Shown here: positions 1 through 64,000 of the stretch, piece after piece | Numbering within the stretch: position 1 is the first letter of the stretch | How the letters are laid out: each line of letters starts with the position of its first letter | Assembly (NCBI RefSeq): GCF_028737195.1 | Contig: NZ_JAQZAJ010000001.1 | Span: 62,001-126,000 of the forward strand | Reading direction: 5' to 3' | DNA: 64,000 bases | From: Pseudovibrio exalbescens | GTDB lineage: Bacteria; Pseudomonadota; Alphaproteobacteria; Rhizobiales; Stappiaceae | The notes under the pieces: generated by a model | The model's database searches: none | What the model was told of the DNA's origin: nothing | What the model saw: the letters and a program-made list of their open reading frames with translations, nothing else | Program-made: the position numbers and the translations under genes

Positions 1-245
1 ACTCTGTAGGTGCAGGTTTCACTCACTACTTCACGCCTGAGCTGGCTGCTTCTGTAGACGGTTCTTACCTCTCTGTAGAAGACGCAAGTGATTACACCCG
101 CGCGGCTGTGACCACCTCTCTTGGTTGGTACCCAGTTTCTGGTCTCGTAATCGCTGGTGAATTCGGTTGGGCATCTGAAGATGATGACGTTGCAACCTAC
201 GATGACGAATACCTCCTCGGTACTCGCATTCAGTACACCTTCTAA
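1..245 (+). CDS. Porin, Omp2b/RopA-like, 3' end only
   Basis: This is the C-terminal 80 codons of an outer-membrane porin whose start lies left of the window; the first full codon begins at base 3 and TAA ends at 245. The translation shows the last beta strands of a 16-stranded trimeric porin: GAGFTHYFTPELAASVDGSY, then LGWYPVSGLVIAGEFGW, and the terminal GTRIQYTF. A C-terminal Phe is the usual recognition signal for the BAM assembly machinery. The same closing pattern (GWYPVSGMVVALD, IGARVQYTF) ends the two genes that follow, so this is the first member of a tandem porin array. Porins of this family carry small hydrophilic solutes across the outer membrane. Codon use is strongly biased (GGT, CGT, AAC, CTG), as in highly expressed genes. 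The identification is secure; the N-terminal half and the leader cannot be seen. Confidence 0.93.
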   Translation, partial: SVGAGFTHYFTPELAASVDGSYLSVEDASDYTRAAVTTSLGWYPVSGLVIAGEFGWASEDDDVATYDDEYLLGTRIQYTF

Positions 246-272
246 TCTGATCTTTCAGATTTGATTTGAGAT

Positions 273-310
273 GGGCGAGTCGGCTGACTCGCCCATTTTT
301 TTGTTTTTTG
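273..310 (+). terminator. Rho-independent terminator of the truncated porin
   Basis: A perfect 9-bp stem, GGGCGAGTC (273-281) with GACTCGCCC (286-294) and a 4-nt loop, is followed by a T-rich run (295-310). It starts 27 nt after the porin stop codon. Confidence 0.88.
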
Positions 311-454
311 TCCGCCAGCCCTTCTCTGTGCCTGTGGAACAATACCTTGGCTCGAACTCTTTTGATCGGGCCTCACGATTTCTCTTTCTAAAGAGCAGTA
401 GACCCCTAAAAATACGTAGCTACACTTAACAATTGCTGCTTGGAGAGCTTATTG

Positions 455-470
455 TGTGATATGGATCACA
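455..470. promoter_or_regulatory. CRP-like palindrome upstream of the second porin
   Basis: TGTGATATGGATCACA is a perfect inverted repeat of the form TGTGA-N6-TCACA, the classical binding site of CRP-type cAMP receptor proteins. It lies 318 nt before the porin ATG. A weak promoter (TTAACA at 426-431, TATTGT at 450-455) overlaps it, and an AT-rich stretch follows, so whether it activates or represses cannot be told. The same box occurs at 2100-2115 and, with one mismatch, at 4023-4038. The binding protein in this organism is unknown; assignment to the CRP/FNR superfamily is inference. Confidence 0.6.
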
Positions 471-788
471 CTTTATTATGGATTATCGATTATTTCTCCT
501 TAAGTCTTTGAGAATAAACGATAAAATTGTGTGCTTCTTTCGCCACACTCCCCTTTGATAGTGTGGCTTCAGTGCCGCTCAAACGTGGAGGCGCGTTGCT
601 CAGCGACGCGGATGGGAGCATTAAGAGTGCCACAAGCTGATTGCATGTATCTGCCCTATGGCCGCGAAGGTTGTGGCGGGCAGGTCGGGGGCGACGGCTT
701 GAAGTAGGGCACTTGGGGAAACGCTCGTCCACACAGCGCATTCACCGGCCCTCTATCAGTAATTTGAGACTCATAGAGGTCAGGACAC
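471..788 (+). promoter_or_regulatory. Long structured 5' region of the second porin
   Basis: No gene is visible here. An AT-rich 15-mer, AATAAACGATAAAAT (513-527), recurs with one change upstream of the third porin (2200-2214). Two hairpins follow: GCCACACT/AGTGTGGC (542-549 with 560-567) and GCGTTGC/GCGACGC (593-599 with 603-609, one G-U pair). The region ends in GAGACTCATAGAGG (765-779) and the 12-mer AGGTCAGGACAC (777-788), which touches the ATG and contains the Shine-Dalgarno AGAGG. This end is shared with the third porin and is complementary to the loop at 4097-4108. The transcription start is not determined, so the leader length is uncertain. Confidence 0.5.
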
Positions 789-2000
789 ATGAAACTTAAA
801 GCAATTTTGCTTGCAACTGCTGGTTTTGCTGTTGCAGGTTCCGCATCCGCTGCTGATCTGCCAGTAGTAGCTGAGCCAGTTGATTACGTACAGGTTTGCG
901 ACGCATACGGCGCAGGCTTCTTCAAGATCCCAGGTAAGGACACTTGCATTAAGATCGGTGGTCGTATCCGTACTCAGATCATCTCTGACAACCTGGACGA
1001 CAACAACGATGAAACCAAGTACGAAGACTACGAAGCGCTTGCTCGTGGTTACCTGTACCTGACTTCCATGACCGACACTGAAATCGGCCTCATCAAGACT
1101 TTCACTGAACTTTATAGCCAGTGGGATGAAAACGGTGGTGAGCGCGCACGTGTTGGTGATGCTTACATTCAGATCGGTACTGACTTTGCAAACGTCTTCA
1201 TCGGTCGTGATGCATCTCAGTTCGATGGTTTCACCGGTGCAGTAGATATCGGCGTTATCGATCGTAACTTCTCTGACCAGTCTACCCTACAGTTTGCTCT
1301 GACCAAGTCTCTGGGCAACGGCGTATCCGCAACTGTAGCAGTGGAAGATTCTTCTTACCGCAATGGTAGCGACAACTCTATCGACTTCGTTGGTAAGGTT
1401 GGCATCTCTCAGGGTTGGGGTTCTTTCGAAGTTGCTGGTGCAACCCACGCAATTGCTGACGAAGCATCCTTCAACGACAGTGATGGCGATGCTGTTGCGA
1501 CTCTTCGCAAAGACGACAGCACTGGTTACGCAGTTCGCGGTACGGTGACCTTTAACCTGGACATGATTGCACCAGGCGATGCATTCGTATTCCAGGCAGC
1601 TTATGCTGATTCCGCTGCAAGCTATCTCAATGCTTCTCTGTCAGATGAAGCATTCGACAGAGCTGGCGCTATTCGTTCTGCCGATGCTGCTATGCTCGAC
1701 GTACTCGGCGCAAAGGGCTACTCTCTGGTAGCGGCGTTCAGCCACTACTGGACTCCAGAAATTGCGACCACCATTGATGGTTCCTGGATGAGCCTCGAAG
1801 CTGACTACAACAACAACGGTTTTGACTTCGACGCTGACATGGATCGCTGGGCAATTGATGCTTCCATCGGTTGGTACCCAGTATCTGGCATGGTTGTAGC
1901 GCTGGACGCAGGTTTTGCGAGCACTGACTACGACGTCGAAGGCGAAGATCGTGACTTCGACGAAGCCAAGATCGGTGCACGTGTACAGTACACCTTCTAA
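789..2000 (+). CDS. Outer-membrane porin (rhizobial Omp2b/RopA family)
   Basis: A 403-residue general-diffusion porin. Residues 1-21 form a Sec signal peptide with a predicted cut in SASA-AD. The mature start, DLPVVAEPVDYVQVC, and the pair Cys37/Cys53 in VCDAYGAGFF...DTC are the hallmark of the alphaproteobacterial porin_2 family, where the two cysteines are thought to form a disulfide. The rest alternates aromatic and acidic beta strands and ends GARVQYTF, with the C-terminal Phe used for outer-membrane insertion. AGAGG, 8 nt before the ATG, decides the start. Codon bias is very strong, pointing to abundant expression. The first 190 bases are almost identical to the gene at 2628, while the loops differ. 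The region around residues 215-240 and 285-305 carries extra loop sequence compared with that paralogue, which explains its greater length. Substrate selectivity cannot be read from sequence. Confidence 0.95.
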   Translation: MKLKAILLATAGFAVAGSASAADLPVVAEPVDYVQVCDAYGAGFFKIPGKDTCIKIGGRIRTQIISDNLDDNNDETKYEDYEALARGYLYLTSMTDTEIGLIKTFTELYSQWDENGGERARVGDAYIQIGTDFANVFIGRDASQFDGFTGAVDIGVIDRNFSDQSTLQFALTKSLGNGVSATVAVEDSSYRNGSDNSIDFVGKVGISQGWGSFEVAGATHAIADEASFNDSDGDAVATLRKDDSTGYAVRGTVTFNLDMIAPGDAFVFQAAYADSAASYLNASLSDEAFDRAGAIRSADAAMLDVLGAKGYSLVAAFSHYWTPEIATTIDGSWMSLEADYNNNGFDFDADMDRWAIDASIGWYPVSGMVVALDAGFASTDYDVEGEDRDFDEAKIGARVQYTF

Positions 2001-2026
2001 TCTGACTTAACGGTCTGATTTGAATG

Positions 2027-2059
2027 AGCGGAGGCGCATCAGCGTCTCCGCTTTTTTTG
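2027..2059 (+). terminator. Rho-independent terminator of the second porin
   Basis: AGCGGAGGCGC (2027-2037) pairs with GCGTCTCCGCT (2042-2052), 11 bp with one G-U pair and a 4-nt loop, followed by a run of T. It lies 27 nt after the stop codon. Confidence 0.9.
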
Positions 2060-2099
2060 TTTTTGGGTCCGTTTTTCCCGTGCTGACTATCCACAGAGG

Positions 2100-2115
2100 T
2101 GTGACGGCGATCACA
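2100..2115. promoter_or_regulatory. CRP-like palindrome upstream of the third porin
   Basis: TGTGACGGCGATCACA matches TGTGA-N6-TCACA perfectly in both arms. It lies 512 nt before the ATG at 2628. A weak -10-like hexamer TGTAAT starts at 2128. It is the second perfect copy of this box in the porin array; the six central bases differ from the copy at 455-470, so it is the arms that are conserved, as expected for a protein binding site. Confidence 0.6.
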
Positions 2116-2627
2116 TTGTCTGTGCTTTGTAATTGATTGGTTGTAGCGGCGTGGGGACGTCAGCTGAATGCTCACCTCTGGTATGTCATTCCTTCCCGAA
2201 ATAATCGATAAAATAAATAATAATATCATAGTCTTAGGTGGAGGCGTGTTTAGGTTTGGTGTCATCCTGTTACGGTGATGTACTTAGGGTTGCGCACTCC
2301 AGGATTGTACGTTTTGAAGAGTTTGACTGGGGTGTGACAGGCGCGAAGGGGGCTGTTTAAGTTGTGTCGAAAAAGACACAGCCGAATATCACTGATTTCT
2401 AATTGAGTTCTTATTACGAGATACAACCTTGCGGCTCACAGCGCCGTGAGGCATCAACAGTGGCGTTGGCGCTAGACGAAGCGTTTGGATCATTTCACCG
2501 GGGGCGGTGAGGGGTTGATCCAAACCACCAGCGACAACAGGGGTAAGAGGAAGTGAAAGCCTGCTCCAAACAGTGCTTTCAAGAACTTCTTCAACACAAA
2601 TTAGAGACTCTTTAGAGGTCAGGACAC
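2116..2627 (+). promoter_or_regulatory. Long structured 5' region of the third porin
   Basis: No gene is visible in these 512 bases. The AT-rich element AATAATCGATAAAAT lies at 2200-2214 (14 of 15 identical to 513-527). Hairpins follow: TGTGTC/GACACA (2363-2368 with 2375-2380), CTCAC/GTGAG, and a perfect 10-bp stem GTTTGGATCA (2483-2492) with TGATCCAAAC (2516-2525) that encloses an inner CACC/GGTG stem. The region ends GAGACTC then AGGTCAGGACAC (2616-2627) directly before the ATG, the same ribosome binding site as the second porin. Long hairpin-rich leaders suggest post-transcriptional control; that is inference. Confidence 0.5.
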
Positions 2628-3701
2628 ATGAAACTTAAAGCACTTCTGCTTGCAACTGCTGGTTTTGCTGTTGCAGGTTCCGCATCCGCTGCTGATCTGC
2701 CAGTAGTAGCTGAGCCAGTAGACTACGTACAGGTTTGCGACGCATACGGCGCAGGCTTCTTCAAGATCCCAGGTAAGGACACCTGCCTGAAGATCGGTGG
2801 TCGTATCCGTACTCAGTTTGTTACTGACAACCTGCAGGATAACGAAGGTGAAAAGTACGAAGATTACGACGCATACGTTCGTGGTTATCTGTACCTGACT
2901 TCCATGACCGACACTGAAATCGGCCTGATCAAGACGTACACCGAGTTCTACAGCGAGTGGGATGAAAAAGCTGCGGGCACTTCAAAGGTTGGTTCTGCAT
3001 ACGTTCAGATTGGTGCGTCTTTCGCTGATATCCTGATCGGTCGTACAACTTCTCAGTTTGACGGCTTCACCGGTGCTGTTGATGTTGGTGTAATTGGCCG
3101 TAACTGGTCTGATGAATCCACTCTCCAGATTGCTCTGACGAAGTCCTTCGGCAACGGCGTAACTGCTGCTATCTCTGCAGAAGATTCTTCCTACCGTGAT
3201 GGCGACACCAACTCTGCTGACTACGTCGGTAAGATCGGTATCTCCCAGGGTTGGGGTGCATTCGAAGTTGCTGCTGCCCTGCACGACACTGTAAAGGGTG
3301 CTGAAGACAACTACGGTTACGCCATTCGTGGTACTGCAACCATCAACCTGGACATGATTGCTGCTGGCGATAAGTTCGTATTCCAGGCTGCATACGCAGA
3401 TGCCGCTTCTTCTTACCTCGGCAAGTCCACTGCTGCATGGGATGCAGCTGGTCAGAGCGCTTGGGCACTGGGCGCTGGCTTCACCCACTACTGGACTTCA
3501 GAAGTTGCAACTTCTATCGACGGTTCCTACCTCACCAACGACGATGCTGACTATGACCGTTGGGCAATCGATGCTTCCATCGGTTGGTACCCAGTTTCCG
3601 GTATGGTTGTAGCTCTTGACGGTGGTTTTGCATCTGAAGATGCAGCTGGTGTAGACACCGACGAAGCCAAGATCGGTGCTCGTGTACAGTACACCTTCTA
3701 A
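2628..3701 (+). CDS. Outer-membrane porin (rhizobial Omp2b/RopA family)
   Basis: A 357-residue paralogue of the preceding porin. The signal peptide, the DLPVVAEPVDYVQVC start, Cys37/Cys53 and the final GARVQYTF are all conserved, and the first 190 bases match the neighbour almost base for base, including many synonymous positions. That suggests recent duplication or gene conversion of the 5' part. The middle and the surface loops are shorter and different in charge, so the two proteins probably form pores of different preference. AGAGG, 8 nt before the ATG, is the ribosome binding site and falls inside the 12-mer complementary to the candidate small RNA at 4097-4108. Codon bias is as strong as in the neighbour. 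It is monocistronic, with its own terminator. Function as a trimeric diffusion pore follows from the family; the solute range is unknown. Confidence 0.95.
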   Translation: MKLKALLLATAGFAVAGSASAADLPVVAEPVDYVQVCDAYGAGFFKIPGKDTCLKIGGRIRTQFVTDNLQDNEGEKYEDYDAYVRGYLYLTSMTDTEIGLIKTYTEFYSEWDEKAAGTSKVGSAYVQIGASFADILIGRTTSQFDGFTGAVDVGVIGRNWSDESTLQIALTKSFGNGVTAAISAEDSSYRDGDTNSADYVGKIGISQGWGAFEVAAALHDTVKGAEDNYGYAIRGTATINLDMIAAGDKFVFQAAYADAASSYLGKSTAAWDAAGQSAWALGAGFTHYWTSEVATSIDGSYLTNDDADYDRWAIDASIGWYPVSGMVVALDGGFASEDAAGVDTDEAKIGARVQYTF

Positions 3702-3728
3702 TTTGACTTAACCGTCATTTAGATCGGG

Positions 3729-3756
3729 AAGGGCAGGCCTTTGGTCTGCCCTTTTT
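3729..3756 (+). terminator. Rho-independent terminator of the third porin
   Basis: AAGGGCAG (3729-3736) pairs with CTGCCCTT (3746-3753), followed by TTT. It starts 28 nt after the stop codon. Confidence 0.85.
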
Positions 3757-4022
3757 GATTCCGGGTTGGACGGAAGCGACTGCAAGGCCGATGGATCAGG
3801 CCGCGCGGGGCCATCCCAAGGCAAGATCAACTCTGGTTAACGAAGTGTTAAGCCCTTGTTGCGCAGGACCTATCTGCGGTTCTTCGTTGACCGTTTTTCT
3901 TCAAGTTATTGATTTGAATGCGCAATTTTTCAGGGCGAGGGCGCTTTTGGAAGTCCCTAAGCAAATTGCACTGCATACTATTCGGGAATGGATTGCTCTC
4001 TACAGGGCAAATAAGCTGAGGG
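3757..4022. other. Intergenic sequence without a recognisable gene
   Basis: These 266 bases lie between the terminator of the third porin and the CRP-like box at 4023. A 90-codon open frame crosses them, but it has no ribosome binding site, an unbiased codon pattern unlike the porins, and no family resemblance. I see no other structure. Confidence 0.5.
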
Positions 4023-4066
4023 TGTGACGCTCGACACAGACCAACTACATGAAGTGGTCATATAAC
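4023..4066 (+). promoter_or_regulatory. CRP-like box plus -10 hexamer before the candidate small RNA
   Basis: TGTGACGCTCGACACA (4023-4038) fits TGTGA-N6-TCACA with one mismatch in the right arm. TATAAC at 4061-4066 resembles a -10 hexamer, and no good -35 hexamer lies 17 bases before it. The box centre (4030.5) would be near -42 relative to a start at about 4073, which is the spacing of class II CRP-activated promoters. The fit is suggestive only; the start site is not measured. Confidence 0.45.
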
Positions 4067-4072
4067 AGCGCA

Positions 4073-4225
4073 TAAGATTTCTCTGATTGGAGTTTGGTGT
4101 CCTGACCTTCCAATCAGTCTCTGGCCCGGTGGTTCCAACCCACCGGGCTCCCCCTGACTACCCCTCAGGGGCCCTATAGGAGGCGCCTCATTCGCCTGGT
4201 GTTCGCGCCGGGCTTTGTCCGTTTT
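4073..4225 (+). ncRNA. Candidate small RNA with a loop antisense to the porin start sites
   Basis: Three perfect hairpins follow each other with almost no linker. Hairpin 1 is CTGATTGGA (4083-4091) with TCCAATCAG (4109-4117) around a 17-nt loop. Hairpin 2 is GCCCGGTGG (4124-4132) with CCACCGGGC (4140-4148). Hairpin 3 is CCCCTGA (4151-4157) with TCAGGGG (4165-4171). Bases 4097-4108 in loop 1, GTGTCCTGACCT, are the exact reverse complement of AGGTCAGGACAC, which directly precedes the ATG of the porins at 789 and 2628 and holds their Shine-Dalgarno. GTTT (4092-4095) can also pair with AAAC after the ATG, leaving the start codon in a small internal loop. A promoter-like arrangement precedes it. 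The 3' end is uncertain: a weak stem CGGGC/GTCCG (4209-4213 with 4217-4221) before TTTT is the best candidate. I recognise no known RNA family. It could instead be a remnant of an inverted porin leader, although the flanking perfect stem argues against that. Confidence 0.5.
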
Positions 4226-4839
4226 GTGCCTCCCAATGGCGCGCCTTGCCTCCCACACATGGTCTTGCTTGCCGGGCGCTAGGGCGTTTGCTCTGCGCTC
4301 CTGTTCCCTTTTGGGGGGCGGAGCGGGGAGCTGCACCGTGCCTTTGGTTGCCTCCGCTATTCCATTCCCTCAATTCTTGGTGCTGGTCTTGGGCAGTCTG
4401 AAACCTGCCCCCTTGCGTTTGATACTGTAAGGTCTCAGGGGCAACCGCTGGACAGCGCGCACCGCCCAATCCCGTGTCGGCGGCCATTTACCTCTTGAAC
4501 CTTTTGGCAATTCAACCACCTACGCTCCCGGCCTTGTCTTGGCAGTACCGTTTCACCTTGAAAGAACGTGCCCTCAGTATCCATGGGCTGTTTCCGGTGG
4601 CTACGGAAAAGCCTCTAACAGATGGCCTCCCTTCATTTGCAGGTCCCGCGTATTTCAGCCCTCAATCTGCAGAATTGTTTGAATTGCCCATTGTCGCAAT
4701 TGTCTAGCTGTTCGCTGCTGATCTTTTTCAGTCAGTCATTTTGCAATTGATTTTTTTCTCCGCCGCTTTCTCCTGAGCGCTTTTTACTGCTCTCAAGGGG
4801 AGTGAAAGCCGGAGAGGGTCTTCCAGAGAGGGCACTGGG
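4226..4839. other. Intergenic sequence before the fourth porin, no convincing gene
   Basis: The first 200 bases are pyrimidine-rich on the + strand and contain several overlapping open frames on the - strand, none with a ribosome binding site or a recognisable product. The last 100 bases become AT-rich and should hold the promoter of the porin at 4840, but I cannot point to a clear -35/-10 pair. This gene does not share the AGGTCAGGACAC start-site element of the other two. Confidence 0.45.
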
Positions 4840-6027
4840 ATGTTTCGTGGAACGATTTTTTTGCCGCTAGCCGTTATTGGTTTGGGTTCACATGCGGACG
4901 CTGCAGATCTAGCGCCATTCCCGCCCGTTGTTGAGCCGATTTCATATGTTCAGGTTTGCGAGCGCTATGGTGCTGGCTATTTCGTCATTCCGGGAACCGA
5001 GACCTGCTTGCGCGTGGCGGGGCGCATTCGCACCGATGTCCAGTTTCAGGATTTTGGCAGCCGCCCCAGCAATTGGTCACAGCGCGATGAGAACGATGTT
5101 CGTTTTCGTGCAAGGGCTTATGTGTATCTTGATGCCTTTACAGAAACCGAGTTCGGCTTGTTGCGCGCCTACAGTGAAACAAGGTTCACCAGCGACAGCG
5201 ATACAGTTCGCGATGATGACGAAGATGACACACTGGTCGATCTGGAGGTTGGCTACATTCAGTTCGGTGGGTTCACCTTTGGCCGCACGCAGTCTTTCTT
5301 CGATTTCTTCACGGGTGCCACCTACGGCGCGGTAGACCGGAACTTTTCCGATGACAAAACGTGGGTCGCAGCCTACACCGCCTCGATGGGCGGTCCGGTG
5401 TCCTTCTCAGTGTCTGTTGAGGACATTTCAGAGCGGGTGAACGGCACATTCGACGCCGTCACGGACCTTGATGGTTCCGGTGGTAACCGTTGGCCAGCTG
5501 GCGTTGTTGCGCTTCGCGGCGCGGACAGCTGGGGCTCTGCCCAGGTCTCCGCTGCCATTCAGGAGGCCCGGCCTCTTTCTGCTGCGGCAGACAGTGAAAT
5601 GGGCCTTGCTTTCGGCGCAGGGGTGATCTTCAACTTGCCGATGCTTGCTCAAGGTGATGCGCTTGCCTTGCAGGTTCAGTACGCAGAGGCCGCCATGTCC
5701 TACATCGGCGCGACCGATGTCTTCGATAGTTACTACGACGGAACAAGAACCAGAAAAACAAAGGGTTTTGCCCTGTCAGGTGGCTTCACGCACTACTTCA
5801 CACCGGAAGTGCGAACAGACTTTGACGCCAGCTATGCACAGGTAGATACGCCGCGCGGTGCCCCACAAAACGACTACACGCGGTATGCACTCGACTTTGA
5901 TGTGGCGTGGACGCCGGTTCCAGGCCTGGAGTTCGGCGTGGACATTGGATACGCCAATATCGATCCCGACAATGAAAAAACCTCGGAAGAAGCGAGTGCC
6001 ATTCTTCGTGCTCAAAGAACCTTTTAA
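4840..6027 (+). CDS. Divergent outer-membrane porin
   Basis: A 395-residue porin of the same family, but clearly older in origin than its neighbours. The signal peptide ends near HADA-AD, and the family signature is kept as ISYVQVCERYGAGYF...ETC with Cys40 and Cys56. The body is a run of amphipathic beta strands and the last residues are AILRAQRTF, with the terminal Phe. GAGAGGGC before the ATG gives the ribosome binding site. Its codon use is ordinary for this window and lacks the strong bias of the two previous porins, so it is probably less expressed or conditionally expressed. Its leader is unrelated to theirs and lacks the putative small-RNA target. It is followed by a hairpin shared with the convergent gene. 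The solute is unknown. Confidence 0.92.
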   Translation: MFRGTIFLPLAVIGLGSHADAADLAPFPPVVEPISYVQVCERYGAGYFVIPGTETCLRVAGRIRTDVQFQDFGSRPSNWSQRDENDVRFRARAYVYLDAFTETEFGLLRAYSETRFTSDSDTVRDDDEDDTLVDLEVGYIQFGGFTFGRTQSFFDFFTGATYGAVDRNFSDDKTWVAAYTASMGGPVSFSVSVEDISERVNGTFDAVTDLDGSGGNRWPAGVVALRGADSWGSAQVSAAIQEARPLSAAADSEMGLAFGAGVIFNLPMLAQGDALALQVQYAEAAMSYIGATDVFDSYYDGTRTRKTKGFALSGGFTHYFTPEVRTDFDASYAQVDTPRGAPQNDYTRYALDFDVAWTPVPGLEFGVDIGYANIDPDNEKTSEEASAILRAQRTF

Positions 6028-6064
6028 GGTAATGCGTCTGGTTTCTTTGACCGAAGTTTGATGA

Positions 6065-6091
6065 GGGGGCTGGGCAACCAGCCCCTCTTTT
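6065..6091 (+). terminator. Terminator between convergent genes
   Basis: GGGGGCTGG (6065-6073) pairs with CCAGCCCCT (6078-6086), closing with one G-U pair, around a GCAA loop, followed by TTTT. It lies between the stop codons of the porin and of the leftward hydrolase gene. A T-run is seen only on the + strand side. Confidence 0.8.
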
Positions 6092-6096
6092 CGTGC

Positions 6097-6996
6097 TTAA
6101 AGTTCTGCCAGAAAGCGTTCAATACGCTCTTGAACCGCCGCGCCCCAGAGCAAGGGGGCATGGCCTTCCTGTGCCACTGTGTGCATGTCCATTTCCGGGT
6201 GGCGCTCCTGCATGGCCTGCGCGGTGCGCTCGCTCAGGAGCGGCGAGTTGGAGCCCCTGATCAAGAGGTGAGGCAGGTCCTTCAAGCCGTCAAACAGCGC
6301 CCACAGGTCCACCTCTGGTGTGGCTTTGGCCGTATCCATGAGCGCGTCTTTCAAATGCGCGTCATAGGAAAGGCGCAGGCCTTCAGGCGTTTCCTCATAA
6401 AACTGACAGGCGGCGTCCAGCCAGTCCTGATCGGATAGGGCGGTAAAGCTCTGGGCATACAAAGATTTCAGCCGCGCTACAGCTTCCTCCCAATTGGGTT
6501 CGGTCATCTTCGAACCAACAGAGTTGACGATCCACTGCAAGGCGTTCTCGGGCAGTTCCGGACCAATGTCATTCAGGATTGCGCCTTTCAATCGGCCTTT
6601 GTGGCGGTAGCCAAACGACATCGCGTGCAGGCCGCCTCGGGACGTGCCAAGCAGCACATAATCCTCTATGCCTAAAGACGTGAGGCCAGCTTCAATGTCC
6701 TCTGCCTCTTGCGGAAGCGAGTAGCTGGTGTAATCCGCCGCATACTGGGACAAGCCCCGCCCGCGATAATCCATGGCCACCACGTAGTGGCCCTGATCGC
6801 TGAGATGTTTGGCAACACGGTAAAAATCGCGGGTGTTTCGGGTCAGTCCGGGCAAGCAGACCACGGGGAGTGTGCCCGGTTTTCTCTCGCCCCATGTGTG
6901 TGCGGAAAGCATCAAGCCGTCATTGGCGGTCCAGTTGTGATGACCGGCGCCTTCCAGCTTCAAAATGGAATGGTTTACCTGCAATTGGTCGCTCAT
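6097..6996 (-). CDS. Alpha/beta-hydrolase
   Basis: A 299-residue soluble alpha/beta-hydrolase. The oxyanion region is VVCLPGLTRNTRDF, followed by VVAMDYRGRGLS and the nucleophile elbow GTSRGG, so the catalytic residue is the Ser of that motif. A late acidic residue follows the LLIRGSNSPLL strand and the His is in EGHAPLL, completing a Ser-Asp-His type triad in the usual order. I placed the start at the internal ATG (MSDQLQ), because GGAGG lies 6 nt before it; the longer frame starts 11 codons earlier without such a site. The substrate cannot be read from sequence; family members include esterases, haloperoxidase-like enzymes and C-C hydrolases. It is transcribed alone, between the convergent porin and the transglycosylase gene upstream. 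Confidence 0.88.
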   Translation of the reverse strand: MSDQLQVNHSILKLEGAGHHNWTANDGLMLSAHTWGERKPGTLPVVCLPGLTRNTRDFYRVAKHLSDQGHYVVAMDYRGRGLSQYAADYTSYSLPQEAEDIEAGLTSLGIEDYVLLGTSRGGLHAMSFGYRHKGRLKGAILNDIGPELPENALQWIVNSVGSKMTEPNWEEAVARLKSLYAQSFTALSDQDWLDAACQFYEETPEGLRLSYDAHLKDALMDTAKATPEVDLWALFDGLKDLPHLLIRGSNSPLLSERTAQAMQERHPEMDMHTVAQEGHAPLLWGAAVQERIERFLAEL

Positions 6997-7105
6997 CTCG
7001 CCTCCTATGCACACCAAGGGTGTGATCACGCCAGATTAGTCTAAAACCACTGCGTGCAGGCTAGATGACCTTTGGGTGGATGTCGCCTGAAAAAACTTAA
7101 CGCGC

Positions 7106-9358
7106 TTAACCTCGCGTCAAGTCCATGGTGATGGCCAGAGGTTTGTTTTCCAGCTTCAGGCGGTACATTTGCAGGTTCTCGGTGATGCGCTGCACATAGC
7201 TGCGGGTCTCACCGTATGGAATGAACTCAACCCAGTCGACCGGGTCGACGCGAGGGTCACGGGGGTCGCCAAACCGTTCAATCCATTCATAAACCTTGCT
7301 TTTCCCAGCGTTGTAGGCAGCAAATGTGAGAATGTAGGAGCCGCCGAACTCTTCCACCAACTCGCCAAGATGGGCTGCGCCCAAAGTGGCGTTGTAGGCA
7401 GGATCGGAGGTCAAACGCGATGTGCTGTAGGAAAGGCCAATGTTGCGAGCGGTGGCCCGTGCAGTTCCAGGCATCAGCTGTAGCAAACCCAGCGCACCGG
7501 CGTGGCTCTTCGCCTTCGGGTTAAACGCGCTTTCCTGGCGGGCAATGGCGTAAACCATTGGCTTTTCAACGCCGTGCTTGATTTGTGTTTTTGCCGGGAT
7601 CGCATTGGTCGGATAGGCGAGGGAGCTTGCAGAAGGGCGCGTATCGTAGGCGATCTTGCCCACCATCAGGGCCCACTGGTGCAGCTCCTTGGCTTCTGCC
7701 ATTTCCGCCAGCAGGCGAACTTGCGTGTTGGTTGGTAGGTGTTCGGCCAAGTGCTTGTAAAGCAGCAGGGTATCGTTGTGGTGGCCTGCTGCGTCCATGC
7801 GGCGGATGGCGCGCACCATGTCATTGTTGTTGAAGGCAGCGCGTTCAGCAGCACTTATCTGCGGCACATTTTGCACTGGAATTTGGTTGATGCTGAGCTT
7901 TGCCAGCGCCAGTTGGCCATAATAAGCGGTATGGTAACTTCCCGCTTTCTGGTAGGTCGCAATGGCGCCAGTGCGGTCGCCTTCAGCTTCCTTGCAGCGC
8001 GCCATCCAGTAGTAGGCGCGAGAAAGCGTGATCGGCGTTTCAGCGACCTCTGTGATCTTGCGAAAATGCTTTTCCGCCCGGCGTGGGTCCTTCAAGAACT
8101 GCAGAGCATACCATCCGGCGTGCCATTCGGCCTCGGTAAACTCCAGCGCGGATTCGGCGGCGTGTTCGGCGGCAATCTCATAGGCCAGCTTCGGCTTGCC
8201 AGCTTCCACCATTTGTCGGGACACCACACGGCGGTGGTTCCACCAAGCATCCGGGTCATACAGCTCATCTGCATCCGTTGGGGCTTTTTGCAGCAGCTTT
8301 GCCGCTGTGTCATAGTCGCCCCGAGAGCGGGCAATGCTGATCTTGGCGTAAAGCGCACCGGCCTCATTGCGCATGGAGCGGGGCAGATTGGTCAACAGCC
8401 GTTCGGCGTTCTTTTCGCCGCGAATTTGAGCAACGCGGGCCTTCACATAGGCCTGCTCGTCGCGAGAAAGCTTGGACACGAAGCGCAGAGCACTGTTCGT
8501 GCGCTCCCGGTAGAGGAACATTTCAACGCGGGCGCGATAGTCTTCGCGGGTCAGCAGGCGGGCGAAAGTCGTGCCTATGTCCTTCTCCAAACCACCTTCA
8601 AGAAGCTCTTTGTGCCAAATGGGGCGGATCAACTGCCGAGCCGCGCCATTGTTGCCAACGGCCAGCTGCGCCTTCGCGAGAGCGATCTTGCCCAACATGC
8701 TCTCAGGTTGGGTGTTTCCGAATGCTGCGATGATGTCGCGGGGCGGCAGATTGGAAGCAGACAGAGAGGCTTCTGCGCGGGCGCGGGCAATCTTGGGTGA
8801 TGGCCAGTGCGGCGCAGAGGCCGCAAAATTCGTGATGTACTGTGTTGGAACGCGCGGTCCACCGGCAACCATCAGTCGCCAGTCGATGATGCGGCGGTCC
8901 AGATTGTCTGGCATGCGGTTGCGGGCGTTTATGGCCTGTTCAATGCGGCCCTTTTTGATGTCGTCCAGAACGGCATCCAGCTGTGTGGCCGGTGTTGTGG
9001 CGTCGGGCACGTTCCACTGCTGGTTCTGCAAGATTACTTGAGACTGCAGTTGCTGCTGCGGGGTGGCTTGCGGGCGGATCTGATTCCGGTCGATCAACGC
9101 CATGGGCTCGGAAGCAGGGGAGGTGGCGGCACCAAATCCCGGCTTGGAGCGCGGTCCACCGTTCGCGGCATAGGCGGACACATAGGGCGAGCCCGCAGTG
9201 GTGCCTTGCGCTTGTGACACGGTTTGCTTGAAGGGGTTTGGTGCCGGTGTTTGGGAAACGTAGTGCTGCGAGGCTTCCACCGTTTGAATGGTGGCCGCAC
9301 CCGCCAAAACGAAGGCAGCGGTGCTCACGCTTGCAAGAAAAACTCTAGTCATGGGCAT
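7106..9358 (-). CDS. Soluble lytic murein transglycosylase (Slt70-like)
   Basis: A 750-residue periplasmic enzyme that cleaves the MurNAc-GlcNAc bond of peptidoglycan with formation of 1,6-anhydro ends. An N-terminal signal sequence (VFLASVSTAAFVLAGAAT) is followed by a Pro/Gln-rich linker to about residue 130, then a long alpha-helical superhelical region of TPR-like repeats. The C-terminal SLT domain starts near residue 595: AIARQESAFNPKAKS with the catalytic Glu at about 609, then GALGLLQLMPGTA and AAYNAG, all family motifs. The first two ATG codons (MPMTRV) are both possible starts; no strong Shine-Dalgarno separates them. The gene stands alone and diverges from dapA. The linker makes it somewhat longer than E. 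coli Slt70. Confidence 0.93.
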   Translation of the reverse strand: MPMTRVFLASVSTAAFVLAGAATIQTVEASQHYVSQTPAPNPFKQTVSQAQGTTAGSPYVSAYAANGGPRSKPGFGAATSPASEPMALIDRNQIRPQATPQQQLQSQVILQNQQWNVPDATTPATQLDAVLDDIKKGRIEQAINARNRMPDNLDRRIIDWRLMVAGGPRVPTQYITNFAASAPHWPSPKIARARAEASLSASNLPPRDIIAAFGNTQPESMLGKIALAKAQLAVGNNGAARQLIRPIWHKELLEGGLEKDIGTTFARLLTREDYRARVEMFLYRERTNSALRFVSKLSRDEQAYVKARVAQIRGEKNAERLLTNLPRSMRNEAGALYAKISIARSRGDYDTAAKLLQKAPTDADELYDPDAWWNHRRVVSRQMVEAGKPKLAYEIAAEHAAESALEFTEAEWHAGWYALQFLKDPRRAEKHFRKITEVAETPITLSRAYYWMARCKEAEGDRTGAIATYQKAGSYHTAYYGQLALAKLSINQIPVQNVPQISAAERAAFNNNDMVRAIRRMDAAGHHNDTLLLYKHLAEHLPTNTQVRLLAEMAEAKELHQWALMVGKIAYDTRPSASSLAYPTNAIPAKTQIKHGVEKPMVYAIARQESAFNPKAKSHAGALGLLQLMPGTARATARNIGLSYSTSRLTSDPAYNATLGAAHLGELVEEFGGSYILTFAAYNAGKSKVYEWIERFGDPRDPRVDPVDWVEFIPYGETRSYVQRITENLQMYRLKLENKPLAITMDLTRG

Positions 9359-9676
9359 CGGTGGTTGGCCTTATGGTCGCTGAACTCAAAACACTTGGAC
9401 CCTTCTCCCCACAAAAAGGACCAATCTTCAATTCCCCTTTATAGAAAGCAAGTGCCATAAAAATGGTAAATGAAGGTTTAATTGTGGCTCGTTGCCGCTA
9501 GGTGTTTTTGCTTGTGTTCGAATAATAAAATAGCGGAGAACTAGGCAAACGAATCTTATAAGAGATTGCGTTGACCATTGATGAAGGTGTACGGGCTAAG
9601 TATGGTGGCTCGCCCAATATCAATCGTGGGTCACATTTGGGAATTTATTTGACTGCTATCCAACGAGGAACCTGAA
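9359..9676. other. Divergent intergenic region between slt and dapA
   Basis: These 318 bases must hold the promoters of both genes. TTGACC at 9571-9576 is a possible -35 box for dapA, but the -10 region is unclear. The dapA ribosome binding site GAGGAA lies about 10 bases before its ATG. I see no RNA gene. Confidence 0.4.
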
Positions 9677-10555
9677 ATGTTTAAGGGATCAATCACCGCA
9701 CTTGTCACTCCAATGAGGAATGGTGCCGTGGATGAGAAAGCTTTCATGGACTTTGTGGATTGGCAGATAAAACAGGGCACCCACGGCCTTGTGCCAGTGG
9801 GGACCACCGGTGAAAGCCCAACCCTGTCTCATGACGAGCACAAGCGCGTCATTGAGATGTGCATTGAAGCTGCAGCAGGGCGCGTGCCGGTGATGGCTGG
9901 TGCTGGTTCCAACAATCCGGTTGAAGCAATCGACTTTGCCAAGTTTGCCGAAGCAGCAGGTGCCGATGGCATTCTGTCCGTGACGCCATATTACAACAAG
10001 CCAAATCAGGCGGGTCTTAAGGCGCATTTCAAGGCAATTGCCGCTGAAACCAAGCTGCCGGTCTTCATCTACAACATTCCGGGGCGTTCGGTCATCGACA
10101 TGACTGCCAACACCATGGCAGAGCTTTTCAAGGAAGTGCCGAACATTGTCGGGGTGAAGGATGCGACGGCGCATCTTGATCGCGTGTCCGAGCAACGTCA
10201 TATGTGTGGTAAGGATTTCATCCAGCTGTCTGGCGAAGACATCACGGCTCTGGGCTTCAATGCTCATGGCGGTGTCGGCTGTATCTCCGTAACGTCCAAC
10301 GTTGCGCCAAAGCTCTGCAGTGAGTTCCAAGAGGCAACGCTTGCTGGTGACTACGCCAAGGCGCTTGAGATCCAGGACCGCTTGGCACCTTTGCACCATG
10401 CGCTGTTCATCGAGCCAAATCCGACCGGCGTGAAGTACGCGCTGTCGCTGATTGGCAAGATGGAAAACGAACTGCGCATTCCGCTGGTTCCTGTTTCGGA
10501 AGAAACACAGGTCAAAATCCGCGCGGCGATGGTGCATGCAGGTCTGATCGACTAA
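9677..10555 (+). CDS. dapA: 4-hydroxy-tetrahydrodipicolinate synthase
   Basis: A 292-residue cytoplasmic aldolase that condenses pyruvate with L-aspartate semialdehyde, the first committed step to meso-diaminopimelate and lysine. The Schiff-base lysine is Lys161 in NIVGVKDAT, the same number as in the E. coli enzyme. The triad residues are visible too: Thr44/Thr45 in [10 protein letters not shown] and the Tyr of FIYNIPGRS at about 132. The length is standard for the family. It is followed after 51 bases by smpB. A hairpin, GGGCCGA (10563-10569) with TCGGCCC (10580-10586), lies in the gap but lacks a T-run, so read-through into smpB is possible. Feedback control by lysine is common in this family but cannot be judged here. 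Confidence 0.97.
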
Positions 10556-10606
10556 TGAATTCGGGCCGAGCCATGGTGTTCGGCCCAACACACTCAAGGA
10601 AGAAGA

Positions 10607-11086
10607 ATGGCTGCCCAAAAAGGGGGGGCTCCCGGGCGCAAGGTTGTTGCTGAAAACCGGAAAGCCCGTTTCAACTACGAAATTGAAGAGGTATTCGAGG
10701 CCGGTCTCGAACTCAAAGGCACCGAAGTAAAGTCTCTGCGTCAGGGGAAAAGCAACGTGGCAGAAAGCTATGCGGCTGAGTACGGCGGAGAGATGTGGAT
10801 TTACAACCTCTATATCCCTGAGTACACGCAGGGAAACCGCTTCAATCACGAACCGCGTCGTCCACGTCGCCTTCTCATGCATCGGCGCGAGATCAACAAG
10901 CTTGCAGGTGCTGTTCAGAAGGAAGGCAAGACCATCGTGCCGCTCAAAGTCTACTTCAACGAGACTGGGCGGGCAAAACTCGAGGTCGCTCTTGCCCGCG
11001 GTAAGAAGGTTCACGACAAGCGCGAAACCGAAAAGAAGCGCGACTGGAATCGTGAGAAGCAACGTTTGCTCAAGACAGGAGGATAA
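10607..11086 (+). CDS. smpB: tmRNA-binding protein SmpB
   Basis: A 159-residue partner of tmRNA in trans-translation, which rescues ribosomes stalled on broken messages. The OB-fold signature is present: [13 protein letters not shown], then [16 protein letters not shown], and the basic C-terminal tail rich in Lys/Arg ([20 protein letters not shown]) that enters the decoding centre. Length agrees with the family. AAGGAAGAAG precedes the ATG. The dapA-smpB order is common in rhizobia. The tmRNA gene itself is not in this window. A strong hairpin covers the stop codon (see 11081-11110). Confidence 0.96.
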
Positions 11087-11110
11087 CTCTCCGGCTTGCG
11101 AGAGTTATCC
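11081..11110 (+). terminator. Hairpin over the smpB stop codon
   Basis: GGATAACTCTC (11081-11091) and GAGAGTTATCC (11100-11110) form a perfect 11-bp stem with an 8-nt loop. The stem contains the TAA of smpB (11084-11086). No T-run follows, so it may end transcription inefficiently or protect the mRNA 3' end; which one is not decided by sequence. Confidence 0.45.
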
Positions 11111-11155
11111 CCGTCTCGGCATTTCCCAGCGCTTTTGAGGATAGTGGGGCATAAC

Positions 11156-11692
11156 ATGGTCACGGTTGCGGTTGCTTCCAAAAACCCGGTCAAGGTTGGG
11201 GCAGTGGAAGAGGCCTTTCGGGCTATGATGCCCAAGGCCGAGCTGGAGTTCATCGCGCTGGATGTTGAGAGCGGTGTGCCGGACCAGCCCATTGGCGATG
11301 AGCAGACCCGTCTGGGTGCAGTGACGCGCGCAATAAATGCCAGTTTCATTCAAACCGACGCAAATTTTTGCGTTGGCCTTGAAGGCGGCATCGCGACCGT
11401 AGACGGGCAGGCCTACACCTTTGCCTGGATGGCAGTTCTGGCACAAAATCAAGAACTTGCGACCAGTCGCTCTGTTATGCTGCCGCTGCCGGCTTCTGTC
11501 ATGGAAAAGGTGAACGCCGGCATTGAACTTGGTCATGCAATCGATGAAGTTTTTGGAACGACCAACATCAAGCACAAGGGCGGGGCGTTTGGAATCTTTA
11601 CCGAAAACCGTCTGACGCGGCAGTCTGTTTACGTGGACACGCTGGTGTGTGCGTTGTTGCCCTTTACCAATCCGGCATTTTCCGTCAGATAA
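11156..11692 (+). CDS. yjjX: Inosine/xanthosine triphosphatase (YjjX family)
   Basis: A 178-residue house-cleaning NTPase that hydrolyses non-canonical purine triphosphates such as ITP and XTP. The family signature is clear: VAVASKNPVKVGAVEEAF at the start, SGVPDQPIGDEQTRLGAVTRA in the middle and GLEGGI, then KHKGGAFGIFTENRLTRQS near the end. I chose the ATG at 11156 because the conserved protein begins there and the length then matches the roughly 170-residue family; the longer frame would add 20 residues overlapping the smpB hairpin. A GGGG stretch 8 nt upstream is the only ribosome binding site. The gene follows smpB by 69 bases. Confidence 0.88.
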   Translation: MVTVAVASKNPVKVGAVEEAFRAMMPKAELEFIALDVESGVPDQPIGDEQTRLGAVTRAINASFIQTDANFCVGLEGGIATVDGQAYTFAWMAVLAQNQELATSRSVMLPLPASVMEKVNAGIELGHAIDEVFGTTNIKHKGGAFGIFTENRLTRQSVYVDTLVCALLPFTNPAFSVR

Positions 11693-11786
11693 GCCTGATT
11701 GTTTTATTCCCGTTGGATTTAGGGGAGCGGGCTGAAGTATCCCCTTAACGGCTGTCAGCGCAAATTACCGTCAGTTGAGCGTATGA

Positions 11787-12692
11787 GTGGAACTGGCGGA
11801 CGTGGAAGCACTTTTCCTGAAAGTTCTGAGTGTTGTCTTCCCGGTGGTGTTCGTTGGCGGGGCAGGGTTTTTCATTGCCAGACTGCGGATCCCCTTTGAT
11901 GTGAAGGTGGTCAACAGCATCGTCTCAAACTTGGCAATGCCCTCGCTTGTCATGTCGCACCTTGCCGCACAACACATTTCGTTTGCTCAGTTTTCTCAGA
12001 TGATGCTGGCGGCCTTGGTCGCCTTGTGCTGTTTCATGGGGCTGGGCTTCATCTTTCTGAAGGTGGTCGGGTTTCCGGTGCGCACCTACCTGAACGCGCT
12101 CACCTTTGCCAATGTGGGCAATGTGGGCCTTCCCATCGTCTACTTTGCATTTGGCAGCACGGGCCTTTCCTATGCGTTGGCATTCTGGGTCGTGGTCGTG
12201 CTTGGGTTATTCACGGTGGGCACATGGTTGCCGCAGCACTCTATCACCTTCAAGCGGGTGCTGACGGCGCCCAATATCTATGGTGTCATCATCGGCCTCA
12301 CGTTCATGGCAATGGACTGGTCGTTCCCTGCGCCGCTGAACAGTGCTTTGACCCTTTTGGGTGGAGCATGCATTCCGCTCATGCTTTTGACCCTTGGCTT
12401 CAGCATTGCCAGTCTGAACTACGACATGCTGATCACAGGGGCTTTGATCGCAGTTTTCCATCTTGTGGTGGCCATTTTTCTGGCATCCGGACTTGTTCAG
12501 CTCTTCGGCTTCACCGGTGCTGCGAAAGGTGCCTTTGTCCTTGAAATGCTCATGCCGAGTTCGGTCTTCGCGTACCTCATGGCAGAACGTTATGCCCCTG
12601 AAACCGCTGGGCACGTTGCCAGTGTGGTTCTGTTTTCAACCCTGTTTGCAATGCTGTCTTTGCCCGTCGCCCTGGCTGTCTTGATGAGGTGA
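11787..12692 (+). CDS. AEC-family membrane transporter
   Basis: A 301-residue integral membrane protein of the auxin efflux carrier (AEC) family with about ten hydrophobic segments. The first half ends with NALTFANVGNVGLPIVYFAFG, the typical re-entrant region, and the second half contains LTLLGGACIPLMLLTLGFSI, the repeated counterpart. Bacterial members export or import organic acids such as malonate or malate; the substrate here is unknown. The start is a GTG at 11787, directly after an in-frame TGA, so no longer form is possible. The Shine-Dalgarno is weak. It converges with parC, and a shared hairpin separates them. Confidence 0.87.
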   Translation: MELADVEALFLKVLSVVFPVVFVGGAGFFIARLRIPFDVKVVNSIVSNLAMPSLVMSHLAAQHISFAQFSQMMLAALVALCCFMGLGFIFLKVVGFPVRTYLNALTFANVGNVGLPIVYFAFGSTGLSYALAFWVVVVLGLFTVGTWLPQHSITFKRVLTAPNIYGVIIGLTFMAMDWSFPAPLNSALTLLGGACIPLMLLTLGFSIASLNYDMLITGALIAVFHLVVAIFLASGLVQLFGFTGAAKGAFVLEMLMPSSVFAYLMAERYAPETAGHVASVVLFSTLFAMLSLPVALAVLMR

Positions 12693-12713
12693 GTCCGGGT
12701 GCCGATGCGAAAA

Positions 12714-12734
12714 GAGCCCGGGGATACCGGGCTC
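12714..12734 (-). terminator. Terminator between the AEC gene and parC
   Basis: GAGCCCGG (12714-12721) pairs with CCGGGCTC (12727-12734) around a 5-nt loop. On the - strand the stem is followed by TTTTC, and on the + strand by CTTTGG, so it serves parC best and may act in both directions. Confidence 0.8.
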
Positions 12735-12741
12735 CTTTGGC

Positions 12742-14991
12742 TTATAGATCGTTGCCGCCAAACTTGTTGCTTCGCGGGAAGCCGTTGGGCGGTAGGCGGC
12801 CCGCTTGTCCCCGGTCGCCGTACCAGTCCTGAAGCTCTTCAAGCGTTCTGCTGAAGGTCCGTCCGGAGCTGTCGAGCCAAGTCAACCCTTCGCCGCCTGG
12901 GAATGTCTTCGCGTCGGAAATGCCGCCATCACGATAGCGCTGCAAGCGCACGCCCCGGCCGCGTGTCATTTCCGCAATCTGGGCCAATGGGAACACCAGA
13001 AGTTTGCGGTTCATGCCGATCACTGCCACGTGGTCACCGTTTACAGGAACGCAGAGCTTGGCTTCACTCGGTGCCGTAACATTCAGAACCTGCTTACCTT
13101 TTCGGGTGTTGGCGATCACGTCTGCTTCTTTCACGATAAAGCCCCGTGCCTCATCGGTAGAGATCAGCAGTTTGCGTTCAGGTTTGTGGACGAAGAGGCT
13201 CAGGATGTCCTGCGCTTCGTCCATGTCCACCATCAAGCGCACCGGTTCGCCGTGGCCCCGGCCACCCGGCAACTTGTCCGCGCCAAGCGTAAAGAACTTG
13301 CCGCCGGTGGTGAACGCGAGCAGCTTGTCCGTGGTCTCGGCATGGAAGGAGAGCTTGAGGCTATCCCCCTGCTTGAAGGTGAGGGTAGAGACGTCTTGGA
13401 CATGACCTTTCAGAGCCCGGATCCAGCCCTTTTCAGAGAGGACAACCGTAATTGGCTCCTTCTCGATCATGGCCTGCTGGATGTCTTCCAGATCGTGGTC
13501 ATTGGCATTGCCGAAGTCGGTTCTGCGTTTGCCGAGTTCGGTTTCCGGACCGTAGGCCTTGCCAATTTCTCCCACAAGCTTGGAGACGCGGTTCCAGAGT
13601 TTCTTGTCGGAACCGAGCAATGAAATCAGGCCATCGCGTTCCTTGGAAAGCTTGTCGTGCTCCTTGCGGATTTCCATTTCTTCGAGCTTGCGCAGAGAGC
13701 GCAAACGCATGTTGAGGATGGCTTCGGCCTGAACTTCGGTCAGTTCGAAAGCCTTGATCAGTTCGGCCTTGGCGTCGTCCTCTTCGCGGATAATGCGGAT
13801 AACTTCATCAAGGTTCAGGAACGCAATCAGATAACCATCAAGAACTTCAAGGCGATGGTTGATCTGACCAAGGCGATAGTTGGAGCGGCGAACGAGAACT
13901 TCTTTCTGGTGTTCCAACCATTCCTGCAGAACAGCCTTCAGGCTCATGACCTTCGGCACAACGCCCTTCGAGAGCACGTTCATGTTCAGGGAAAAGCGGT
14001 TTTCCAGATCTGTCAGCTTGAAGAGCGAGGCCATCAACAGTTCTGGATCCACATTCTTGTTCCGAGGGATCAGAACGAGGCGCACATCCTCAGCAGACTC
14101 GTCGCGAACATCTTCCAGAAGGGGCAGTTTGCGTGCCGTCAGAAGCTCCGCGATTTTTTCAATTAGTCGTGACTTTTGAACGAGATAGGGGATCTCTGTT
14201 ACGACGACCTGATAGGTGCCGCGGGTGCCTTCTTCCTTGTACCACTTTGCACGCACACGGAAGCTGCCACGGCCCGTCTTGTAAGCCTCCAGAATGCTGC
14301 CTTTGTCGTTGACAATGGTGCCGCCCGTTGGGAAATCCGGGCCTTTCACAAACTGGAGGAGCTCTTCGGTTTCAGCTTCAGGCTTGTCGATGAGGAACCG
14401 ACTGGCCTCGCACAGCTCGTAGACGTTGTGCGGTGGGATGGACGTCGCCATGCCCACGGCAATGCCGGTAGAGCCGTTTGCCAAGAGATTTGGGAAATTG
14501 CCTGGAAGAACAACGGGTTCCTTATCAAGGCCGTCATAAGTCTCCCGGAAATCGACTGCGTCGTCGTCAAGGCCATCCAGAACCCGCTTGGCCACATCGG
14601 TCATGCGTGCTTCGGTGTAACGCATCGCCGCAGCGCTGTCGCCGTCGATGTTGCCGAAGTTTCCCTGACCGTCGACCATTGGGTAGCGAACGGAGAAGTC
14701 CTGAGCCAAGCGAACCAGCGCGTCGTAGATCGCGGCGTCACCGTGCGGGTGATATTTACCCATCACATCACCGACCACGCGGGCGCACTTCTTGAAACCG
14801 GCTCCCGGATCAAGTTTCAAAAGGCGCATGCCATAAAGGATGCGGCGGTGAACGGGTTTGAGGCCGTCACGGACATCCGGAAGAGCGCGGTGCATGATCG
14901 TGGTCAGAGCGTAGGAAAGATAGCGCTCCTCAAGCGCGTCCTTCAACTCGATCTGTTCAGGGGCGTCGTCGCCAGTCAGTTCTTTTCCCAT
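12742..14991 (-). CDS. parC: DNA topoisomerase IV subunit A
   Basis: A 749-residue type II topoisomerase subunit that decatenates daughter chromosomes together with ParE. The active-site Tyr is Tyr125 in [10 protein letters not shown]. The quinolone region reads [14 protein letters not shown]: the position equivalent to E. coli Ser80 is Ala86 and that of Glu84 is Asp90. The C-terminal part has repeats of the beta-pinwheel type ([21 protein letters not shown]), shorter than in GyrA and without a clear GyrA box, which favours ParC over GyrA. Length agrees with rhizobial ParC. It is the last gene of the leftward rpoZ-rsh-pyrE-acpS-lepB-rnc-era-recO block, 127 bases after recO. Confidence 0.95.
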
Positions 14992-15118
14992 GGAAAATGG
15001 GTTAGCGCGTGTACCCTAAACTGGCAATGGTTCTGCTGCAGTGACCCACGGAAAACTGCAGGAATTGGGGATTTCTGGATGGAAACTACCTAGTGTGAGG
15101 CGGTGGTAGGCACCACCT

Positions 15119-15874
15119 TCAATCAGGAGGTGGCGCTGACTTGGCTTCGAGGGAGCTGACGAAGTTATCGCGGGCTACGGGCCAGGTGAGGCCGCGCGGT
15201 TCAAAAACCCACTTGAACAGGAAGTAGCCTGTCATTTTGAAGGCGCAGTTGATGTCTGCCGCCGAAAGATCCTGTGTGGATGCTGCACGCATCTCTGAGG
15301 CTTTCAGGAAGTCGGGAAGCGGGAAAAGCTTGTCGCGGTAAGGTTCTCCCGCGCTGCTGCACACCGCCCGGCCAGAGCGGGGCGAAACCCAAATCAGATC
15401 ATCGGTTTGTCCCGTTGCGGCGCATTCCGTCAAATCAAGGCCAAAACCGAGTTCATTGAGGAGCAATAGCTCAAAGCGGGCGATCAGTGCGCCGGCGAGG
15501 ATCGGATCTTCCAGATTGTCCAGCGTCACATCAAGAGCATGGAACAGCTGCGGATGCGGATCGCGTTCAGGCAGTAACCGGAGCAGGGCGCACATGGACT
15601 GCAGGGCATGTATCGACAGCGCCTCCTGCATCAGGTGAGCCGCGCGCAGGTGTATGGGTTCGGCGGAAAAATTGCCCAGATGCTCATCGAGCCGGGCCCG
15701 CCATGTGAGGGAGAGGTGGTTGCCCAACTGCAGGGCAGGCTGTTGGCGGCGGGAGCGCCCGCCGCGCACGAGACCAAGGCATCGTCCTCTATCCGGGGTC
15801 ATGACCTCCAGAATGATGTTGGAGTCGCCATGTTTGCGTGCTCCGATAACGATGCCTTCTGCGGTCCATTGCAT
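15119..15874 (-). CDS. recO: DNA repair protein RecO
   Basis: A 251-residue mediator that loads RecA onto SSB-coated single strands in the RecFOR pathway. The N-terminal OB fold is recognisable in MQWTAEGIVIGARKHGDSN and LVRGGRSRRQQPALQLGN; the helical C-terminal half contains RFELLLLNELGFGLDLTECAATG. Length matches the family. It lies 21 bases downstream of era, the usual place in proteobacteria, and is very probably co-transcribed with it. Confidence 0.95.
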   Translation of the reverse strand: MQWTAEGIVIGARKHGDSNIILEVMTPDRGRCLGLVRGGRSRRQQPALQLGNHLSLTWRARLDEHLGNFSAEPIHLRAAHLMQEALSIHALQSMCALLRLLPERDPHPQLFHALDVTLDNLEDPILAGALIARFELLLLNELGFGLDLTECAATGQTDDLIWVSPRSGRAVCSSAGEPYRDKLFPLPDFLKASEMRAASTQDLSAADINCAFKMTGYFLFKWVFEPRGLTWPVARDNFVSSLEAKSAPPPD

Positions 15875-15895
15875 CTCGCAGGTGTTCCTTCCGGC

Positions 15896-16858
15896 TTAGT
15901 TGGAAGGAAAGTCGAGGCCCATGTTGCGATAGCGCTCTGGGTCATCCGCCCAGTTTTCACGGACTTTGACGAGCAGGAACAGGTGGATTGGCACCTCAAA
16001 AGCCTCGGCCATTTCCTGGCGGGCATTTTGCGAAATGGTCTTGATGGTCTGGCCACCTTTACCAAGCACGATGCTCTTCTGGCTGTCCCGTTCCACGAAG
16101 ATGGTTTGCTCAATGCGCACGGAGCCATCGGGCTTTTCTTCCCAGCTGTCGGTTTCTACAGTTGAGATGTACGGCAGCTCCTGATGGAGGCGCAGGTAGA
16201 GCTTTTCGCGGGTGATTTCGGCTGCAAGCATGCGCAGTGGAATGTCAGAGGCCTGATCTTCCGGATAGAGCCATGGGCTTTCCGGCATCCGGTCGCCAAA
16301 GTACTTCAAGATATCGGTGGTGCCGCTGCCCTTGAGGGCCGATACCATGAACGTATCGTCGAAGATTGTGTACTCGTTGGCTTTTTTGGCGAGCTCAAGC
16401 AGCTTTTCACGCGGTGTCAGGTCGATCTTGTTAAGGATCAGCACCTTCGGCAAGCGGATGTTCTGGAGCTCTTCCAGTATCTTCTCAACGTCGCTGTCGA
16501 TACCCCGTTTGGCATCGATGATGACCGCAACGATATCGGCATCACGAGCGCCGCCCCATGCGGTGTCGACCATCGCGCGTTCAAGGCGGCGCTTTGGGGT
16601 GAAGATACCCGGTGTGTCAACGAAAACGATCTGAGCCTCGTCTTGCATGGCGACACCGCGGATCATGGCGCGGGTGGTCTGCACCTTGTGTGTGACGATG
16701 GAGACCTTGGTGCCAACAAGCTGGTTAAGCAGTGTTGACTTGCCTGCGTTTGGAGCTCCGATCAGCGCCACGAAGCCTGCACGGGTATCGTTTTGCTGTT
16801 CGGAGAGGGCTTTGAAGACAAAGCCGTCGTCATTCGGATCGTTTTCGTTGTTCGTCAT
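15896..16858 (-). CDS. era: GTPase Era
   Basis: A 320-residue essential GTPase that binds 16S rRNA near its 3' end during 30S maturation. G1 is GAPNAGKSTLLNQL, G3 DTPG, G4 NKID, and the C-terminal KH domain includes KSIVLGKGGQTIKTISQNAR. I start it at the ATG giving MTNNENDPND, which has AAGAG 8 nt upstream; a longer frame opens with TTG inside the end of rnc. The N-terminal 20 residues are acidic and poorly conserved. The gap to rnc is 8 bases, so the two are surely one transcript. Confidence 0.96.
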   Translation of the reverse strand: MTNNENDPNDDGFVFKALSEQQNDTRAGFVALIGAPNAGKSTLLNQLVGTKVSIVTHKVQTTRAMIRGVAMQDEAQIVFVDTPGIFTPKRRLERAMVDTAWGGARDADIVAVIIDAKRGIDSDVEKILEELQNIRLPKVLILNKIDLTPREKLLELAKKANEYTIFDDTFMVSALKGSGTTDILKYFGDRMPESPWLYPEDQASDIPLRMLAAEITREKLYLRLHQELPYISTVETDSWEEKPDGSVRIEQTIFVERDSQKSIVLGKGGQTIKTISQNARQEMAEAFEVPIHLFLLVKVRENWADDPERYRNMGLDFPSN

Positions 16859-16866
16859 TGTGTCTC

Positions 16867-17574
16867 TTAAGAGTTCCAAACGCCTTCGCGGCGTAAGATC
16901 AATTCGGCAGCTGATTGTTCAGCAACACGTTTTGAGGCGCCGCACGCTTCACCCGGATCAACACCTTCCACGGTGACGCGGATGTTGAATACGGGGGCAT
17001 GGTCCGGGCCTGAGCGGTCTACCACTTCATAGATCGGGGTAGGGCGTCCCTTGGACTGGGCCCATTCCTGCAAGGTGGTCTTTGCATCCCGCAATGGTCC
17101 TTTATAGGATAACATGCGCCCTGCAAAGTGAGTGTTTACAAACTTGTTTGCGGCTTCAAATCCGCTGTCCAGATAGATGGCAGCCAGAATGCTCTCACAC
17201 ATGTCAGCCAGAAGCGCTGTCTTGCCACGCCCGCCGCTTTGGCATTCGGAATCGCCAAGGCGCATGTGATCGCCAATCTTCAGCTCGCGCGCTACTTCAG
17301 CACAGGTCTCTTTCTTGACCAGCTGATTAAGCCGTCTTGCCAGCTCTCCTTCTTCCGCATGCGGGAAATGTTTTTCCAACATGGTGGCGACTGACAATCC
17401 AAGCACACGGTCGCCCAAGAACTCCAGACGTTGATAGCTCTTTAGCGGCGCGTCAGAAGCGGGAAGGGCGCTGGCATGCGACAGCGCCTTCTCCAACAGG
17501 GATTTGTCCTTAAAACTGTATTGGATCCGTTTTTCAAGAGCTTCGTCGGATACCTTTTTCTTTCTTGCGTTCAT
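16867..17574 (-). CDS. rnc: Ribonuclease III
   Basis: A 235-residue double-strand-specific endonuclease that processes rRNA precursors and some mRNAs, and often degrades sRNA-mRNA duplexes. The catalytic signature YQRLEFLGDRVLGL carries the metal ligands Glu51 and Asp55, with the second acidic pair in LLADMCESILAAIYLD. A C-terminal dsRNA-binding domain follows (TTLQEWAQSKGRPTPIYEV, then GEACGASKRVAEQSAAELIL). Length is normal. It sits between lepB (42 bases) and era (8 bases). Confidence 0.96.
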   Translation of the reverse strand: MNARKKKVSDEALEKRIQYSFKDKSLLEKALSHASALPASDAPLKSYQRLEFLGDRVLGLSVATMLEKHFPHAEEGELARRLNQLVKKETCAEVARELKIGDHMRLGDSECQSGGRGKTALLADMCESILAAIYLDSGFEAANKFVNTHFAGRMLSYKGPLRDAKTTLQEWAQSKGRPTPIYEVVDRSGPDHAPVFNIRVTVEGVDPGEACGASKRVAEQSAAELILRREGVWNS

Positions 17575-17615
17575 CGTTTGAACTCAGAGTCTCCAGTACG
17601 TCTGCGCACTGAACG

Positions 17616-18368
17616 CTAGAGCGTATCGCCCAAGCGGTCCCAGCGAACTGACCAAGGCCATTTCCAGACCATCCATGCGGGGGTTCCCTCCTCAATAGAG
17701 AAGAAGATGATCTCGGCGCGGCCAACAAAGTTTTCGTAGGGCACGTAACCAACTGCGTCCAAGACCCGGCTGTCCGCCGAATTGTCGCGATTGTCCCCCA
17801 TCATGAAATAGTGACCCGCTGGTACTTTATAAATACCCGTGTTGTCGTTTGCGCCATTTTGCGTCAAATCCAGTGTTTGGTAGCTGACGCCATTTGGCAA
17901 AGTTTCGAGAAAACGCGGCACGCGGCGGGTGTTTCCGAAACGGTCTGTCTCGACGAAATCGTCCATACGCTCCCGTTTTACCGGGATGCCATTGATGTTC
18001 AGGACGCCGTCGATCATCTGGATCTCGTCGCCCGGTAGTCCAACTACCCGCTTGATGTAGTCGGTGGCGTTGTCTGTCGGCAGTTTGAACACGGCGACGT
18101 CGCCCAGCTTTGGCTCAGCGCTCCAAATGCGACCTGAGATTGGTGCCAGACCAAATGGGAAAGAATAGCGGCTGTAACCGTAGCTGTACTTGGAAACAAA
18201 CAGATAGTCACCAATCAGCAGAGTGTCCTTCATGGAGCCGGACGGGATGTTGAATGGTTGAAACAGGAAGGTGCGGACAATCAACGCTAGCAGCAATGCC
18301 TGTGCAATCACTTTAATAGTCTCGTAAATGCCGCCGTCCTGGGCCTTTGTCTTGTTGGACACGCTCAT
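17616..18368 (-). CDS. lepB: Signal peptidase I
   Basis: A 250-residue inner-membrane protease that removes Sec signal peptides, including those of the porins in this window. One N-terminal transmembrane helix (residues 17-37) is followed by FNIPSGSMKDTL with the nucleophile Ser45 and by DYIKRVVGLPGDEI with the general base Lys106. MGDNRDNSADSR is the conserved box E. I start it at the ATG giving MSVSNKTK, which has AAGGA 7 nt upstream; a longer frame would begin with TTG. It follows acpS after 120 bases. Confidence 0.95.
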   Translation of the reverse strand: MSVSNKTKAQDGGIYETIKVIAQALLLALIVRTFLFQPFNIPSGSMKDTLLIGDYLFVSKYSYGYSRYSFPFGLAPISGRIWSAEPKLGDVAVFKLPTDNATDYIKRVVGLPGDEIQMIDGVLNINGIPVKRERMDDFVETDRFGNTRRVPRFLETLPNGVSYQTLDLTQNGANDNTGIYKVPAGHYFMMGDNRDNSADSRVLDAVGYVPYENFVGRAEIIFFSIEEGTPAWMVWKWPWSVRWDRLGDTL

Positions 18369-18488
18369 TTCAATCCTTATTGCGGGAGGTATCACCAAGT
18401 TCAGAGTATCTTGGTGAGTCGATGCAAAACAATGACAGAATACTTGATGGCACTCTTAGCCTTTTGAAAGGCACTGTGCAATGTTCCC

Positions 18489-18917
18489 TCAACTTTTAAC
18501 TGGGACTGGACGCGGCCAATCCAGTGGCCAAGCTGTCATGACAACAAAGGCTTGGGCGAGGGGATAGTCATCTGTGATGGTTAATTCGATGTGAGGCAGA
18601 AAACCTTCCGGAACCATGGCCTCAAGCCGCGCTTGCGCGCTGCCGACCAGCTCGATGGTGGGTTTGCCTGATGGGAGGTTGACGACACCCATCTCCCGCC
18701 AGTTGACGCCCATGCGAATGCCGGTGCCAAGGGCTTTGGAGCAGGCTTCCTTGGCTGCAAAGCGCTTGGCATAAGAGGCTGCCCGTTGGGCGCGTTTGTC
18801 TGACTTCTCGCGCTCTATTTCGGTAAATACGCGGTTTGTGAAGCGATCTCCAAAGCGTTCCAGTGTCTTTTCGATGCGGCGGATGTCGCAAAGGTCGCTG
18901 CCAATTCCAATAATCAT
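18489..18917 (-). CDS. acpS: Holo-[acyl-carrier-protein] synthase
   Basis: A 142-residue phosphopantetheinyl transferase that converts apo-ACP to holo-ACP with coenzyme A. The two metal and CoA motifs are complete: [13 protein letters not shown] with Asp8 and [15 protein letters not shown] with Glu57. GAGG precedes the ATG. Fatty-acid synthesis is also represented by plsX-fabH at 48.7-50.8 kb. Many proteobacteria have pdxJ next to acpS; it is absent here. Confidence 0.95.
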
Positions 18918-18984
18918 GGGTCGAGGCTCCTCGATGGGCCAAAATGCATGTTCTATAAAAGGTAAGGGGCCGATAGGGTGGTTG

Positions 18985-19596
18985 CTAGTCCTGTTCTGTT
19001 TTCACAGCAGAGGCAGCCTTCTCGCGATGCAGCTTTGCAAAGGCGGCTGCTTTCTGGCGGAGTTGCAGACGGTGGCGACGCGTTTTCTGGTAGGCGGCCA
19101 CGGAAAATCGAACAACCACATAACAGGTGACACCCGCTACGATGCCCAGAGGTATGCAGCCCACCAGCATTGGCTTGATCAATGGCCACAGGGCATCAAG
19201 AGAGTGTTCCAGAAACCCCTTGGACATGACAAGGGGGTGGTGAGACATGTGGGCGGGTTCCCCGTGCAGGACGAAGGTGCCCAGTTTGTAGGTGGAGGCC
19301 CAGATAAACGGGAAGGTGAGCGGGTTGCCCACTGACGTTCCCAAAGCTGAAGCCAGAATGTTGCCACCGATGATGAAGGCAATGGCTGCGGCGATGAGAA
19401 AGTGAAAGCCGATTAGCGGGGTGAAGGACGTGAAGGCGCCTGCCGCAAAGCCCAAAGCAATGGTGTGAGGGCTGGCGCTCAGGCGCAGCACCCGCTTCGA
19501 GAAGTACTTGACCGAACGCAACCAGCTGTGGCGCGGCCACACGGCAACGCGCAGTCGCTCCATATGGCTCGGGTTCTTTCGGCGTTTAAAGAGCAT
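18985..19596 (-). CDS. DUF2062 membrane protein
   Basis: A 203-residue protein of the DUF2062 family, whose function is unknown. Three or four hydrophobic stretches are visible: [38 protein letters not shown], and [20 protein letters not shown]. The family signature [10 protein letters not shown] is present. Both ends are basic, which suggests cytoplasmic termini. It lies between pyrE and acpS, a place it also has in other rhizobia as I recall. A role in the cell envelope is guessed from the membrane segments only. Confidence 0.88.
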
Positions 19597-19628
19597 TCGT
19601 TTTACAGTCCAAAGCTTCGGTCTCGATC

Positions 19629-20216
19629 CTACCCTGACACCGGATTGCCGATGCTAATGGCGGGAATCGCTTGCAGCTGTGCTGGGATCCTGTCTGCAGG
19701 ATATGCCGGAACAGTCAAATCTATCAGTGAAACCAAAGGCAAATCCAGATTGGCGTCCCCGGCGGACCTGTCGATCAAGCAGCACACACCTACAGCTTTC
19801 ATTCCTAAGCTTTCTAAAGCGTGAATGGCCTCGCGACTTGAAGCGCCTGTGTTGACAACATCCTCAACAACCAACAGGCGTGCCCCTCGTGTCAGGTCCG
19901 ATCCGATGAGCTTGGTCTGACCTCCATCCTTTTCCATCCAGGTGGAAATCAGATCAAGTTGTCGCGCCAGTTCGTATCCCAAGACCATGTTCGCCCGGCT
20001 GATGGATACGATATGGTCAAACGGTTCCACCGAACTGACGCGGAGCTTTCGCTCAAGCTCTTGACAGAGCCTTTGCAGATGACACGGGTACATGAAGAGG
20101 CGGGATCGATCAATCAGAGTAGGACTGCGTAACCCCGAGGGCAGGATGAAATGTCCTTCTGAAACTGCTCCGGTTGATCGCAGTGTATCGAGGACTTCAT
20201 CCCGCGTCATTGTCAT
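19629..20216 (-). CDS. pyrE: PyrE-like phosphoribosyltransferase, divergent
   Basis: A 195-residue protein in the place of rhizobial pyrE, next to rsh. Orotate phosphoribosyltransferase joins orotate to PRPP in pyrimidine synthesis. The start EGHFILPSGLRSPTLIDRSR and the PRPP motif LLVVEDVVNTGAS fit this family, as does the end VPAYPADRIPAQLQAIPA. However, where the family has a GPAxGG-type diphosphate loop, this protein reads VSISRANMVLGYELA, and the basic flexible-loop residues are replaced by STWMEKDGGQTKLIGSD. So either the enzyme is altered or it has taken another role. I start at MTMTRDE, which has AAGGA 8 nt upstream; MGRMTM three codons earlier sits against that sequence. The DUF2062 gene follows 32 bases later. 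Confidence 0.78.
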   Translation of the reverse strand: MTMTRDEVLDTLRSTGAVSEGHFILPSGLRSPTLIDRSRLFMYPCHLQRLCQELERKLRVSSVEPFDHIVSISRANMVLGYELARQLDLISTWMEKDGGQTKLIGSDLTRGARLLVVEDVVNTGASSREAIHALESLGMKAVGVCCLIDRSAGDANLDLPLVSLIDLTVPAYPADRIPAQLQAIPAISIGNPVSG

Positions 20217-20244
20217 CCGACCCATCCTTCTTCTTGTTGTTATG

Positions 20245-22470
20245 CTAGCCGTTGACCCTCACTGCCTTTGAGACGTTGGGCTTGGACCGCAGATGATTAA
20301 GGATCCTGTTGAGGTGCTTCAGATCCCACACTTCCAGATCGATCAGCATCTCGTGGAAGTCCGAGGCCTGCCGGATCATCTTAAGATTATCGATGTTTCC
20401 TGAACAATCACTGATAACCTTGGTGATGGTGGCAAGGGAACCGGGCTCATTTACGGCGAACACGCTAATTTGAGCGGGGAACCGTTCTGGTGCATCAGGG
20501 TCGATGTCCCAGCGCACATCCAGCCAGCGATCCGGCTGATCATCAAACTCCTTCAGATCCGGCGACTGGATTGGATATATGGTAATTCCGACGTCCGGCG
20601 AGAGAATGCCCACAATTCGGTCACCCGGAACTGCGCCGCCGTTCGGAGCAAAGCGGACTGGAAGCGAGTTGGTCAGGCCGCGAATTGGCAGAGAGTTGGC
20701 GCTCTCATTGCCTGCCTCGGGGATCTTGAACTTGACGGAGGCACCTTCGCTGACTTCAAACCAGCCTTCTGAAGCGGAGCCGGCCGGCAGGACCTCAACA
20801 GCGCGTTCGGCAATGCCGTCCGTTTCCGCATCTGGGTAAAGCGTTGTCAGGACGCTTGAAGCGGAGACCTCACCGCGACCTACGGCGACGATCAGGTCCT
20901 GAGTGGTTTCCTTATCGAAGTGGGCAAGATAAGGCTCCAGCTCTGCTTCGACGAAGTGCTTTTCACAGCGCTCAAAGGCGCGTTCCAGAATGTGCTTTCC
21001 AAGGCCGCCATACTGCTTTTTCGCGGAGGCGCGTGTGGCTCTGCGAATGGCTGCACGCGCTTTGCCGGTAACGGCGATGTTCTCCCAAGCAGGAGGCGGG
21101 GTTTGGGCCTGAGAGCGCACAACCTCGACTTCGTCACCGTTGTTGAGTTCTGTTACCAGAGAAGTGATGTGACCATTGACTTTGCAGCCGACGCAGGTGT
21201 TGCCGATATCCGTATGAACGGCATAGGCAAAGTCGATAGGCGTTGCGCCTTTGGGGAGCGCGATTAAACGCCCCTTCGGCGTGAAGCAGAACACTTGATC
21301 GTGGAACAGTTCAAGCTTTGTGTGTTCCAAAAACTCTTCCGGCGTATCACCTTGCGAGAGCATGTCGATCGTAGAGCGTAACCAGGCATAGGCGCGGCTG
21401 TCTGTCGAAAGCTGCGAGATATCTCGGCCACCCGTGACGCCGTCCTTATAAAGCGCGTGGGCTGCAATGCCGTTTTCATTGATACGGTGCATGGCGTATG
21501 TGCGGACTTGAAGCTCCACACGTTGGCGCTTGGGGCCGACCACAGTTGTATGGATCGACCGATAGTCGTTCTGCTTTGGGGTTGAGATGTAGTCCTTGAA
21601 GCGACCGGGAACGCAGGGCCAAGCTGTATGGACGACACCCAGGACCCGGTAGCAAGCCTCAACCGTCGTTACGATGATCCGAAAGCCGTAGATGTCTGAG
21701 AGCTGTTCAAAGCCGAGTGACTTTTGCTGCATCTTGCGAAAGATGGAGTAGGGGCGCTTTTCGCGGCCACTGACCTCTGCCGTGATACCGCGTGCAGCCA
21801 GGCGTTCCTGAAGATCGGTTTCAATGTCTGCAATAAGGCTTTGGTTCTTCTCGCGAAGCTGGCCCAAGCGCTCTTTGATCGTTTCAAAGGCCTCAGGGTA
21901 GAGGGTCTCGAAAGAGATGTCCTCCAACTCCTCACGCACTTCCTGCATCCCCATACGGCCTGCAAGCGGAGCGTAGATCTCCATGGTCTCTTCTGCAATG
22001 CGGCCGCGTTTGTGCTCCGGCATGTGATGCAGGGTGCGCATGTTGTGAAGGCGGTCGGCAAGCTTCACCAGTAGCACGCGCACATCATCAGCGATCGCGA
22101 GCAAAAGTTTGCGGAAGTTTTCCGCTTGCTTGGCCTTGCGAGATTCAAGATCCAGTCGCTTGATCTTGGTCAGGCCGTCAACCAGCTTGCCGATCTCCTC
22201 GCCAAACAGCTTGTCGATCTCGGCTCGGGTGGCATCCGTGTCCTCAATGGTGTCATGAAGGAGCGCAACAGCGACTGTTGCGTCGTCCAACTTCATGTCG
22301 GTGAGGATCGCTGCGACTTCGAGTGGATGAGAAAAATAGGGGTCACCAGACGCACGGGTCTGGGAGCCATGCTTTTGCATGGCATACACATAGGCCTTGT
22401 TGAGGAGCGCTTCATCCGTGTTCGGATTGTAACGGCTTACGCGCTCAACAAGTTCGTACTGACGCATCAT
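20245..22470 (-). CDS. rsh: Bifunctional (p)ppGpp synthetase/hydrolase
   Basis: A 741-residue RelA/SpoT homologue, the single long Rsh typical of alphaproteobacteria, that makes and degrades (p)ppGpp on amino-acid and carbon starvation. Domains in order: HD hydrolase with SHPLEVAAIL and LLHDTIEDTDAT (about 45-200), so hydrolysis should be active; synthetase with GFRIIVTT and KQNDYRSIHTTV (about 235-350); TGS with FCFTPKGRLIALPKGATP (about 385-450); a linker; and a C-terminal ACT domain. The start is taken at the ATG of MMRQYELV; a longer frame begins with TTG. rpoZ lies just upstream behind a terminator-like hairpin. Confidence 0.96.
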   Translation of the reverse strand: MMRQYELVERVSRYNPNTDEALLNKAYVYAMQKHGSQTRASGDPYFSHPLEVAAILTDMKLDDATVAVALLHDTIEDTDATRAEIDKLFGEEIGKLVDGLTKIKRLDLESRKAKQAENFRKLLLAIADDVRVLLVKLADRLHNMRTLHHMPEHKRGRIAEETMEIYAPLAGRMGMQEVREELEDISFETLYPEAFETIKERLGQLREKNQSLIADIETDLQERLAARGITAEVSGREKRPYSIFRKMQQKSLGFEQLSDIYGFRIIVTTVEACYRVLGVVHTAWPCVPGRFKDYISTPKQNDYRSIHTTVVGPKRQRVELQVRTYAMHRINENGIAAHALYKDGVTGGRDISQLSTDSRAYAWLRSTIDMLSQGDTPEEFLEHTKLELFHDQVFCFTPKGRLIALPKGATPIDFAYAVHTDIGNTCVGCKVNGHITSLVTELNNGDEVEVVRSQAQTPPPAWENIAVTGKARAAIRRATRASAKKQYGGLGKHILERAFERCEKHFVEAELEPYLAHFDKETTQDLIVAVGRGEVSASSVLTTLYPDAETDGIAERAVEVLPAGSASEGWFEVSEGASVKFKIPEAGNESANSLPIRGLTNSLPVRFAPNGGAVPGDRIVGILSPDVGITIYPIQSPDLKEFDDQPDRWLDVRWDIDPDAPERFPAQISVFAVNEPGSLATITKVISDCSGNIDNLKMIRQASDFHEMLIDLEVWDLKHLNRILNHLRSKPNVSKAVRVNG

Positions 22471-22512
22471 GTTGGGGCCGCTCAAAAAATTTCAAAAGCT
22501 TTGGCCGGCACC

Positions 22513-22543
22513 GGAAAGAAAAGGCGCCGACACTGCCGGCGCC
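22513..22543 (-). terminator. Hairpin terminator between rpoZ and rsh
   Basis: GGCGCC at 22538-22543 pairs with GGCGCC at 22523-22528, and on the - strand the stem is followed by TTTTCTTTC. The stem is only 6 bp but fully G-C. It may attenuate transcription from rpoZ into rsh. Confidence 0.6.
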
Positions 22544-22564
22544 GACATCAAGCTACTCTATAAC

Positions 22565-22960
22565 TTAATAGTCGTCGGAACGCTCTGGTGGGACAAGACC
22601 TTCAAGGCCTTTCAGCAGATCTTCTTCCGTCATGCGGTCGAATTCCACTTCGTTGTCGTCAACAGCGTTGATCTGCACTGCCTGCGGGTTGGATGGAACC
22701 ATTGGGGCAGTTTCGGCTTCAGGCTCATCCACTTCAACGAACTTCTGAAGGGAATGGATCAGGTCTTCTTTAAGGTCTTCGGGGCTGACGGTCTGTTCAG
22801 CAATCTCACGAAGCGCCACAACTGGGTTCTTATCGTTATCGCGGTCGATCGTCAGCGGGGAGCCGCTGGAAATCATCCGGGCGCGATGGCTGGCAAGCAG
22901 CACGAGCTCGAACCGGTTTTCGACCTTGTCGATGCAATCTTCGACGGTCACGCGCGCCAT
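22565..22960 (-). CDS. rpoZ: RNA polymerase omega subunit
   Basis: A 131-residue omega subunit, which helps assemble the beta' subunit and in proteobacteria forms part of a ppGpp site. The conserved core is [33 protein letters not shown] and [16 protein letters not shown], within residues 1-65. The tail is long, acidic and poorly conserved, as in other Rhizobiales. TGGAG lies 9 nt before the ATG. Adjacency to rsh is common. Confidence 0.95.
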
Positions 22961-23590
22961 GCGAACACTCCATTTTTGAGGAAAATTAGTTGGCCACTCA
23001 TAATTGGCTTTTTTCCGATACGCAAGACCTACAGGTAGTCTTTTGCCTAGAATGGCTAAAAATCATCATTACGTCAACGTATCCGCGCCTTTGTGAATGA
23101 GTGCGATATATGTGAAACTCACTGATCTAAATGGTTATTTGACGCAGGGTTTTGGAATTGAAGATGTAGGGCAGTGCTACTTGAGCGAGTTTCATCGATC
23201 CCAAGGTAAAGGTTGGCGGGATCAATCAGTAGAAATTAGGCAATTTTGAGATTTTTGGCTTGGGAAGCCACGGTTCCTGTTAATTTTAACGAGTATCGAT
23301 CTATAAATTTTATTTAGCCTAGATTAGGGTCGACTTCATGAGTCGGAAGGCATTGGCCAAATTTTAACAGGTGCCGGATTATCTTCTGCAGCAAGTAAAA
23401 CATGTGAAAGTGTGTGCGCAAGCTTTGTCTTGTTGTGGCGACGAAGATGAACGGTAACTGCGAGAGTTAAACTAAATATAATCCCATTTATTTCGGCAGT
23501 ATTTTTGCTCGTAATTTTTGGGTAGTATGTGGTTATTCGTATTTTAAATTGTGGCAGTGGTTACTGTGCAGCGGAAAGGTTAAAAACAAA
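22961..23590. other. AT-rich divergent intergenic region, no gene seen
   Basis: These 630 bases separate rpoZ and the NYN gene. I find no reading frame with a ribosome binding site. The sequence is markedly AT-rich compared with the flanks. Apart from the possible rpoZ promoter (23049-23077) I see no repeat or strong hairpin. A small RNA cannot be excluded. Confidence 0.45.
23049..23077 (-). promoter_or_regulatory. rpoZ: Possible rpoZ promoter
   Basis: On the - strand TTGACG (23077-23072) is followed after 17 bases by CATTCT (23054-23049). The -35 hexamer is good and the -10 is weak. It would give a leader of about 80 nt before the rpoZ ATG. Confidence 0.35.
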
Positions 23591-24166
23591 ATGTTCGATC
23601 CCCGCGAGAAGGTTGCTTTATTTATTGATGGCGCAAATCTTTACTCGACTGCGAAGGCGATTGGGTTTGACATCGATTATAAGCGACTTTTGAAGGAATT
23701 TCAGGCTCAGGGCTATTTGCTCCGGGCTTACTACTATACTGCTCTCGTTGAAGAGCAGGAATACTCTTCTATACGTCCGCTGATCGATTGGCTTGACTAC
23801 AACGGCTATAAAGTCATTACGAAGCCGGTCAAAGAATTCGTGGACTCCACCGGTCGCCGCAAGATCAAGGGCAACATGGACATCGAGCTGGCAGTAGATG
23901 CCATGCAGATGGTGGATCATGTAGATCACATTGTACTGTTCTCTGGCGATGGTGACTTCCGTTCGCTTGTTGAGGCGCTGCAGCGTAAAGGCCGTAAGGT
24001 ATCTGTTGTTTCCACACTTCAGACCCAGCCGCCAATGATTGCAGACGACCTTCGCCGTCAGGCAGACCACTTCATCGAGCTGGCGTCCTTGATGCAGCGC
24101 GTCGGCCGCGATCCGAATGAGCGTCCTCCTCGGGTAGAGGAAGACGATATGGACGACGACTACTAG
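23591..24166 (+). CDS. NYN-domain protein (LabA/DUF88 family)
   Basis: A 191-residue protein of the NYN (PIN-like) superfamily, probable metal-dependent ribonucleases. The acidic residues expected of the active site are present: ALFIDGANLY near the N-terminus, KGNMDIELAVDAM in the middle and LFSGDGDFRSLVEAL near residue 115. The C-terminal end is a low-complexity acidic tail. I take the ATG giving MFDPREKVALF as the start because the conserved domain opens there and GGAAAGG precedes it. The RNA target is unknown. It stands upstream of the uracil-DNA glycosylase gene with a 26-base gap and could share its transcript. Confidence 0.87.
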   Translation: MFDPREKVALFIDGANLYSTAKAIGFDIDYKRLLKEFQAQGYLLRAYYYTALVEEQEYSSIRPLIDWLDYNGYKVITKPVKEFVDSTGRRKIKGNMDIELAVDAMQMVDHVDHIVLFSGDGDFRSLVEALQRKGRKVSVVSTLQTQPPMIADDLRRQADHFIELASLMQRVGRDPNERPPRVEEDDMDDDY

Positions 24167-24192
24167 GACACGATCGAGGGTTGGGCTTCCCA

Positions 24193-24858
24193 ATGACCCT
24201 TGAAAGGAATTACAAGGAGCCGCGTGCGGGATGTAGAGCCTGTACGCGGCTCTTTGCGTTTCGGCGGGAGGTCGCAGCGCAAAACCCAGAATGGTTCAAT
24301 GCCCCTGTTCCGGATTACGGCGCCTCAAAGCCTCAGCTGATTGTGGTTGGGCTTGCGCCCGGCCTGAAAGGCGGGAACCGGACCGGGATCCCATTTCAAG
24401 GCGACTTTTCCGGGCTATTGCTTTCAAGAGCCTTGGTGGAGGCCGGACTTGCACGCTACCGTGATGAGGCTGCACCCGGGGGCGGCATATGGGCGGACCA
24501 TGTACTCATCACCAATATCGTTCGATGTGTCCCGCCACAAAACAAGGTAACCGCGCAGGAGATCAAGAACTGTAACCCGTTTTTTGTGCGCATGCTGAAA
24601 GCCCATAGAAACGCCTCGGCATTGTTCGCGGTTGGTCGGCAGGCTCATGATGCGATCTTGCGTGCTTATGGGGTGCTGATTTCAGCTTGTCCGTTTGCGC
24701 ATGATTGTGAGTGGGATTTGCCGGATGGCAAGCGGCTGTTCAGCAGTTACCACTGCTCGCGCTATAACATTCAAACTAAGCGTTTGTCTGAAGAAGAGTT
24801 CTGCAGGCAGCTGAAGAAAGTCGCGACCTATATAAGGGCGCAAGACACCGAATTCTAG
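24193..24858 (+). CDS. Uracil-DNA glycosylase, family 5-like
   Basis: A 221-residue uracil-DNA glycosylase-superfamily protein. Motif 1, GLAPGLKGGNRTGIPFQGDFSG, with G-L-A-P-G in place of the GDAP/GEAP or GQDPY of other families, points to family 5 (UDGb), which removes uracil and deaminated purines in base excision repair. A second motif region SSYHCSRYNIQTKRLS corresponds to the H-x-S/P loop. Cys residues near the N-terminus (GCRACTRLF) and later (CVPPQNK, NCN) could bind an iron-sulfur cluster, as in families 4 and 5. The start is the ATG at 24193; a longer frame uses TTG. It converges with bpt, the two stop codons being almost adjacent. Confidence 0.86.
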   Translation: MTLERNYKEPRAGCRACTRLFAFRREVAAQNPEWFNAPVPDYGASKPQLIVVGLAPGLKGGNRTGIPFQGDFSGLLLSRALVEAGLARYRDEAAPGGGIWADHVLITNIVRCVPPQNKVTAQEIKNCNPFFVRMLKAHRNASALFAVGRQAHDAILRAYGVLISACPFAHDCEWDLPDGKRLFSSYHCSRYNIQTKRLSEEEFCRQLKKVATYIRAQDTEF

Positions 24859-24859
24859 T

Positions 24860-25621
24860 TTATTTGTCGTCGGGTGGGTCTACGCGCTGCCAGCCATAAG
24901 CGCCCAGATGTTCCTGGGGTTGGAAGCGTTCTTTGTACTTCATCTTTGGCGAGCCATCGACCCAATATCCCAGATAAACGTAGGGGAGGCCAAGTTGCTT
25001 GGCGCGGACAATGTGGTCGAGGATCATGAAGGTGCCCAAGCTGAGTGCAGTTTGCTCGGGATCGTAGAACGAATACACCATGGACAGGCCGTCGCACATG
25101 CGGTCTGTCAGGGCAACGCCCAAGAGCGGCCCTTCGCCTGCGCCAGTGATGAATGTGTCGGGCCCTCGGCGGCGATACTCAATGACGGCCGTGTTCACGT
25201 GGGTGTCTTCCACCATCATGGAATAGTCCATGACACTCATCTCGGCCATGCCACCGTCGTGATGGCGTGAGAGCAAGTAAGACCTGAAAAGGTCGTACTG
25301 TTCCGCGCTTGGGCCTGCGGGCAGTTCCGCGCCAACCAGGCACTGGTCGTTTTTCCAAAGGCGCTTGAAGGACTTGGTCCATTTGAAGTCATCCACGCAC
25401 ACGCGCACAGAAATGCAGGCTCTGCAGTCTTCGCAGGCCGGGCGATAGGCAATGTTCTGTGATCGGCGAAAGCCGCCTTGTGTCAGAATGTCATTCAATG
25501 AAGCCGCACTTGGGCCAACGAGATGCGTGAAGACCTTTCGCTCTTTGCGATCAGGTAGGTAAGGGCAATCTGAGGGAGCCGTCAGGTAGAACTGAGGGTT
25601 ATCAAATGGCTGTCGTGTCAC
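24860..25621 (-). CDS. bpt: Aspartate/glutamate leucyltransferase
   Basis: A 253-residue aminoacyl-tRNA-protein transferase that attaches leucine to proteins with N-terminal Asp or Glu and so marks them for ClpS/ClpAP degradation. Family features are the cysteine cluster CPYLPDR...[39 protein letters not shown], and the C-terminal [20 protein letters not shown]. Length is typical of Bpt rather than the longer eukaryotic ATE1. The neighbouring order hemB-RDD-bpt is known from Rhizobiales; here the SLC13 permease and threonine dehydratase genes lie among them. Confidence 0.93.
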
Positions 25622-25649
25622 GCAACCGCTCCGGAGGCCAAGTATTCAT

Positions 25650-27485
25650 TCACAGACTATAATACCATGGCGCGATTAATGAGAAGGTCAACCATATGAT
25701 AACTGCAAGGGGTGTTCCAGCAATTATGAAGTCACTGAATCTATAGTGGCCCGGTCCCATAACAATCAGGTTGGTTTGATAGCCAATCGGCGTTGCAAAA
25801 GAACAGTTCGCCGCCATGATCAGGCAGACGATGAAGGGTTCTACAGGGGTGCCGGAACGATGGGCCATATCAATGGCAATGGGTGTAAAGAGCACCGCTG
25901 TTGCATTGTTGGACAGAAGATTGGTCAGCACAGCCACCACTGCAAAAAGCAGGGAAAGCAGGACTGCGGGCGAATAGCCGTCTGCCAATGTCACCAGATA
26001 GGCTGAGATGAGCGAGGCACCGCCTGTTGCCTCCAGTGCCAGCGACGATGCGATCGACGATCCAATCAGCATGAAAATACGGCTGTCGATGGTGCGAAGG
26101 GCCTGACGCACATTGAGGCAGCGTCCGGCAATCATGCCGAATGTTGCTGCAACGGCGGCAACAACAATCGGCACCATGCCCGTGACTGCAAGCGTAATCA
26201 TGGCGGCGAAGATGCCAAGGGCGCGGCGGGCATATCGGCGTTGAGGCACTTCAACTGTCGACCAATCGAGAAGAAGGACGTCACGATTGCCGCGCAAGCG
26301 ATTGATGTTTTCCCGGTTGCCGCCGATCAGCAGTACATCGCCCGACTCCATGCGGATGTCGCTCATGGGCATGCGCGGCATACGGCTGCGGCGCTGAAGG
26401 CCGGTAACCACACAACCGGTTTCTGCTCTAAAGCCAGCCTGAGAGATTGTACGGCCAATCAGACGGGAGCCCGGTGCCACCACTGCCTCAGCCAGAGCAA
26501 GGGTTCCGGTTGGAATGCTGCTCGTCTCCCGCTCGGGAGTGTCTTCATCTGCAGAGGTTGGCTTCAAGAGTGGCTGGCGGTCGCTCAGGGCGCGGGTGAG
26601 GGTGCTGCGCGTAGCTGCCACGATTACCGTGTCACCCGGGCTCAGAACCACGTTCTCGAATGGGGGAAGCAGAGGGCGCTCGCCGCGCTGAACGAGGCGG
26701 ACAGTCATGTCCTTGAGTTCCGGGAAGAGACCTGCAACGGCTTTGCTGCCCACCAGAGGATGCCCAAAGATGATTGGAATTTGCGCAATGAACTGTTTGC
26801 CGCTTTGGCCTTGAAACTCTTCTGCCATGGTTTTGCGCGGTGTAAGGATGCGCGGCAGGATGAAAAGCACATAAATGGAGCCGACAGCAGCGAGCATGGC
26901 TCCCAGCTGCGTGAAGGTGAAAAACTCGATCTGTACTTCACCGGTCTGGTTGGCGACATTTGCGACGAGCAGGTTGGTGGACGAGCCAATCATGGTGGTC
27001 ATGCCGCCGAGGATCGTGATGAACGACAGTGGCATCAAAATCCGCGCAGGCGAGGTGGCGTGCGCTGTTGCGATGGCCGTCAATATGGGCAGTACCATGA
27101 CAACAACAGGCGTGTTGTTGAGAAAGGCGCTCATGGCTCCCACAAGGATCAGCAGCGGGCTGGCCGCCAGCCATTTGCGATGTCGCGTTACATCGAGAAT
27201 GAACTGAGAAGGCTTTTCCAGAGCATCGGTCTGAAACAAGCCCTGACCTACGATCAACAGCGCGATCACTGTGATGAGCGCCGGGTTCGCAAAGCCTTGA
27301 AGGAAGTCCGAGACCTCGAGAGTCTTTCCTTGAAACTCTTGGGGGAAAATCAAAAAGAGAAGCATCAGGGCCACGACCTGGCCCAGTGCAATGATCTCAA
27401 TGGAGAACCTTTCCGTGGCATACAGCACGATTGCTGTGCCAATGATCAGAAAGGTCAAGATCATCGGTATCTCAGAAAACCCCAT
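25650..27485 (-). CDS. SLC13-type permease with two RCK_C domains
   Basis: A 611-residue anion symporter-like membrane protein. About eleven hydrophobic segments are split by a soluble insert of roughly residues 215-400. The insert has two TrkA-C (RCK_C) type domains, recognisable in ENVVLSPGDTVIVAATRST and DIRMESGDVLLIGGNREN, that often bind small ligands and gate transport. The membrane part carries FLNNTPVVVMVLPI and NLLSNNATAVLFTPIAI, the inverted hairpin signatures of the DASS family, with substrate Asn-Thr motifs. Family substrates include sulfate, phosphate, citrate and dicarboxylates; this one cannot be assigned. It lies 28 bases upstream of bpt on the same strand. Confidence 0.9.
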   Translation of the reverse strand: MGFSEIPMILTFLIIGTAIVLYATERFSIEIIALGQVVALMLLFLIFPQEFQGKTLEVSDFLQGFANPALITVIALLIVGQGLFQTDALEKPSQFILDVTRHRKWLAASPLLILVGAMSAFLNNTPVVVMVLPILTAIATAHATSPARILMPLSFITILGGMTTMIGSSTNLLVANVANQTGEVQIEFFTFTQLGAMLAAVGSIYVLFILPRILTPRKTMAEEFQGQSGKQFIAQIPIIFGHPLVGSKAVAGLFPELKDMTVRLVQRGERPLLPPFENVVLSPGDTVIVAATRSTLTRALSDRQPLLKPTSADEDTPERETSSIPTGTLALAEAVVAPGSRLIGRTISQAGFRAETGCVVTGLQRRSRMPRMPMSDIRMESGDVLLIGGNRENINRLRGNRDVLLLDWSTVEVPQRRYARRALGIFAAMITLAVTGMVPIVVAAVAATFGMIAGRCLNVRQALRTIDSRIFMLIGSSIASSLALEATGGASLISAYLVTLADGYSPAVLLSLLFAVVAVLTNLLSNNATAVLFTPIAIDMAHRSGTPVEPFIVCLIMAANCSFATPIGYQTNLIVMGPGHYRFSDFIIAGTPLAVIIWLTFSLIAPWYYSL

Positions 27486-27575
27486 TGCATCCCCGTGTTT
27501 CGAGTCATCGACCCCTATTCCTAGTTGGTAATGGGAGCGAGGTCACGAACCAAGTTTTATGAGATGGTCGAGGGT

Positions 27576-28052
27576 TTACCGTCTTTCCACTGAGGAATTT
27601 ACAATCACGCTGCCAAGGATCATGTCATGCAGCAAGCGTTTGCGGTCACTGAACAGAGAAATCAGCAGGATCAACGGGGTGAGCAGGGCGACCGAAAACC
27701 AAAACAGAAGGGCATGGATGGCCGCGAAAAGCGGATAGGGCTTCATCCCGTTGGTAAGACGCATCTCAAGGCCCATGGCGCGCATGCCAGGGGTGGCTGC
27801 ATTGGGCCCGCCCAATGTAAAGGCGGTGTAGCAAAGAGCGACTGCCTGCCAAATGATGGGCAACAAAAGCCATGCCAGACCCAGTGTGAAGATCCCGAGT
27901 AGGAACACAAAGACTGAGGCGATGGTGGTGAGGATCAAAATGGCAATGACATCAATAAAGAATCCAAACATCCGCCGGGTCCGAACGCCTGAAAACAGCG
28001 CTGGACTTGTATACGGATCGTATGATGGGTTGGCAAAAATGTCCTGGTTCAT
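27576..28052 (-). CDS. RDD-family membrane protein
   Basis: A 158-residue membrane protein with an RDD domain. The motif here reads TRRMFGFFIDVIAIL near residue 26, with the Arg and Asp of the family name, and three hydrophobic helices follow (IAILILTTIASVFVFLL, LLLPIIWQAVALCYTAF, LFWFSVALLTPLILLISLF). RKRLLHDMILGSVIV is the conserved end. Some RDD proteins act in sodium/proton exchange; no activity can be claimed here. hemB next door is a typical neighbour in rhizobia. Confidence 0.88.
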   Translation of the reverse strand: MNQDIFANPSYDPYTSPALFSGVRTRRMFGFFIDVIAILILTTIASVFVFLLGIFTLGLAWLLLPIIWQAVALCYTAFTLGGPNAATPGMRAMGLEMRLTNGMKPYPLFAAIHALLFWFSVALLTPLILLISLFSDRKRLLHDMILGSVIVNSSVERR

Positions 28053-28153
28053 CCTGCGCTCTTAAAATCGATAATGCTGCCGTTACTGTCACAGGTAATG
28101 GACATGCGCCCCTTTTTCAACGTGAAGCGATGAGTAAATGCTGGCTCAACCCT

Positions 28154-29383
28154 TTAGTTTCTAAGGTCTGCGCTTGCGAGATGGGCAACGTTGATGCCGT
28201 TGTCTTCCAGCGCCTTGATGATTGTGGCCGCATGGGTGCTACCGCGGGTCTCGATTGTGACGTCTAGCGTAGCGCCTTTTGCAGGGACATCGAGAAACAG
28301 TCGGTGGTGGGAGACCTCCAGAATGTTGCCACCGAGGCCCCCAATAAGCGTCGAGATCTCGCCAAGGATGCCTGGACGATCCGGTATGGTGCAGCGGATC
28401 GAGATGATGTTGCCGCTGCGTACCAGCTCTCGGAGCATGATGGATGTGAGGAGGCGTGGATCAATGTTTCCGCCACACAAGACAAGCCCGACTTTCTTGC
28501 CTCTAAACCGCTCAGGCTGCGCCATGACGGCCGCAAGACCTGCCGCCCCAGCCCCCTCAGCGATGGTCTTTTGCTGTGTCAGGTAGGCGTTGACGGCTTG
28601 CTCAATTTGGGTTTCGGAGACGAGGATGATGTCCTCGACCAATTCAGACGTGATTTCCTTGGTGAGCGCGCCAACACGGCGCACGGCAATCCCCTCAGCA
28701 AGTGTATTGCCGCCCGCGGGGCGCTCTTTGCCGGACAGTGCATTGTGCATGGAGGGGAACAGGACGGCTTCCACACCGATGATTTCGATGGAAGGCTTCT
28801 TTGCCTTGGCGGCAATGGCCATGCCCGAGATCATGCCGCCGCCGCCGATGGGCACAACCAAAACATCAAGTTCGGGCATGTCCTCAAGCATCTCGAGGGC
28901 AATGGTTCCCTGACCAGCAATCACATATGAATCATCGTAGGGATGTACCCATGTGTAGCCGTGCTCTTTGGACAAGCGGTCCGCTTCCTCGCGCGCATCA
29001 TCAACGGTTTCACCAGCGAGAACGACCGTGGCACCATAGTTTTCGGTGGCGGCAACTTTGACATGCGGTGTGTTCAGCGGCATGACGATGACCGCTGGTA
29101 TGCCCAGTCGTGTCGCATGAAGCGCAACCGCCTGTGCGTGGTTGCCTGCCGACATGGCAATGACGCCTTTGGCGCGTTCTTCCGCGCTCAGGCTGAGGAG
29201 TTTGTTGAGCGCGCCACGTTCCTTGAAGGCATTGGTATCCTGCATGTTCTCGTACTTGACGAAAATGCTTGTGCCAGTGATCTCATCCAGGTGGCGCGCT
29301 GGTAACAATGGCGTGCGCAGAACTGCGCCTTCAATCGCCTTTGCAGCGCGCTCGATGTCTTCAAGGGTAACGGGCAGGGACAT
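28154..29383 (-). CDS. Threonine ammonia-lyase with ACT domain
   Basis: A 409-residue PLP enzyme that deaminates threonine to 2-oxobutanoate. The PLP lysine is in NAFKERGALNKLL, the glycine loop is GGGGMISGMAIAAK, and SAGNHAQAVA lies between. A C-terminal ACT domain (RCTIPDRPGILGEISTLIGG) makes it the single-ACT form of about 400 residues. Whether it serves isoleucine synthesis (ilvA) or threonine catabolism (tdcB) is open, so no symbol is given. The start is placed at MSLPVTLEDIE; a GTG four codons earlier is possible. It lies 71 bases downstream of hemB. Confidence 0.9.
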   Translation of the reverse strand: MSLPVTLEDIERAAKAIEGAVLRTPLLPARHLDEITGTSIFVKYENMQDTNAFKERGALNKLLSLSAEERAKGVIAMSAGNHAQAVALHATRLGIPAVIVMPLNTPHVKVAATENYGATVVLAGETVDDAREEADRLSKEHGYTWVHPYDDSYVIAGQGTIALEMLEDMPELDVLVVPIGGGGMISGMAIAAKAKKPSIEIIGVEAVLFPSMHNALSGKERPAGGNTLAEGIAVRRVGALTKEITSELVEDIILVSETQIEQAVNAYLTQQKTIAEGAGAAGLAAVMAQPERFRGKKVGLVLCGGNIDPRLLTSIMLRELVRSGNIISIRCTIPDRPGILGEISTLIGGLGGNILEVSHHRLFLDVPAKGATLDVTIETRGSTHAATIIKALEDNGINVAHLASADLRN

Positions 29384-29454
29384 GGCACAGTTCACATCTG
29401 TTGGAAGTGAGGACGGGCCATCAGGCCCGCCATAAATAATGGAGAGAGGCTTGT

Positions 29455-30486
<1,032 letters not shown>

Positions 30487-30761
30487 TCACCGTTAAGAAC
30501 CTTTTGGGGCCCGGCGAGGCGAAACGCTATGCCGTCTCAGTCGGGGATAGTGTTTTTGCAGATAACATAGGCTGGCGGTAGGATTCACCTCAAAACCTCC
30601 CTTTTTTCTGCAAGTTCGATCATTTTTTTCCAGCAAGCTCAAATTATTCTCTCGTGATATATGTGCTGCTATATGCGAATTGACGCAGTGCCACTGTGCG
30701 CGTACCGATTGCGCAAGCTATAGAAAATGCTGATCTATTGTAGTTTGGGAGGGCTGCAACT

Positions 30762-31907
30762 ATGGATTTTCAACTGACAGAAGAACAGCGCGCCATTGTT
30801 GATATGGCGTCCAGTTTTTCCGCCGAAGAATTAGCTCCATTTGCCAAAGAGTGGGACGAGAACTCTTTCTTTCCGGTCGAAACGCTGAGAAAGGCTGCCG
30901 AGTTGGGCATGGCAGGTCTTTACGTTCCTTCAGATGTTGGCGGTTCTGAGCTGGGGCGTCTGGATGCGGCTTTGATCTTTGAAGAGCTTTCCAAGGGATG
31001 TACCTCCACCGCAGCTTTTCTTTCCATCCACAACATGGTGGCGGGAATGATCGACAAGTTCGGAAATGAGGAGCTGCGTCAGCGGTTCTTGCCGCAGATG
31101 TGTAGCATGGGCATGATCGCAAGCTACTGCCTTACCGAACCGGGATCTGGTTCCGATGCCGCAGCGCTGCGCACCCGCGCTGTTCGCGATGGCGACGAGT
31201 ATGTTCTGAACGGGTCCAAGGCGTTCATCTCTGGTGCTGGAACTTCTGATCTTTACGCGGTGATGGTGCGCACGGGCGAGGAGGGGCCGGCTGGGATCTC
31301 CTGTGTGATTGTTGAAAAAGGAACGCCGGGCCTCAGCTTTGGTGCCAATGAGCACAAGATGGGATGGCGCAGCCAACCAACGGCGCAGGTGAACTTTGAG
31401 GATTGCCGTGTGCCAGTCGCCAATCGTATCGGTGAAGAGGGGGGTGGCTTCAAGATCGCCATGATGGGGCTCGACGGCGGGCGGCTTAACATCGGCGCAT
31501 GCTCCTTGGGTGCCGCTCAGGCCTGTTTGGATCAGGCAATTCAGTATATGGGGGAGCGTAAGCAGTTTGGCCGCAATCTAAACCAGTTCCAGGCGTTGCA
31601 GTTCCGCATTGCGGATATGGCAACGGAGCTGGAGGCGGCGCGCCTGTTGCTGTACAAGGCGGCGTCGTTGCTGGATCAGAAAGATCCATCCGCCACCAAA
31701 ATGGCTGCAATGGCCAAACGCCTTGCGACCGACACGGGGTTCAAGGTGGTCAATGATGCGCTGCAGCTGCATGGCGGGTATGGCTACCTGAAAGACTATC
31801 CTCTGGAGCGCTATCTGCGCGATGTTCGCGTGCACCAGATCCTTGAAGGCACCAATGAGATCATGCGTCTCATTATATCCAGAGAGATTTTCCGCGAAGC
31901 TCAGTAA
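30762..31907 (+). CDS. Isobutyryl-CoA dehydrogenase-like acyl-CoA dehydrogenase
   Basis: A 381-residue FAD flavoprotein of the acyl-CoA dehydrogenase family. [19 protein letters not shown] and [15 protein letters not shown] are the FAD/substrate signatures, and the catalytic base is the Glu of [10 protein letters not shown] near the C-terminus. The context makes isobutyryl-CoA dehydrogenase the likeliest assignment: the next genes encode 3-hydroxyisobutyryl-CoA hydrolase and 3-hydroxyisobutyrate dehydrogenase, which are later steps of valine breakdown. GGGAGGG lies 8 nt before the ATG. Electrons would go to ETF, not encoded here. Confidence 0.9.
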
Positions 31908-31952
31908 GTGAGTCTCTTTGCGGATCTGCTTTAATCAAACAACGGAGCTTGA

Positions 31953-33002
31953 ATGACTATGACTGATGAGGTCCTTTTTGAGCGAAAGGGCCATGCTGGT
32001 CTTATGGTGCTCAATCGTGCGAAAGCGCTGAACGCCCTGACCCATGACATGGTTGTCGCCATGCACAACCATTTGACTGAATGGGACGCGGACCCAAGTG
32101 TTCGCCACATCATCATCAAGAGCAACAGCGACAGAGCCTTTTGCGCCGGAGGGGACATCCGTCAGGTTGCCAAGGCCGGACCGGAAAAGGCTGCAGAAAC
32201 GGTTCAGTTCTTTGCTGATGAGTATCGTCTCAATGCGGCGATGAAAGCCTGCAAGACCCCATTGGTTGCGCTTATCGATGGCATTGTTATGGGGGGCGGT
32301 GTTGGCATTTCAGTGCATGGGCACTATCGCGTCGGATCGGAGAAGACGCTGTTTGCCATGCCTGAAACCGGTATTGGCTTCTTCCCGGATGTGGGCGGCG
32401 GATACTTCTTGCCGCGATTGCCCTATGCGCTGGGCTATTACTGCGCGCTCACGGCAGAGCGCCTCAATCAGGCCGACTGTTGCTGGGCAGGCATATTGAC
32501 CCACGCCGTGCCAGCGGAAAAGTTTGAAGCTCTAGAGGCGGCCCTTTGCGCGGCTGATAATGTCGAATCCGTTCTGGACGAATACGGTGTTGAGGCGGGC
32601 CATGCGCCGATCTCCGACAAAGCTCAAGTCATCGAGAGCTGTTTTGGCGTTGATACCACTGCTGGCATCTTCGAGGCGTTGAGCCAGCTGGAGGCAAGCA
32701 GCGATGACGATTTTGCGCGCAAGACGCTCGACACCCTCGGGGGGCGCTCGCCCACCAGCATTGAGGTTGCTTTCCGTCAGTTGAAACGCGGCGCAGAGCT
32801 TTCCATGAACGATTGCATGATCATGGAATACCGGATTGTGTCGCAGATTTTGCAGGGGCATGACTTCTATGAGGGCGTGCGCGCAGTGCTTATCGACAAG
32901 GATCATAGTCCAAAATGGCGTCCAGAGCGCATGAGTGAGCTAAATGAGGTTGAAATTGAAGCGCATTTCATGCCACCCAAAGGAGGCGATTTGACTCTCT
33001 AG
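31953..33002 (+). CDS. 3-hydroxyisobutyryl-CoA hydrolase
   Basis: A 349-residue crotonase-fold thioesterase that frees 3-hydroxyisobutyrate from CoA in valine degradation. NSDRAFCAGGDIRQV and DGIVMGGGVGIS form the oxyanion hole; AMPETGIGFFPDVGGGYFLPRL contains the Glu and Asp that set the hydrolases apart from enoyl-CoA hydratases. The C-terminal part (FRQLKRGAELSMNDCMIMEYR, then GVRAVLIDKD) is also hydrolase-specific. It is 45 bases after the dehydrogenase gene, with GGAG before the ATG. The intermediate hydratase step is not encoded next to it. Confidence 0.92.
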   Translation: MTMTDEVLFERKGHAGLMVLNRAKALNALTHDMVVAMHNHLTEWDADPSVRHIIIKSNSDRAFCAGGDIRQVAKAGPEKAAETVQFFADEYRLNAAMKACKTPLVALIDGIVMGGGVGISVHGHYRVGSEKTLFAMPETGIGFFPDVGGGYFLPRLPYALGYYCALTAERLNQADCCWAGILTHAVPAEKFEALEAALCAADNVESVLDEYGVEAGHAPISDKAQVIESCFGVDTTAGIFEALSQLEASSDDDFARKTLDTLGGRSPTSIEVAFRQLKRGAELSMNDCMIMEYRIVSQILQGHDFYEGVRAVLIDKDHSPKWRPERMSELNEVEIEAHFMPPKGGDLTL

Positions 33003-33043
33003 GCCGACAAGGCCTTTCAACTGGGGCCATTAGGAACAGGCTT

Positions 33044-33469
33044 ATGCGAAATACACTGGAGCACATGGTTCGCAGAGGACCCTCCTTCACGGAGATGTTG
33101 CATGTGTACCTGCGCCTGATGGCTCTCATCATGCTGGGTGCGGGACTCATACACTGGGCCCGCATCGTTGGGGCTGAGAGTTGGAGAGGCCTCTACTTTC
33201 CCGATATGCCGACCGAATGGCAGAGTGCAATTGTGTTCTTTGCCGTTCTGGACCTGATTGCCGCTATTGGCCTGTGGCTGCTCGCCAGCTGGGGAACGGT
33301 CATCTGGCTGTTTCGTTCATTGTGCCAGGTCGTGATGCACACGGTGTTCGCTGAGACTTTCGCGCGCCGACCCTACGAGATCGCTTTTTATATGGCCGCT
33401 ATCGCCCTTTATCTGGTCCTTTTGTACCTCTCCGAGAGATTCGGAGAAGAGCAGGCCAAGCGCTCCTGA
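33044..33469 (+). CDS. Small membrane protein, DUF6163-like
   Basis: A 141-residue protein with four hydrophobic helices (about 22-41, 62-80, 83-104 and 118-135). The N-terminus is basic and probably cytoplasmic, and the C-terminus ends charged (ERFGEEQAKRS). It resembles small rhizobial membrane proteins filed as DUF6163; that link is from memory and is not certain. It sits inside the valine catabolic run, 41 bases after the hydrolase gene, with a modest AGGA ribosome binding site, so it is probably co-transcribed. No function can be proposed from sequence. Confidence 0.7.
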   Translation: MRNTLEHMVRRGPSFTEMLHVYLRLMALIMLGAGLIHWARIVGAESWRGLYFPDMPTEWQSAIVFFAVLDLIAAIGLWLLASWGTVIWLFRSLCQVVMHTVFAETFARRPYEIAFYMAAIALYLVLLYLSERFGEEQAKRS

Positions 33470-33574
33470 ACTCCCCGTATTCTGCTAAGGTAGGGCTGCA
33501 CAGGATAAGTGTTTGTGCTGACACTGCACCTATGCCGTGAATAACAAGCTTCGGACAATTTAGGGGAGGTAAAT

Positions 33575-34477
33575 ATGTCTGGTGACTTAAGGAAGATTGC
33601 GTTCATTGGTCTTGGGAACATGGGCGGTCCGATGGCCATCAATCTGGTCAAGGCTGGCCATGAGGTGACAGGTGTCGACCTATCCCCAAGTGCGCAAGAA
33701 GCCATAAAAAAAGCAGGGGGAATATGTGCGCAAAGCATAAGTGCGGCTGTTAAAGAAGCCGAAGTTGTTGTTACCATGTTACCTGCTGGAAAACACGTAG
33801 ATGCCGTTTATCGCGGTGAGGATGGTGTTTTGAAGCATGCAAAGCCAGGCACACTTCTGATTGATTGCTCAACCATCGATGTGGAGAGTGCTCGGAAAGT
33901 GGCGGAAGCTGCGCATGAGGCCGGAATGCATATGATTGATGCGCCGGTTTCCGGGGGAGCAGTTGGGGCAGCAGCTGGAACCTTGACCTTCATGGTCGGC
34001 GGTTCTGATGAGGCTGTAGAACAGGCACGTCCACTCCTTGATGTTATGGGGAAGTCGGTCGTGCATGCCGGGGACGCCGGCGCTGGGCAAGCCGCCAAGA
34101 TTTGTAACAACATGCTGCTTGGCATTTCGATGATTGGAACGTGCGAGGCATTCTTGCTGGCAGAGAAACTGGGTTTGGATCCTCAGAAGTTGTTTGACGT
34201 GGCTTCAACTTCATCCGGTCAATGTTGGTCTTTGACGAGCTACTGTCCGATACCGGGTCCAGTTTCGACATCGCCAGCGAACAATGATTACAAGCCTGGC
34301 TTTGCAGCTGCGATGATGCTGAAGGATTTGCACCTTGCTCGTGAGGCCGCTGATTCCTTTGGAGCCGAGACCCCCATGGGGCATCGTGCAGCCGAGCTCT
34401 ATGAGCAGTTTTGCAACAGTGATGGTGAAAACCGCGATTTCTCCGCAATAATACAGTTCCTTCGCGGCGGATCGTAA
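33575..34477 (+). CDS. mmsB: 3-hydroxyisobutyrate dehydrogenase
   Basis: A 300-residue NAD-dependent dehydrogenase that oxidises 3-hydroxyisobutyrate to methylmalonate semialdehyde. The Rossmann motif IAFIGLGNMGGPMAINLVKAG opens the protein, the substrate motif DAPVSGGAVGAAAGTL follows at about 120, and the catalytic Lys lies in GAGQAAKICNNMLL. The C-terminal CWSLTSYCPIPGP region is typical of this enzyme and not of tartronate semialdehyde reductase. GGGGAGG lies 8 nt before the ATG. The semialdehyde dehydrogenase (mmsA) is not in this window. Confidence 0.94.
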   Translation: MSGDLRKIAFIGLGNMGGPMAINLVKAGHEVTGVDLSPSAQEAIKKAGGICAQSISAAVKEAEVVVTMLPAGKHVDAVYRGEDGVLKHAKPGTLLIDCSTIDVESARKVAEAAHEAGMHMIDAPVSGGAVGAAAGTLTFMVGGSDEAVEQARPLLDVMGKSVVHAGDAGAGQAAKICNNMLLGISMIGTCEAFLLAEKLGLDPQKLFDVASTSSGQCWSLTSYCPIPGPVSTSPANNDYKPGFAAAMMLKDLHLAREAADSFGAETPMGHRAAELYEQFCNSDGENRDFSAIIQFLRGGS

Positions 34478-34633
34478 ACGAATGGTTACCCGGGTGTGTG
34501 ATGCGCACTGTGAGAATTAAGGGATCATTAAGTGTATCTCTTAAGCGGTTCTTAGAGCCGGTGGGGTAAATTTGCTTCAAGTGCGGAACAAAAATACGAC
34601 TTGCACGGCAATATGGACATGAGGCGCAACCAA

Positions 34634-35146
34634 ATGGTGAACACAAATAGGGCAGTCGAAGTCCTGCCGCAGGAAGAAGAGAAGGCTGAGTTGAAGCCTG
34701 CTTATCTTGAGGCACTCACACTGATTGAACGACTGCACCGTCGTCTTCTTGACGTCATCAAGGATGAATTTGATCGGATGGGACGATCAGATGTAAACAG
34801 CGTACAGGCTCTGTTGCTGTTCAACATCGGGGATTCCGAATTGACGGCAGGCGAACTGCGCACCCGTGGCTACTATCTGGGTTCCAACGTTTCTTACAAT
34901 CTTAAGAAGCTTGTCGAAACTGGGTACATCAATCACGAACGCTCTCGCATGGATCGTCGTTCTGTGCGCGTAAGTCTGACCGAGAAGGGCAGAGAGATCG
35001 CGCAGATTGTTGATGACCTTTATGGCCGTCATGTCCTGTCTATCGAGCAGGTCGGGGAACTTGGCACCGAGAACCTTGTCGAGCTCAATCGCTCCTTGCG
35101 TCGTCTCGAGCGTTTCTGGACAGACCAGATTCTCTATCGCTTGTAA
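34634..35146 (+). CDS. ldtR: MarR-family regulator LdtR
   Basis: A 170-residue winged-helix regulator. The helix-turn-helix falls in LTAGELRTRGYYLGSNVSYNLKKLVETGYI and the wing in ERSRMDRRSVRVSLTEKG. The sequence and its place directly upstream of an L,D-transpeptidase gene match LdtR, a regulator studied in 'Candidatus Liberibacter asiaticus' that controls ldtP and osmotic tolerance. Three ATGs compete: 34613, 34619 and 34634. I choose 34634 because GAGG lies 9 nt before it, while the earlier two have nothing. A terminator follows, so ldtP must have its own promoter, the likely target. Confidence 0.85.
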   Translation: MVNTNRAVEVLPQEEEKAELKPAYLEALTLIERLHRRLLDVIKDEFDRMGRSDVNSVQALLLFNIGDSELTAGELRTRGYYLGSNVSYNLKKLVETGYINHERSRMDRRSVRVSLTEKGREIAQIVDDLYGRHVLSIEQVGELGTENLVELNRSLRRLERFWTDQILYRL

Positions 35147-35170
35147 GCGTTGGATCACACACCCCATTCA

Positions 35171-35200
35171 AAAACGTCGCCTCCATCAGGCGGCGTTTTT
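35171..35200 (+). terminator. Rho-independent terminator of ldtR
   Basis: AAAACGTCGCC (35171-35181) pairs with GGCGGCGTTTT (35189-35199), 11 bp with one G-U pair, and runs into TTTTT. Confidence 0.88.
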
Positions 35201-35520
35201 GTGTTTGGAGCATGAGGCGCAGCACGACAGATGCGTTGCGCTGGAACTTGCCGGTGTGAATGTTGGGCGAAAGGCGTCAAACGGACATGAAGCAGCCATA
35301 TTGAGCTGGCTTTTTCTTCAGGTATCGGGCGCACTGGGGTGTTTCGCGCCCACTTGTTGTTATCACGCGGTTGCAAAATCCCTTGGACCATGCCACGAGC
35401 ATGGAGCCGGAGCAGGGGCCTAACATGAATGCTCCAGCCGGGGACGTGGTTACCAAATCCTTAGAAACCATCGGGTATGCTGGATTGGTAGCCGGTATTA
35501 AAGAAATTGGAGAGCTATTC
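35201..35520 (+). promoter_or_regulatory. Upstream region of ldtP, probable LdtR target
   Basis: These 320 bases hold no convincing gene; an open frame runs into ldtP from 35371 but lacks signals. A hairpin GGGCGC/GCGCCC lies near 35326-35350. I cannot point to an operator. GGAGAG (35509-35514) is the ribosome binding site for the GTG at 35521. Binding by LdtR here is inferred from gene order. Confidence 0.4.
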
Positions 35521-36861
35521 GTGTTGAGCCAGATCGACCAAACTCGCCGATCCAGACTCATTTCTCTGCTGTGCGGGGCTGCACTGGCAATGAGTGCTGG
35601 CGCTGCTGTTGCGCAGGTAAATTCAGGTGTGCCGAACAGCCTGGGAAATGACGGATTTGCGCCTGCTGCTGAGCTGCCTTCTGGACAGCTGCAGTTTGTT
35701 GACGGTACCGAGTGGCAGGATAGCTTTGATAGGGGCTCTGGAAAGCTGGCGAAGCTGGACTTCCAAAAGCCCAGCATCACTCTGGAGACGGCAGACTATC
35801 TGCGCGGTGCAATTTACAAGTATCAGCAGATCGTCGTGAATGGCGGCTGGCCGCAGGTACCGGGCGGCACAAAGGCCATGCGGATGGGGATGCGCCATGA
35901 CAATGTCATTGCGTTGCGCCAACGCCTCATGGTTTCAGGCGATCTGGCACAGTCCGCTGGGCTGTCCAATACCTTTGACAGCTATGTGGATTCGGCGGTT
36001 CGTGCCTTCCAGTTACGCCACGGCCTGACACCAGATGGTGTCGTCGGTCAGGATACTCTGGACGCCCTCAACGTGTCAGCGGATGCGCGTTTGCGCCAGC
36101 TTCAGACCAATCTGGAGCGGGTTGAGGAACTGGCGCCAAAGCTTAAAGATCGCTATGTGATGGTGAACATTCCGGGCGCCTCCATCGAAGCGGTTGACCA
36201 TGGACAGGTTCGTTCACGCCACACCGCCGTGGTTGGCAAGATCGATCGGCAGACTCCGATTGTGAATTCGGCCATTCACGAGTTGAACTTCAATCCGTAT
36301 TGGACGGTTCCGGTCAGCATTATCCGCAAGGATCTGATCCCGCGTATGCAGGAAAACCCGAACTACCTGGCGGAAAACCGCATTCGTATCTTTGATTGGC
36401 ATGGAAACGAGCTGCAGTGGCAGGACATTGACTGGGGCACTGACGAGGCGACGCAGTATCGCTTCACGCAGGAGCCGGGCGACGGCAACTCCATGGGCAC
36501 CATGCGCATCAACTTCCATAACACCCATCAGGTCTATCTTCACGACACACCAGAGCAATCGCTGTTCGGCAGCGGCTATCGCTTCCATTCCTCAGGTTGC
36601 GTGCGCGTTCAGAACGTGCGTGAGCTGGCAACCTGGCTGTTGTCCTCCACCACGCCTGAGTGGGACCGGTCTCGGGTGGATGATGCGATTCGCAGCGGTG
36701 AACGTCTTGACGTGAGGATGAAGAGCAAGATTCCACTGCATATGGCCTATATTACCGCTTGGGCGCAGGCCGATGGTGTTGTTCATTTCCGCGGTGATAT
36801 TTACAACCGAGACGGAATTGGAACCGGCGGCACCGACACAGCGGCGATCAATGTAAATTGA
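35521..36861 (+). CDS. ldtP: L,D-transpeptidase (YkuD family)
   Basis: A 446-residue periplasmic L,D-transpeptidase, which makes 3-3 peptidoglycan cross-links or joins proteins to the wall. A signal peptide (RRSRLISLLCGAALAMSAGAA) is followed by a peptidoglycan-binding domain (RHDNVIALRQRLMVSGDL, then AVRAFQLRHGLTPDGVVG) and the YkuD domain with RFHSSGCVRVQN carrying the catalytic Cys. I start it at GTG 35521: GGAGAG is 6 nt upstream, and the signal peptide then stands at the N-terminus. The longest frame begins 50 codons earlier with a sequence that would bury the signal peptide. Control by LdtR, encoded just upstream, is expected. The protein matters for walls rich in L,D cross-links, as in rhizobia. 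Confidence 0.9.
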   Translation: MLSQIDQTRRSRLISLLCGAALAMSAGAAVAQVNSGVPNSLGNDGFAPAAELPSGQLQFVDGTEWQDSFDRGSGKLAKLDFQKPSITLETADYLRGAIYKYQQIVVNGGWPQVPGGTKAMRMGMRHDNVIALRQRLMVSGDLAQSAGLSNTFDSYVDSAVRAFQLRHGLTPDGVVGQDTLDALNVSADARLRQLQTNLERVEELAPKLKDRYVMVNIPGASIEAVDHGQVRSRHTAVVGKIDRQTPIVNSAIHELNFNPYWTVPVSIIRKDLIPRMQENPNYLAENRIRIFDWHGNELQWQDIDWGTDEATQYRFTQEPGDGNSMGTMRINFHNTHQVYLHDTPEQSLFGSGYRFHSSGCVRVQNVRELATWLLSSTTPEWDRSRVDDAIRSGERLDVRMKSKIPLHMAYITAWAQADGVVHFRGDIYNRDGIGTGGTDTAAINVN

Positions 36862-36871
36862 TCTGGCGAAG

Positions 36872-36898
36872 TGCCGCGGAGTTCCGCGGCATTTTTGT
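36872..36898 (+). terminator. Rho-independent terminator of ldtP
   Basis: TGCCGCGGA (36872-36880) pairs with TCCGCGGCA (36883-36891) and is followed by TTTTTG. Confidence 0.87.
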
Positions 36899-36910
36899 TT
36901 GGGGGCGTGT

Positions 36911-37099
36911 GTGAGCAAGCCAAGTACAATCTTTTTCGAACTGCATCAGGTTGGCCGATATGTGAAGGTGAGCGCCATCTGCGCGGACACTGGTACGGAA
37001 GTGTCTGTTGTGGGCGACCCCAATGCCTCGCAGGCACAACTAAAAGCTTTGGCAGCTCAGAAACTGAAACGCCGTTTGGAACGGGATCAGAAGAGCTGA
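36911..37099 (+). CDS. Small protein, DUF6898-like
   Basis: A 62-residue protein beginning MSKPSTIFFELHQVGRYVKV and ending in a basic helix (LKALAAQKLKRRLERDQKS). It resembles a small family of rhizobial proteins encoded upstream of glyA, filed to my memory as DUF6898, with the pattern F-x-Q-V-G-x-x-V-x-V-x-A-I-D-x-x-T-G-x-E-V. It starts at GTG 36911, with GGGGG 5 nt upstream; the frame extends 4 codons further without a better start. No function is known. It stands between the ldtP terminator and glyA, 177 bases from glyA. Confidence 0.72.
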   Translation: MSKPSTIFFELHQVGRYVKVSAICADTGTEVSVVGDPNASQAQLKALAAQKLKRRLERDQKS

Positions 37100-37276
37100 A
37101 GGCAAATATGGGTGAACACCGGCCCAATCATGCTCTATGTAGTCTCTAGACCCTTGGTTTGCGTGGTTTCCTGTGGTAGCACGTGTGCTCCCAGCGCAAG
37201 TTGAAAGCGCCCGGGGTGTTGGCGGTTTGGCTCCTGACCCCGCCATTTAGCGACACCAAAGATATGAGGCCTTACA

Positions 37277-38590
37277 ATGTCCCTGACGGATAACACAGTC
37301 AGTACTCCACTGTACCCAGACTTCTTTACAGGTTCATTGGCCGACGGCGACAAGGAAATCTTTGAGGCGATCAACCTGGAGCTCTCTCGTCAGCAGAATG
37401 AGATTGAGCTGATCGCATCTGAGAACATCGTCTCGGCTGCAGTCATGGAAGCCCAAGGCTCCGTGATGACCAACAAATACGCTGAGGGCTATCCGCGTCG
37501 TCGCTACTACGGCGGTTGCGAGTATGTCGATATTGCTGAAGAGCTGGCGATCAGCCGCGTTAAGGAATTGTTTGGCTGCGAGTTCGCCAATGTTCAGCCA
37601 AACTCTGGTTCGCAGGCTAACCAGGCGGTTCTGATGTCGATGGCCAAACCGGGCGACACACTGCTCGGCATGAGCCTTGATGCTGGTGGTCACCTGACGC
37701 ACGGCGCGAAGCCCAACATGTCCGGTAAGTGGTTCAATGCTGTTCAGTACGGCCTTGATACATCCACTGGCCTGATCGACATGGACGAAGTTGCCGCTCT
37801 TGCGCGTGAACACAAGCCTGCGATCATTATCGCCGGTGGTTCTGCCTACTCCCGTCAGATTGACTTTGCTGCGTTCCGCGCAATCGCTGATGAAGTTGGT
37901 GCCTATTTTTGGGTTGATATGGCGCACTTTGCTGGTCTGGTGGCTGGTGGTCAGCACCCATCTCCATTCCCGCATGCCCATGTGGCAACGTCTACCACTC
38001 ACAAGACCTTGCGTGGTCCGCGTGGTGGTTTGGTTCTGACCAATGATGAGGCCATCGCCAAGAAGATCAATTCTGCGATCTTCCCGGGTCTGCAGGGTGG
38101 TCCGTTGATGCATGTGATTGCCGCGAAGGCTGTCGCATTCGGCGAAGCGTTGCGCCCGGAATTCAAGACCTACGCCAAGAACGTTGTGGAGAATGCGCAG
38201 GTTCTGGCTGAAACTCTGCGCGAAGGCGGGCTGGACATCGTTTCTGGCGGCACGGATACCCACCTGATGCTTGTGGATCTTCGCCCGAAAAACCTGACGG
38301 GTAAGGCCGCCGAGAAGTCTCTAGGCCGTGCGAACATCACCTGTAACAAAAACGGTGTACCGCTAGACCCTCAGAAGCCAACGATCACTTCCGGGATTCG
38401 TCTTGGAACGCCTGCTGGCACCACTCGTGGGTTCGGTAAGGAAGAGTTCCGTGAAATTGGCCTCTTGATCACTGAGGTTCTGGACGGGCTGCGTGAAGCG
38501 AACAGCGACGAAGGCAATGAAGCTGTTGAGCTGGCCGTTAAGGAAAAGGTGGTCAAGCTGACCAGCCGTTTCCCGATTTACGGCGGCTGA
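37277..38590 (+). CDS. glyA: Serine hydroxymethyltransferase
   Basis: A 437-residue PLP enzyme that interconverts serine and glycine and supplies 5,10-methylene-tetrahydrofolate. The PLP lysine is in [28 protein letters not shown] and [14 protein letters not shown] are further family signatures. GAGG precedes the ATG. The leader of 177 bases shows no aptamer that I recognise. It heads the run glyA-nrdR-ribD-ribE-ribH-nusB-thiL on one strand; this order is standard in Rhizobiales. Confidence 0.97.
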
Positions 38591-38632
38591 TAAGAGCTTA
38601 AAAAGACTGGTATTTAGGGGAGGCACACGCAT

Positions 38633-39118
38633 ATGCGTTGTCCATATTGTGGTGGCGAAGATACGCAGGTAAAGGATTCTCGGCCGACCGAGGATAATAC
38701 TGCCATTCGCCGGCGCCGTGTTTGTCAGACATGTGGCGGGCGTTTTACAACGTTTGAGCGCGTGCAGCTGCGTGAGCTGACAGTGATCAAGCGCAATGGA
38801 CGTCGTGTGCCTTTCGACCGGGAGAAGTTGATGCGTTCGGTGCTCATCGCAACGCGCAAACGCCCGGTGGAGCCAGAACGGATCGAGCGCATGGTGAGCG
38901 GCCTTGTCCGCCAGCTAGAAAGCTCAGGAGAAAGCGATGTGATGGCCGAGGATATCGGCCATCTCGTCATGGAAGGCCTCAAGGCGCTGGATGATATCGC
39001 GTATGTGCGGTTTGCGTCGGTCTACAAGAACTTCCGCGAGGCCAAGGACTTTGAAGCTCTTCTTGATGAATTGAGCGATGCAGAGTCAGACCCTTTACTT
39101 ATGCCTAGAAGAGATTAA
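38633..39118 (+). CDS. nrdR: Transcriptional repressor NrdR
   Basis: A 161-residue repressor of ribonucleotide reductase genes. It has the N-terminal zinc ribbon [15 protein letters not shown]...[13 protein letters not shown] with four Cys, then an ATP-cone domain ([16 protein letters not shown]) that senses ATP and dATP. GGGGAGG lies 10 nt before the ATG. Its 42-base distance from glyA and from ribD suggests one transcript. The nrd genes it would control are not in this window. Confidence 0.96.
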
Positions 39119-39160
39119 GTGTACCTAGTCGTTACTCTGTAATCGTATGAGGTACCAGCT

Positions 39161-40318
39161 TTGCCGGATACAGCTGTTGAGCGCGAGATCGCCGACGGAC
39201 CTATGACCCGCGCATTGGATGAGCAGTTTATGGCTGCTGCGGTGGCATATGGTCGGCGCGCGCAAGGACGCACCTGGCCCAACCCGCCTGTTGGCGCGGT
39301 TATAGTAAGGCAGGGACCTTTTGGGCCCGTAGTTGTGGGACGGGGCGCGACCATGCCCCCGGGCGGTCCCCATGCTGAAGTTGTGGCGCTGGAACAGGCT
39401 GGAGACGCGGCGCGTGGCGCTACAGCCTACGTCACACTTGAACCTTGCGCGCATCAGGGGCGTACCGGGCCCTGTGCTCTTGCCCTCGTAAAGGCCGGTA
39501 TCTCCCGCGTTGTGTACGGTATTGCCGATCCTAATCCGTTGGTAGGTGGCAAGGGACATGGCATCCTGCAGGAAAATGGAATTGCGGTGACCTCAGGCGT
39601 TCTGGAGAAAGAATGCCGTGAAGCAGTGCAGGGCCATTTGGCGCGCGTGGAAAAAGGCCGTCCGCACCTGATGCTGAAGATGGCAATTTCTGCCAATGGC
39701 TACATCGGTCAGACTGGGGAAGGGCAGCTTGCCATCAGCAGCGCGCTGAGCAAACGCCTGGTGCATGGTTTGCGTGCCCGATTTGATGGCATCCTGATTG
39801 GCATCGGGACGGTTCTTGAAGACGACCCGGAGCTGACTTGCAGATTGCCCGGAATGATAGGGCAGTCTCCGGTGCGCATCGTCCTCGACAGCCAAGCGCG
39901 TTTGCCGCTCGATTCCAAGTTGGTCAAGTCATGCCGTGAGGTGCCGCTCTGGGTTTTGACCGGCGAGAATGCATCGGATGCTCGTGTGAGTGCGCTCGAA
40001 CGCCTTGGTGTGACCGTCATCAATAACGACTGTGTACGTAATGGCCACGTGTGCCTTGATACGGTGCTCTCCGCTCTCTACATGCGGGGTCTGTCTCAAG
40101 TTCTTGTCGAAGGGGGCGCCCACATTGCTCGCGCGATGCTCGATGAGAAAGTCATTGACGAGGCCATCATCTTCAAAGGGCAGAGCGTTGTCTCTGGGAC
40201 CGGAATTCTGCCGTTCCTGGACGAGGGCGTGGAGGCTCTGGACAAAACTGGACGGTTTGACCGCAAACTTGAGCGGTATAGCGGTGGGGACGCCGTGCTG
40301 CACTACCGTGCGAAGTAA
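39161..40318 (+). CDS. ribD: Riboflavin deaminase/reductase
   Basis: A 385-residue bifunctional enzyme for the second and third steps of riboflavin synthesis. The N-terminal deaminase has the zinc site HAEVVALE and PCAHQGRTGPC; the C-terminal reductase begins near LMLKMAISANGYIGQ and contains FDGILIGIGTVLEDDP and VEGGAHIARAML. The first usable start is TTG 39161, with TGAGG 8 nt upstream; ATG 39203, 14 codons later, has a poor site and would remove only unconserved residues. Both are possible. Confidence 0.93.
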   Translation: MPDTAVEREIADGPMTRALDEQFMAAAVAYGRRAQGRTWPNPPVGAVIVRQGPFGPVVVGRGATMPPGGPHAEVVALEQAGDAARGATAYVTLEPCAHQGRTGPCALALVKAGISRVVYGIADPNPLVGGKGHGILQENGIAVTSGVLEKECREAVQGHLARVEKGRPHLMLKMAISANGYIGQTGEGQLAISSALSKRLVHGLRARFDGILIGIGTVLEDDPELTCRLPGMIGQSPVRIVLDSQARLPLDSKLVKSCREVPLWVLTGENASDARVSALERLGVTVINNDCVRNGHVCLDTVLSALYMRGLSQVLVEGGAHIARAMLDEKVIDEAIIFKGQSVVSGTGILPFLDEGVEALDKTGRFDRKLERYSGGDAVLHYRAK

Positions 40319-40331
40319 GGAGATCACATAA

Positions 40332-40937
40332 GTGTTCACTGGCATTGTTACCGATCTTGGCAAGATCACATCCGTGGAAAAGGTTCCTGCGGGGCTTAAG
40401 TCCCGTATCGCTTGTTCATACGAGGCCAATGGCATCGCTATTGGCGCATCCATCGCGTGTGGTGGTGTGTGTCATACAGTGATTGCCAAGGGTGTTGAGG
40501 ACGGCAAGACCTGGTTTGAAGTGGAATCGGCTACGGAAACCCTGCAGCTAACCACTGTTGCAGGCTGGAAAGCTGGCGATAACATCAACTTGGAGCGCTC
40601 TCTTGCCATGGGCGATGAGCTGGGCGGGCACTTGGTCCTTGGGCATGTAGACGGTACCGCGACCATCATTGAGCGCACTGAACATCCTGACAGTGTGTAT
40701 CTTAAGTTCGAATGCGCTGAGGAATTCGCAAAATTCATCCCCAAAAAGGGGTCGGTATGCCTTGATGGAACTTCGCTTACAGTGAATGAAGCGGATGGTA
40801 ACACATTCTCGGTATTCCTTATCCCTCATACTCTGTCAGTGACCACCTGGGGCGATCGAAAGGTGGGCGACAAAGTAAACCTTGAGGTTGATATGATGTC
40901 GCGTTATGTAGCGCGGCTCGCAGAATTCACAGCGTGA
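40332..40937 (+). CDS. ribE: Riboflavin synthase, alpha subunit
   Basis: A 201-residue enzyme that dismutates two 6,7-dimethyl-8-ribityllumazines into riboflavin. It has the tandem-repeat layout of the family: MFTGIVTDLGKI at the start of repeat 1, GGVCHTVI, then LVLGHVDGTATI at the start of repeat 2 and DGTSLTVNEAD. The start codon is GTG, with AAGGAG 11 nt upstream. The gap to ribD is 13 bases. It is called ribC in some rhizobial annotations. Confidence 0.96.
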   Translation: MFTGIVTDLGKITSVEKVPAGLKSRIACSYEANGIAIGASIACGGVCHTVIAKGVEDGKTWFEVESATETLQLTTVAGWKAGDNINLERSLAMGDELGGHLVLGHVDGTATIIERTEHPDSVYLKFECAEEFAKFIPKKGSVCLDGTSLTVNEADGNTFSVFLIPHTLSVTTWGDRKVGDKVNLEVDMMSRYVARLAEFTA

Positions 40938-40965
40938 TTTGAATGCCGCAACTGCGGCATCAAAT
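40937..40965 (+). promoter_or_regulatory. Strong hairpin between ribE and ribH
   Basis: ATTTGAATGCCGCA (40937-40950) pairs with TGCGGCATCAAAT (40953-40965), 13 bp with one bulged A. It begins on the last base of the ribE stop codon. No T-run follows, so it is not a classical terminator; it may be an mRNA processing or stabilising element, or a partial attenuator. Confidence 0.55.
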
Positions 40966-41036
40966 TGTCTGGACAAACTACCCGAGACGTGGTTCCTGAC
41001 CACAAGTTTCACAAGTCTAGTAGAGAGAGCACCGTC

Positions 41037-41486
41037 ATGAGTGTCATTCCACATATCCTCGTTATTGAGGCCCGGTTTTATGAAGAGCTAGCGGATGCAC
41101 TTTACGATGGAGCCGAAGAGGTTCTGGAGCGTGCTGGCGCGAAAATCTCTCGTTTGGCAGTGCCTGGCGTACTGGAGATCCCATCTGCGCTGTCCATGGC
41201 GCTAGCGGCCATGGAAAACGGCGATGCGGATTACGACGGTTTCGTGCTGCTCGGCTGCGTGATCCGTGGTGAGACCACGCACTATGACATTGTGAGCAAT
41301 GAGTCTGCCCGTGCCATCATGGAACTGACCATTGATGCAGCGGTGGCTGTCGGCAACGGCATTCAGACAGTTGAGAATCAGGAACAGGCTTGGGCTCGTG
41401 CGAGCGCAGACAAGAAGAATAAGGGTGGTGGTGCAGCAGAAGCGTGCCTCGCGATGATTGGTGTGCGCGACCACTTCGGAGTTTGA
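41037..41486 (+). CDS. ribH: 6,7-dimethyl-8-ribityllumazine synthase
   Basis: A 149-residue lumazine synthase, which joins the ribityl pyrimidine to 3,4-dihydroxy-2-butanone 4-phosphate. The phosphate motif [16 protein letters not shown] and the [10 protein letters not shown] segment are intact. The start is the ATG giving [18 protein letters not shown] with AGAGAG upstream; the frame runs further back without a site. In Brucella the chromosomal rib cluster encodes the RibH1 type, which this one matches by position. Confidence 0.95.
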
Positions 41487-41496
41487 AATTAGGTCT

Positions 41497-42006
41497 ATGA
41501 CTACCGACGACAATAACAAAAACGAAATTGAAGTTCGTCCAGCGAACAAGCGAGGCGCAGCGCGCCTCGCAGCCGTTCAGGCCCTCTATCAGATGGAAGT
41601 TGGCGGCGCGCAGATGAATGACGTGCTGGGCGAGTTTGAAGCATTTCGCCTTGGCAAGGAAATGGATGGCGACCAGTACCGTGATGCGGATCCGGCATGG
41701 TTCCGTGATCTCGTGATGGCCGTGATCGATGATCAACGTGTGATCGATCCACGCATCCATCAGGCACTGTCTGATGATTGGCCGCTTCGCCGCATTGATG
41801 CGACGCTGCGCGCGATCCTGCGCGTGGGGGCTGCTGAGCTCTATCGCAAGAAGGATGTGCCTGCCCGTGTGATCATCAATGAGTACATTGATGTATGTAA
41901 GGCGTTCTTCGAGCAGGATGAGACACGTCTTGTAAACGGCATCATGAACCGTCTGGCTCGCGAGCTGCGTCCTGAAGAGTTCGACGACGCTTCAAAGAGC
42001 GCGTAA
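41497..42006 (+). CDS. nusB: Transcription antitermination factor NusB
   Basis: A 169-residue all-helical protein that, with NusE (S10), binds the boxA element of rRNA operons. [20 protein letters not shown] is the conserved N-terminal segment and [22 protein letters not shown]...[13 protein letters not shown]-like residues (here [11 protein letters not shown]) close it. The ATG at 41497 lies 10 bases after the ribH stop, with AGG just upstream, so the two are translated from one message. Confidence 0.95.
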
Positions 42007-42010
42007 GTTT

Positions 42011-43018
42011 ATGGTGGAGCGAAGGCTTGGCGAATTTGAGCTGATCGAGCGCTATTTCGCTCCACTTGCTGATGGCGCAGGGGCCGCGGGCCTCAAGGAC
42101 GACGCCGCGGTCTATACCCCTCAAGATGGCCACGACATTGTTGTCAGCAAAGACATGTTGGCCTCTGGCGTCCATTTTTTCCCTGAAGATCCTCCCGCTG
42201 CAATTGCAGCAAAGGCGCTGCGGGTAAACCTGTCGGATATTGCGTCCAAGGGAGCACGTCCCACAGCGTACGCGCTTGGACTCGGGCTTGCCTCAGATGT
42301 CGATGAGCACTGGATTGCCGAGTTTTGCAAAGGCTTGGGGGAGGACCAGAGGACCTATGGAATCACCTTGCTTGGTGGAGATACCATCAAGACAGGGGGG
42401 CGAATGGTGCTTTCTGTAACCTTCTTTGGGGAACTCCCCCGTGGAAGCACGGTACGTCGAACATCCGCCTCTGAAGGCGACTATATTTATCTTACCGGGA
42501 CCGTTGGAGATGCTGCTCTCGGCCTTCAGTTGCGACTGAGTGCAGAGCGTGCAGGGCAGATTGGGCTTTCCGAGGACGATGCGGATTTTCTGCTGAACCG
42601 GTATCTGCTGCCACAACCGCGTGTGGTTGCTGCAGATGCTGTTAGGCAGTTTGCGTCTGCCTCCATGGATGTGTCGGATGGGCTTGCAGCTGATCTTGAG
42701 CATATGTGCAAGGCGGCAGACCTATGGGCTCACGTTGAGTTGGACCAGCTTCCATTGTCACGCGCGGCTGGCAACTGGGTTGCAGCTAAACCTTCTGACA
42801 TTACGACGGTGATCACTGGCGGTGATGACTATGAGCTGCTTTGTGCCGTCGCTCCTAATCACGCAGAAGGCTTTGAACGCGCTGTGAGCAAAGCTGGTGT
42901 GCCCGTGACGCGAATTGGTAGATTTGTTTCGCCCGAACCCACTGATCCTCGTGTTCAGTTCCTCAGTTCTGAGGGCGTTTTGGACCTCCATGGCGTGAGC
43001 GGTTATCGGCACGTTTAG
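42011..43018 (+). CDS. thiL: Thiamine-monophosphate kinase
   Basis: A 335-residue ATP-dependent kinase for the last step of thiamine diphosphate synthesis. Family motifs: GLKDDAAVYTP, VSKDMLASGVHF with the metal-binding Asp, ALRVNLSDIASKGARP, and GITLLGGDTIK, as well as SMDVSDGLAADLEHM and ITGGDDYELL. Only 4 bases separate it from nusB, and it closes the glyA-to-thiL run. Length is as expected. Confidence 0.95.
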   Translation: MVERRLGEFELIERYFAPLADGAGAAGLKDDAAVYTPQDGHDIVVSKDMLASGVHFFPEDPPAAIAAKALRVNLSDIASKGARPTAYALGLGLASDVDEHWIAEFCKGLGEDQRTYGITLLGGDTIKTGGRMVLSVTFFGELPRGSTVRRTSASEGDYIYLTGTVGDAALGLQLRLSAERAGQIGLSEDDADFLLNRYLLPQPRVVAADAVRQFASASMDVSDGLAADLEHMCKAADLWAHVELDQLPLSRAAGNWVAAKPSDITTVITGGDDYELLCAVAPNHAEGFERAVSKAGVPVTRIGRFVSPEPTDPRVQFLSSEGVLDLHGVSGYRHV

Positions 43019-43104
43019 CCTGAAGTCTACTTAGTTTTCCCAATAAGAGGGTTGTTGGTTCCTCGTTTAGGGGTAGTGTTCTCTTCCGTAGAGGAGAGAA
43101 CTGG

Positions 43105-44331
43105 ATGACGACAACCACTGAGTCTGCGGGCACCATCGACGATACTTTGGCCCGTCGCAACGCGCTTTTGCTTTCTGTGGCGCAGGCCTTGGGTGGTTCA
43201 TCCGCGACGATTGTTTTTGCAACGACGTCTATTCTGGGTGCGAGCCTTTTGGGTGCGGACAAATCTCTCGCCACACTTCCTGTAACTGCGTTCGTGCTGG
43301 GAACGGCGCTCGGCACCTTACCCGCCGGGCTAATCATGCGCCACTTTGGGCGGCGAGTCGGCTTTTCCTTTTCCATGCTGTTGGGCTTTGTTTTTTCCCT
43401 GATTGCTGCACTTGCAGCCTACTATGGGCACTTTTATCTCCTGTGCTTCTCAACGCTCGGCACAGGGTTGGTGGCAGCATTTGTCCAGCAATTCCGCTTT
43501 GCTGCTGCTGACACAGCGAGCGATGGCTTTAAGCCCAAAGCGATTTCTCTGGTGCTCGCCGGAGGCATCCTGGCCGGAGTGATCGGACCACAAACGGTCA
43601 TTTGGACCAAAGATTTGTTTGAGCCTTTTCTGTTTGTCGGCACTTACTTGGCGCAGGCGGTTTTGAGCCTCATTGCGTTTTTTGTTGTAGTGAATGTCAG
43701 GGTTCCATTGCCGCCAAAGCGCAACTCGGTTGGCCACAAGCAGGGTAGGCCGCTCTCGTACATCATGAAGCAGCCAAGCTTTGTGGTTGCCGTGCTCTGC
43801 GGAATGATCAGCTATGCGATCATGAGCTTGGTGATGACGTCTGCGCCACTTGCAATGATCGCCTGCGGCCTTACAGAAACGGATGCAGCGCTCGGCATAC
43901 AATGGCACGTTGTAGCCATGTTCGGTCCGTCCTTCATTACAGGGAATCTGATCACCAGATTTGGTGCCCTGAAAATAATGGGAGTTGGATTCGGCCTCTA
44001 TCTTTTGTGTTCCATGGTTGCGCTGACTGGATTGGAGCTCTGGATCTTTTGGAGCTCTCTGGTTTTACTTGGCCTTGGATGGAATTTTTCTTTCGTTGGC
44101 GCTACTACATTGCTTACGCAGACATATCGGGATGAAGAGCGCAACATGGTTCAGGCGTTCAATGACTTTTTAGTATTTGGTCTTGTCGCAATTTCTTCAT
44201 TCTCATCCGGGAAGCTCTTGCATTCATTTGGCTGGGAAACCGTGAACACTATGGTGTTTCCGTTTATTGCAGTGTGCCTTGTTTCTTTGATCTGGCTTGG
44301 TCTTAGACGTAAAACTGAAAGTATAGCCTGA
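43105..44331 (+). CDS. Major facilitator superfamily transporter
   Basis: A 408-residue MFS permease with twelve hydrophobic segments in two groups of six. The loop between helices 2 and 3 reads GLIMRHFGRRVGFSFS, a variant of the family motif G-x-x-x-D-R-x-G-R-R. The central loop is short (PPKRNSVGHKQGRPLSYI). It resembles the YbjJ/UMF-like MFS proteins often found next to thiL and hppA in rhizobia, but the substrate is not known. GAGGAGAG lies 7 nt before the ATG. It is 86 bases after thiL and 184 bases before hppA; the promoter of hppA should lie in the second gap. Confidence 0.9.
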   Translation: MTTTTESAGTIDDTLARRNALLLSVAQALGGSSATIVFATTSILGASLLGADKSLATLPVTAFVLGTALGTLPAGLIMRHFGRRVGFSFSMLLGFVFSLIAALAAYYGHFYLLCFSTLGTGLVAAFVQQFRFAAADTASDGFKPKAISLVLAGGILAGVIGPQTVIWTKDLFEPFLFVGTYLAQAVLSLIAFFVVVNVRVPLPPKRNSVGHKQGRPLSYIMKQPSFVVAVLCGMISYAIMSLVMTSAPLAMIACGLTETDAALGIQWHVVAMFGPSFITGNLITRFGALKIMGVGFGLYLLCSMVALTGLELWIFWSSLVLLGLGWNFSFVGATTLLTQTYRDEERNMVQAFNDFLVFGLVAISSFSSGKLLHSFGWETVNTMVFPFIAVCLVSLIWLGLRRKTESIA

Positions 44332-44515
44332 GCAAACCGTTGTAGGTGTACGTGCTGTCAACATACGTGTTACCTAGGACTACCCCATAAAACGTTATTG
44401 ACGGATAGTGCCTGCCATATACCGTCTTACTACGCATAACTCTGTAGGGAAAACGGTACTTGATTTGCTGAAATACACACTATTAAAGTAGCAATCTAAC
44501 CCTAGGGGAGGGTAA

Positions 44516-46645
44516 ATGGCTGAACTTCTAGTTACAATCGTATGCGGCGTGCTATCTGTCGTCTACGGCATCTGGGCGATCCAGAGCGTGATGGCAGCTG
44601 ATACAGGTAATGCGCGCATGCAGGAGATTGCTGGTGCGATTCAGGAAGGCGCGCAGGCCTATCTGACACGTCAGTACACCACCATTGCGCTTGTGGGCGT
44701 CGTAATTTTCATAATTGTCGCTTTTCTGCTGTCAATTCCTGTGGCGATCGGTTTTGCGATCGGCGCAGTTCTCTCCGCTGCCGCTGGCTTTATTGGTATG
44801 CTGGTCTCTGTTCGCGCGAACGTGCGGACCGCGCAGGCCGCTAGCCAGAGCCTAGCAGCGGGTCTTTCCATCGCATTCCGCTCTGGTGCGATCACCGGCA
44901 TGTTCGTTGCCGGTCTGGCGCTGTTGGGTGTGGCTGTTTACTATCTGATCCTGACGGAAGTGATGGGCTTTGAGGGCACTTCCCGTGCAGTGATCGATGC
45001 GTTGGTTGCGCTCGGTTTTGGTGCGTCGCTGATCTCTATCTTCGCACGTCTTGGTGGCGGTATCTTCACCAAGGGTGCCGACGTTGGCGGTGACCTCGTA
45101 GGTAAGGTTGAAGCGGGTATCCCGGAGGATGATCCCCGTAACCCTGCCACCATCGCGGACAATGTGGGTGACAATGTCGGCGACTGTGCTGGTATGGCAG
45201 CCGACTTGTTCGAAACCTATGCGGTGACACTGGTTGCGACCATGGTTCTGGCGGCGATCTATTTCGCAGGCTCAGAGATGCTTGAGGCAGCCATGCTGTA
45301 TCCGCTGGTGATTTGCGGTGTTTGTGCTGTTGCTTCGATCGCCGGTACCTTCTTCGTGAAGCTGGGCCAGTCCAACTCCATCATGGGCGCGCTCTACAAG
45401 GGTTTCATTGCAACGGCAGTGATCTCGTTGATCGTTCTTTATCCGGTGACCATGTGGGTGTTCGGCGGTATGGACACCGTTCTGGCTCTGCCAAACGGCA
45501 TCCAGTTCACACCGATGTCATTGTTCCTGTGTGGCGTTTCTGGTCTTATCGTAACCGGCTTGATCATCTGGATCACCGAGTATTACACCGGCACTGGCTT
45601 CCGTCCTGTTAAGTCCATTGCAAGGGCTTCTGAAACCGGTCACGGGACCAACGTGATCCAGGGGCTTGCCATCTCGATGGAAGCAACGGCTCTGCCAGCC
45701 ATCGTGATCATCGCCGGCATCATCGTAACCTACCAGCTTGCTGGCCTGTTCGGCATCGCCATTGCGGTTACCACCATGCTTGCGCTTGCTGGTATGGTTG
45801 TTGCGCTCGATGCATTCGGCCCAGTGACCGATAACGCAGGCGGTATTGCCGAAATGGCTGAGCTTCCTGCTGAAGTTCGCGACACCACTGATGCCTTGGA
45901 CGCTGTAGGTAACACCACAAAGGCCGTGACCAAGGGCTATGCAATCGGTTCAGCGGGCTTGGGTGCGCTTGTTCTGTTTGCAGCCTATACGGAGGACCTG
46001 AAGTTCTTCGCAGCAAACAGCGATAGCTTCCCATACTTCGAAGGCATCACACCTCAGACGCTCGACTTCTCCTTGTCCAACCCGTACGTGGTCGTCGGCT
46101 TGTTCTTTGGTGGTCTGCTGCCATTCCTGTTTGGCGGTATTGCAATGACCGCTGTGGGCCGTGCAGCGAGTGCGGTTGTGGCGGAAGTTCGTCGTCAGTT
46201 CAAGGAAAAGCCAGGCATCATGAAGGGCGAAGAGCGTCCTGATTATGGCCGTGCGGTGGACATGCTGACCCGTGCCGCAATCCGCGAGATGATTGTTCCA
46301 TCTCTGCTGCCTGTTCTGTCTCCAATCGTATGCTACTTCTTGATCTACGCGATTGCAGGGAAGGCCAATGGCTTTGCTGCACTTGGCGCAATGCTGCTCG
46401 GTGTGATCGTTACCGGCTTGTTCGTGGCTCTGTCCATGACCGCTGGTGGCGGCGCATGGGACAATGCCAAGAAGTACATCGAGGATGGCAACTACGGCGG
46501 TAAAGGGTCTGAAGCGCACAAGGCGGCGGTCACCGGTGATACTGTTGGCGATCCCTACAAGGATACAGCAGGTCCAGCTGTGAACCCGATGATCAAGATC
46601 ACCAATATTGTGGCTCTGCTGCTGTTGGCTGTTCTGGCGCACTAA
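44516..46645 (+). CDS. hppA: Proton-translocating membrane pyrophosphatase
   Basis: A 709-residue inner-membrane pump that couples pyrophosphate hydrolysis to proton export, with about 16 transmembrane helices. The substrate site contains [20 protein letters not shown] and [19 protein letters not shown], and near the C-terminus [18 protein letters not shown]. The segment [11 protein letters not shown] carries Lys where potassium-dependent enzymes have Ala, so this is the potassium-independent subclass. It ends [17 protein letters not shown] lies 3 bases before the ATG region and gives a strong ribosome binding site. It is a single gene with its own terminator. Confidence 0.97.
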
Positions 46646-46676
46646 TCGGCGCGTTTCAAAAAGAACCATAGAGTTG

Positions 46677-46707
46677 GAAAGGCGGTCCAAGGGCCGCCTT
46701 TCTTTTT
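46677..46707 (+). terminator. Rho-independent terminator of hppA
   Basis: GAAAGGCGG (46677-46685) pairs with CCGCCTTTC (46694-46702), followed by TTTTT. Confidence 0.9.
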
Positions 46708-46814
46708 GGGCTGAGCAACAAAATTACGTCCGTTGGATAGCTGCAGCAGGGCAGCGACCCTTGAGAGGCTCCCCGGTGAATAAGGGCAGTCATTGTCGGC
46801 CCGCTTTTGAGGGC

Positions 46815-46848
46815 AAAAAAAATCCTGGTGGCACATACTACCACCAGG
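46815..46848 (-). terminator. Rho-independent terminator of bamE
   Basis: CCTGGTGG (46824-46831) and CCACCAGG (46841-46848) form an 8-bp stem. On the - strand it is followed by an A and then a long T-run (complement of 46815-46822). It lies 30 bases after the bamE stop. Confidence 0.9.
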
Positions 46849-46878
46849 ACCTTTGTCTTCTCGGTATGCTGAGGCGTA

Positions 46879-47370
46879 TCAGAGGCCCAATGTTGGGTTC
46901 TGAGCGCCGCGCAGGATCTGTGTGAGGAAGCCGTAGTCAGCACCGCCGGTGCGTGTCTTGCGGTTCAGGTAGTCGATGACCCGACCGTCTTCCATACCGA
47001 AGTTACCAATGTCGCGAACGAAGCCATCGTCATCAAAGTAGACTGCGACGACGCGTTGGTCGATAACTTCAGGTGCCAAAAACGCTGTGGTCTCTGTGGT
47101 CTGGGAAATGTAGTAGTAGGCGTCGCCGTTGAGATTGGACGTTGTGGACGGGGAGCCGAGCAGCAGCTCAACCTGCTCACGACTGGAGCCAACCTGAATC
47201 TCTGAAAGGGCGTCCGGGGAAATCACCTGGCCGTGGTTCAAGGTAGTGGTGAAGCAGCCCCCAAGCGGCATGGCCAAGCAAGCAAGGAGTGCCGTACGGC
47301 GAACAAATGCAAACATTCCAAACATCCCGTTAGCTTGCAAACCTTGGTGTGCCCCCGTTCGCAAGCGCAT
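46879..47370 (-). CDS. bamE: Outer-membrane assembly lipoprotein BamE/OmlA
   Basis: A lipoprotein of the SmpA/OmlA (BamE) family, an accessory part of the BAM machine that inserts porins in the outer membrane. The lipobox is LGGC and is preceded by a hydrophobic stretch (TALLACLAMP). The family core is ISPDALSEIQVGSSREQVELLLGSPS then YYYISQTTETTAFLAPEV and VYFDDDGFV. I start at 47370 (MRLRTGAHQG), which has AAGGA 7 nt upstream, giving 163 residues; ATG at 47325 or 47316 would give a signal peptide of more usual length. It diverges from the bc1 chaperone gene. The C-terminal TRTGGADYGFLTQILR is typical of rhizobial members. Confidence 0.9.
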   Translation of the reverse strand: MRLRTGAHQGLQANGMFGMFAFVRRTALLACLAMPLGGCFTTTLNHGQVISPDALSEIQVGSSREQVELLLGSPSTTSNLNGDAYYYISQTTETTAFLAPEVIDQRVVAVYFDDDGFVRDIGNFGMEDGRVIDYLNRKTRTGGADYGFLTQILRGAQNPTLGL

Positions 47371-47441
47371 TAAATTTTCCTTGTTTTTGTGCCTAACGCG
47401 TGGCACGCAACAAAGCAACTCCGGATCGCAAAAGAGGTCCC

Positions 47442-47990
47442 ATGATCTTTGGCATTTTTAGGCGCCGCGACGATTCGTCAATTCGCAGTGTTTACGAGCA
47501 AATCGTGGCACAAGCGCGCCAACCCTACTTTTATACAGATCTTCAGGTGCCCGATACTGTTGAAGGGCGCTTCGAGATGATCGTTTTACATGCCTTCCTC
47601 GTTTTTCACCGATTACGCAACCAAGGGAAAGAGGCCCAAGACTTCTCACAGGGAGTGTTTGATCTTTTTTTCCAGGATATGGATCAAAGCATGCGTGAAA
47701 TGGGGATTGGCGATGAGGGCGTGCGTCGTCGCATAAGAGCCATGACCGAGTCGTTTTATGGCCGTTCCTCCTCCTATGCTGAAGGGCTTTCCAGTGGAAA
47801 CCGCAGTATTCTGGCTCAGTCCTTGCTCAAAAATATCTATGGTGGAGCCCAAGAGGTTATTGCAGCAGATCGTCTAGTAGACTACATGCAGCACTCCTTA
47901 GATGTTCTGGGCGAATTATCAGAGGACGAGATCCGAAAGGGACGCGTTGCTTTCGCCGCGCCCGACACGCTCGCCGGAAAGAAGCAGTAG
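47442..47990 (+). CDS. Ubiquinol-cytochrome c chaperone family protein
   Basis: A 182-residue protein of the Cbp3/UQCC1 family, whose mitochondrial relatives help assemble cytochrome b of complex III. Conserved parts: YEQIVAQARQPYFYTDLQVPDTVEGRFEMIVLHAFLVFHRL and the later FFQDMDQSMREMGIGDEGVRRRIR, then SFYGRSSSY. AGAGG lies 6 nt before the ATG at 47442; a longer frame upstream has no site. It overlaps nothing and is followed by the DUF177 gene after 3 bases, so they form one unit. The bacterial role is inferred from the mitochondrial family. Confidence 0.9.
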   Translation: MIFGIFRRRDDSSIRSVYEQIVAQARQPYFYTDLQVPDTVEGRFEMIVLHAFLVFHRLRNQGKEAQDFSQGVFDLFFQDMDQSMREMGIGDEGVRRRIRAMTESFYGRSSSYAEGLSSGNRSILAQSLLKNIYGGAQEVIAADRLVDYMQHSLDVLGELSEDEIRKGRVAFAAPDTLAGKKQ

Positions 47991-47993
47991 ATC

Positions 47994-48566
47994 ATGAGCA
48001 TTGCACCTTATCCTTGGACTTATCCATTCGATCTTCCAAAACTAGGGGATAAACCGGTTTCTTTGGTGCTGGAATTGGATGACGCCACAAGAAACGCGTT
48101 TTTGGAAGCTTACCAACTACTCGAGCTGCCGAAGTTCAAGGCTGAGTTGGAAGTTCGGCGTTGGCGCAAGAACGGTGTCGCAGTTCGGGGAACTGTCGTA
48201 GCCAAAACGGTTCAGGCCTGTGTTGTGTCTTTGCAGCCGGTGTCTGGCGAGGTGGATGAGAGCTTCGAGCGGACCTTCTTGCCTGAAGACGATGGGTCGA
48301 AGCGGCGCAAGACTGAGGATGAGGATCTGGAAATCGAGGTTGACTTCGATGCTGAAGATCCGCCTGAGACTTTTTCCGGTCGCCAATTGGACCTTGGTGC
48401 CATTGTTTGTGAGCAATTTGCTCTGGGGCTTAATCTTTACCCTCGGGCGGAGGGTGTGCATGTTGATGAAGCTTACGCCCCAAGCCCGGAAGATGAGTTG
48501 GAAGATGAAAAAGAGCCTTCTCCTTTTGCTGCTCTTGAAGCGCTCAAGAAGGATTTGAAGGACTGA
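47994..48566 (+). CDS. DUF177 (YceD-like) protein
   Basis: A 190-residue member of the YceD/DUF177 family, linked in bacteria and plastids to 23S rRNA or ribosome maturation and, in other groups, found before rpmF. The domain signature is VVAKTVQACVVSLQPVSGEVDESFERTFLP with the conserved Cys, then the acidic EDPPETFSGRQLDLGAIVCEQFALGLNLYPR. In rhizobia it precedes plsX, as here. It starts 3 bases after the chaperone gene. Function in this organism is inferred only. Confidence 0.88.
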   Translation: MSIAPYPWTYPFDLPKLGDKPVSLVLELDDATRNAFLEAYQLLELPKFKAELEVRRWRKNGVAVRGTVVAKTVQACVVSLQPVSGEVDESFERTFLPEDDGSKRRKTEDEDLEIEVDFDAEDPPETFSGRQLDLGAIVCEQFALGLNLYPRAEGVHVDEAYAPSPEDELEDEKEPSPFAALEALKKDLKD

Positions 48567-48721
48567 AACGGGCTGAGGCGCTTTAAAGAGAGGTTGCGCG
48601 AGACGGCGAAAAGGGTATCTTGCGCCCGCGCGCTGCTCCAGTAACCCAATCGCACAACATGTCTTCAAGGCCATTTTCGGTGCAGCAATTGCCTATCATG
48701 TAACGGGATTTACAACAGCAT

Positions 48722-49780
48722 ATGTCTGAAAAGATCAGAATTTCAATTGACGCCATGGGGGGCGACGACGGCCCTGACACGGTCATTCCGGGAGCTGCCA
48801 TCGTTTTGGAGCGCTGCCCCGATATTGAATTCTTGCTGTTCGGCGATAGCGCGGTCATCGAGCCCATGCTTGAGACCTATCCGCGATTGAAGGAAGCATC
48901 CACCGTTCACCACAGTGAAGTGGCCATCGAGATGGATGAAAAACCCAGCCAGGCCCTTCGCAAGGGGCGCGGCAAGTCATCCATGTGGAAGGCCATTGCT
49001 GCCGTGAAATCCGGTGAAGCGGATGTGGCGGTCTCCGCGGGCAATACGGGCGCCTTGATGGCTATGTCCAAGTTCTGCCTGCGTACCATGTCGGACATCG
49101 AGCGTCCGGCAATTGCGGCGATCTGGCCGACCATGCGTGGCGAGTCCATCGTTTTGGATGTTGGGGCCACAGTCGGGGCGGATGCACAGCAGCTGATCGA
49201 TTTTGCCATTTTGGGCGGCGCCATGGCGCGCACCATTCAAGGCATCAACAAGCCAACTGTTGGTCTTCTCAATATTGGCGTTGAAGAGGTGAAGGGTGTT
49301 GAGGAAGTGAAGACCGCAGGGCGTATGCTGCGCGATCTTTCTCCGCCGAACCTCAAGTATATCGGATTTGTGGAAGGGGATGATATCGGCAAGGGAACTG
49401 CCGATGTTGTCGTCACCGAAGGGTTTGCGGGCAATATTGCTCTGAAGACGGCAGAAGGCACGGCCAAACAGCTGGCGGGCTATCTCAAATCTGCCATGTC
49501 CAGAACCATATTCGCAAAAATCGGCTACTTGTTCGCCAAGGGTGCGTTTGATCGTTTGCGTGCGAAGATGGATCCGCGCAAAATGAACGGCGGGGTATTC
49601 CTTGGTTTGAACGGCATCGTCATCAAGAGTCATGGGGGAACCGACGGGGAAGGGTTTGCTTCTGCCGTCGAGCTTGCCTATGACATGGCTAAAAATGAAC
49701 TCATAAAGAAGATCTCCGAAGACATCGGGGACTACCATCGAGGCAAGATTACTGCTGTCGATGACGGACTGGAAGGTTAA
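48722..49780 (+). CDS. plsX: Phosphate acyltransferase PlsX
   Basis: A 352-residue peripheral enzyme that makes acyl-phosphate from acyl-ACP for phospholipid synthesis. It opens with [20 protein letters not shown], contains [18 protein letters not shown] and [20 protein letters not shown], and ends [19 protein letters not shown], all typical. The ribosome binding site is weak. The gap to fabH is only 2 bases, so translation is coupled. Confidence 0.96.
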
Positions 49781-49782
49781 CC

Positions 49783-50760
49783 GTGAACGCTATTCGCTCT
49801 GTAGTTCTGGGCTGCGGCAGCTATCTGCCGGAAAAAGTTCTTCGCAACGCCGATCTCGCCGAGATGGTCGACACCTCCGACGAGTGGATCGTTCAGCGCA
49901 CGGGAATCCACCAGCGTCACGTGGCTGCCGAAGGAGAGTTTACCTCTCACATGGCCATCAAGGCTGCGCAGCGCGCGCTTGAAAACGCTGGTGTTGATGC
50001 AGATTCCATTGATCTGATCATTCTGGCGACATCTACGCCGGACAATACTTTTCCAGCATCTGCAGTAACCGTTCAGGCCGGTCTGGGCATTACCCATGGC
50101 ATGGCGTTTGACGTTCAGGCGGTGTGTTCTGGCTTCGTGTACGCCGTAACGACTGCTGATGCTTACTTGCGTGGCGGCCTTGCCAAGCGTGCGCTTGTGA
50201 TCGGTTCTGAAACATTCTCTCGTCTTCTGGACTGGGAAGACCGCACCACTTGCGTTCTGTTCGGTGATGGAGCAGGCGCAATTGTGCTCGACGCTCAAGA
50301 AGGCGCACCGGATGTGAACGAGAGCGGTGTACTGACTTGCAAGCTGCGCTCGGATGGGCGCCATAAAGAAAAGCTTTACGTGGACGGCGGGCCTTCATCT
50401 ACACAGACCACCGGGCACCTGCGCATGGAAGGCCGTGAAGTCTTCAAACATGCCGTCGGCATGGTGACGGATGTGATCGAGGATGCTTTTGAAGCAACTG
50501 GCCTGACAGCTGATGACCTGAATTGGTTTGTTCCGCACCAGGCGAACAAGCGCATCATCGATGCGTCTGCCAAAAAGCTGGGTATCGCACCGGAGAAGGT
50601 TGTAATCACCGTTGGCGAGCACGCCAACACATCCGCGGCGACCATTCCGCTTGCGCTTGATTCTATCGTGCAGGCTGGAAAGGTGAAGAAGGGCGACCTG
50701 ATTATGCTTGAAGCCATGGGTGGTGGCTTCACTTGGGGCGCGGTTCTTCTACGCTGGTAA
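49783..50760 (+). CDS. fabH: 3-oxoacyl-[ACP] synthase III
   Basis: A 325-residue KASIII that condenses acetyl-CoA with malonyl-ACP to start fatty-acid synthesis. The catalytic Cys is Cys115 in [13 protein letters not shown]; the His and Asn are in [11 protein letters not shown] and [11 protein letters not shown] is the start codon, 2 bases after the plsX stop. It ends in [13 protein letters not shown], the usual C-terminus. A hairpin follows the stop. Confidence 0.97.
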
Positions 50761-50767
50761 ACATATT

Positions 50768-50791
50768 GCCCCCAGAACTCACTCTGGGGGC
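50768..50791 (+). terminator. Hairpin after fabH
   Basis: GCCCCCAGA (50768-50776) pairs perfectly with TCTGGGGGC (50783-50791) around a 6-nt loop. There is no T-run, so its efficiency as a terminator is doubtful. Confidence 0.5.
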
Positions 50792-50896
50792 GCTTCCCTT
50801 CGCATAAGCTGTTGACCAACGCGAGGGAAGACAATACCGTATCCCCTTGAGAACTATCTATATTCCCCAAGGACCTGTGTGGCGAAGGAGGGTACT

Positions 50897-51205
50897 ATGG
50901 CTGGTCATACGGTAACCCGTGCTGATCTGTGTGAAGCTGTTTACCAGAAAGTTGGTTTATCTCGGACTGAGTCCGCTGAGCTAGTCGAAAAGGTGCTCTC
51001 TGAGATTTCGACCAGCCTCGAAAAGGGCGATTCCGTAAAACTCTCTTCGTTTGGTTCTTTCGTGGTTCGCTCCAAAGGGGAGCGTATTGGCAGAAACCCG
51101 AAGACGGGTGAAGAAGTTCCGATCTCTCCGCGCCGCGTTATGGTCTTCAAGCCAAGCAACGTCCTCAAGCAGCGGATCAACGATGCGCTTGTCGAGGGCG
51201 AGTAA
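50897..51205 (+). CDS. ihfA: Integration host factor alpha subunit
   Basis: A 102-residue DNA-bending protein that works as a heterodimer with IhfB. The signature [41 protein letters not shown] covers the beta arms and includes the Pro that intercalates in DNA (NPKTGE). The ATG at 50897 is chosen because GGAGGG lies 6 nt upstream; a GTG frame start at 50879 is inferior. It precedes a MerR gene, as in other Rhizobiales. Confidence 0.95.
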
Positions 51206-51248
51206 GCGCATCTTGGCCGTCCAGCCTCAGTAAATAGCGAAAATCACC

Positions 51249-51944
51249 GTGCAAAAAAGCGCTGACGCCTTCCGTACAATTAGCGAAGTGGCAGAGCATC
51301 TTGATCTGCCACAACACGTGCTGCGTTTCTGGGAAACGCGGTTTACGCAGATCAAGCCTTTGAAACGAGGCGGTGGACGTCGTTATTATCGGCCTGAAGA
51401 CGTTGAGCTTTTGGCTGGAATCCGCCATTTGCTCTACGGTGAGGGCTACACCATCAAGGGGGTCCAACGCATCCTGCGCGAGCAAGGTGCTCGGTTTGTC
51501 ATGGACATAGGGCAGAACCCTGATGTGCATTCTGCAGTTGGAATTGCGGGTCTCCAACAGGCCAGTGATGAGGGCGAAGAGCAGACTTACCAGCCAGTGG
51601 CTGCACAAAGAGAGCCTGTCTACACTGCGCCAGAGCCGGAAAACAACGAGCCCAACGACGATGATCTGTTCTTTGAACGGGAGGAACAGGCAGGGGCTGC
51701 TGGTACTTACGCGGAACAGCAAGAGGAAGATGAGCCGCTTCCTGCTGGGTTGCTGCCAGATGATGACCAGTCTGATACCCCATCGCATGCACCGACAGCA
51801 TTGAAGTTCATGGATCGCTTGCGCGGCGGGCAGCGAGAGCCTTCAGATGATCCGGGCAATATGACCAAGGAAGAAATCCGGCTCCTGCAATCAACGCTCT
51901 TTGAACTTCTGGAGTGCAAGCGAATGTTGGATCAGACCCGCTAG
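51249..51944 (+). CDS. MerR-family transcriptional regulator
   Basis: A 231-residue regulator whose first 80 residues form a MerR winged helix: [25 protein letters not shown], then [16 protein letters not shown] and [15 protein letters not shown]. The rest is a low-complexity acidic region rich in Glu, Asp and Pro, ending in a short helix ([20 protein letters not shown]). No metal-binding Cys pattern is seen in the usual place, so it is not a metal sensor of the MerR/CueR type. GTG is the start. The neighbour ihfA is fixed in rhizobia; the target is not known. Confidence 0.9.
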
Positions 51945-51951
51945 GGCCGGT

Positions 51952-52392
51952 TTACAACGCAGTAACATGCCCGATCAGCAGGACCACAACTAGACTTGTG
52001 ATTCGTATCCGGAGCGTGAGATACCGTTCCGCGATGACACCTTCCTTGGCTAGATGAAAATCAACTAAAAGCAAGCCTGCAAAAAGCACTGCGAGTGCTG
52101 AAAGCGCTAGTGCGCCCGGAAACACAAGAACGCTGATCCAAATAAGCAGAGCGGCACAGTTTGACAGGATTGCTATGTTTGCGCCGGTTTGTTCGCGATC
52201 AGCTATGAAAAAGCCCCAGTGGCTTCCCGCGATGAATGAGGCGATGACGGCGCCATAAATCAGGCTGACAGTGGTTGGGGTGCCGATCAGAGGTAGCTCG
52301 GCAATTCCCAACCACGCGGCCAACATCATGGCTGCGAACGGCAGAGAACCTGCGTAAGTGAGGGCGTTGATCAACTTGGTGTGTTCGGTCAT
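51952..52392 (-). CDS. DUF3429 membrane protein
   Basis: A 146-residue protein of five hydrophobic helices and the DUF3429 family motif, here [20 protein letters not shown]. Relatives include a mitochondrial membrane protein group (TMEM69); no function is known. Its ATG overlaps the TGA of the small DUF2256 gene upstream (ATGA), so the two are translationally coupled. It converges with merR, 7 bases apart. Confidence 0.87.
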
Positions 52393-52534
52393 TGTTTCGA
52401 TAGTTTCGTGCGGCGGCAGCGTTCAGAGCAATACTTTACATCTTCCCAGCAGCTTTTCCATTTTCGCCGCCATGCGAATGGTTTGCCGCAGGTCTTGCAA
52501 TCTTTTTGCGGTAGGTGCGGTTTGCGATGTGCCA
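52388..52534 (-). CDS. DUF2256 small zinc-ribbon-like protein
   Basis: A 48-residue protein that is easily missed because of its size. The translation contains [20 protein letters not shown] followed by [12 protein letters not shown], which is the DUF2256 signature: two C-x-x-C/C-x-x-x-C pairs likely to bind zinc and a Trp-rich centre. It starts with GTG at 52534, with AGGGGA about 10 nt upstream, and its TGA overlaps the ATG of the DUF3429 gene. DUF2256 genes are often near photolyase or cryptochrome genes in other bacteria; none lies here. The role is unknown. Confidence 0.88.
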
Positions 52535-52699
52535 CTTTAGGTGTCCCCTTTGATACGCCACTAGAAATGGGTCAGAGAAAAAAAGCCTCAAGGAAACTGA
52601 GGGCTGCATTGGGTTCAAGCACCTTTGTTTCGCTCTGATTGGCGGTTGATTGAGGTCATAACTGGTTGAATGCGCGGTGCCTTTGCATAGAATGCAACA

Positions 52700-53635
52700 A
52701 TGTCTCAGATACTTGACCGCACCAGCGACCTTGTCGTCTTCACTGCGATTGTTGATCGTGGTTCCATTTCCGCCGCTGCCGAGAGCCTTGGCGCTGCGCC
52801 ATCTTCAATTAGCCGTGCTTTGACACGCCTTGAGGAACGGGTCGGTGCGCGTCTCATAAGACGCACAACGAGGCAGCTGGATCTGACACGTGAAGGGCGA
52901 CAGTTCTACGACCGTGTAGTGCGCATCCTCTCTGATCTTGAGGAAGCAGAGAGCGAAGTACGTGACGGCTCAAACGCGGTGGGCGGGTGCTTGCGTGTGA
53001 ACTCTTCGGTGCCGTTTGCCATACACCAGCTCATACCGCGGCTAAAAAACTTGCGCGCCCGTCATCCCGCGCTCCAAGTAGACTTGATCATGACCGATGC
53101 CATGGTGGACCTGATCGCAGATCGTGCTGACGTGGCTATTCGCATAGCGCCACCTCAGGACAGCACCATGTACATGCGCTCGCTTGGTGAGTGTTCGTTG
53201 TGTCTTGTGGCCTCTCCAGAGTATCTGGAAGAGAAGGGGACCCCGGCAACCATAGGTGCACTCAAGGAACGGCATGAGGCAGTTCAGTTCATTGGGTTGC
53301 CGTCGCTCAACAACTGGCAAATCCGGAATGCGGCTGGGCAAATTGAGACGGTTCGGTTGCCAAGCAAGGTCGGCGCGAACAACGGAGAGGGTGTGCTGGC
53401 CCTCGTGCGGCAAGGCCATGGCATTGGTTTGCTCTCGTCATTTCTGGTCAGAACAGACGTTCAAGAAGGGCGGTTGGTGTCTTTGTTGGCCGAAGACGTT
53501 GCCAATGCAAACCAGCAGATCAGTGCGGTATACACCGAGCGGTCGCAGAATTCAGCGCGTTTGAAGGCTTTTCTGGATTTCTTGAGCGAAGAGTTCGTGG
53601 GAGATTGGGCCGCTTGCCCAGCAAAGTGCCAATAG
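52700..53635 (+). CDS. LysR-family transcriptional regulator
   Basis: A 311-residue LysR-type regulator. The helix-turn-helix lies at about 15-50 (VDRGSISAAAESLGAAPSSISRALTRLEERVGARLI), followed by a linker helix and a type 2 periplasmic-binding-like effector domain from about residue 90. It is of the CrgA/AaeR type by its SRALTRLEE and RVNSSVPFAIHQLIPRL segments. It diverges from the DUF2256-DUF3429 pair across 165 bases, which are therefore candidate targets. The effector is not known. Confidence 0.93.
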   Translation: MSQILDRTSDLVVFTAIVDRGSISAAAESLGAAPSSISRALTRLEERVGARLIRRTTRQLDLTREGRQFYDRVVRILSDLEEAESEVRDGSNAVGGCLRVNSSVPFAIHQLIPRLKNLRARHPALQVDLIMTDAMVDLIADRADVAIRIAPPQDSTMYMRSLGECSLCLVASPEYLEEKGTPATIGALKERHEAVQFIGLPSLNNWQIRNAAGQIETVRLPSKVGANNGEGVLALVRQGHGIGLLSSFLVRTDVQEGRLVSLLAEDVANANQQISAVYTERSQNSARLKAFLDFLSEEFVGDWAACPAKCQ

Positions 53636-53691
53636 AATTGGTGCTTGTTTGTGAGTTGAAAACCAAATGTCACATGGAGTTTTGGTTTTAA

Positions 53692-53768
53692 TGGTCGGGT
53701 AGGCCGGATTTGAACCGACGACCCCTTCACCCCCAGTGAAGTGCGCTACCAGGCTGCGCTACTACCCG
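53692..53768 (-). tRNA. tRNA-Pro(GGG)
   Basis: The - strand folds into a full cloverleaf of 77 bases, with acceptor stem CGGGTAG (53768-53762) and CTACCCG (53702-53696), D arm with AGCCTGGTAGC, anticodon stem CTTCA/TGAAG around CTGGGGG so that the anticodon is GGG, and T arm GTTCAAATC. CCA is encoded (53694-53692). It reads CCC and CCU codons. It lies after merR and the LysR gene and just before the polysaccharide cluster; tRNA genes are frequent insertion points. Confidence 0.96.
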
Positions 53769-53835
53769 TCCATGCCAAAACCATCCGGTGTTTACAGGTT
53801 TTGGGCCGCTAAAAAAGCTGCGGCGATGCATGGGT

Positions 53836-55143
53836 TTAGTTACCTGCTTCCCTCGATTTGATCAAGACAGAAGATTTGCCACCATGCGATCCTAGTGGAA
53901 AACGCCATGCCGCTTTGAGCGCAGCTTCAGTGGCAATCAGGCTCCACATGCCGCCCAGTAGCAAGAAAAAGTGGCGCCAGTGGTTTGTGTCAATGATGAG
54001 CCCAACAAGAACATGAACCAGGAATGCTGCATAGAAACATACGACGTATTTCTGGTAGGGGCGGGGCTGAAAAATGAGGGCAGTCGCTTTCCAAAGGGTG
54101 ATGCCGATGAGCGTTACATAGGCAAACCCGCCAAGCCAGCCGTACGTCGTGAACCCTTTGAGGTAGACGTTGTGCTCTTCTTCGGGGAAGTAGTCAGTGA
54201 AGGCGCCGATGCCAAGACCCAGGGGGCGTTCGGTGACCATTTCAAAGCCAAGAATATGGCGCGCAAAGCGGCCAACGCGGGCGCTGTCATAGGAGTGCAC
54301 CAGTTTGGCGCGCTCGAAGAACATATTAGCGATCTCATCAATGCTCAGGGCAATGGCAAACAACAAGACGGCGGCAATAAACACAAGGCCCAAAAGGCCG
54401 AGCATACGGGTGCGCCGTCCCTTTCGGGGTTCATTGATGAAGACGAGGAGAAACACCAGTCCGCCCGACAACACCAGCATGCCCCAAGCCGCGCGAGAAA
54501 AACTCAGGAAGATGCCCAGAACCAGCACCATGAGCAGTGCCAGACGGAAGAGCGAGGTCTTCAGTGGCTTTGTGAGGATGTCATAGGTGAGAAACAAAGC
54601 GGGCAGCAGCAGGAACGGGCCATAAACGTTTGGGTCTTTAAACGCTGCTTTCGCCCGCCCATACCGCGTGAAGAGCTCGTAGGCGTTTGGTAACAGATCC
54701 AGGTATCCAACAATGCCTGCACATGCTGATAGAACGCCTGCAAATATGTAGGCGCGCTCCAGCGTCTTCATGCGGTTCAGGTCTTTGGTCAGGAGAGCTG
54801 CATAAAGAAATGCGGAGAGGACTAGAAAGGTGGAAATGGCAATGTAGCGGGTGGCAACGCCCAGATCTCCAGAAACGGTGATTGTGAGCATTCCGCCCGT
54901 GATCCACATGCCCAACAGCAAAAGGAGCGGGGTGTGGCTGCGCCTCAGTTCCAGGCCGGCAAACGCGTAAAGACCAACCAATCCAAGCACCATCAGGTCA
55001 TAAGGTGCTGGCTCGACCATCACCATCCCACTGACGGAAATCAGCAGGAAAAGCGATAGCCGGACAATCGCCTCCAATGGGATCCGCAGAACCCAATGCC
55101 CGCTGCGACTGCCAGCGTCCATATGGTTGGCGGCATGGGTCAA
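53836..55143 (-). CDS. O-antigen ligase/polymerase family protein
   Basis: A 435-residue membrane protein with about eleven hydrophobic helices and a large periplasmic loop, the layout of the WaaL/Wzy (O-antigen ligase, PF04932) family. FSRAAWGMLVLSGG is the family core, and the loop contains VTERPLGLGIGAFTDYFPEEEHNVY with the His typical of this group. It may polymerise the repeat units of an exopolysaccharide, given its place next to the initiating transferase. Ligase and polymerase cannot be told apart by sequence. Its start overlaps the end of the upstream gene by 4 bases. Confidence 0.86.
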   Translation of the reverse strand: MTHAANHMDAGSRSGHWVLRIPLEAIVRLSLFLLISVSGMVMVEPAPYDLMVLGLVGLYAFAGLELRRSHTPLLLLLGMWITGGMLTITVSGDLGVATRYIAISTFLVLSAFLYAALLTKDLNRMKTLERAYIFAGVLSACAGIVGYLDLLPNAYELFTRYGRAKAAFKDPNVYGPFLLLPALFLTYDILTKPLKTSLFRLALLMVLVLGIFLSFSRAAWGMLVLSGGLVFLLVFINEPRKGRRTRMLGLLGLVFIAAVLLFAIALSIDEIANMFFERAKLVHSYDSARVGRFARHILGFEMVTERPLGLGIGAFTDYFPEEEHNVYLKGFTTYGWLGGFAYVTLIGITLWKATALIFQPRPYQKYVVCFYAAFLVHVLVGLIIDTNHWRHFFLLLGGMWSLIATEAALKAAWRFPLGSHGGKSSVLIKSREAGN

Positions 55144-56666
55144 TACGCGTTCTCTGTATTTAGCAAACTGATGGGTGTGCGGAAGAGGATGTAAAGGTCG
55201 AAAAGGACCGACCAGTTTTCGATGTAGTAGATATCGTGCTCGACACGCTTCTGGATCTTTTCTGCCGTGTCGGTTTCTCCACGCCAGCCATTGATCTGCG
55301 CCCAGCCTGTAACGCCGGGCTTCACCTTGTGACGGGCAAAGTATCCATCCACGACTTGCTCGTAGAGCTTGTTATCAGCCTGGGCGGACAGGGCATGAGG
55401 GCGCGGACCCACAAGGGACAAGGAGCCGCTCAGGACGTTGAACAGCTGTGGCAGTTCGTCAATGGAGGTCTTGCGAATGAAGCGGCCGATCTTGGTCACA
55501 CGGCTATCGTTCTTGGTGACAAGTTTGCTGGCATTGGTGTCCGTCTGGTCCGTATACATGGACCGAAACTTGAATACCTCGATCAGTTCATTGTTAAAGC
55601 CGTAGCGCTTTTGCCGAAAGAGGATCGGCCCAGGGCTGTCCAGTCGTATGGCTATCGCTGTCACGATCATTATGGGGGAAAGGCAAAGCAATGCGATTAC
55701 CGCGAAGGTCAGGTCAAAAATGCGTTTGAGGATGGTGTCCCAGTCGGTGATCGGCTTTTGGGCCACGTCAACGAAAGGCACGGTGCCCACAAAAGAAGAC
55801 GCGCGATTGCGGAACTGCAGCTTGTCGGCGTGGGCAGACAGGCGAATGTCGACGGGAAGCACCCAGAGTTTGCGCATGAGCTCAAGGATGCGCTGTTCTG
55901 CCCGCATTGGGATTGTCACCAGCAGCATGTCGATATGTGCGATGCGGGCAAACTCAACCAGGTCGGAAACGGTGCCAAGCTTCGGGTAGCCAGCCACCGA
56001 GGGCGGGGAACGATCGTTGTTGCGATCATCAAAGATGCCGCAGATGTCGATGTCGTTGTGGGCATGGCGTTCAAGTTCGGCGATCAGTTCTGCCGCTGCA
56101 TTGCCGCCGCCGATGAGAACGGCACGCCGGTTGAGGCGGCCTTCGCGCATCCATCTGCCAACCAGCAAGCGAAGCACAACCCGGCCCGCAATCAGGCCCG
56201 CCAAGCCAATCACAAACCATTTGGAGAGAAGATCAACAGGGATCTTGTCAGCTGGAACGACCAGAAGGGCCAAGGCGAACAAACCGGCAAACACCAGCGC
56301 CCACGACACCGCGGCACGCATGACTTGTTCAAGACCGCGGCGCATGATGGTCGGCTGGTAGAGATCTGCGATCTGGAACAAGACAAGCGCCATCAACGGT
56401 GCAGCAGCGAGGGCGAACAGTGTGTTGGTATCTGGAACAAGGTCACCCTGTGAGATCACAAAGGCGGCAAAGCCACTGCCGACAACGACCAGAGCATCAT
56501 AGAGGCGCGTTGAACCATCGAGCACCTTTCGTGAGATCGTGTCGTGTTGAAGGCTGGCCGCGACCTCAAGCGCCTCAGCAGAAAGGTGAGGGTGTTGTGG
56601 CAGAGATTGAAATTCCTCTGGCAGCAAGGTGCGGGCGCTCTGGGGAAAGTCGGTATGTGTAGTCAT
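55140..56666 (-). CDS. Undecaprenyl-phosphate sugar phosphotransferase (WcaJ/ExoY type)
   Basis: A 508-residue initiating enzyme that moves a sugar phosphate (usually glucose-1-phosphate) to undecaprenyl phosphate. The N-terminal half has several membrane helices and a CoA-binding-like Rossmann domain (LIGGGNAAAELIAELERHA, DICGIFDDRNND). The C-terminal Bac_transf domain starts at KRIFDLTFAVIALL, and carries FRQKRYGFNNELIEVFKFRSM with the acidic-basic motif, TKIGRFIRKTSIDELPQLFNVL, and GPRPHA. This is the full-length polyisoprenyl-phosphate hexose-1-phosphate transferase type. It stands upstream of the polymerase gene and overlaps it by 4 bases. Confidence 0.92.
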   Translation of the reverse strand: MTTHTDFPQSARTLLPEEFQSLPQHPHLSAEALEVAASLQHDTISRKVLDGSTRLYDALVVVGSGFAAFVISQGDLVPDTNTLFALAAAPLMALVLFQIADLYQPTIMRRGLEQVMRAAVSWALVFAGLFALALLVVPADKIPVDLLSKWFVIGLAGLIAGRVVLRLLVGRWMREGRLNRRAVLIGGGNAAAELIAELERHAHNDIDICGIFDDRNNDRSPPSVAGYPKLGTVSDLVEFARIAHIDMLLVTIPMRAEQRILELMRKLWVLPVDIRLSAHADKLQFRNRASSFVGTVPFVDVAQKPITDWDTILKRIFDLTFAVIALLCLSPIMIVTAIAIRLDSPGPILFRQKRYGFNNELIEVFKFRSMYTDQTDTNASKLVTKNDSRVTKIGRFIRKTSIDELPQLFNVLSGSLSLVGPRPHALSAQADNKLYEQVVDGYFARHKVKPGVTGWAQINGWRGETDTAEKIQKRVEHDIYYIENWSVLFDLYILFRTPISLLNTENAY

Positions 56667-56689
56667 TTTGCATCGACCTTTGGGTGAGC

Positions 56690-57883
56690 TCAGGCGTGGC
56701 GACCGCTCGCAGCGCGGGAGCGGCGGGCCTGCGTGTGCGCTTCTTGGGAATGAAGCGGCGGATGGTAGAGCGTGGTTATCTCTTCAGCCATGCGGCTGGC
56801 ATTGAAGCGTGTGTGAACCGAATGCTTCAAGTCATTGAGTTCTTTTAGATATGCTGGATCGCGGCGGGCGGCGTGTTCCATTGCTGTTGCAAGTTGCTCA
56901 ACGCTTCCCGGCGGGACGAGAAGGTGCTCGTGACCGGCGTAGACTTCTGGAATGCCGCCGACATTGGTGGCTATGAGCGGTTTCCCCGCTGCAATCATTT
57001 CGAGAACTGCATAGGGAAATGCTTCTGCTCGGGATGGCATGACGCCCGTCTTGCCAAGACGGAACGCTTGGGCGGCCGGGAGACGCCCGTGGAAGTGAAC
57101 ATGCTCGTCAAGTTCGAGATCCGCAACCTGCGCCTTGTAGGCATCCATGTCAGGGCCATCGCCAACGATAGCAAGAGTGTGGTTCTTACCGGTTCGCTGA
57201 TTAAGCAACTTCAGCGCGTTAATCAGAACGTCTGTCCCCTTCAAGTCGCGAAGTTCGCCGAAGTATAGAAAATCTTCTGCCTCAGAAAGGCACAGGGTCG
57301 GCTCAAACTCGCGTTCATGCAGGCCGTTATGGACAATTTTAAAGAATGAGGATGGATCACCCACCTTGGAGCGGTAGGTTTTCTCTTCAGAACGAGAGAC
57401 AAAGCAAATGGCATCTGTGAAGGGCCGCAGCGCTTTCTCCAGGCCAAGGTAAATCCGGCCCTTGAGAGCAGTGCTGTCAAAGTGCAAGCTGCCGCCGTGG
57501 GGGCTGTAAATACGCTTGAGTTTGCCTTTGCGCCCTGCGGACAATGTCCCGGCAAGGCGGGCGTAAACGCCGCCCTTGGCGCCGTGACCATGAACCACAT
57601 CAGCCTTGATCAAAGACAGCGTTCTCATTGTTTTTAAAAGCGCAACAGCGTCGTTGGGGGAGACGGAACGCGGCATCGGGAAGCGGTACACACCGAGTTG
57701 GAACTGACAGGCATGTTGGGCGAGTGCCTGCTTGGCACTTTCACCGCCTGTTTCGCTGTCACAGATCAGCCCGACAGCATGCCCCATTCGGGCTTGCTCA
57801 CTAGCGAGGTCCAGAACATGACGAAATGCACCTCCAACGGGCGCGCGCAAGCAGTGCAGAATCCTGAGCTGTGATGCGCTCAT
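56690..57883 (-). CDS. GT4-family glycosyltransferase
   Basis: A 397-residue GT-B fold glycosyltransferase. The N-terminal domain has RAPVGGAFRHVLDLASEQARMGH and VVHGHGAKGGVYARL; the C-terminal donor domain has FGELRDLKGTDVLINALKLL, LAIVGDGPDMDAY, and the E-x7-E-like nucleotide-sugar motif MPSRAEAFPYAVLEMIAAGKP. GGAGG lies 7 nt before the ATG at 57883, which I prefer over a start 15 codons earlier. It is the only ordinary glycosyltransferase of this cluster. Donor and acceptor are not known. Confidence 0.9.
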   Translation of the reverse strand: MSASQLRILHCLRAPVGGAFRHVLDLASEQARMGHAVGLICDSETGGESAKQALAQHACQFQLGVYRFPMPRSVSPNDAVALLKTMRTLSLIKADVVHGHGAKGGVYARLAGTLSAGRKGKLKRIYSPHGGSLHFDSTALKGRIYLGLEKALRPFTDAICFVSRSEEKTYRSKVGDPSSFFKIVHNGLHEREFEPTLCLSEAEDFLYFGELRDLKGTDVLINALKLLNQRTGKNHTLAIVGDGPDMDAYKAQVADLELDEHVHFHGRLPAAQAFRLGKTGVMPSRAEAFPYAVLEMIAAGKPLIATNVGGIPEVYAGHEHLLVPPGSVEQLATAMEHAARRDPAYLKELNDLKHSVHTRFNASRMAEEITTLYHPPLHSQEAHTQARRSRAASGRHA

Positions 57884-58041
57884 TCCCACCTCCACAATCG
57901 ACCAGACCTGCAGCAGTGGCCTAGCCATTTCTCATTAGATAAAATTATCTAATCCAGATAAGTGGGATTCGCGTTAAAAGAGAGGGATAACAAACGGTAA
58001 ACGTGTGTCTGATGCACTTCAATGGTGTTGTGGACGCTGCG

Positions 58042-58605
58042 TCAGAACAGGCGCTCGCGGATGTAGAGCGTGTCGCCGGGCTTCAGTGGATCCGTGATTG
58101 GTACGCGCCCCTGAAGAATTTCACCGTTCATTTGCCGGGTGATGTCGACATCAAGTTGGTTTGCGCGGGCCGTAAAACCGCCTGCTGTTGCGATGGCGTT
58201 TTGCGCTGTCATGCCAGCAATGTAAGCGTACTGACCGGCATTCCGAACTTCGCCCATGATGAAAACCGGTCGATACTCTGCCACTTCCACAGAGACGTCG
58301 GGCTCGCGAATAAAGCCGTTGCGCAGCTTTGCTTCAATGGTGTTTGCCAACTGGGCTGGTGTTTTACCCTTGGCCTTTAATGTGCCGATCAGCGGCACGG
58401 ACATGTTGCCGGTCTGATCAATGCTGTAGGTGTTGGAAAGTTCCGGTTGGCCGAAAACGGTGACGCGTACGCGATCACTTGTCTCAAAGGTGTAGGGCTG
58501 AAGAAGACTCTCATGAAATGCTTCGGGAGGCTGCCGGTAACCACTGCACCCACCCAGCACAACCGCGCATAGCGCAAGCGCAAGCGCAAGCAATTTGTTC
58601 TTCAT
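58042..58605 (-). CDS. Polysaccharide export lipoprotein (OPX, GumB/ExoF-like)
   Basis: A 187-residue outer-membrane export protein. The lipobox is VLGGC with Cys20, so it should be lipidated. The Poly_export domain covers FETSDRVRVTVFGQPELSNTYSIDQTGNMSVPLIG and an SLBB domain follows with VFIMGEVRNAGQYAYIAGMTAQNAIATAGG. It is half the size of Wza and lacks the C-terminal amphipathic helix that forms the outer-membrane pore there; short OPX proteins of the GumB type also lack it. It diverges from the chain-length gene at 58819, its expected partner. Confidence 0.92.
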   Translation of the reverse strand: MKNKLLALALALCAVVLGGCSGYRQPPEAFHESLLQPYTFETSDRVRVTVFGQPELSNTYSIDQTGNMSVPLIGTLKAKGKTPAQLANTIEAKLRNGFIREPDVSVEVAEYRPVFIMGEVRNAGQYAYIAGMTAQNAIATAGGFTARANQLDVDITRQMNGEILQGRVPITDPLKPGDTLYIRERLF

Positions 58606-58681
58606 TGAAGCGTCCCCACGGAAATTACTGCAGATTTTGGCGTTTCAGGGTAAATATTCTCTAAATGAAGCTGTTCGTTGC

Positions 58682-58697
58682 CCCTGACTTATCAGGG
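58682..58697. promoter_or_regulatory. Inverted repeat in the divergent OPX/PCP promoter region
   Basis: CCCTGA (58682-58687) and TCAGGG (58692-58697) around CTTA form a 16-base palindrome in the 213-base region between the divergent export genes. It could be an operator or a short hairpin in the OPX leader. No regulator is implied by the sequence. Confidence 0.35.
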
Positions 58698-58818
58698 AAA
58701 TTCTTGCCGAAGTCTAAACCTGAGATAAATATTTGGCGCTTTTGTTTAACTGATTGGTTACCCTGTTTATGCATTGTTTTACACGTGAGTTTTTTGCGTA
58801 TGTAACGAGGGTTCCACA

Positions 58819-61065
58819 GTGCCGCAGGAAGATGTTTTTCTGGATATGAGTATCCTGCTGAAGAAAGTTTTCAGGGCCATGCTCTGGCTTCTTCCTCTCT
58901 CTGTGCTGGTGGGCCTTTGCGTTCTCGTGGCATCTCAGTTTCTTCCCGTTAAATACACCAGTGAGTCTCGTGTTCTGATAGACACGGCCAATCTGGTCTA
59001 TCCCAGCAGCAATGGCGCGGGGGAGAGCGAACGGGCACTTCTTGATGAGCAGGGCATTGTCAGTCAGGTCCAACTCATGAACTCTCGCGATCTCGCGCGC
59101 CGGGTTGTCAAGGAACTCGATCTTACGAGGGATGCAGGTTTTGTCTCAGAAAAAGAACCAGGCTTGAGCGAACGCCTCCTTTCAGCTCTGGGCGTGTCTG
59201 CTGGCAACGAAGAAATCAGCCTTGAAGAACGCGCTCTTGAAAAGCTGATGAAGGGACTTGAAGTCTACCGCGTTGATGGTTCGCGTGTGATTTCTGTTGC
59301 GTTTACAGGAAAGGACCCGGAGCTGGCAGCGCGGATCGCAAATGAAGTCGTCAGCCAGTATCGGTCCTTGCAAAATGCTGCCAAGCAGGAAGCCAACGCA
59401 GATGCAGCACAGGCACTGGCACCGCAGGTGGAACGCCTGCGCCGGGACGTTGAACAGGCTCAGCGCCGGGTAGAAGAGTTTCGGGCAAGCGCTGACCTGC
59501 TGATGGGTTCTGAAAACCGGACGCTCACACAGCAGCGCATGACCGAGCTGAGCTCGCAGGTGTCTGATGCGCTGGCTCGTCAGTCTGAAGCTGAAGCGCG
59601 TGCAGATCTTATTCGCGGTCTTTTGCAGAACGGCGGAGATCTGGAAACGGCCTCTGAGGTTCTGAGTTCTCAGCTCATCCAGCGTTTGCGTGAGCGACAG
59701 ATCGAACTGCAAACCCGCATTGCAGAGCTTTCGACCACGCTTTTGCCAAACCATCCGCAGGTGCGCTCGCTGCGTTCTCAGTTGGCCGGTTATGACAATC
59801 AAATCCGTGCGGAAGCCGAGAAGATCATGCAAGGGCTTGAGAACGAAGCCAAGGTTGCCCAGCAGCGGGTCGCTGATCTGAATGAGAACCTTGATGAGCT
59901 GAAAACGCAGGCGGCCCGTTCCGGGGCTGATCAAGTGCGCTTGCAAGAGCTGGAGCGTGAGGCTCAGGCAAAAGCGGAGCAACTCGGTTCAGTTCTGACG
60001 CGCCTGCGTGAAGCGGAGGTTCTGCAAGGTGCTGGCATCCTGAATGCCGACGCGCGTGTCATTTCCCGTGCTACTCCGCCCATTCAGCGCTCGGGTGTAA
60101 AGCCTACGGCGTTGGCCGCGATCTTCGCTTTTGCAACTCTGTTCTTGGGGACGGTTTTTGTCATTGTGCGGGCGCTGGTCAACGGTGATGTGCTGCGCCG
60201 TGAGCTTTATACAGTTCCGGCCGTTTCGTCGGCTACGCCTGTTGTTGCCAAAGGTCTTGAGAAAACCCGCCCGACTGAAACAGTGGTTGAAGCTGTGGTC
60301 CGGTCCTACGCGAATGAAGAACCGGCTGTTGAAGCCGAGCCTATCGAAGCCGTTGAGGCCACCTCCGAAGAGGGTGAACTGGCAGCTCCAAAGGAAGAGC
60401 AGGTCGTTACCGCTCAGCAGGAGCGGAGCGCAGGGCAGGCGATGAGAAATGCCGTTGCAAGTGCAGGCGGTGCTGTCCAGCGTATCGTCGTGTTGAGTGT
60501 GGATAGTTCAAAGCTGTCCAATCAAGTGGCATTTGAATGTACGCGGCGGATTGCGAAGTCTGGCATCATGCCGTTGTTCCTTGAGGTGCGTTCCGAGGTT
60601 GAAGAACACGACGCGCTGACGGTCGACGTTGAAGTTGAACTGGCTCTGCCGACAACTCGCGATATTGACGGGCCTGGCTTTGCTGAGTTGCTGCAGGGCT
60701 CTGCGGCTTTCACCAAGGTGATCCATCGTGACCCTGTTTCCCGCGCGCATGTCATTCCCGCGGGTGAAGCACCGATTGGCGATGATGTCGTCATGGGTGG
60801 GCGCTACGACCTGATCATGGAAGCTCTTGACCTGACATATGATGTCATCGTTGCGGATATTGGCTTGATTGAGCCAAGCTTGATCAGCGCTCAAATGCTC
60901 TCTGAAGCTGACCGAGTGATTGTAGCTACCGATGGGTCTCCGGCTGGACCAGAGTTGGAGCGTGCGCTTTCAGTTTTGGAAAAGCACACGGATGCGCCTG
61001 TCGAAGTCGAGTGCATCAAGAATGTTTCTGAGACCGGGCGCTTGTCTTCGGATATGGCGGCATAG
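58819..61065 (+). CDS. Polysaccharide co-polymerase with degenerate BY-kinase domain
   Basis: A 748-residue Wzz/GumC-type chain-length and export protein. Helix 1 covers about residues 21-41 and helix 2 about 430-455, enclosing a periplasmic domain with a long coiled coil (about 190-385, rich in Ala, Glu, Gln and Arg). The cytoplasmic C-terminal third follows the fold of bacterial tyrosine kinases: IVVLSVDSSKLSNQVAFECTRRIA in the Walker A place, GPGFAELLQGSAAFTKVIHRD and YDVIVADIGLIEPS in the Walker B place. But the GK[ST] of Walker A is missing and no tyrosine cluster ends the protein, so it is probably kinase-dead. GTG starts it with GAGG upstream. Confidence 0.9.
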   Translation: MPQEDVFLDMSILLKKVFRAMLWLLPLSVLVGLCVLVASQFLPVKYTSESRVLIDTANLVYPSSNGAGESERALLDEQGIVSQVQLMNSRDLARRVVKELDLTRDAGFVSEKEPGLSERLLSALGVSAGNEEISLEERALEKLMKGLEVYRVDGSRVISVAFTGKDPELAARIANEVVSQYRSLQNAAKQEANADAAQALAPQVERLRRDVEQAQRRVEEFRASADLLMGSENRTLTQQRMTELSSQVSDALARQSEAEARADLIRGLLQNGGDLETASEVLSSQLIQRLRERQIELQTRIAELSTTLLPNHPQVRSLRSQLAGYDNQIRAEAEKIMQGLENEAKVAQQRVADLNENLDELKTQAARSGADQVRLQELEREAQAKAEQLGSVLTRLREAEVLQGAGILNADARVISRATPPIQRSGVKPTALAAIFAFATLFLGTVFVIVRALVNGDVLRRELYTVPAVSSATPVVAKGLEKTRPTETVVEAVVRSYANEEPAVEAEPIEAVEATSEEGELAAPKEEQVVTAQQERSAGQAMRNAVASAGGAVQRIVVLSVDSSKLSNQVAFECTRRIAKSGIMPLFLEVRSEVEEHDALTVDVEVELALPTTRDIDGPGFAELLQGSAAFTKVIHRDPVSRAHVIPAGEAPIGDDVVMGGRYDLIMEALDLTYDVIVADIGLIEPSLISAQMLSEADRVIVATDGSPAGPELERALSVLEKHTDAPVEVECIKNVSETGRLSSDMAA

Positions 61066-61089
61066 AGCCGGAAGAGGGGCGGAGAGGGG

Positions 61090-62310
61090 TTAAAGCCCCA
61101 TCCGCCTGAAAAAACCACGCATCTTCTTGTAGGTTCGCCAAAAGCCCGGAGACTTTCGAAGGTGGCGCTTCACTGCCAGTTTGAGATCCCAATAAGATGC
61201 GATCAGTGCGCCGCCGGGCGTTAGGGGCGTGATCCAGTCACACAAGTAGACTGGTTCAGCCCAAGCTTTTTTGAAGCGCTCTTCTCCAAGCCCCATGTCA
61301 AACACCTGAAGACCGCGATTGCACATGTCTTCGATAACAGCATGCATGAGGTGATCGCCTGGGCTAAGTGCCAAATGCGCGTCCATCCGGATGGAGGTGC
61401 AATAGCAGTAGTATCGGCCACCAAGGATCAGCCCAAGAACAGTGGCTATGATTTCACCATCGAGCCTGAGTGTATGGACAACAGGTTCATAAGCGCGCCT
61501 GTGGTTGTCGCGGCATTCCAGCGCAAAGACTTCATGGAGATATCGTTCGTGGCATGAACTGCGAAACGCGGTGGGAACGCCCGTTTTTTTCTGGCGCACC
61601 CAGCGCTGATCGATTGTTGCTTGCACGGCTTCCTGGTGGCCTTGGGCTGTTTGCTCCGCTCCAATGGCAAGGGTGCCTGAGGCTTCCAGTTTGCGACGTT
61701 TGGCGGTCAGTTTCTTTCGGGCCGCCTTGCTACGTCTGGCGGCATAGAAACGCTGGAAGTCGCGTTCAAGCTTAAAGGGAAAGATCGGGTTGGTGCTGCG
61801 GGCCATGTGTTGGCGCCATAGCGGGAATGGTCTGCCATCAAGTTCTTCAGGCATGTTACGCAGGCAGATGATATCGACGCCTGCTGCGCGCAATGCGGCC
61901 TCAATGCGAGGGAGAAGATTTATTGATCGGTCAGTGCCTATGAGAGCTGACGACCATGTGCCCGTGTTCTGATTGTTGTAGCATTCACCCATCCAGCAGG
62001 CGACTGTCTGCCCCCATGTGTGATGTAGCGCAATCGGGAGCAGAAAAGCGGGTTGACCGTCAAGTCGGCCGATAAGGAAGAGCCCACGCACTGCACCTTC
62101 TGACGGGGCAATTTTCTCAAGCCAAGGTATGACCCAAGCGCTGGAGCTGTAGGCGCTTTGTGCGGCCTTGTTTTCTAGTTGATGCCAATAGGCTGTCGCT
62201 TCTTGTAGGGACCATAGCAGTTCGATCTCCAAACCAGAGATTGGAGATGCATCTGGCGCTTGGTCGGCCTCATCTGAGGCTTGGTCAAGAAGTATGCTCA
62301 CCTGGGCCAT
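61090..62310 (-). CDS. GNAT acyltransferase, CelD/BcsL-like
   Basis: A 406-residue protein of the GNAT superfamily group PF13480, related to CelD/BcsL of cellulose clusters and to FemAB-like enzymes. Recognisable parts are RRSKAARKKLTAKRRKLEASG, TLRLDGEIIATVLGLILGGRYYCYC and the end region LGEERFKKAWAEPVYLCDW. A role in acylating a sugar or lipid-linked unit of the exopolysaccharide fits the setting but is inference. It converges with the co-polymerase gene, 24 bases apart, and diverges from the deacetylase gene. Confidence 0.83.
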   Translation of the reverse strand: MAQVSILLDQASDEADQAPDASPISGLEIELLWSLQEATAYWHQLENKAAQSAYSSSAWVIPWLEKIAPSEGAVRGLFLIGRLDGQPAFLLPIALHHTWGQTVACWMGECYNNQNTGTWSSALIGTDRSINLLPRIEAALRAAGVDIICLRNMPEELDGRPFPLWRQHMARSTNPIFPFKLERDFQRFYAARRSKAARKKLTAKRRKLEASGTLAIGAEQTAQGHQEAVQATIDQRWVRQKKTGVPTAFRSSCHERYLHEVFALECRDNHRRAYEPVVHTLRLDGEIIATVLGLILGGRYYCYCTSIRMDAHLALSPGDHLMHAVIEDMCNRGLQVFDMGLGEERFKKAWAEPVYLCDWITPLTPGGALIASYWDLKLAVKRHLRKSPGFWRTYKKMRGFFRRMGL

Positions 62311-62418
62311 CAGTTTAAAACACTAGGAAAATTTTAAATCTATTCGGCGAACACTCTTAAACGAACAATTGTAAATAATTACTAATGAAATACTCAGCAT
62401 CAGGGTTGGTACCAAAGA

Positions 62419-63486
62419 ATGAATCGGCGCGACAAACTGATTGCCCTTGCTGGGCGTTTGCTCTCCATATCTGGTCTTGGCAAGGTGCTGGCACGACCTA
62501 CCAAGGGAATGGGGGTGATCTTTACCTTGCACCGGGTCCTGCCGGAATCAGATCGTCCGTTTCAACCCAATGGCATGTTGGAGGTCACACCAGAGTTCCT
62601 GGAGGCAATGATCCTTCAAGTTCGAGAAGAGGGGCTTGAGTTTGTCTCTCTCACTGAGGCCATGGAGCGGTTGCAGTTGGGCGCGCGCTACACCGGGCCT
62701 CGGTTCGTTGCGCTGACTTTCGATGATGGCTACAGGGACAATCTTGAGATCGCTTATCCTGTTCTCAAGCACCACGGCGTTCCCTTCACCGTTTTCATCA
62801 CAAGCGGTTTTTGCGACCGGTCCTCTGAGATCTGGTGGGTGGCGTTGGAACGTCTCATTGCGGATATGGATGTATTTGAGCTGCATGACGATGTTCTTTT
62901 AAGCTCATATCCCTGTTGCACGGTCGAGGAGAAGCAAGCGGCCTTTACTGAAGCGCGACACTTCCTGATGAATGAGGTCGATGAAAATGCCCAGCGACGT
63001 ATCTTGAGAGCGACCGCCGGCTACTATGATTTTGATCTGAAAGCTCTGTGCGAGGAACTGGTTCTTTCATGGGAGGAACTGAGAGAGTGGGGCAATGACC
63101 CACTTGTTTCCTTCGGCGCTCATACAGCAACACATGCGGCCCTTGAGCGTCTGGACGAGACGCAGCTGAAACAGGAAGTCCTTGGCGGTGTTGACCGGAT
63201 GGTTGCAGAGCTTGGCATGGCGCCCAAACATTTTGCCTACCCCTATGGTTTTGCGGGGGCGGCTGACCAAAAGGCTTTCAGTGTGTTGCGGTCCCTTGGC
63301 TATGATTGCTGCGTAACGACGAGGCCGGGCATGATCAAGGCATCCCATTATTCCGGGCGGGAGCAGCTGCCGCGGGTCTCTTTGAACGGCTACCATCAAA
63401 GCCGCGAGATGGTTTCGCTTTTCCTCACGGGACTGCCGTTTGCGTTGTACAATCTCGTTTCAAAGCTTCGCGGCAAGATCGCCTGA
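62419..63486 (+). CDS. Polysaccharide deacetylase (NodB domain)
   Basis: A 355-residue carbohydrate esterase family 4 protein. The NodB motif FVALTFDDGYRDN has the Asp-Asp pair, GAHTATHAALERL gives the two metal-binding His, and KHFAYPYGFAG the third motif. No signal peptide is obvious, so it may act in the cytoplasm or at the inner membrane. It may deacetylate an N-acetylhexosamine in the repeat unit. The Shine-Dalgarno is weak. It is the last polysaccharide gene visible before the thiolase. Confidence 0.9.
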   Translation: MNRRDKLIALAGRLLSISGLGKVLARPTKGMGVIFTLHRVLPESDRPFQPNGMLEVTPEFLEAMILQVREEGLEFVSLTEAMERLQLGARYTGPRFVALTFDDGYRDNLEIAYPVLKHHGVPFTVFITSGFCDRSSEIWWVALERLIADMDVFELHDDVLLSSYPCCTVEEKQAAFTEARHFLMNEVDENAQRRILRATAGYYDFDLKALCEELVLSWEELREWGNDPLVSFGAHTATHAALERLDETQLKQEVLGGVDRMVAELGMAPKHFAYPYGFAGAADQKAFSVLRSLGYDCCVTTRPGMIKASHYSGREQLPRVSLNGYHQSREMVSLFLTGLPFALYNLVSKLRGKIA

Positions 63487-63592
63487 TCTGACCTATAGGT
63501 CAGACCATTGACCCAGTTTTGCAGTTCCACCAAGACACCTAAGTCTGCCCACTATATGCTTTTGCTTATTTGGGAGTTTAGGGAGAAGGCAA

Positions 63593-64000
63593 ATGCCTCA
63601 GATCGGTGATGTTGTCATCCTAGATGGCGTTAGAACAGCAGTGGGTTCCTATGGCGGTAGCCTTGCATCCATGCGGCCCATCGAGACCGGAACGCTGGTT
63701 GCCAAGGAGGCGATCCAGCGCTCGGGCGTTGAGGCTGCTGAGGTAGATCACGCCGTGTTTGGTCATATCGTGACCACGGGCGATGAAGATGTGTACTTGT
63801 CGCGCGCTGTTGCGCTGAATGCAGGCATGGCTGAGTCATCCAAGGCCATGAACGTCAACCGACTTTGCGGCTCCGCAATCCAGTCCATCGTCAGTGCGAC
63901 CCAGCTTCTTGCCCTTGGCGACAGCAAGATTGCGCTTGCCGGTGGTGCAGAGAGCATGAGCAATGGCGTCTACTTTCTCGACAAGGCCCGCTTCGGCTAT
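63593..64000 (+). CDS. Acetyl-CoA acetyltransferase (thiolase), 5' part
   Basis: The first 136 codons of a thiolase; the gene runs off the right edge. It starts MPQIGDVVILDGVRTAVGSY, with GGGAGAAGG before the ATG. The acyl-accepting Cys is Cys92 in VNRLCGSAIQSIV, and GGAESMSNG follows at about residue 117. By these motifs it is of the biosynthetic/degradative thiolase group (PhaA, AtoB, FadA); the precise type cannot be told without the C-terminal half. The relation to the polysaccharide genes is probably accidental. Confidence 0.92.
   Translation, partial: MPQIGDVVILDGVRTAVGSYGGSLASMRPIETGTLVAKEAIQRSGVEAAEVDHAVFGHIVTTGDEDVYLSRAVALNAGMAESSKAMNVNRLCGSAIQSIVSATQLLALGDSKIALAGGAESMSNGVYFLDKARFGY

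Follow-up and report, generated by a model that had tools for sequence, protein, structure and literature searches.

Does the hairpin-rich gap between two porin genes of a Pseudovibrio genome (Stappiaceae, Hyphomicrobiales) encode a small RNA directed against the start sites of neighboring porins? The window, by which we mean the whole 64-kb stretch of DNA analyzed (contig C1:62001-126000 of a 4.39-Mb genome, G000), contains a cluster of Porin_2 genes, two of which begin before the window and three of which are complete inside it. A first-pass annotation had proposed an antisense RNA encoded within this porin array. The proposal is supported by the analysis reported here, although it had missed both a family of related elements in porin 3' untranslated regions (3'UTRs) and the antisense part of the linker that follows the first hairpin. 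The element is, with good probability, a free-standing member of an antisense RNA family that blocks the translation of paralogous Porin_2 genes in the Stappiaceae.

Architecture of the Element and Its Surroundings

RNA folding and inspection of the sequence bear out the three consecutive hairpins of 9, 9, and 7 bp, the first with a 17-nt loop, from which the proposal had started (Table 1). The predicted fold of the segment 4061-4240 has an energy of -76.3 kcal/mol (z -4.73), and none of 200 shuffled sequences was equally stable. The stem of H1 shows covariation both across the genus and across the family, and 98.5% of the H2 pairs are retained among 58 distinct family copies. H2 is probably the 3' end of the RNA; no U-run follows it in the window. 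H3 lies outside the family covariance model, and a lookalike hairpin is seen by eye in two other genomes (G011 and G010).

Table 1. Features of the porin cluster and of the antisense element (window coordinates; energies in kcal/mol)
Feature	Position	Strand	Basis and remarks
Porin 3' end	1..245	+	PF02530 match; start outside window, carries AGGTCAGGAATTATG; duplex -26.4
Perfect CRP-like box	455..470	+	upstream of porin 789
Target site AGGTCAGGACAC before ATG 789	777..788	+	exact 12-nt match; duplex -37.1; with folding cost -4.9
Porin (Porin_2), candidate target	789..2000	+	PF02530 match G000:C1:62855-64024; frame
Perfect CRP-like box	2100..2115	+	upstream of porin 2628, ~520 nt before ATG
Target site AGAGAC...AGGTCAGGACAC before ATG 2628	2603..2627	+	exact 12-nt match; duplex -39.2; with folding cost -14.3
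Porin (Porin_2), candidate target	2628..3701	+	PF02530 match G000:C1:64694-65653; frame
Terminator-like hairpin and T-run	3731..3756	+	downstream of porin 2628-3701; by eye
CRP-like box TGTGACGCTCGACACA	4023..4038	+	1 mismatch to TGTGA-N6-TCACA; centre 30.5 nt before TATAAC
TATAAC, candidate -10 element	4061..4066	+	sequence
H1, antisense hairpin	4083-4091 with 4109-4117 (CTGATTGGA/TCCAATCAG)	+	9 bp; 17-nt loop 4092-4108; sequence, fold
12-nt antisense GTGTCCTGACCT	4097..4108	+	exact reverse complement of 777-788 and 2616-2627
Linker seed GTCTCT after H1	4117..4122	+	pairs with AGAGAC (2603-2608) and GAGAC (766-770); duplex predictions
H2, GC-rich hairpin	4124-4132 with 4140-4148 (4124..4148)	+	9 bp; sequence, fold
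H3, hairpin	4151-4157 with 4165-4171 (4151..4171)	+	7 bp; sequence, fold
Porin (Porin_2), without target site	4840..6027	+	PF02530 match

The terminator-like hairpin behind porin 2628 sets the element apart from the upstream porin message. Ahead of the hairpins, the CRP-like box and the TATAAC motif are located as the first-pass annotation had them, TATAAC being weak as a -10 element because a promoter scan found no sigma-70 site across 3700-4850. At up to one mismatch, TGTGA-N6-TCACA occurs at three sites only in the 64 kb (perfect at 455 and 2100, and at 4023); at up to two mismatches it is not enriched in the window (14 sites versus 28 expected). Among the 16 window-type copies of the genus, 11 are preceded by a CRP-like box with at most one mismatch and one more by a box with two mismatches, and no box worth the name is present before the other four. 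The signs of a separate transcript for the window type are an upstream terminator-like hairpin, this box in 11/16 copies, and TATAAC, with neither a sigma-70 match nor a U-run; transcription of the predicted RNA and its control by CRP are what we infer.

Should the perfect CRP-like boxes at 455 and 2100 mark promoters, porins 789 and 2628 would have leaders of ~300-500 nt, and leaders of that length (455-789, 2100-2628) would offer room for additional RNA control. Many Pseudovibrio genomes (loci L026, L031, and others) have an inverted repeat, e.g. TTTTGGTTT..CAAAACC, between the CRP-like box and H1; a repeat of this type is not present in the window.

Complementarity to Porin Leaders

The 12-nt match between the H1 loop and the starts of porins 789 and 2628, on which the first-pass annotation had built its case, is exact, and the 12-mer has three exact copies only in the 64 kb (4097-4108, 777-788, and 2616-2627). 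Its claim that such a match is improbable by chance also stands: at up to one mismatch there are five sites in the window versus 0.30 expected, and the H1 region, whose longest Watson-Crick run is 12 nt with both of these porin leaders, does not exceed 9 nt with any of 49 other leaders in the 64 kb. Genome-wide, the pattern AGGTCAGGA-N1-6-ATG has seven occurrences versus none in reversed-pattern controls; three of the seven are porin starts of the window's cluster, and four precede frames of merely 32-57 aa. The linker seed GTCTCT, unrecorded in the first-pass annotation, is complementary to both target leaders. The two extra sites with one mismatch to the target site, AGGTAAGGACAC at 932-943 and 2771-2782, lie within the coding sequence of both target porins and may be codons of a conserved porin motif only, or a second weak target site.

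Once the cost of unfolding is included, predicted complex formation amounts to -14.3 kcal/mol with the leader of porin 2628, -4.9 with that of porin 789, and -4.0 with that of porin 4840, compared with a mean of -2.7 (sd 2.1, best -9.0 kcal/mol) for 49 control leaders. In these energy models, the 2628 leader stands out from the controls, and the small gain predicted for the 789 leader falls within their range. Porin 4840 is probably spared, as had been predicted from its leader: its longest Watson-Crick run with H1 is 7 nt, and its gain lies within the control range. For the window copy, raw duplex energy alone does not single out the porin leaders: ~10 unrelated 58-nt segments out of 6396 likewise reach -39 kcal/mol or lower. 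Shuffled versions of the window RNA pair as well in 14/500 cases and, in a separate run, in 4/200. Compared with its relatives, the window copy thus makes a weaker statistical case.

The element has the complementarity to a porin ribosome-binding site or early coding region by which base-pairing porin small RNAs are recognized, and a gene for Hfq is present in the genome. It is not a cis-encoded antisense RNA, being on the same strand as the target porins and outside them.

Conservation within Pseudovibrio

Of 61 genomes searched at the DNA level, 18 gave a match: all 16 members of the genus, counting the genome of the window itself, plus two genomes elsewhere with weak matches. By pattern search, the window-type copy is found once per genome and always in the porin cluster in 16/16 genus genomes. 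A pattern scan of named genomes returned 13 stretches, 12 of them from Pseudovibrio; a match in a verrucomicrobial MAG (L059) was judged by eye to be a chance match. In the 16 genus copies (13 distinct), loops and linkers vary and stems are kept: 96.8% of cells are paired, and both partners have changed in 6 of 19 pairs.

The first-pass annotation had suggested testing whether changes in the loop are matched by changes in the porin leaders. In all 16 genomes, the loop and linker are complementary to a porin start of their own genome; the annotation's counter-example, a kept stem with a mismatched loop, did not occur. The best leader of each cluster pairs at -35.5 to -45.6 kcal/mol (16/16), and the duplexes take in the linker seed, where GTCTCT meets AGAGAC, and extend in many species to the ATG. 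When each RNA was compared with 500 shuffled versions of itself, none paired as well in 14 genomes and one did so in G013, beside the 14 for G000.

In the window, 376 nt separate the porin stop from the start of the RNA model; the distance is 155-245 nt in 12 other genus genomes, three genomes (L024, L031, L033) being left out of this comparison. By eye, the porin upstream of the window-type copy ends in a terminator of its own, and the gene after the copy is, in the genus, also a porin. The porin's own terminator, the distance, and the CRP-like box together make the window-type copy resemble a gene of its own. In one genome (G012, loci L033 and L053), two porin frames of just 177 and 162 aa have target-like leaders (GGAAGGTCAAGAA); these are probably broken porins.

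A Wider RNA Family in Porin 3'UTRs

A first covariance model, made from the genus copies, detected a second copy in Pseudovibrio clusters as well as copies in genera g2 and g7, and a second model was made from 63 copies. With the second model at E<=0.001, the RNA is found in 49/87 genomes of the family and in three genera (Pseudovibrio 16/16, g7 3/3, g2 30/45); at this threshold it is absent from 15 of the 45 g2 genomes and found in 0/23 genomes of the other four family genera. Across 397 genomes of the order, 44 match at E<=0.05, every match at E<1e-5 is in genera g1, g2, and g7, and nothing outside the family reaches E 1e-3, the matches there starting at E 0.00106. The counts leave out matches above E 2e-4 in one model search or 0.01 in a later one, two loci with no adjoining porin (L135, L136), and L024:4854-4927, which resembles a plain terminator. 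Among 58 distinct family copies, 94.2% of positions are paired and 16 of 19 pairs have changed on both sides (0/500 shuffles). Rfam models match only a tRNA in the whole window and nothing in the relatives' loci L104, L107, L100, L023, and L032.

Structure, covariation, placement, and matched target sites were all computed directly, and placement separates the window type from the other copies. Of the latter, 47/50 lie 13-54 nt past a porin stop, that is, in a 3'UTR; the exceptions are a porin cut by the contig start (L111), a model overlapping the stop (L131), and a copy without an upstream porin (L118). Eleven of 13 later loci lie 7-15 nt past a porin stop, the remaining two being those of G063 and G068. 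These 47/50 and 11/13 copies have the location of a 3'UTR-derived RNA, and the window copy is not filed as one because of its distance from the porin stop and its position behind a terminator-like hairpin.

Emitters, Receivers, and Co-evolution

We call a porin with an RNA copy in its own 3'UTR an emitter, and a sister porin bearing the target site a receiver. The pairing analysis covered 66 copies, 42 genomes, and 146 porins, and the 3' sequence available for each best partner was 110 nt or longer. The best-pairing porin is a non-emitter for 66/66 copies, although the 26/26 from Pseudovibrio say little, since 65 of 75 porins there are non-emitters. Best pairing reaches -26 kcal/mol or better for 64/66 copies, the two below being those of G065 (-15.3) and a short 3'UTR copy of G001 (-23.4). 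For 58/66 copies, no more than 2 of 200 shuffled versions pair as well; for the remaining eight the numbers out of 200 are 3 (G090), 4 (G062), 3 (G098), 4 (G000), 8 (G026), 8 (G021), 55 (G031), and 88 (G065). Non-emitter leaders in g2 pair at a median of -34.3 (n=26) versus -24.6 for emitter leaders (n=34; p 6e-5); neither Pseudovibrio (p 0.30) nor g7 (p 0.19) shows a significant difference.

In tandem loci the best partner is usually the next porin, emitter and receiver being ~430-600 nt apart on one strand. Lone emitters have no site in their own leader, and their partner sits at another locus. This placement was examined as a prediction in five lone-locus genomes whose other porins were new to the analysis, and a receiver ending in a plain terminator was found elsewhere in 4/5 (-29.7 to -34.1); in the case of G065, an emitter is present and no receiver was found among its other porins. 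In g7 the local porins are unmatched, and a porin elsewhere pairs in 3/3 genomes (-26.9 to -30.2). Among the 13 later loci, the four whose genomes have a known receiver gave -36.6, -34.2, -34.5, and a weak -22.4. That receivers end in plain terminators was concluded from visual inspection and from the lack of a model match.

Two side observations concern the 3' ends. In g2, by eye, a conserved C-rich stretch (GTCCCC, CTCCCC) stands right after H2 in emitters, taking the place of the T-run of receivers. Emitters commonly have a further hairpin that spans the stop codon ahead of H1 (44/48 by a lax automatic count), and as receivers look similar, this feature carries no weight in the argument.

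RNAs pair better with the leaders of their own genome than with those of others. Raw duplex energies average -37.1 for own pairs versus -30.2 for swapped pairs in 41 genomes (0/20000 permutations) and -41.7 versus -39.5 within the genus (5/20000 as good), these permutation figures being guides rather than probabilities since the genomes are related. The linker seeds shift together with the leaders between clades: TCTCTCA/TGAGAGA in most Pseudovibrio, GTCATG/CATGAC in part of g2, and TCAATCA/TGATTGA in g7. An exception to this co-evolution is the pair G000 and G011, and the window RNA pairs at similar strength (-33.9 to -43.6) with leaders from each of the clades.

Alternative Explanations

If the 12-nt match were a coincidence in one of many gaps inspected, the modest statistics of the window copy taken alone would be expected; however, the structure is conserved and targets match in 42 genomes of three genera, and the family covariation together with the pairing of own versus swapped partners refutes chance as the whole explanation, so that its probability is negligible. 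The element might instead be a leader or attenuator of porin 4840, which lies on the same strand and whose counterpart in the genus is likewise a porin. Yet ~670 nt separate H3 from the ATG of this gene, the complementarity is to the leaders of other porins, and most family copies sit in 3'UTRs, and we regard this reading as scarcely credible.

A purely cis-acting role, in which the hairpins are porin terminators and the complementarity sequesters the start of the downstream porin in read-through transcripts, would suit the tandem loci, where emitter and receiver adjoin, and the terminator-like stem of H2. It is highly improbable, given lone emitters that match a porin at another locus (4/5 genomes tested and 3/3 in g7) and window-type copies that sit downstream of their targets. 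The pairing could also be real and not repressive: the 3'UTR hairpin might stabilize either mRNA or the two together, or the emitter 3'UTR might be titrated by a receiver leader that serves as its sponge. In most relatives the partners are indeed two mRNAs, and the sign of the effect is not given by any of the computations; the duplex nevertheless covers the Shine-Dalgarno sequence and often the ATG, where pairing normally blocks translation, and such a role seems unlikely to us. An antisense RNA that represses porin translation remains the preferred reading.

A Model of Porin Exclusion and Its Relation to Known RNAs

In the proposed mechanism, H1 would pair with the target leader through its loop and 3' arm, together with the linker that follows; the duplex would run from the upstream seed across the Shine-Dalgarno sequence to the start codon in many species and keep ribosomes off, and H2 would close the RNA. 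An emitter message would carry the antisense in its 3'UTR, the receiver itself ending in a plain terminator, and because of this location, making the emitter message would also make an antisense to the sister porin; here we infer both processing from the 3'UTR and repression. In Pseudovibrio, one copy would stand alone as a separate gene past the cluster; its CRP-like box resembles those of two of its targets, and through these shared boxes CRP would raise the porins and their repressor together in an incoherent feed-forward loop. Judged by sequence, the small RNA probably shuts down sister porins, so that one outer-membrane channel excludes another.

MicF, MicC, and the rhizobial AbcR RNAs are small RNAs that pair near the start of outer-membrane or transport mRNAs. 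The element differs from them in that most of its family copies originate in porin-gene 3'UTRs, and, in keeping with the first-pass annotation's view that it is none of these, it is matched by no Rfam covariance model for them or for any other family.

Closer parallels come from RNAs made from mRNA 3' ends, as described in the following sources. FadZ, from the 3'UTR of fadBA in Salmonella, is a repressor of several porin mRNAs, with which it pairs close to their start, and CRP activates both FadZ and ompD, giving an incoherent feed-forward loop (PMC10703908). Common to FadZ and the proposed family is a 3'UTR-type RNA acting on porin mRNAs, with the feed-forward logic proposed here too; in the published account, however, the parent of FadZ is a fatty-acid operon and pairing is in the early coding region (PMC10703908). 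In the family described here, a porin gene itself usually serves as the parent, pairing is predicted at the Shine-Dalgarno sequence, and the window copy is free-standing. MalH, from the 3' end of malEFG in E. coli, lowers ompC and ompA, and is similar as an mRNA-3'-end RNA acting on general porins (PMC8081044, PMC9438474), although its reported parent is a maltose transport operon rather than a porin, and host group and structure differ. NarS, from the 3'UTR of narK, represses nirC, so that two transporter genes cross-talk via a 3'UTR RNA (PMC9438474); narK and nirC are not close paralogues, whereas sister porins are paired here and free-standing copies exist as well.

A 3'UTR antisense is already known as a kind; new here would be a 3'UTR-type antisense of porin against porin, with free-standing relatives. 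Among the papers listed in searches of the open-licence PubMed Central literature, none describes such an RNA in these bacteria in its title or abstract. If the model is correct, one member of a porin family silences another via its own 3'UTR, with matched RNA-target pairs in dozens of species. This would provide a test bed for the origin of 3'UTR RNAs, their passage to free genes, and their co-evolution with targets, and would suggest how marine symbiont bacteria select among similar outer-membrane channels.

For the Stappiaceae in general, we lean towards the view that porin paralogues exclude one another at the RNA level, through an antisense in the emitter 3'UTR and a co-evolving site in the receiver, and that the free RNA genes are 3'UTR elements that outlived or left their porin. 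In G063 and G068 (L205, L209), the sequence upstream of the RNA reads, by eye, like a decayed porin 3' end followed by an intact antisense element, and these decayed ends suggest a route to free-standing copies.
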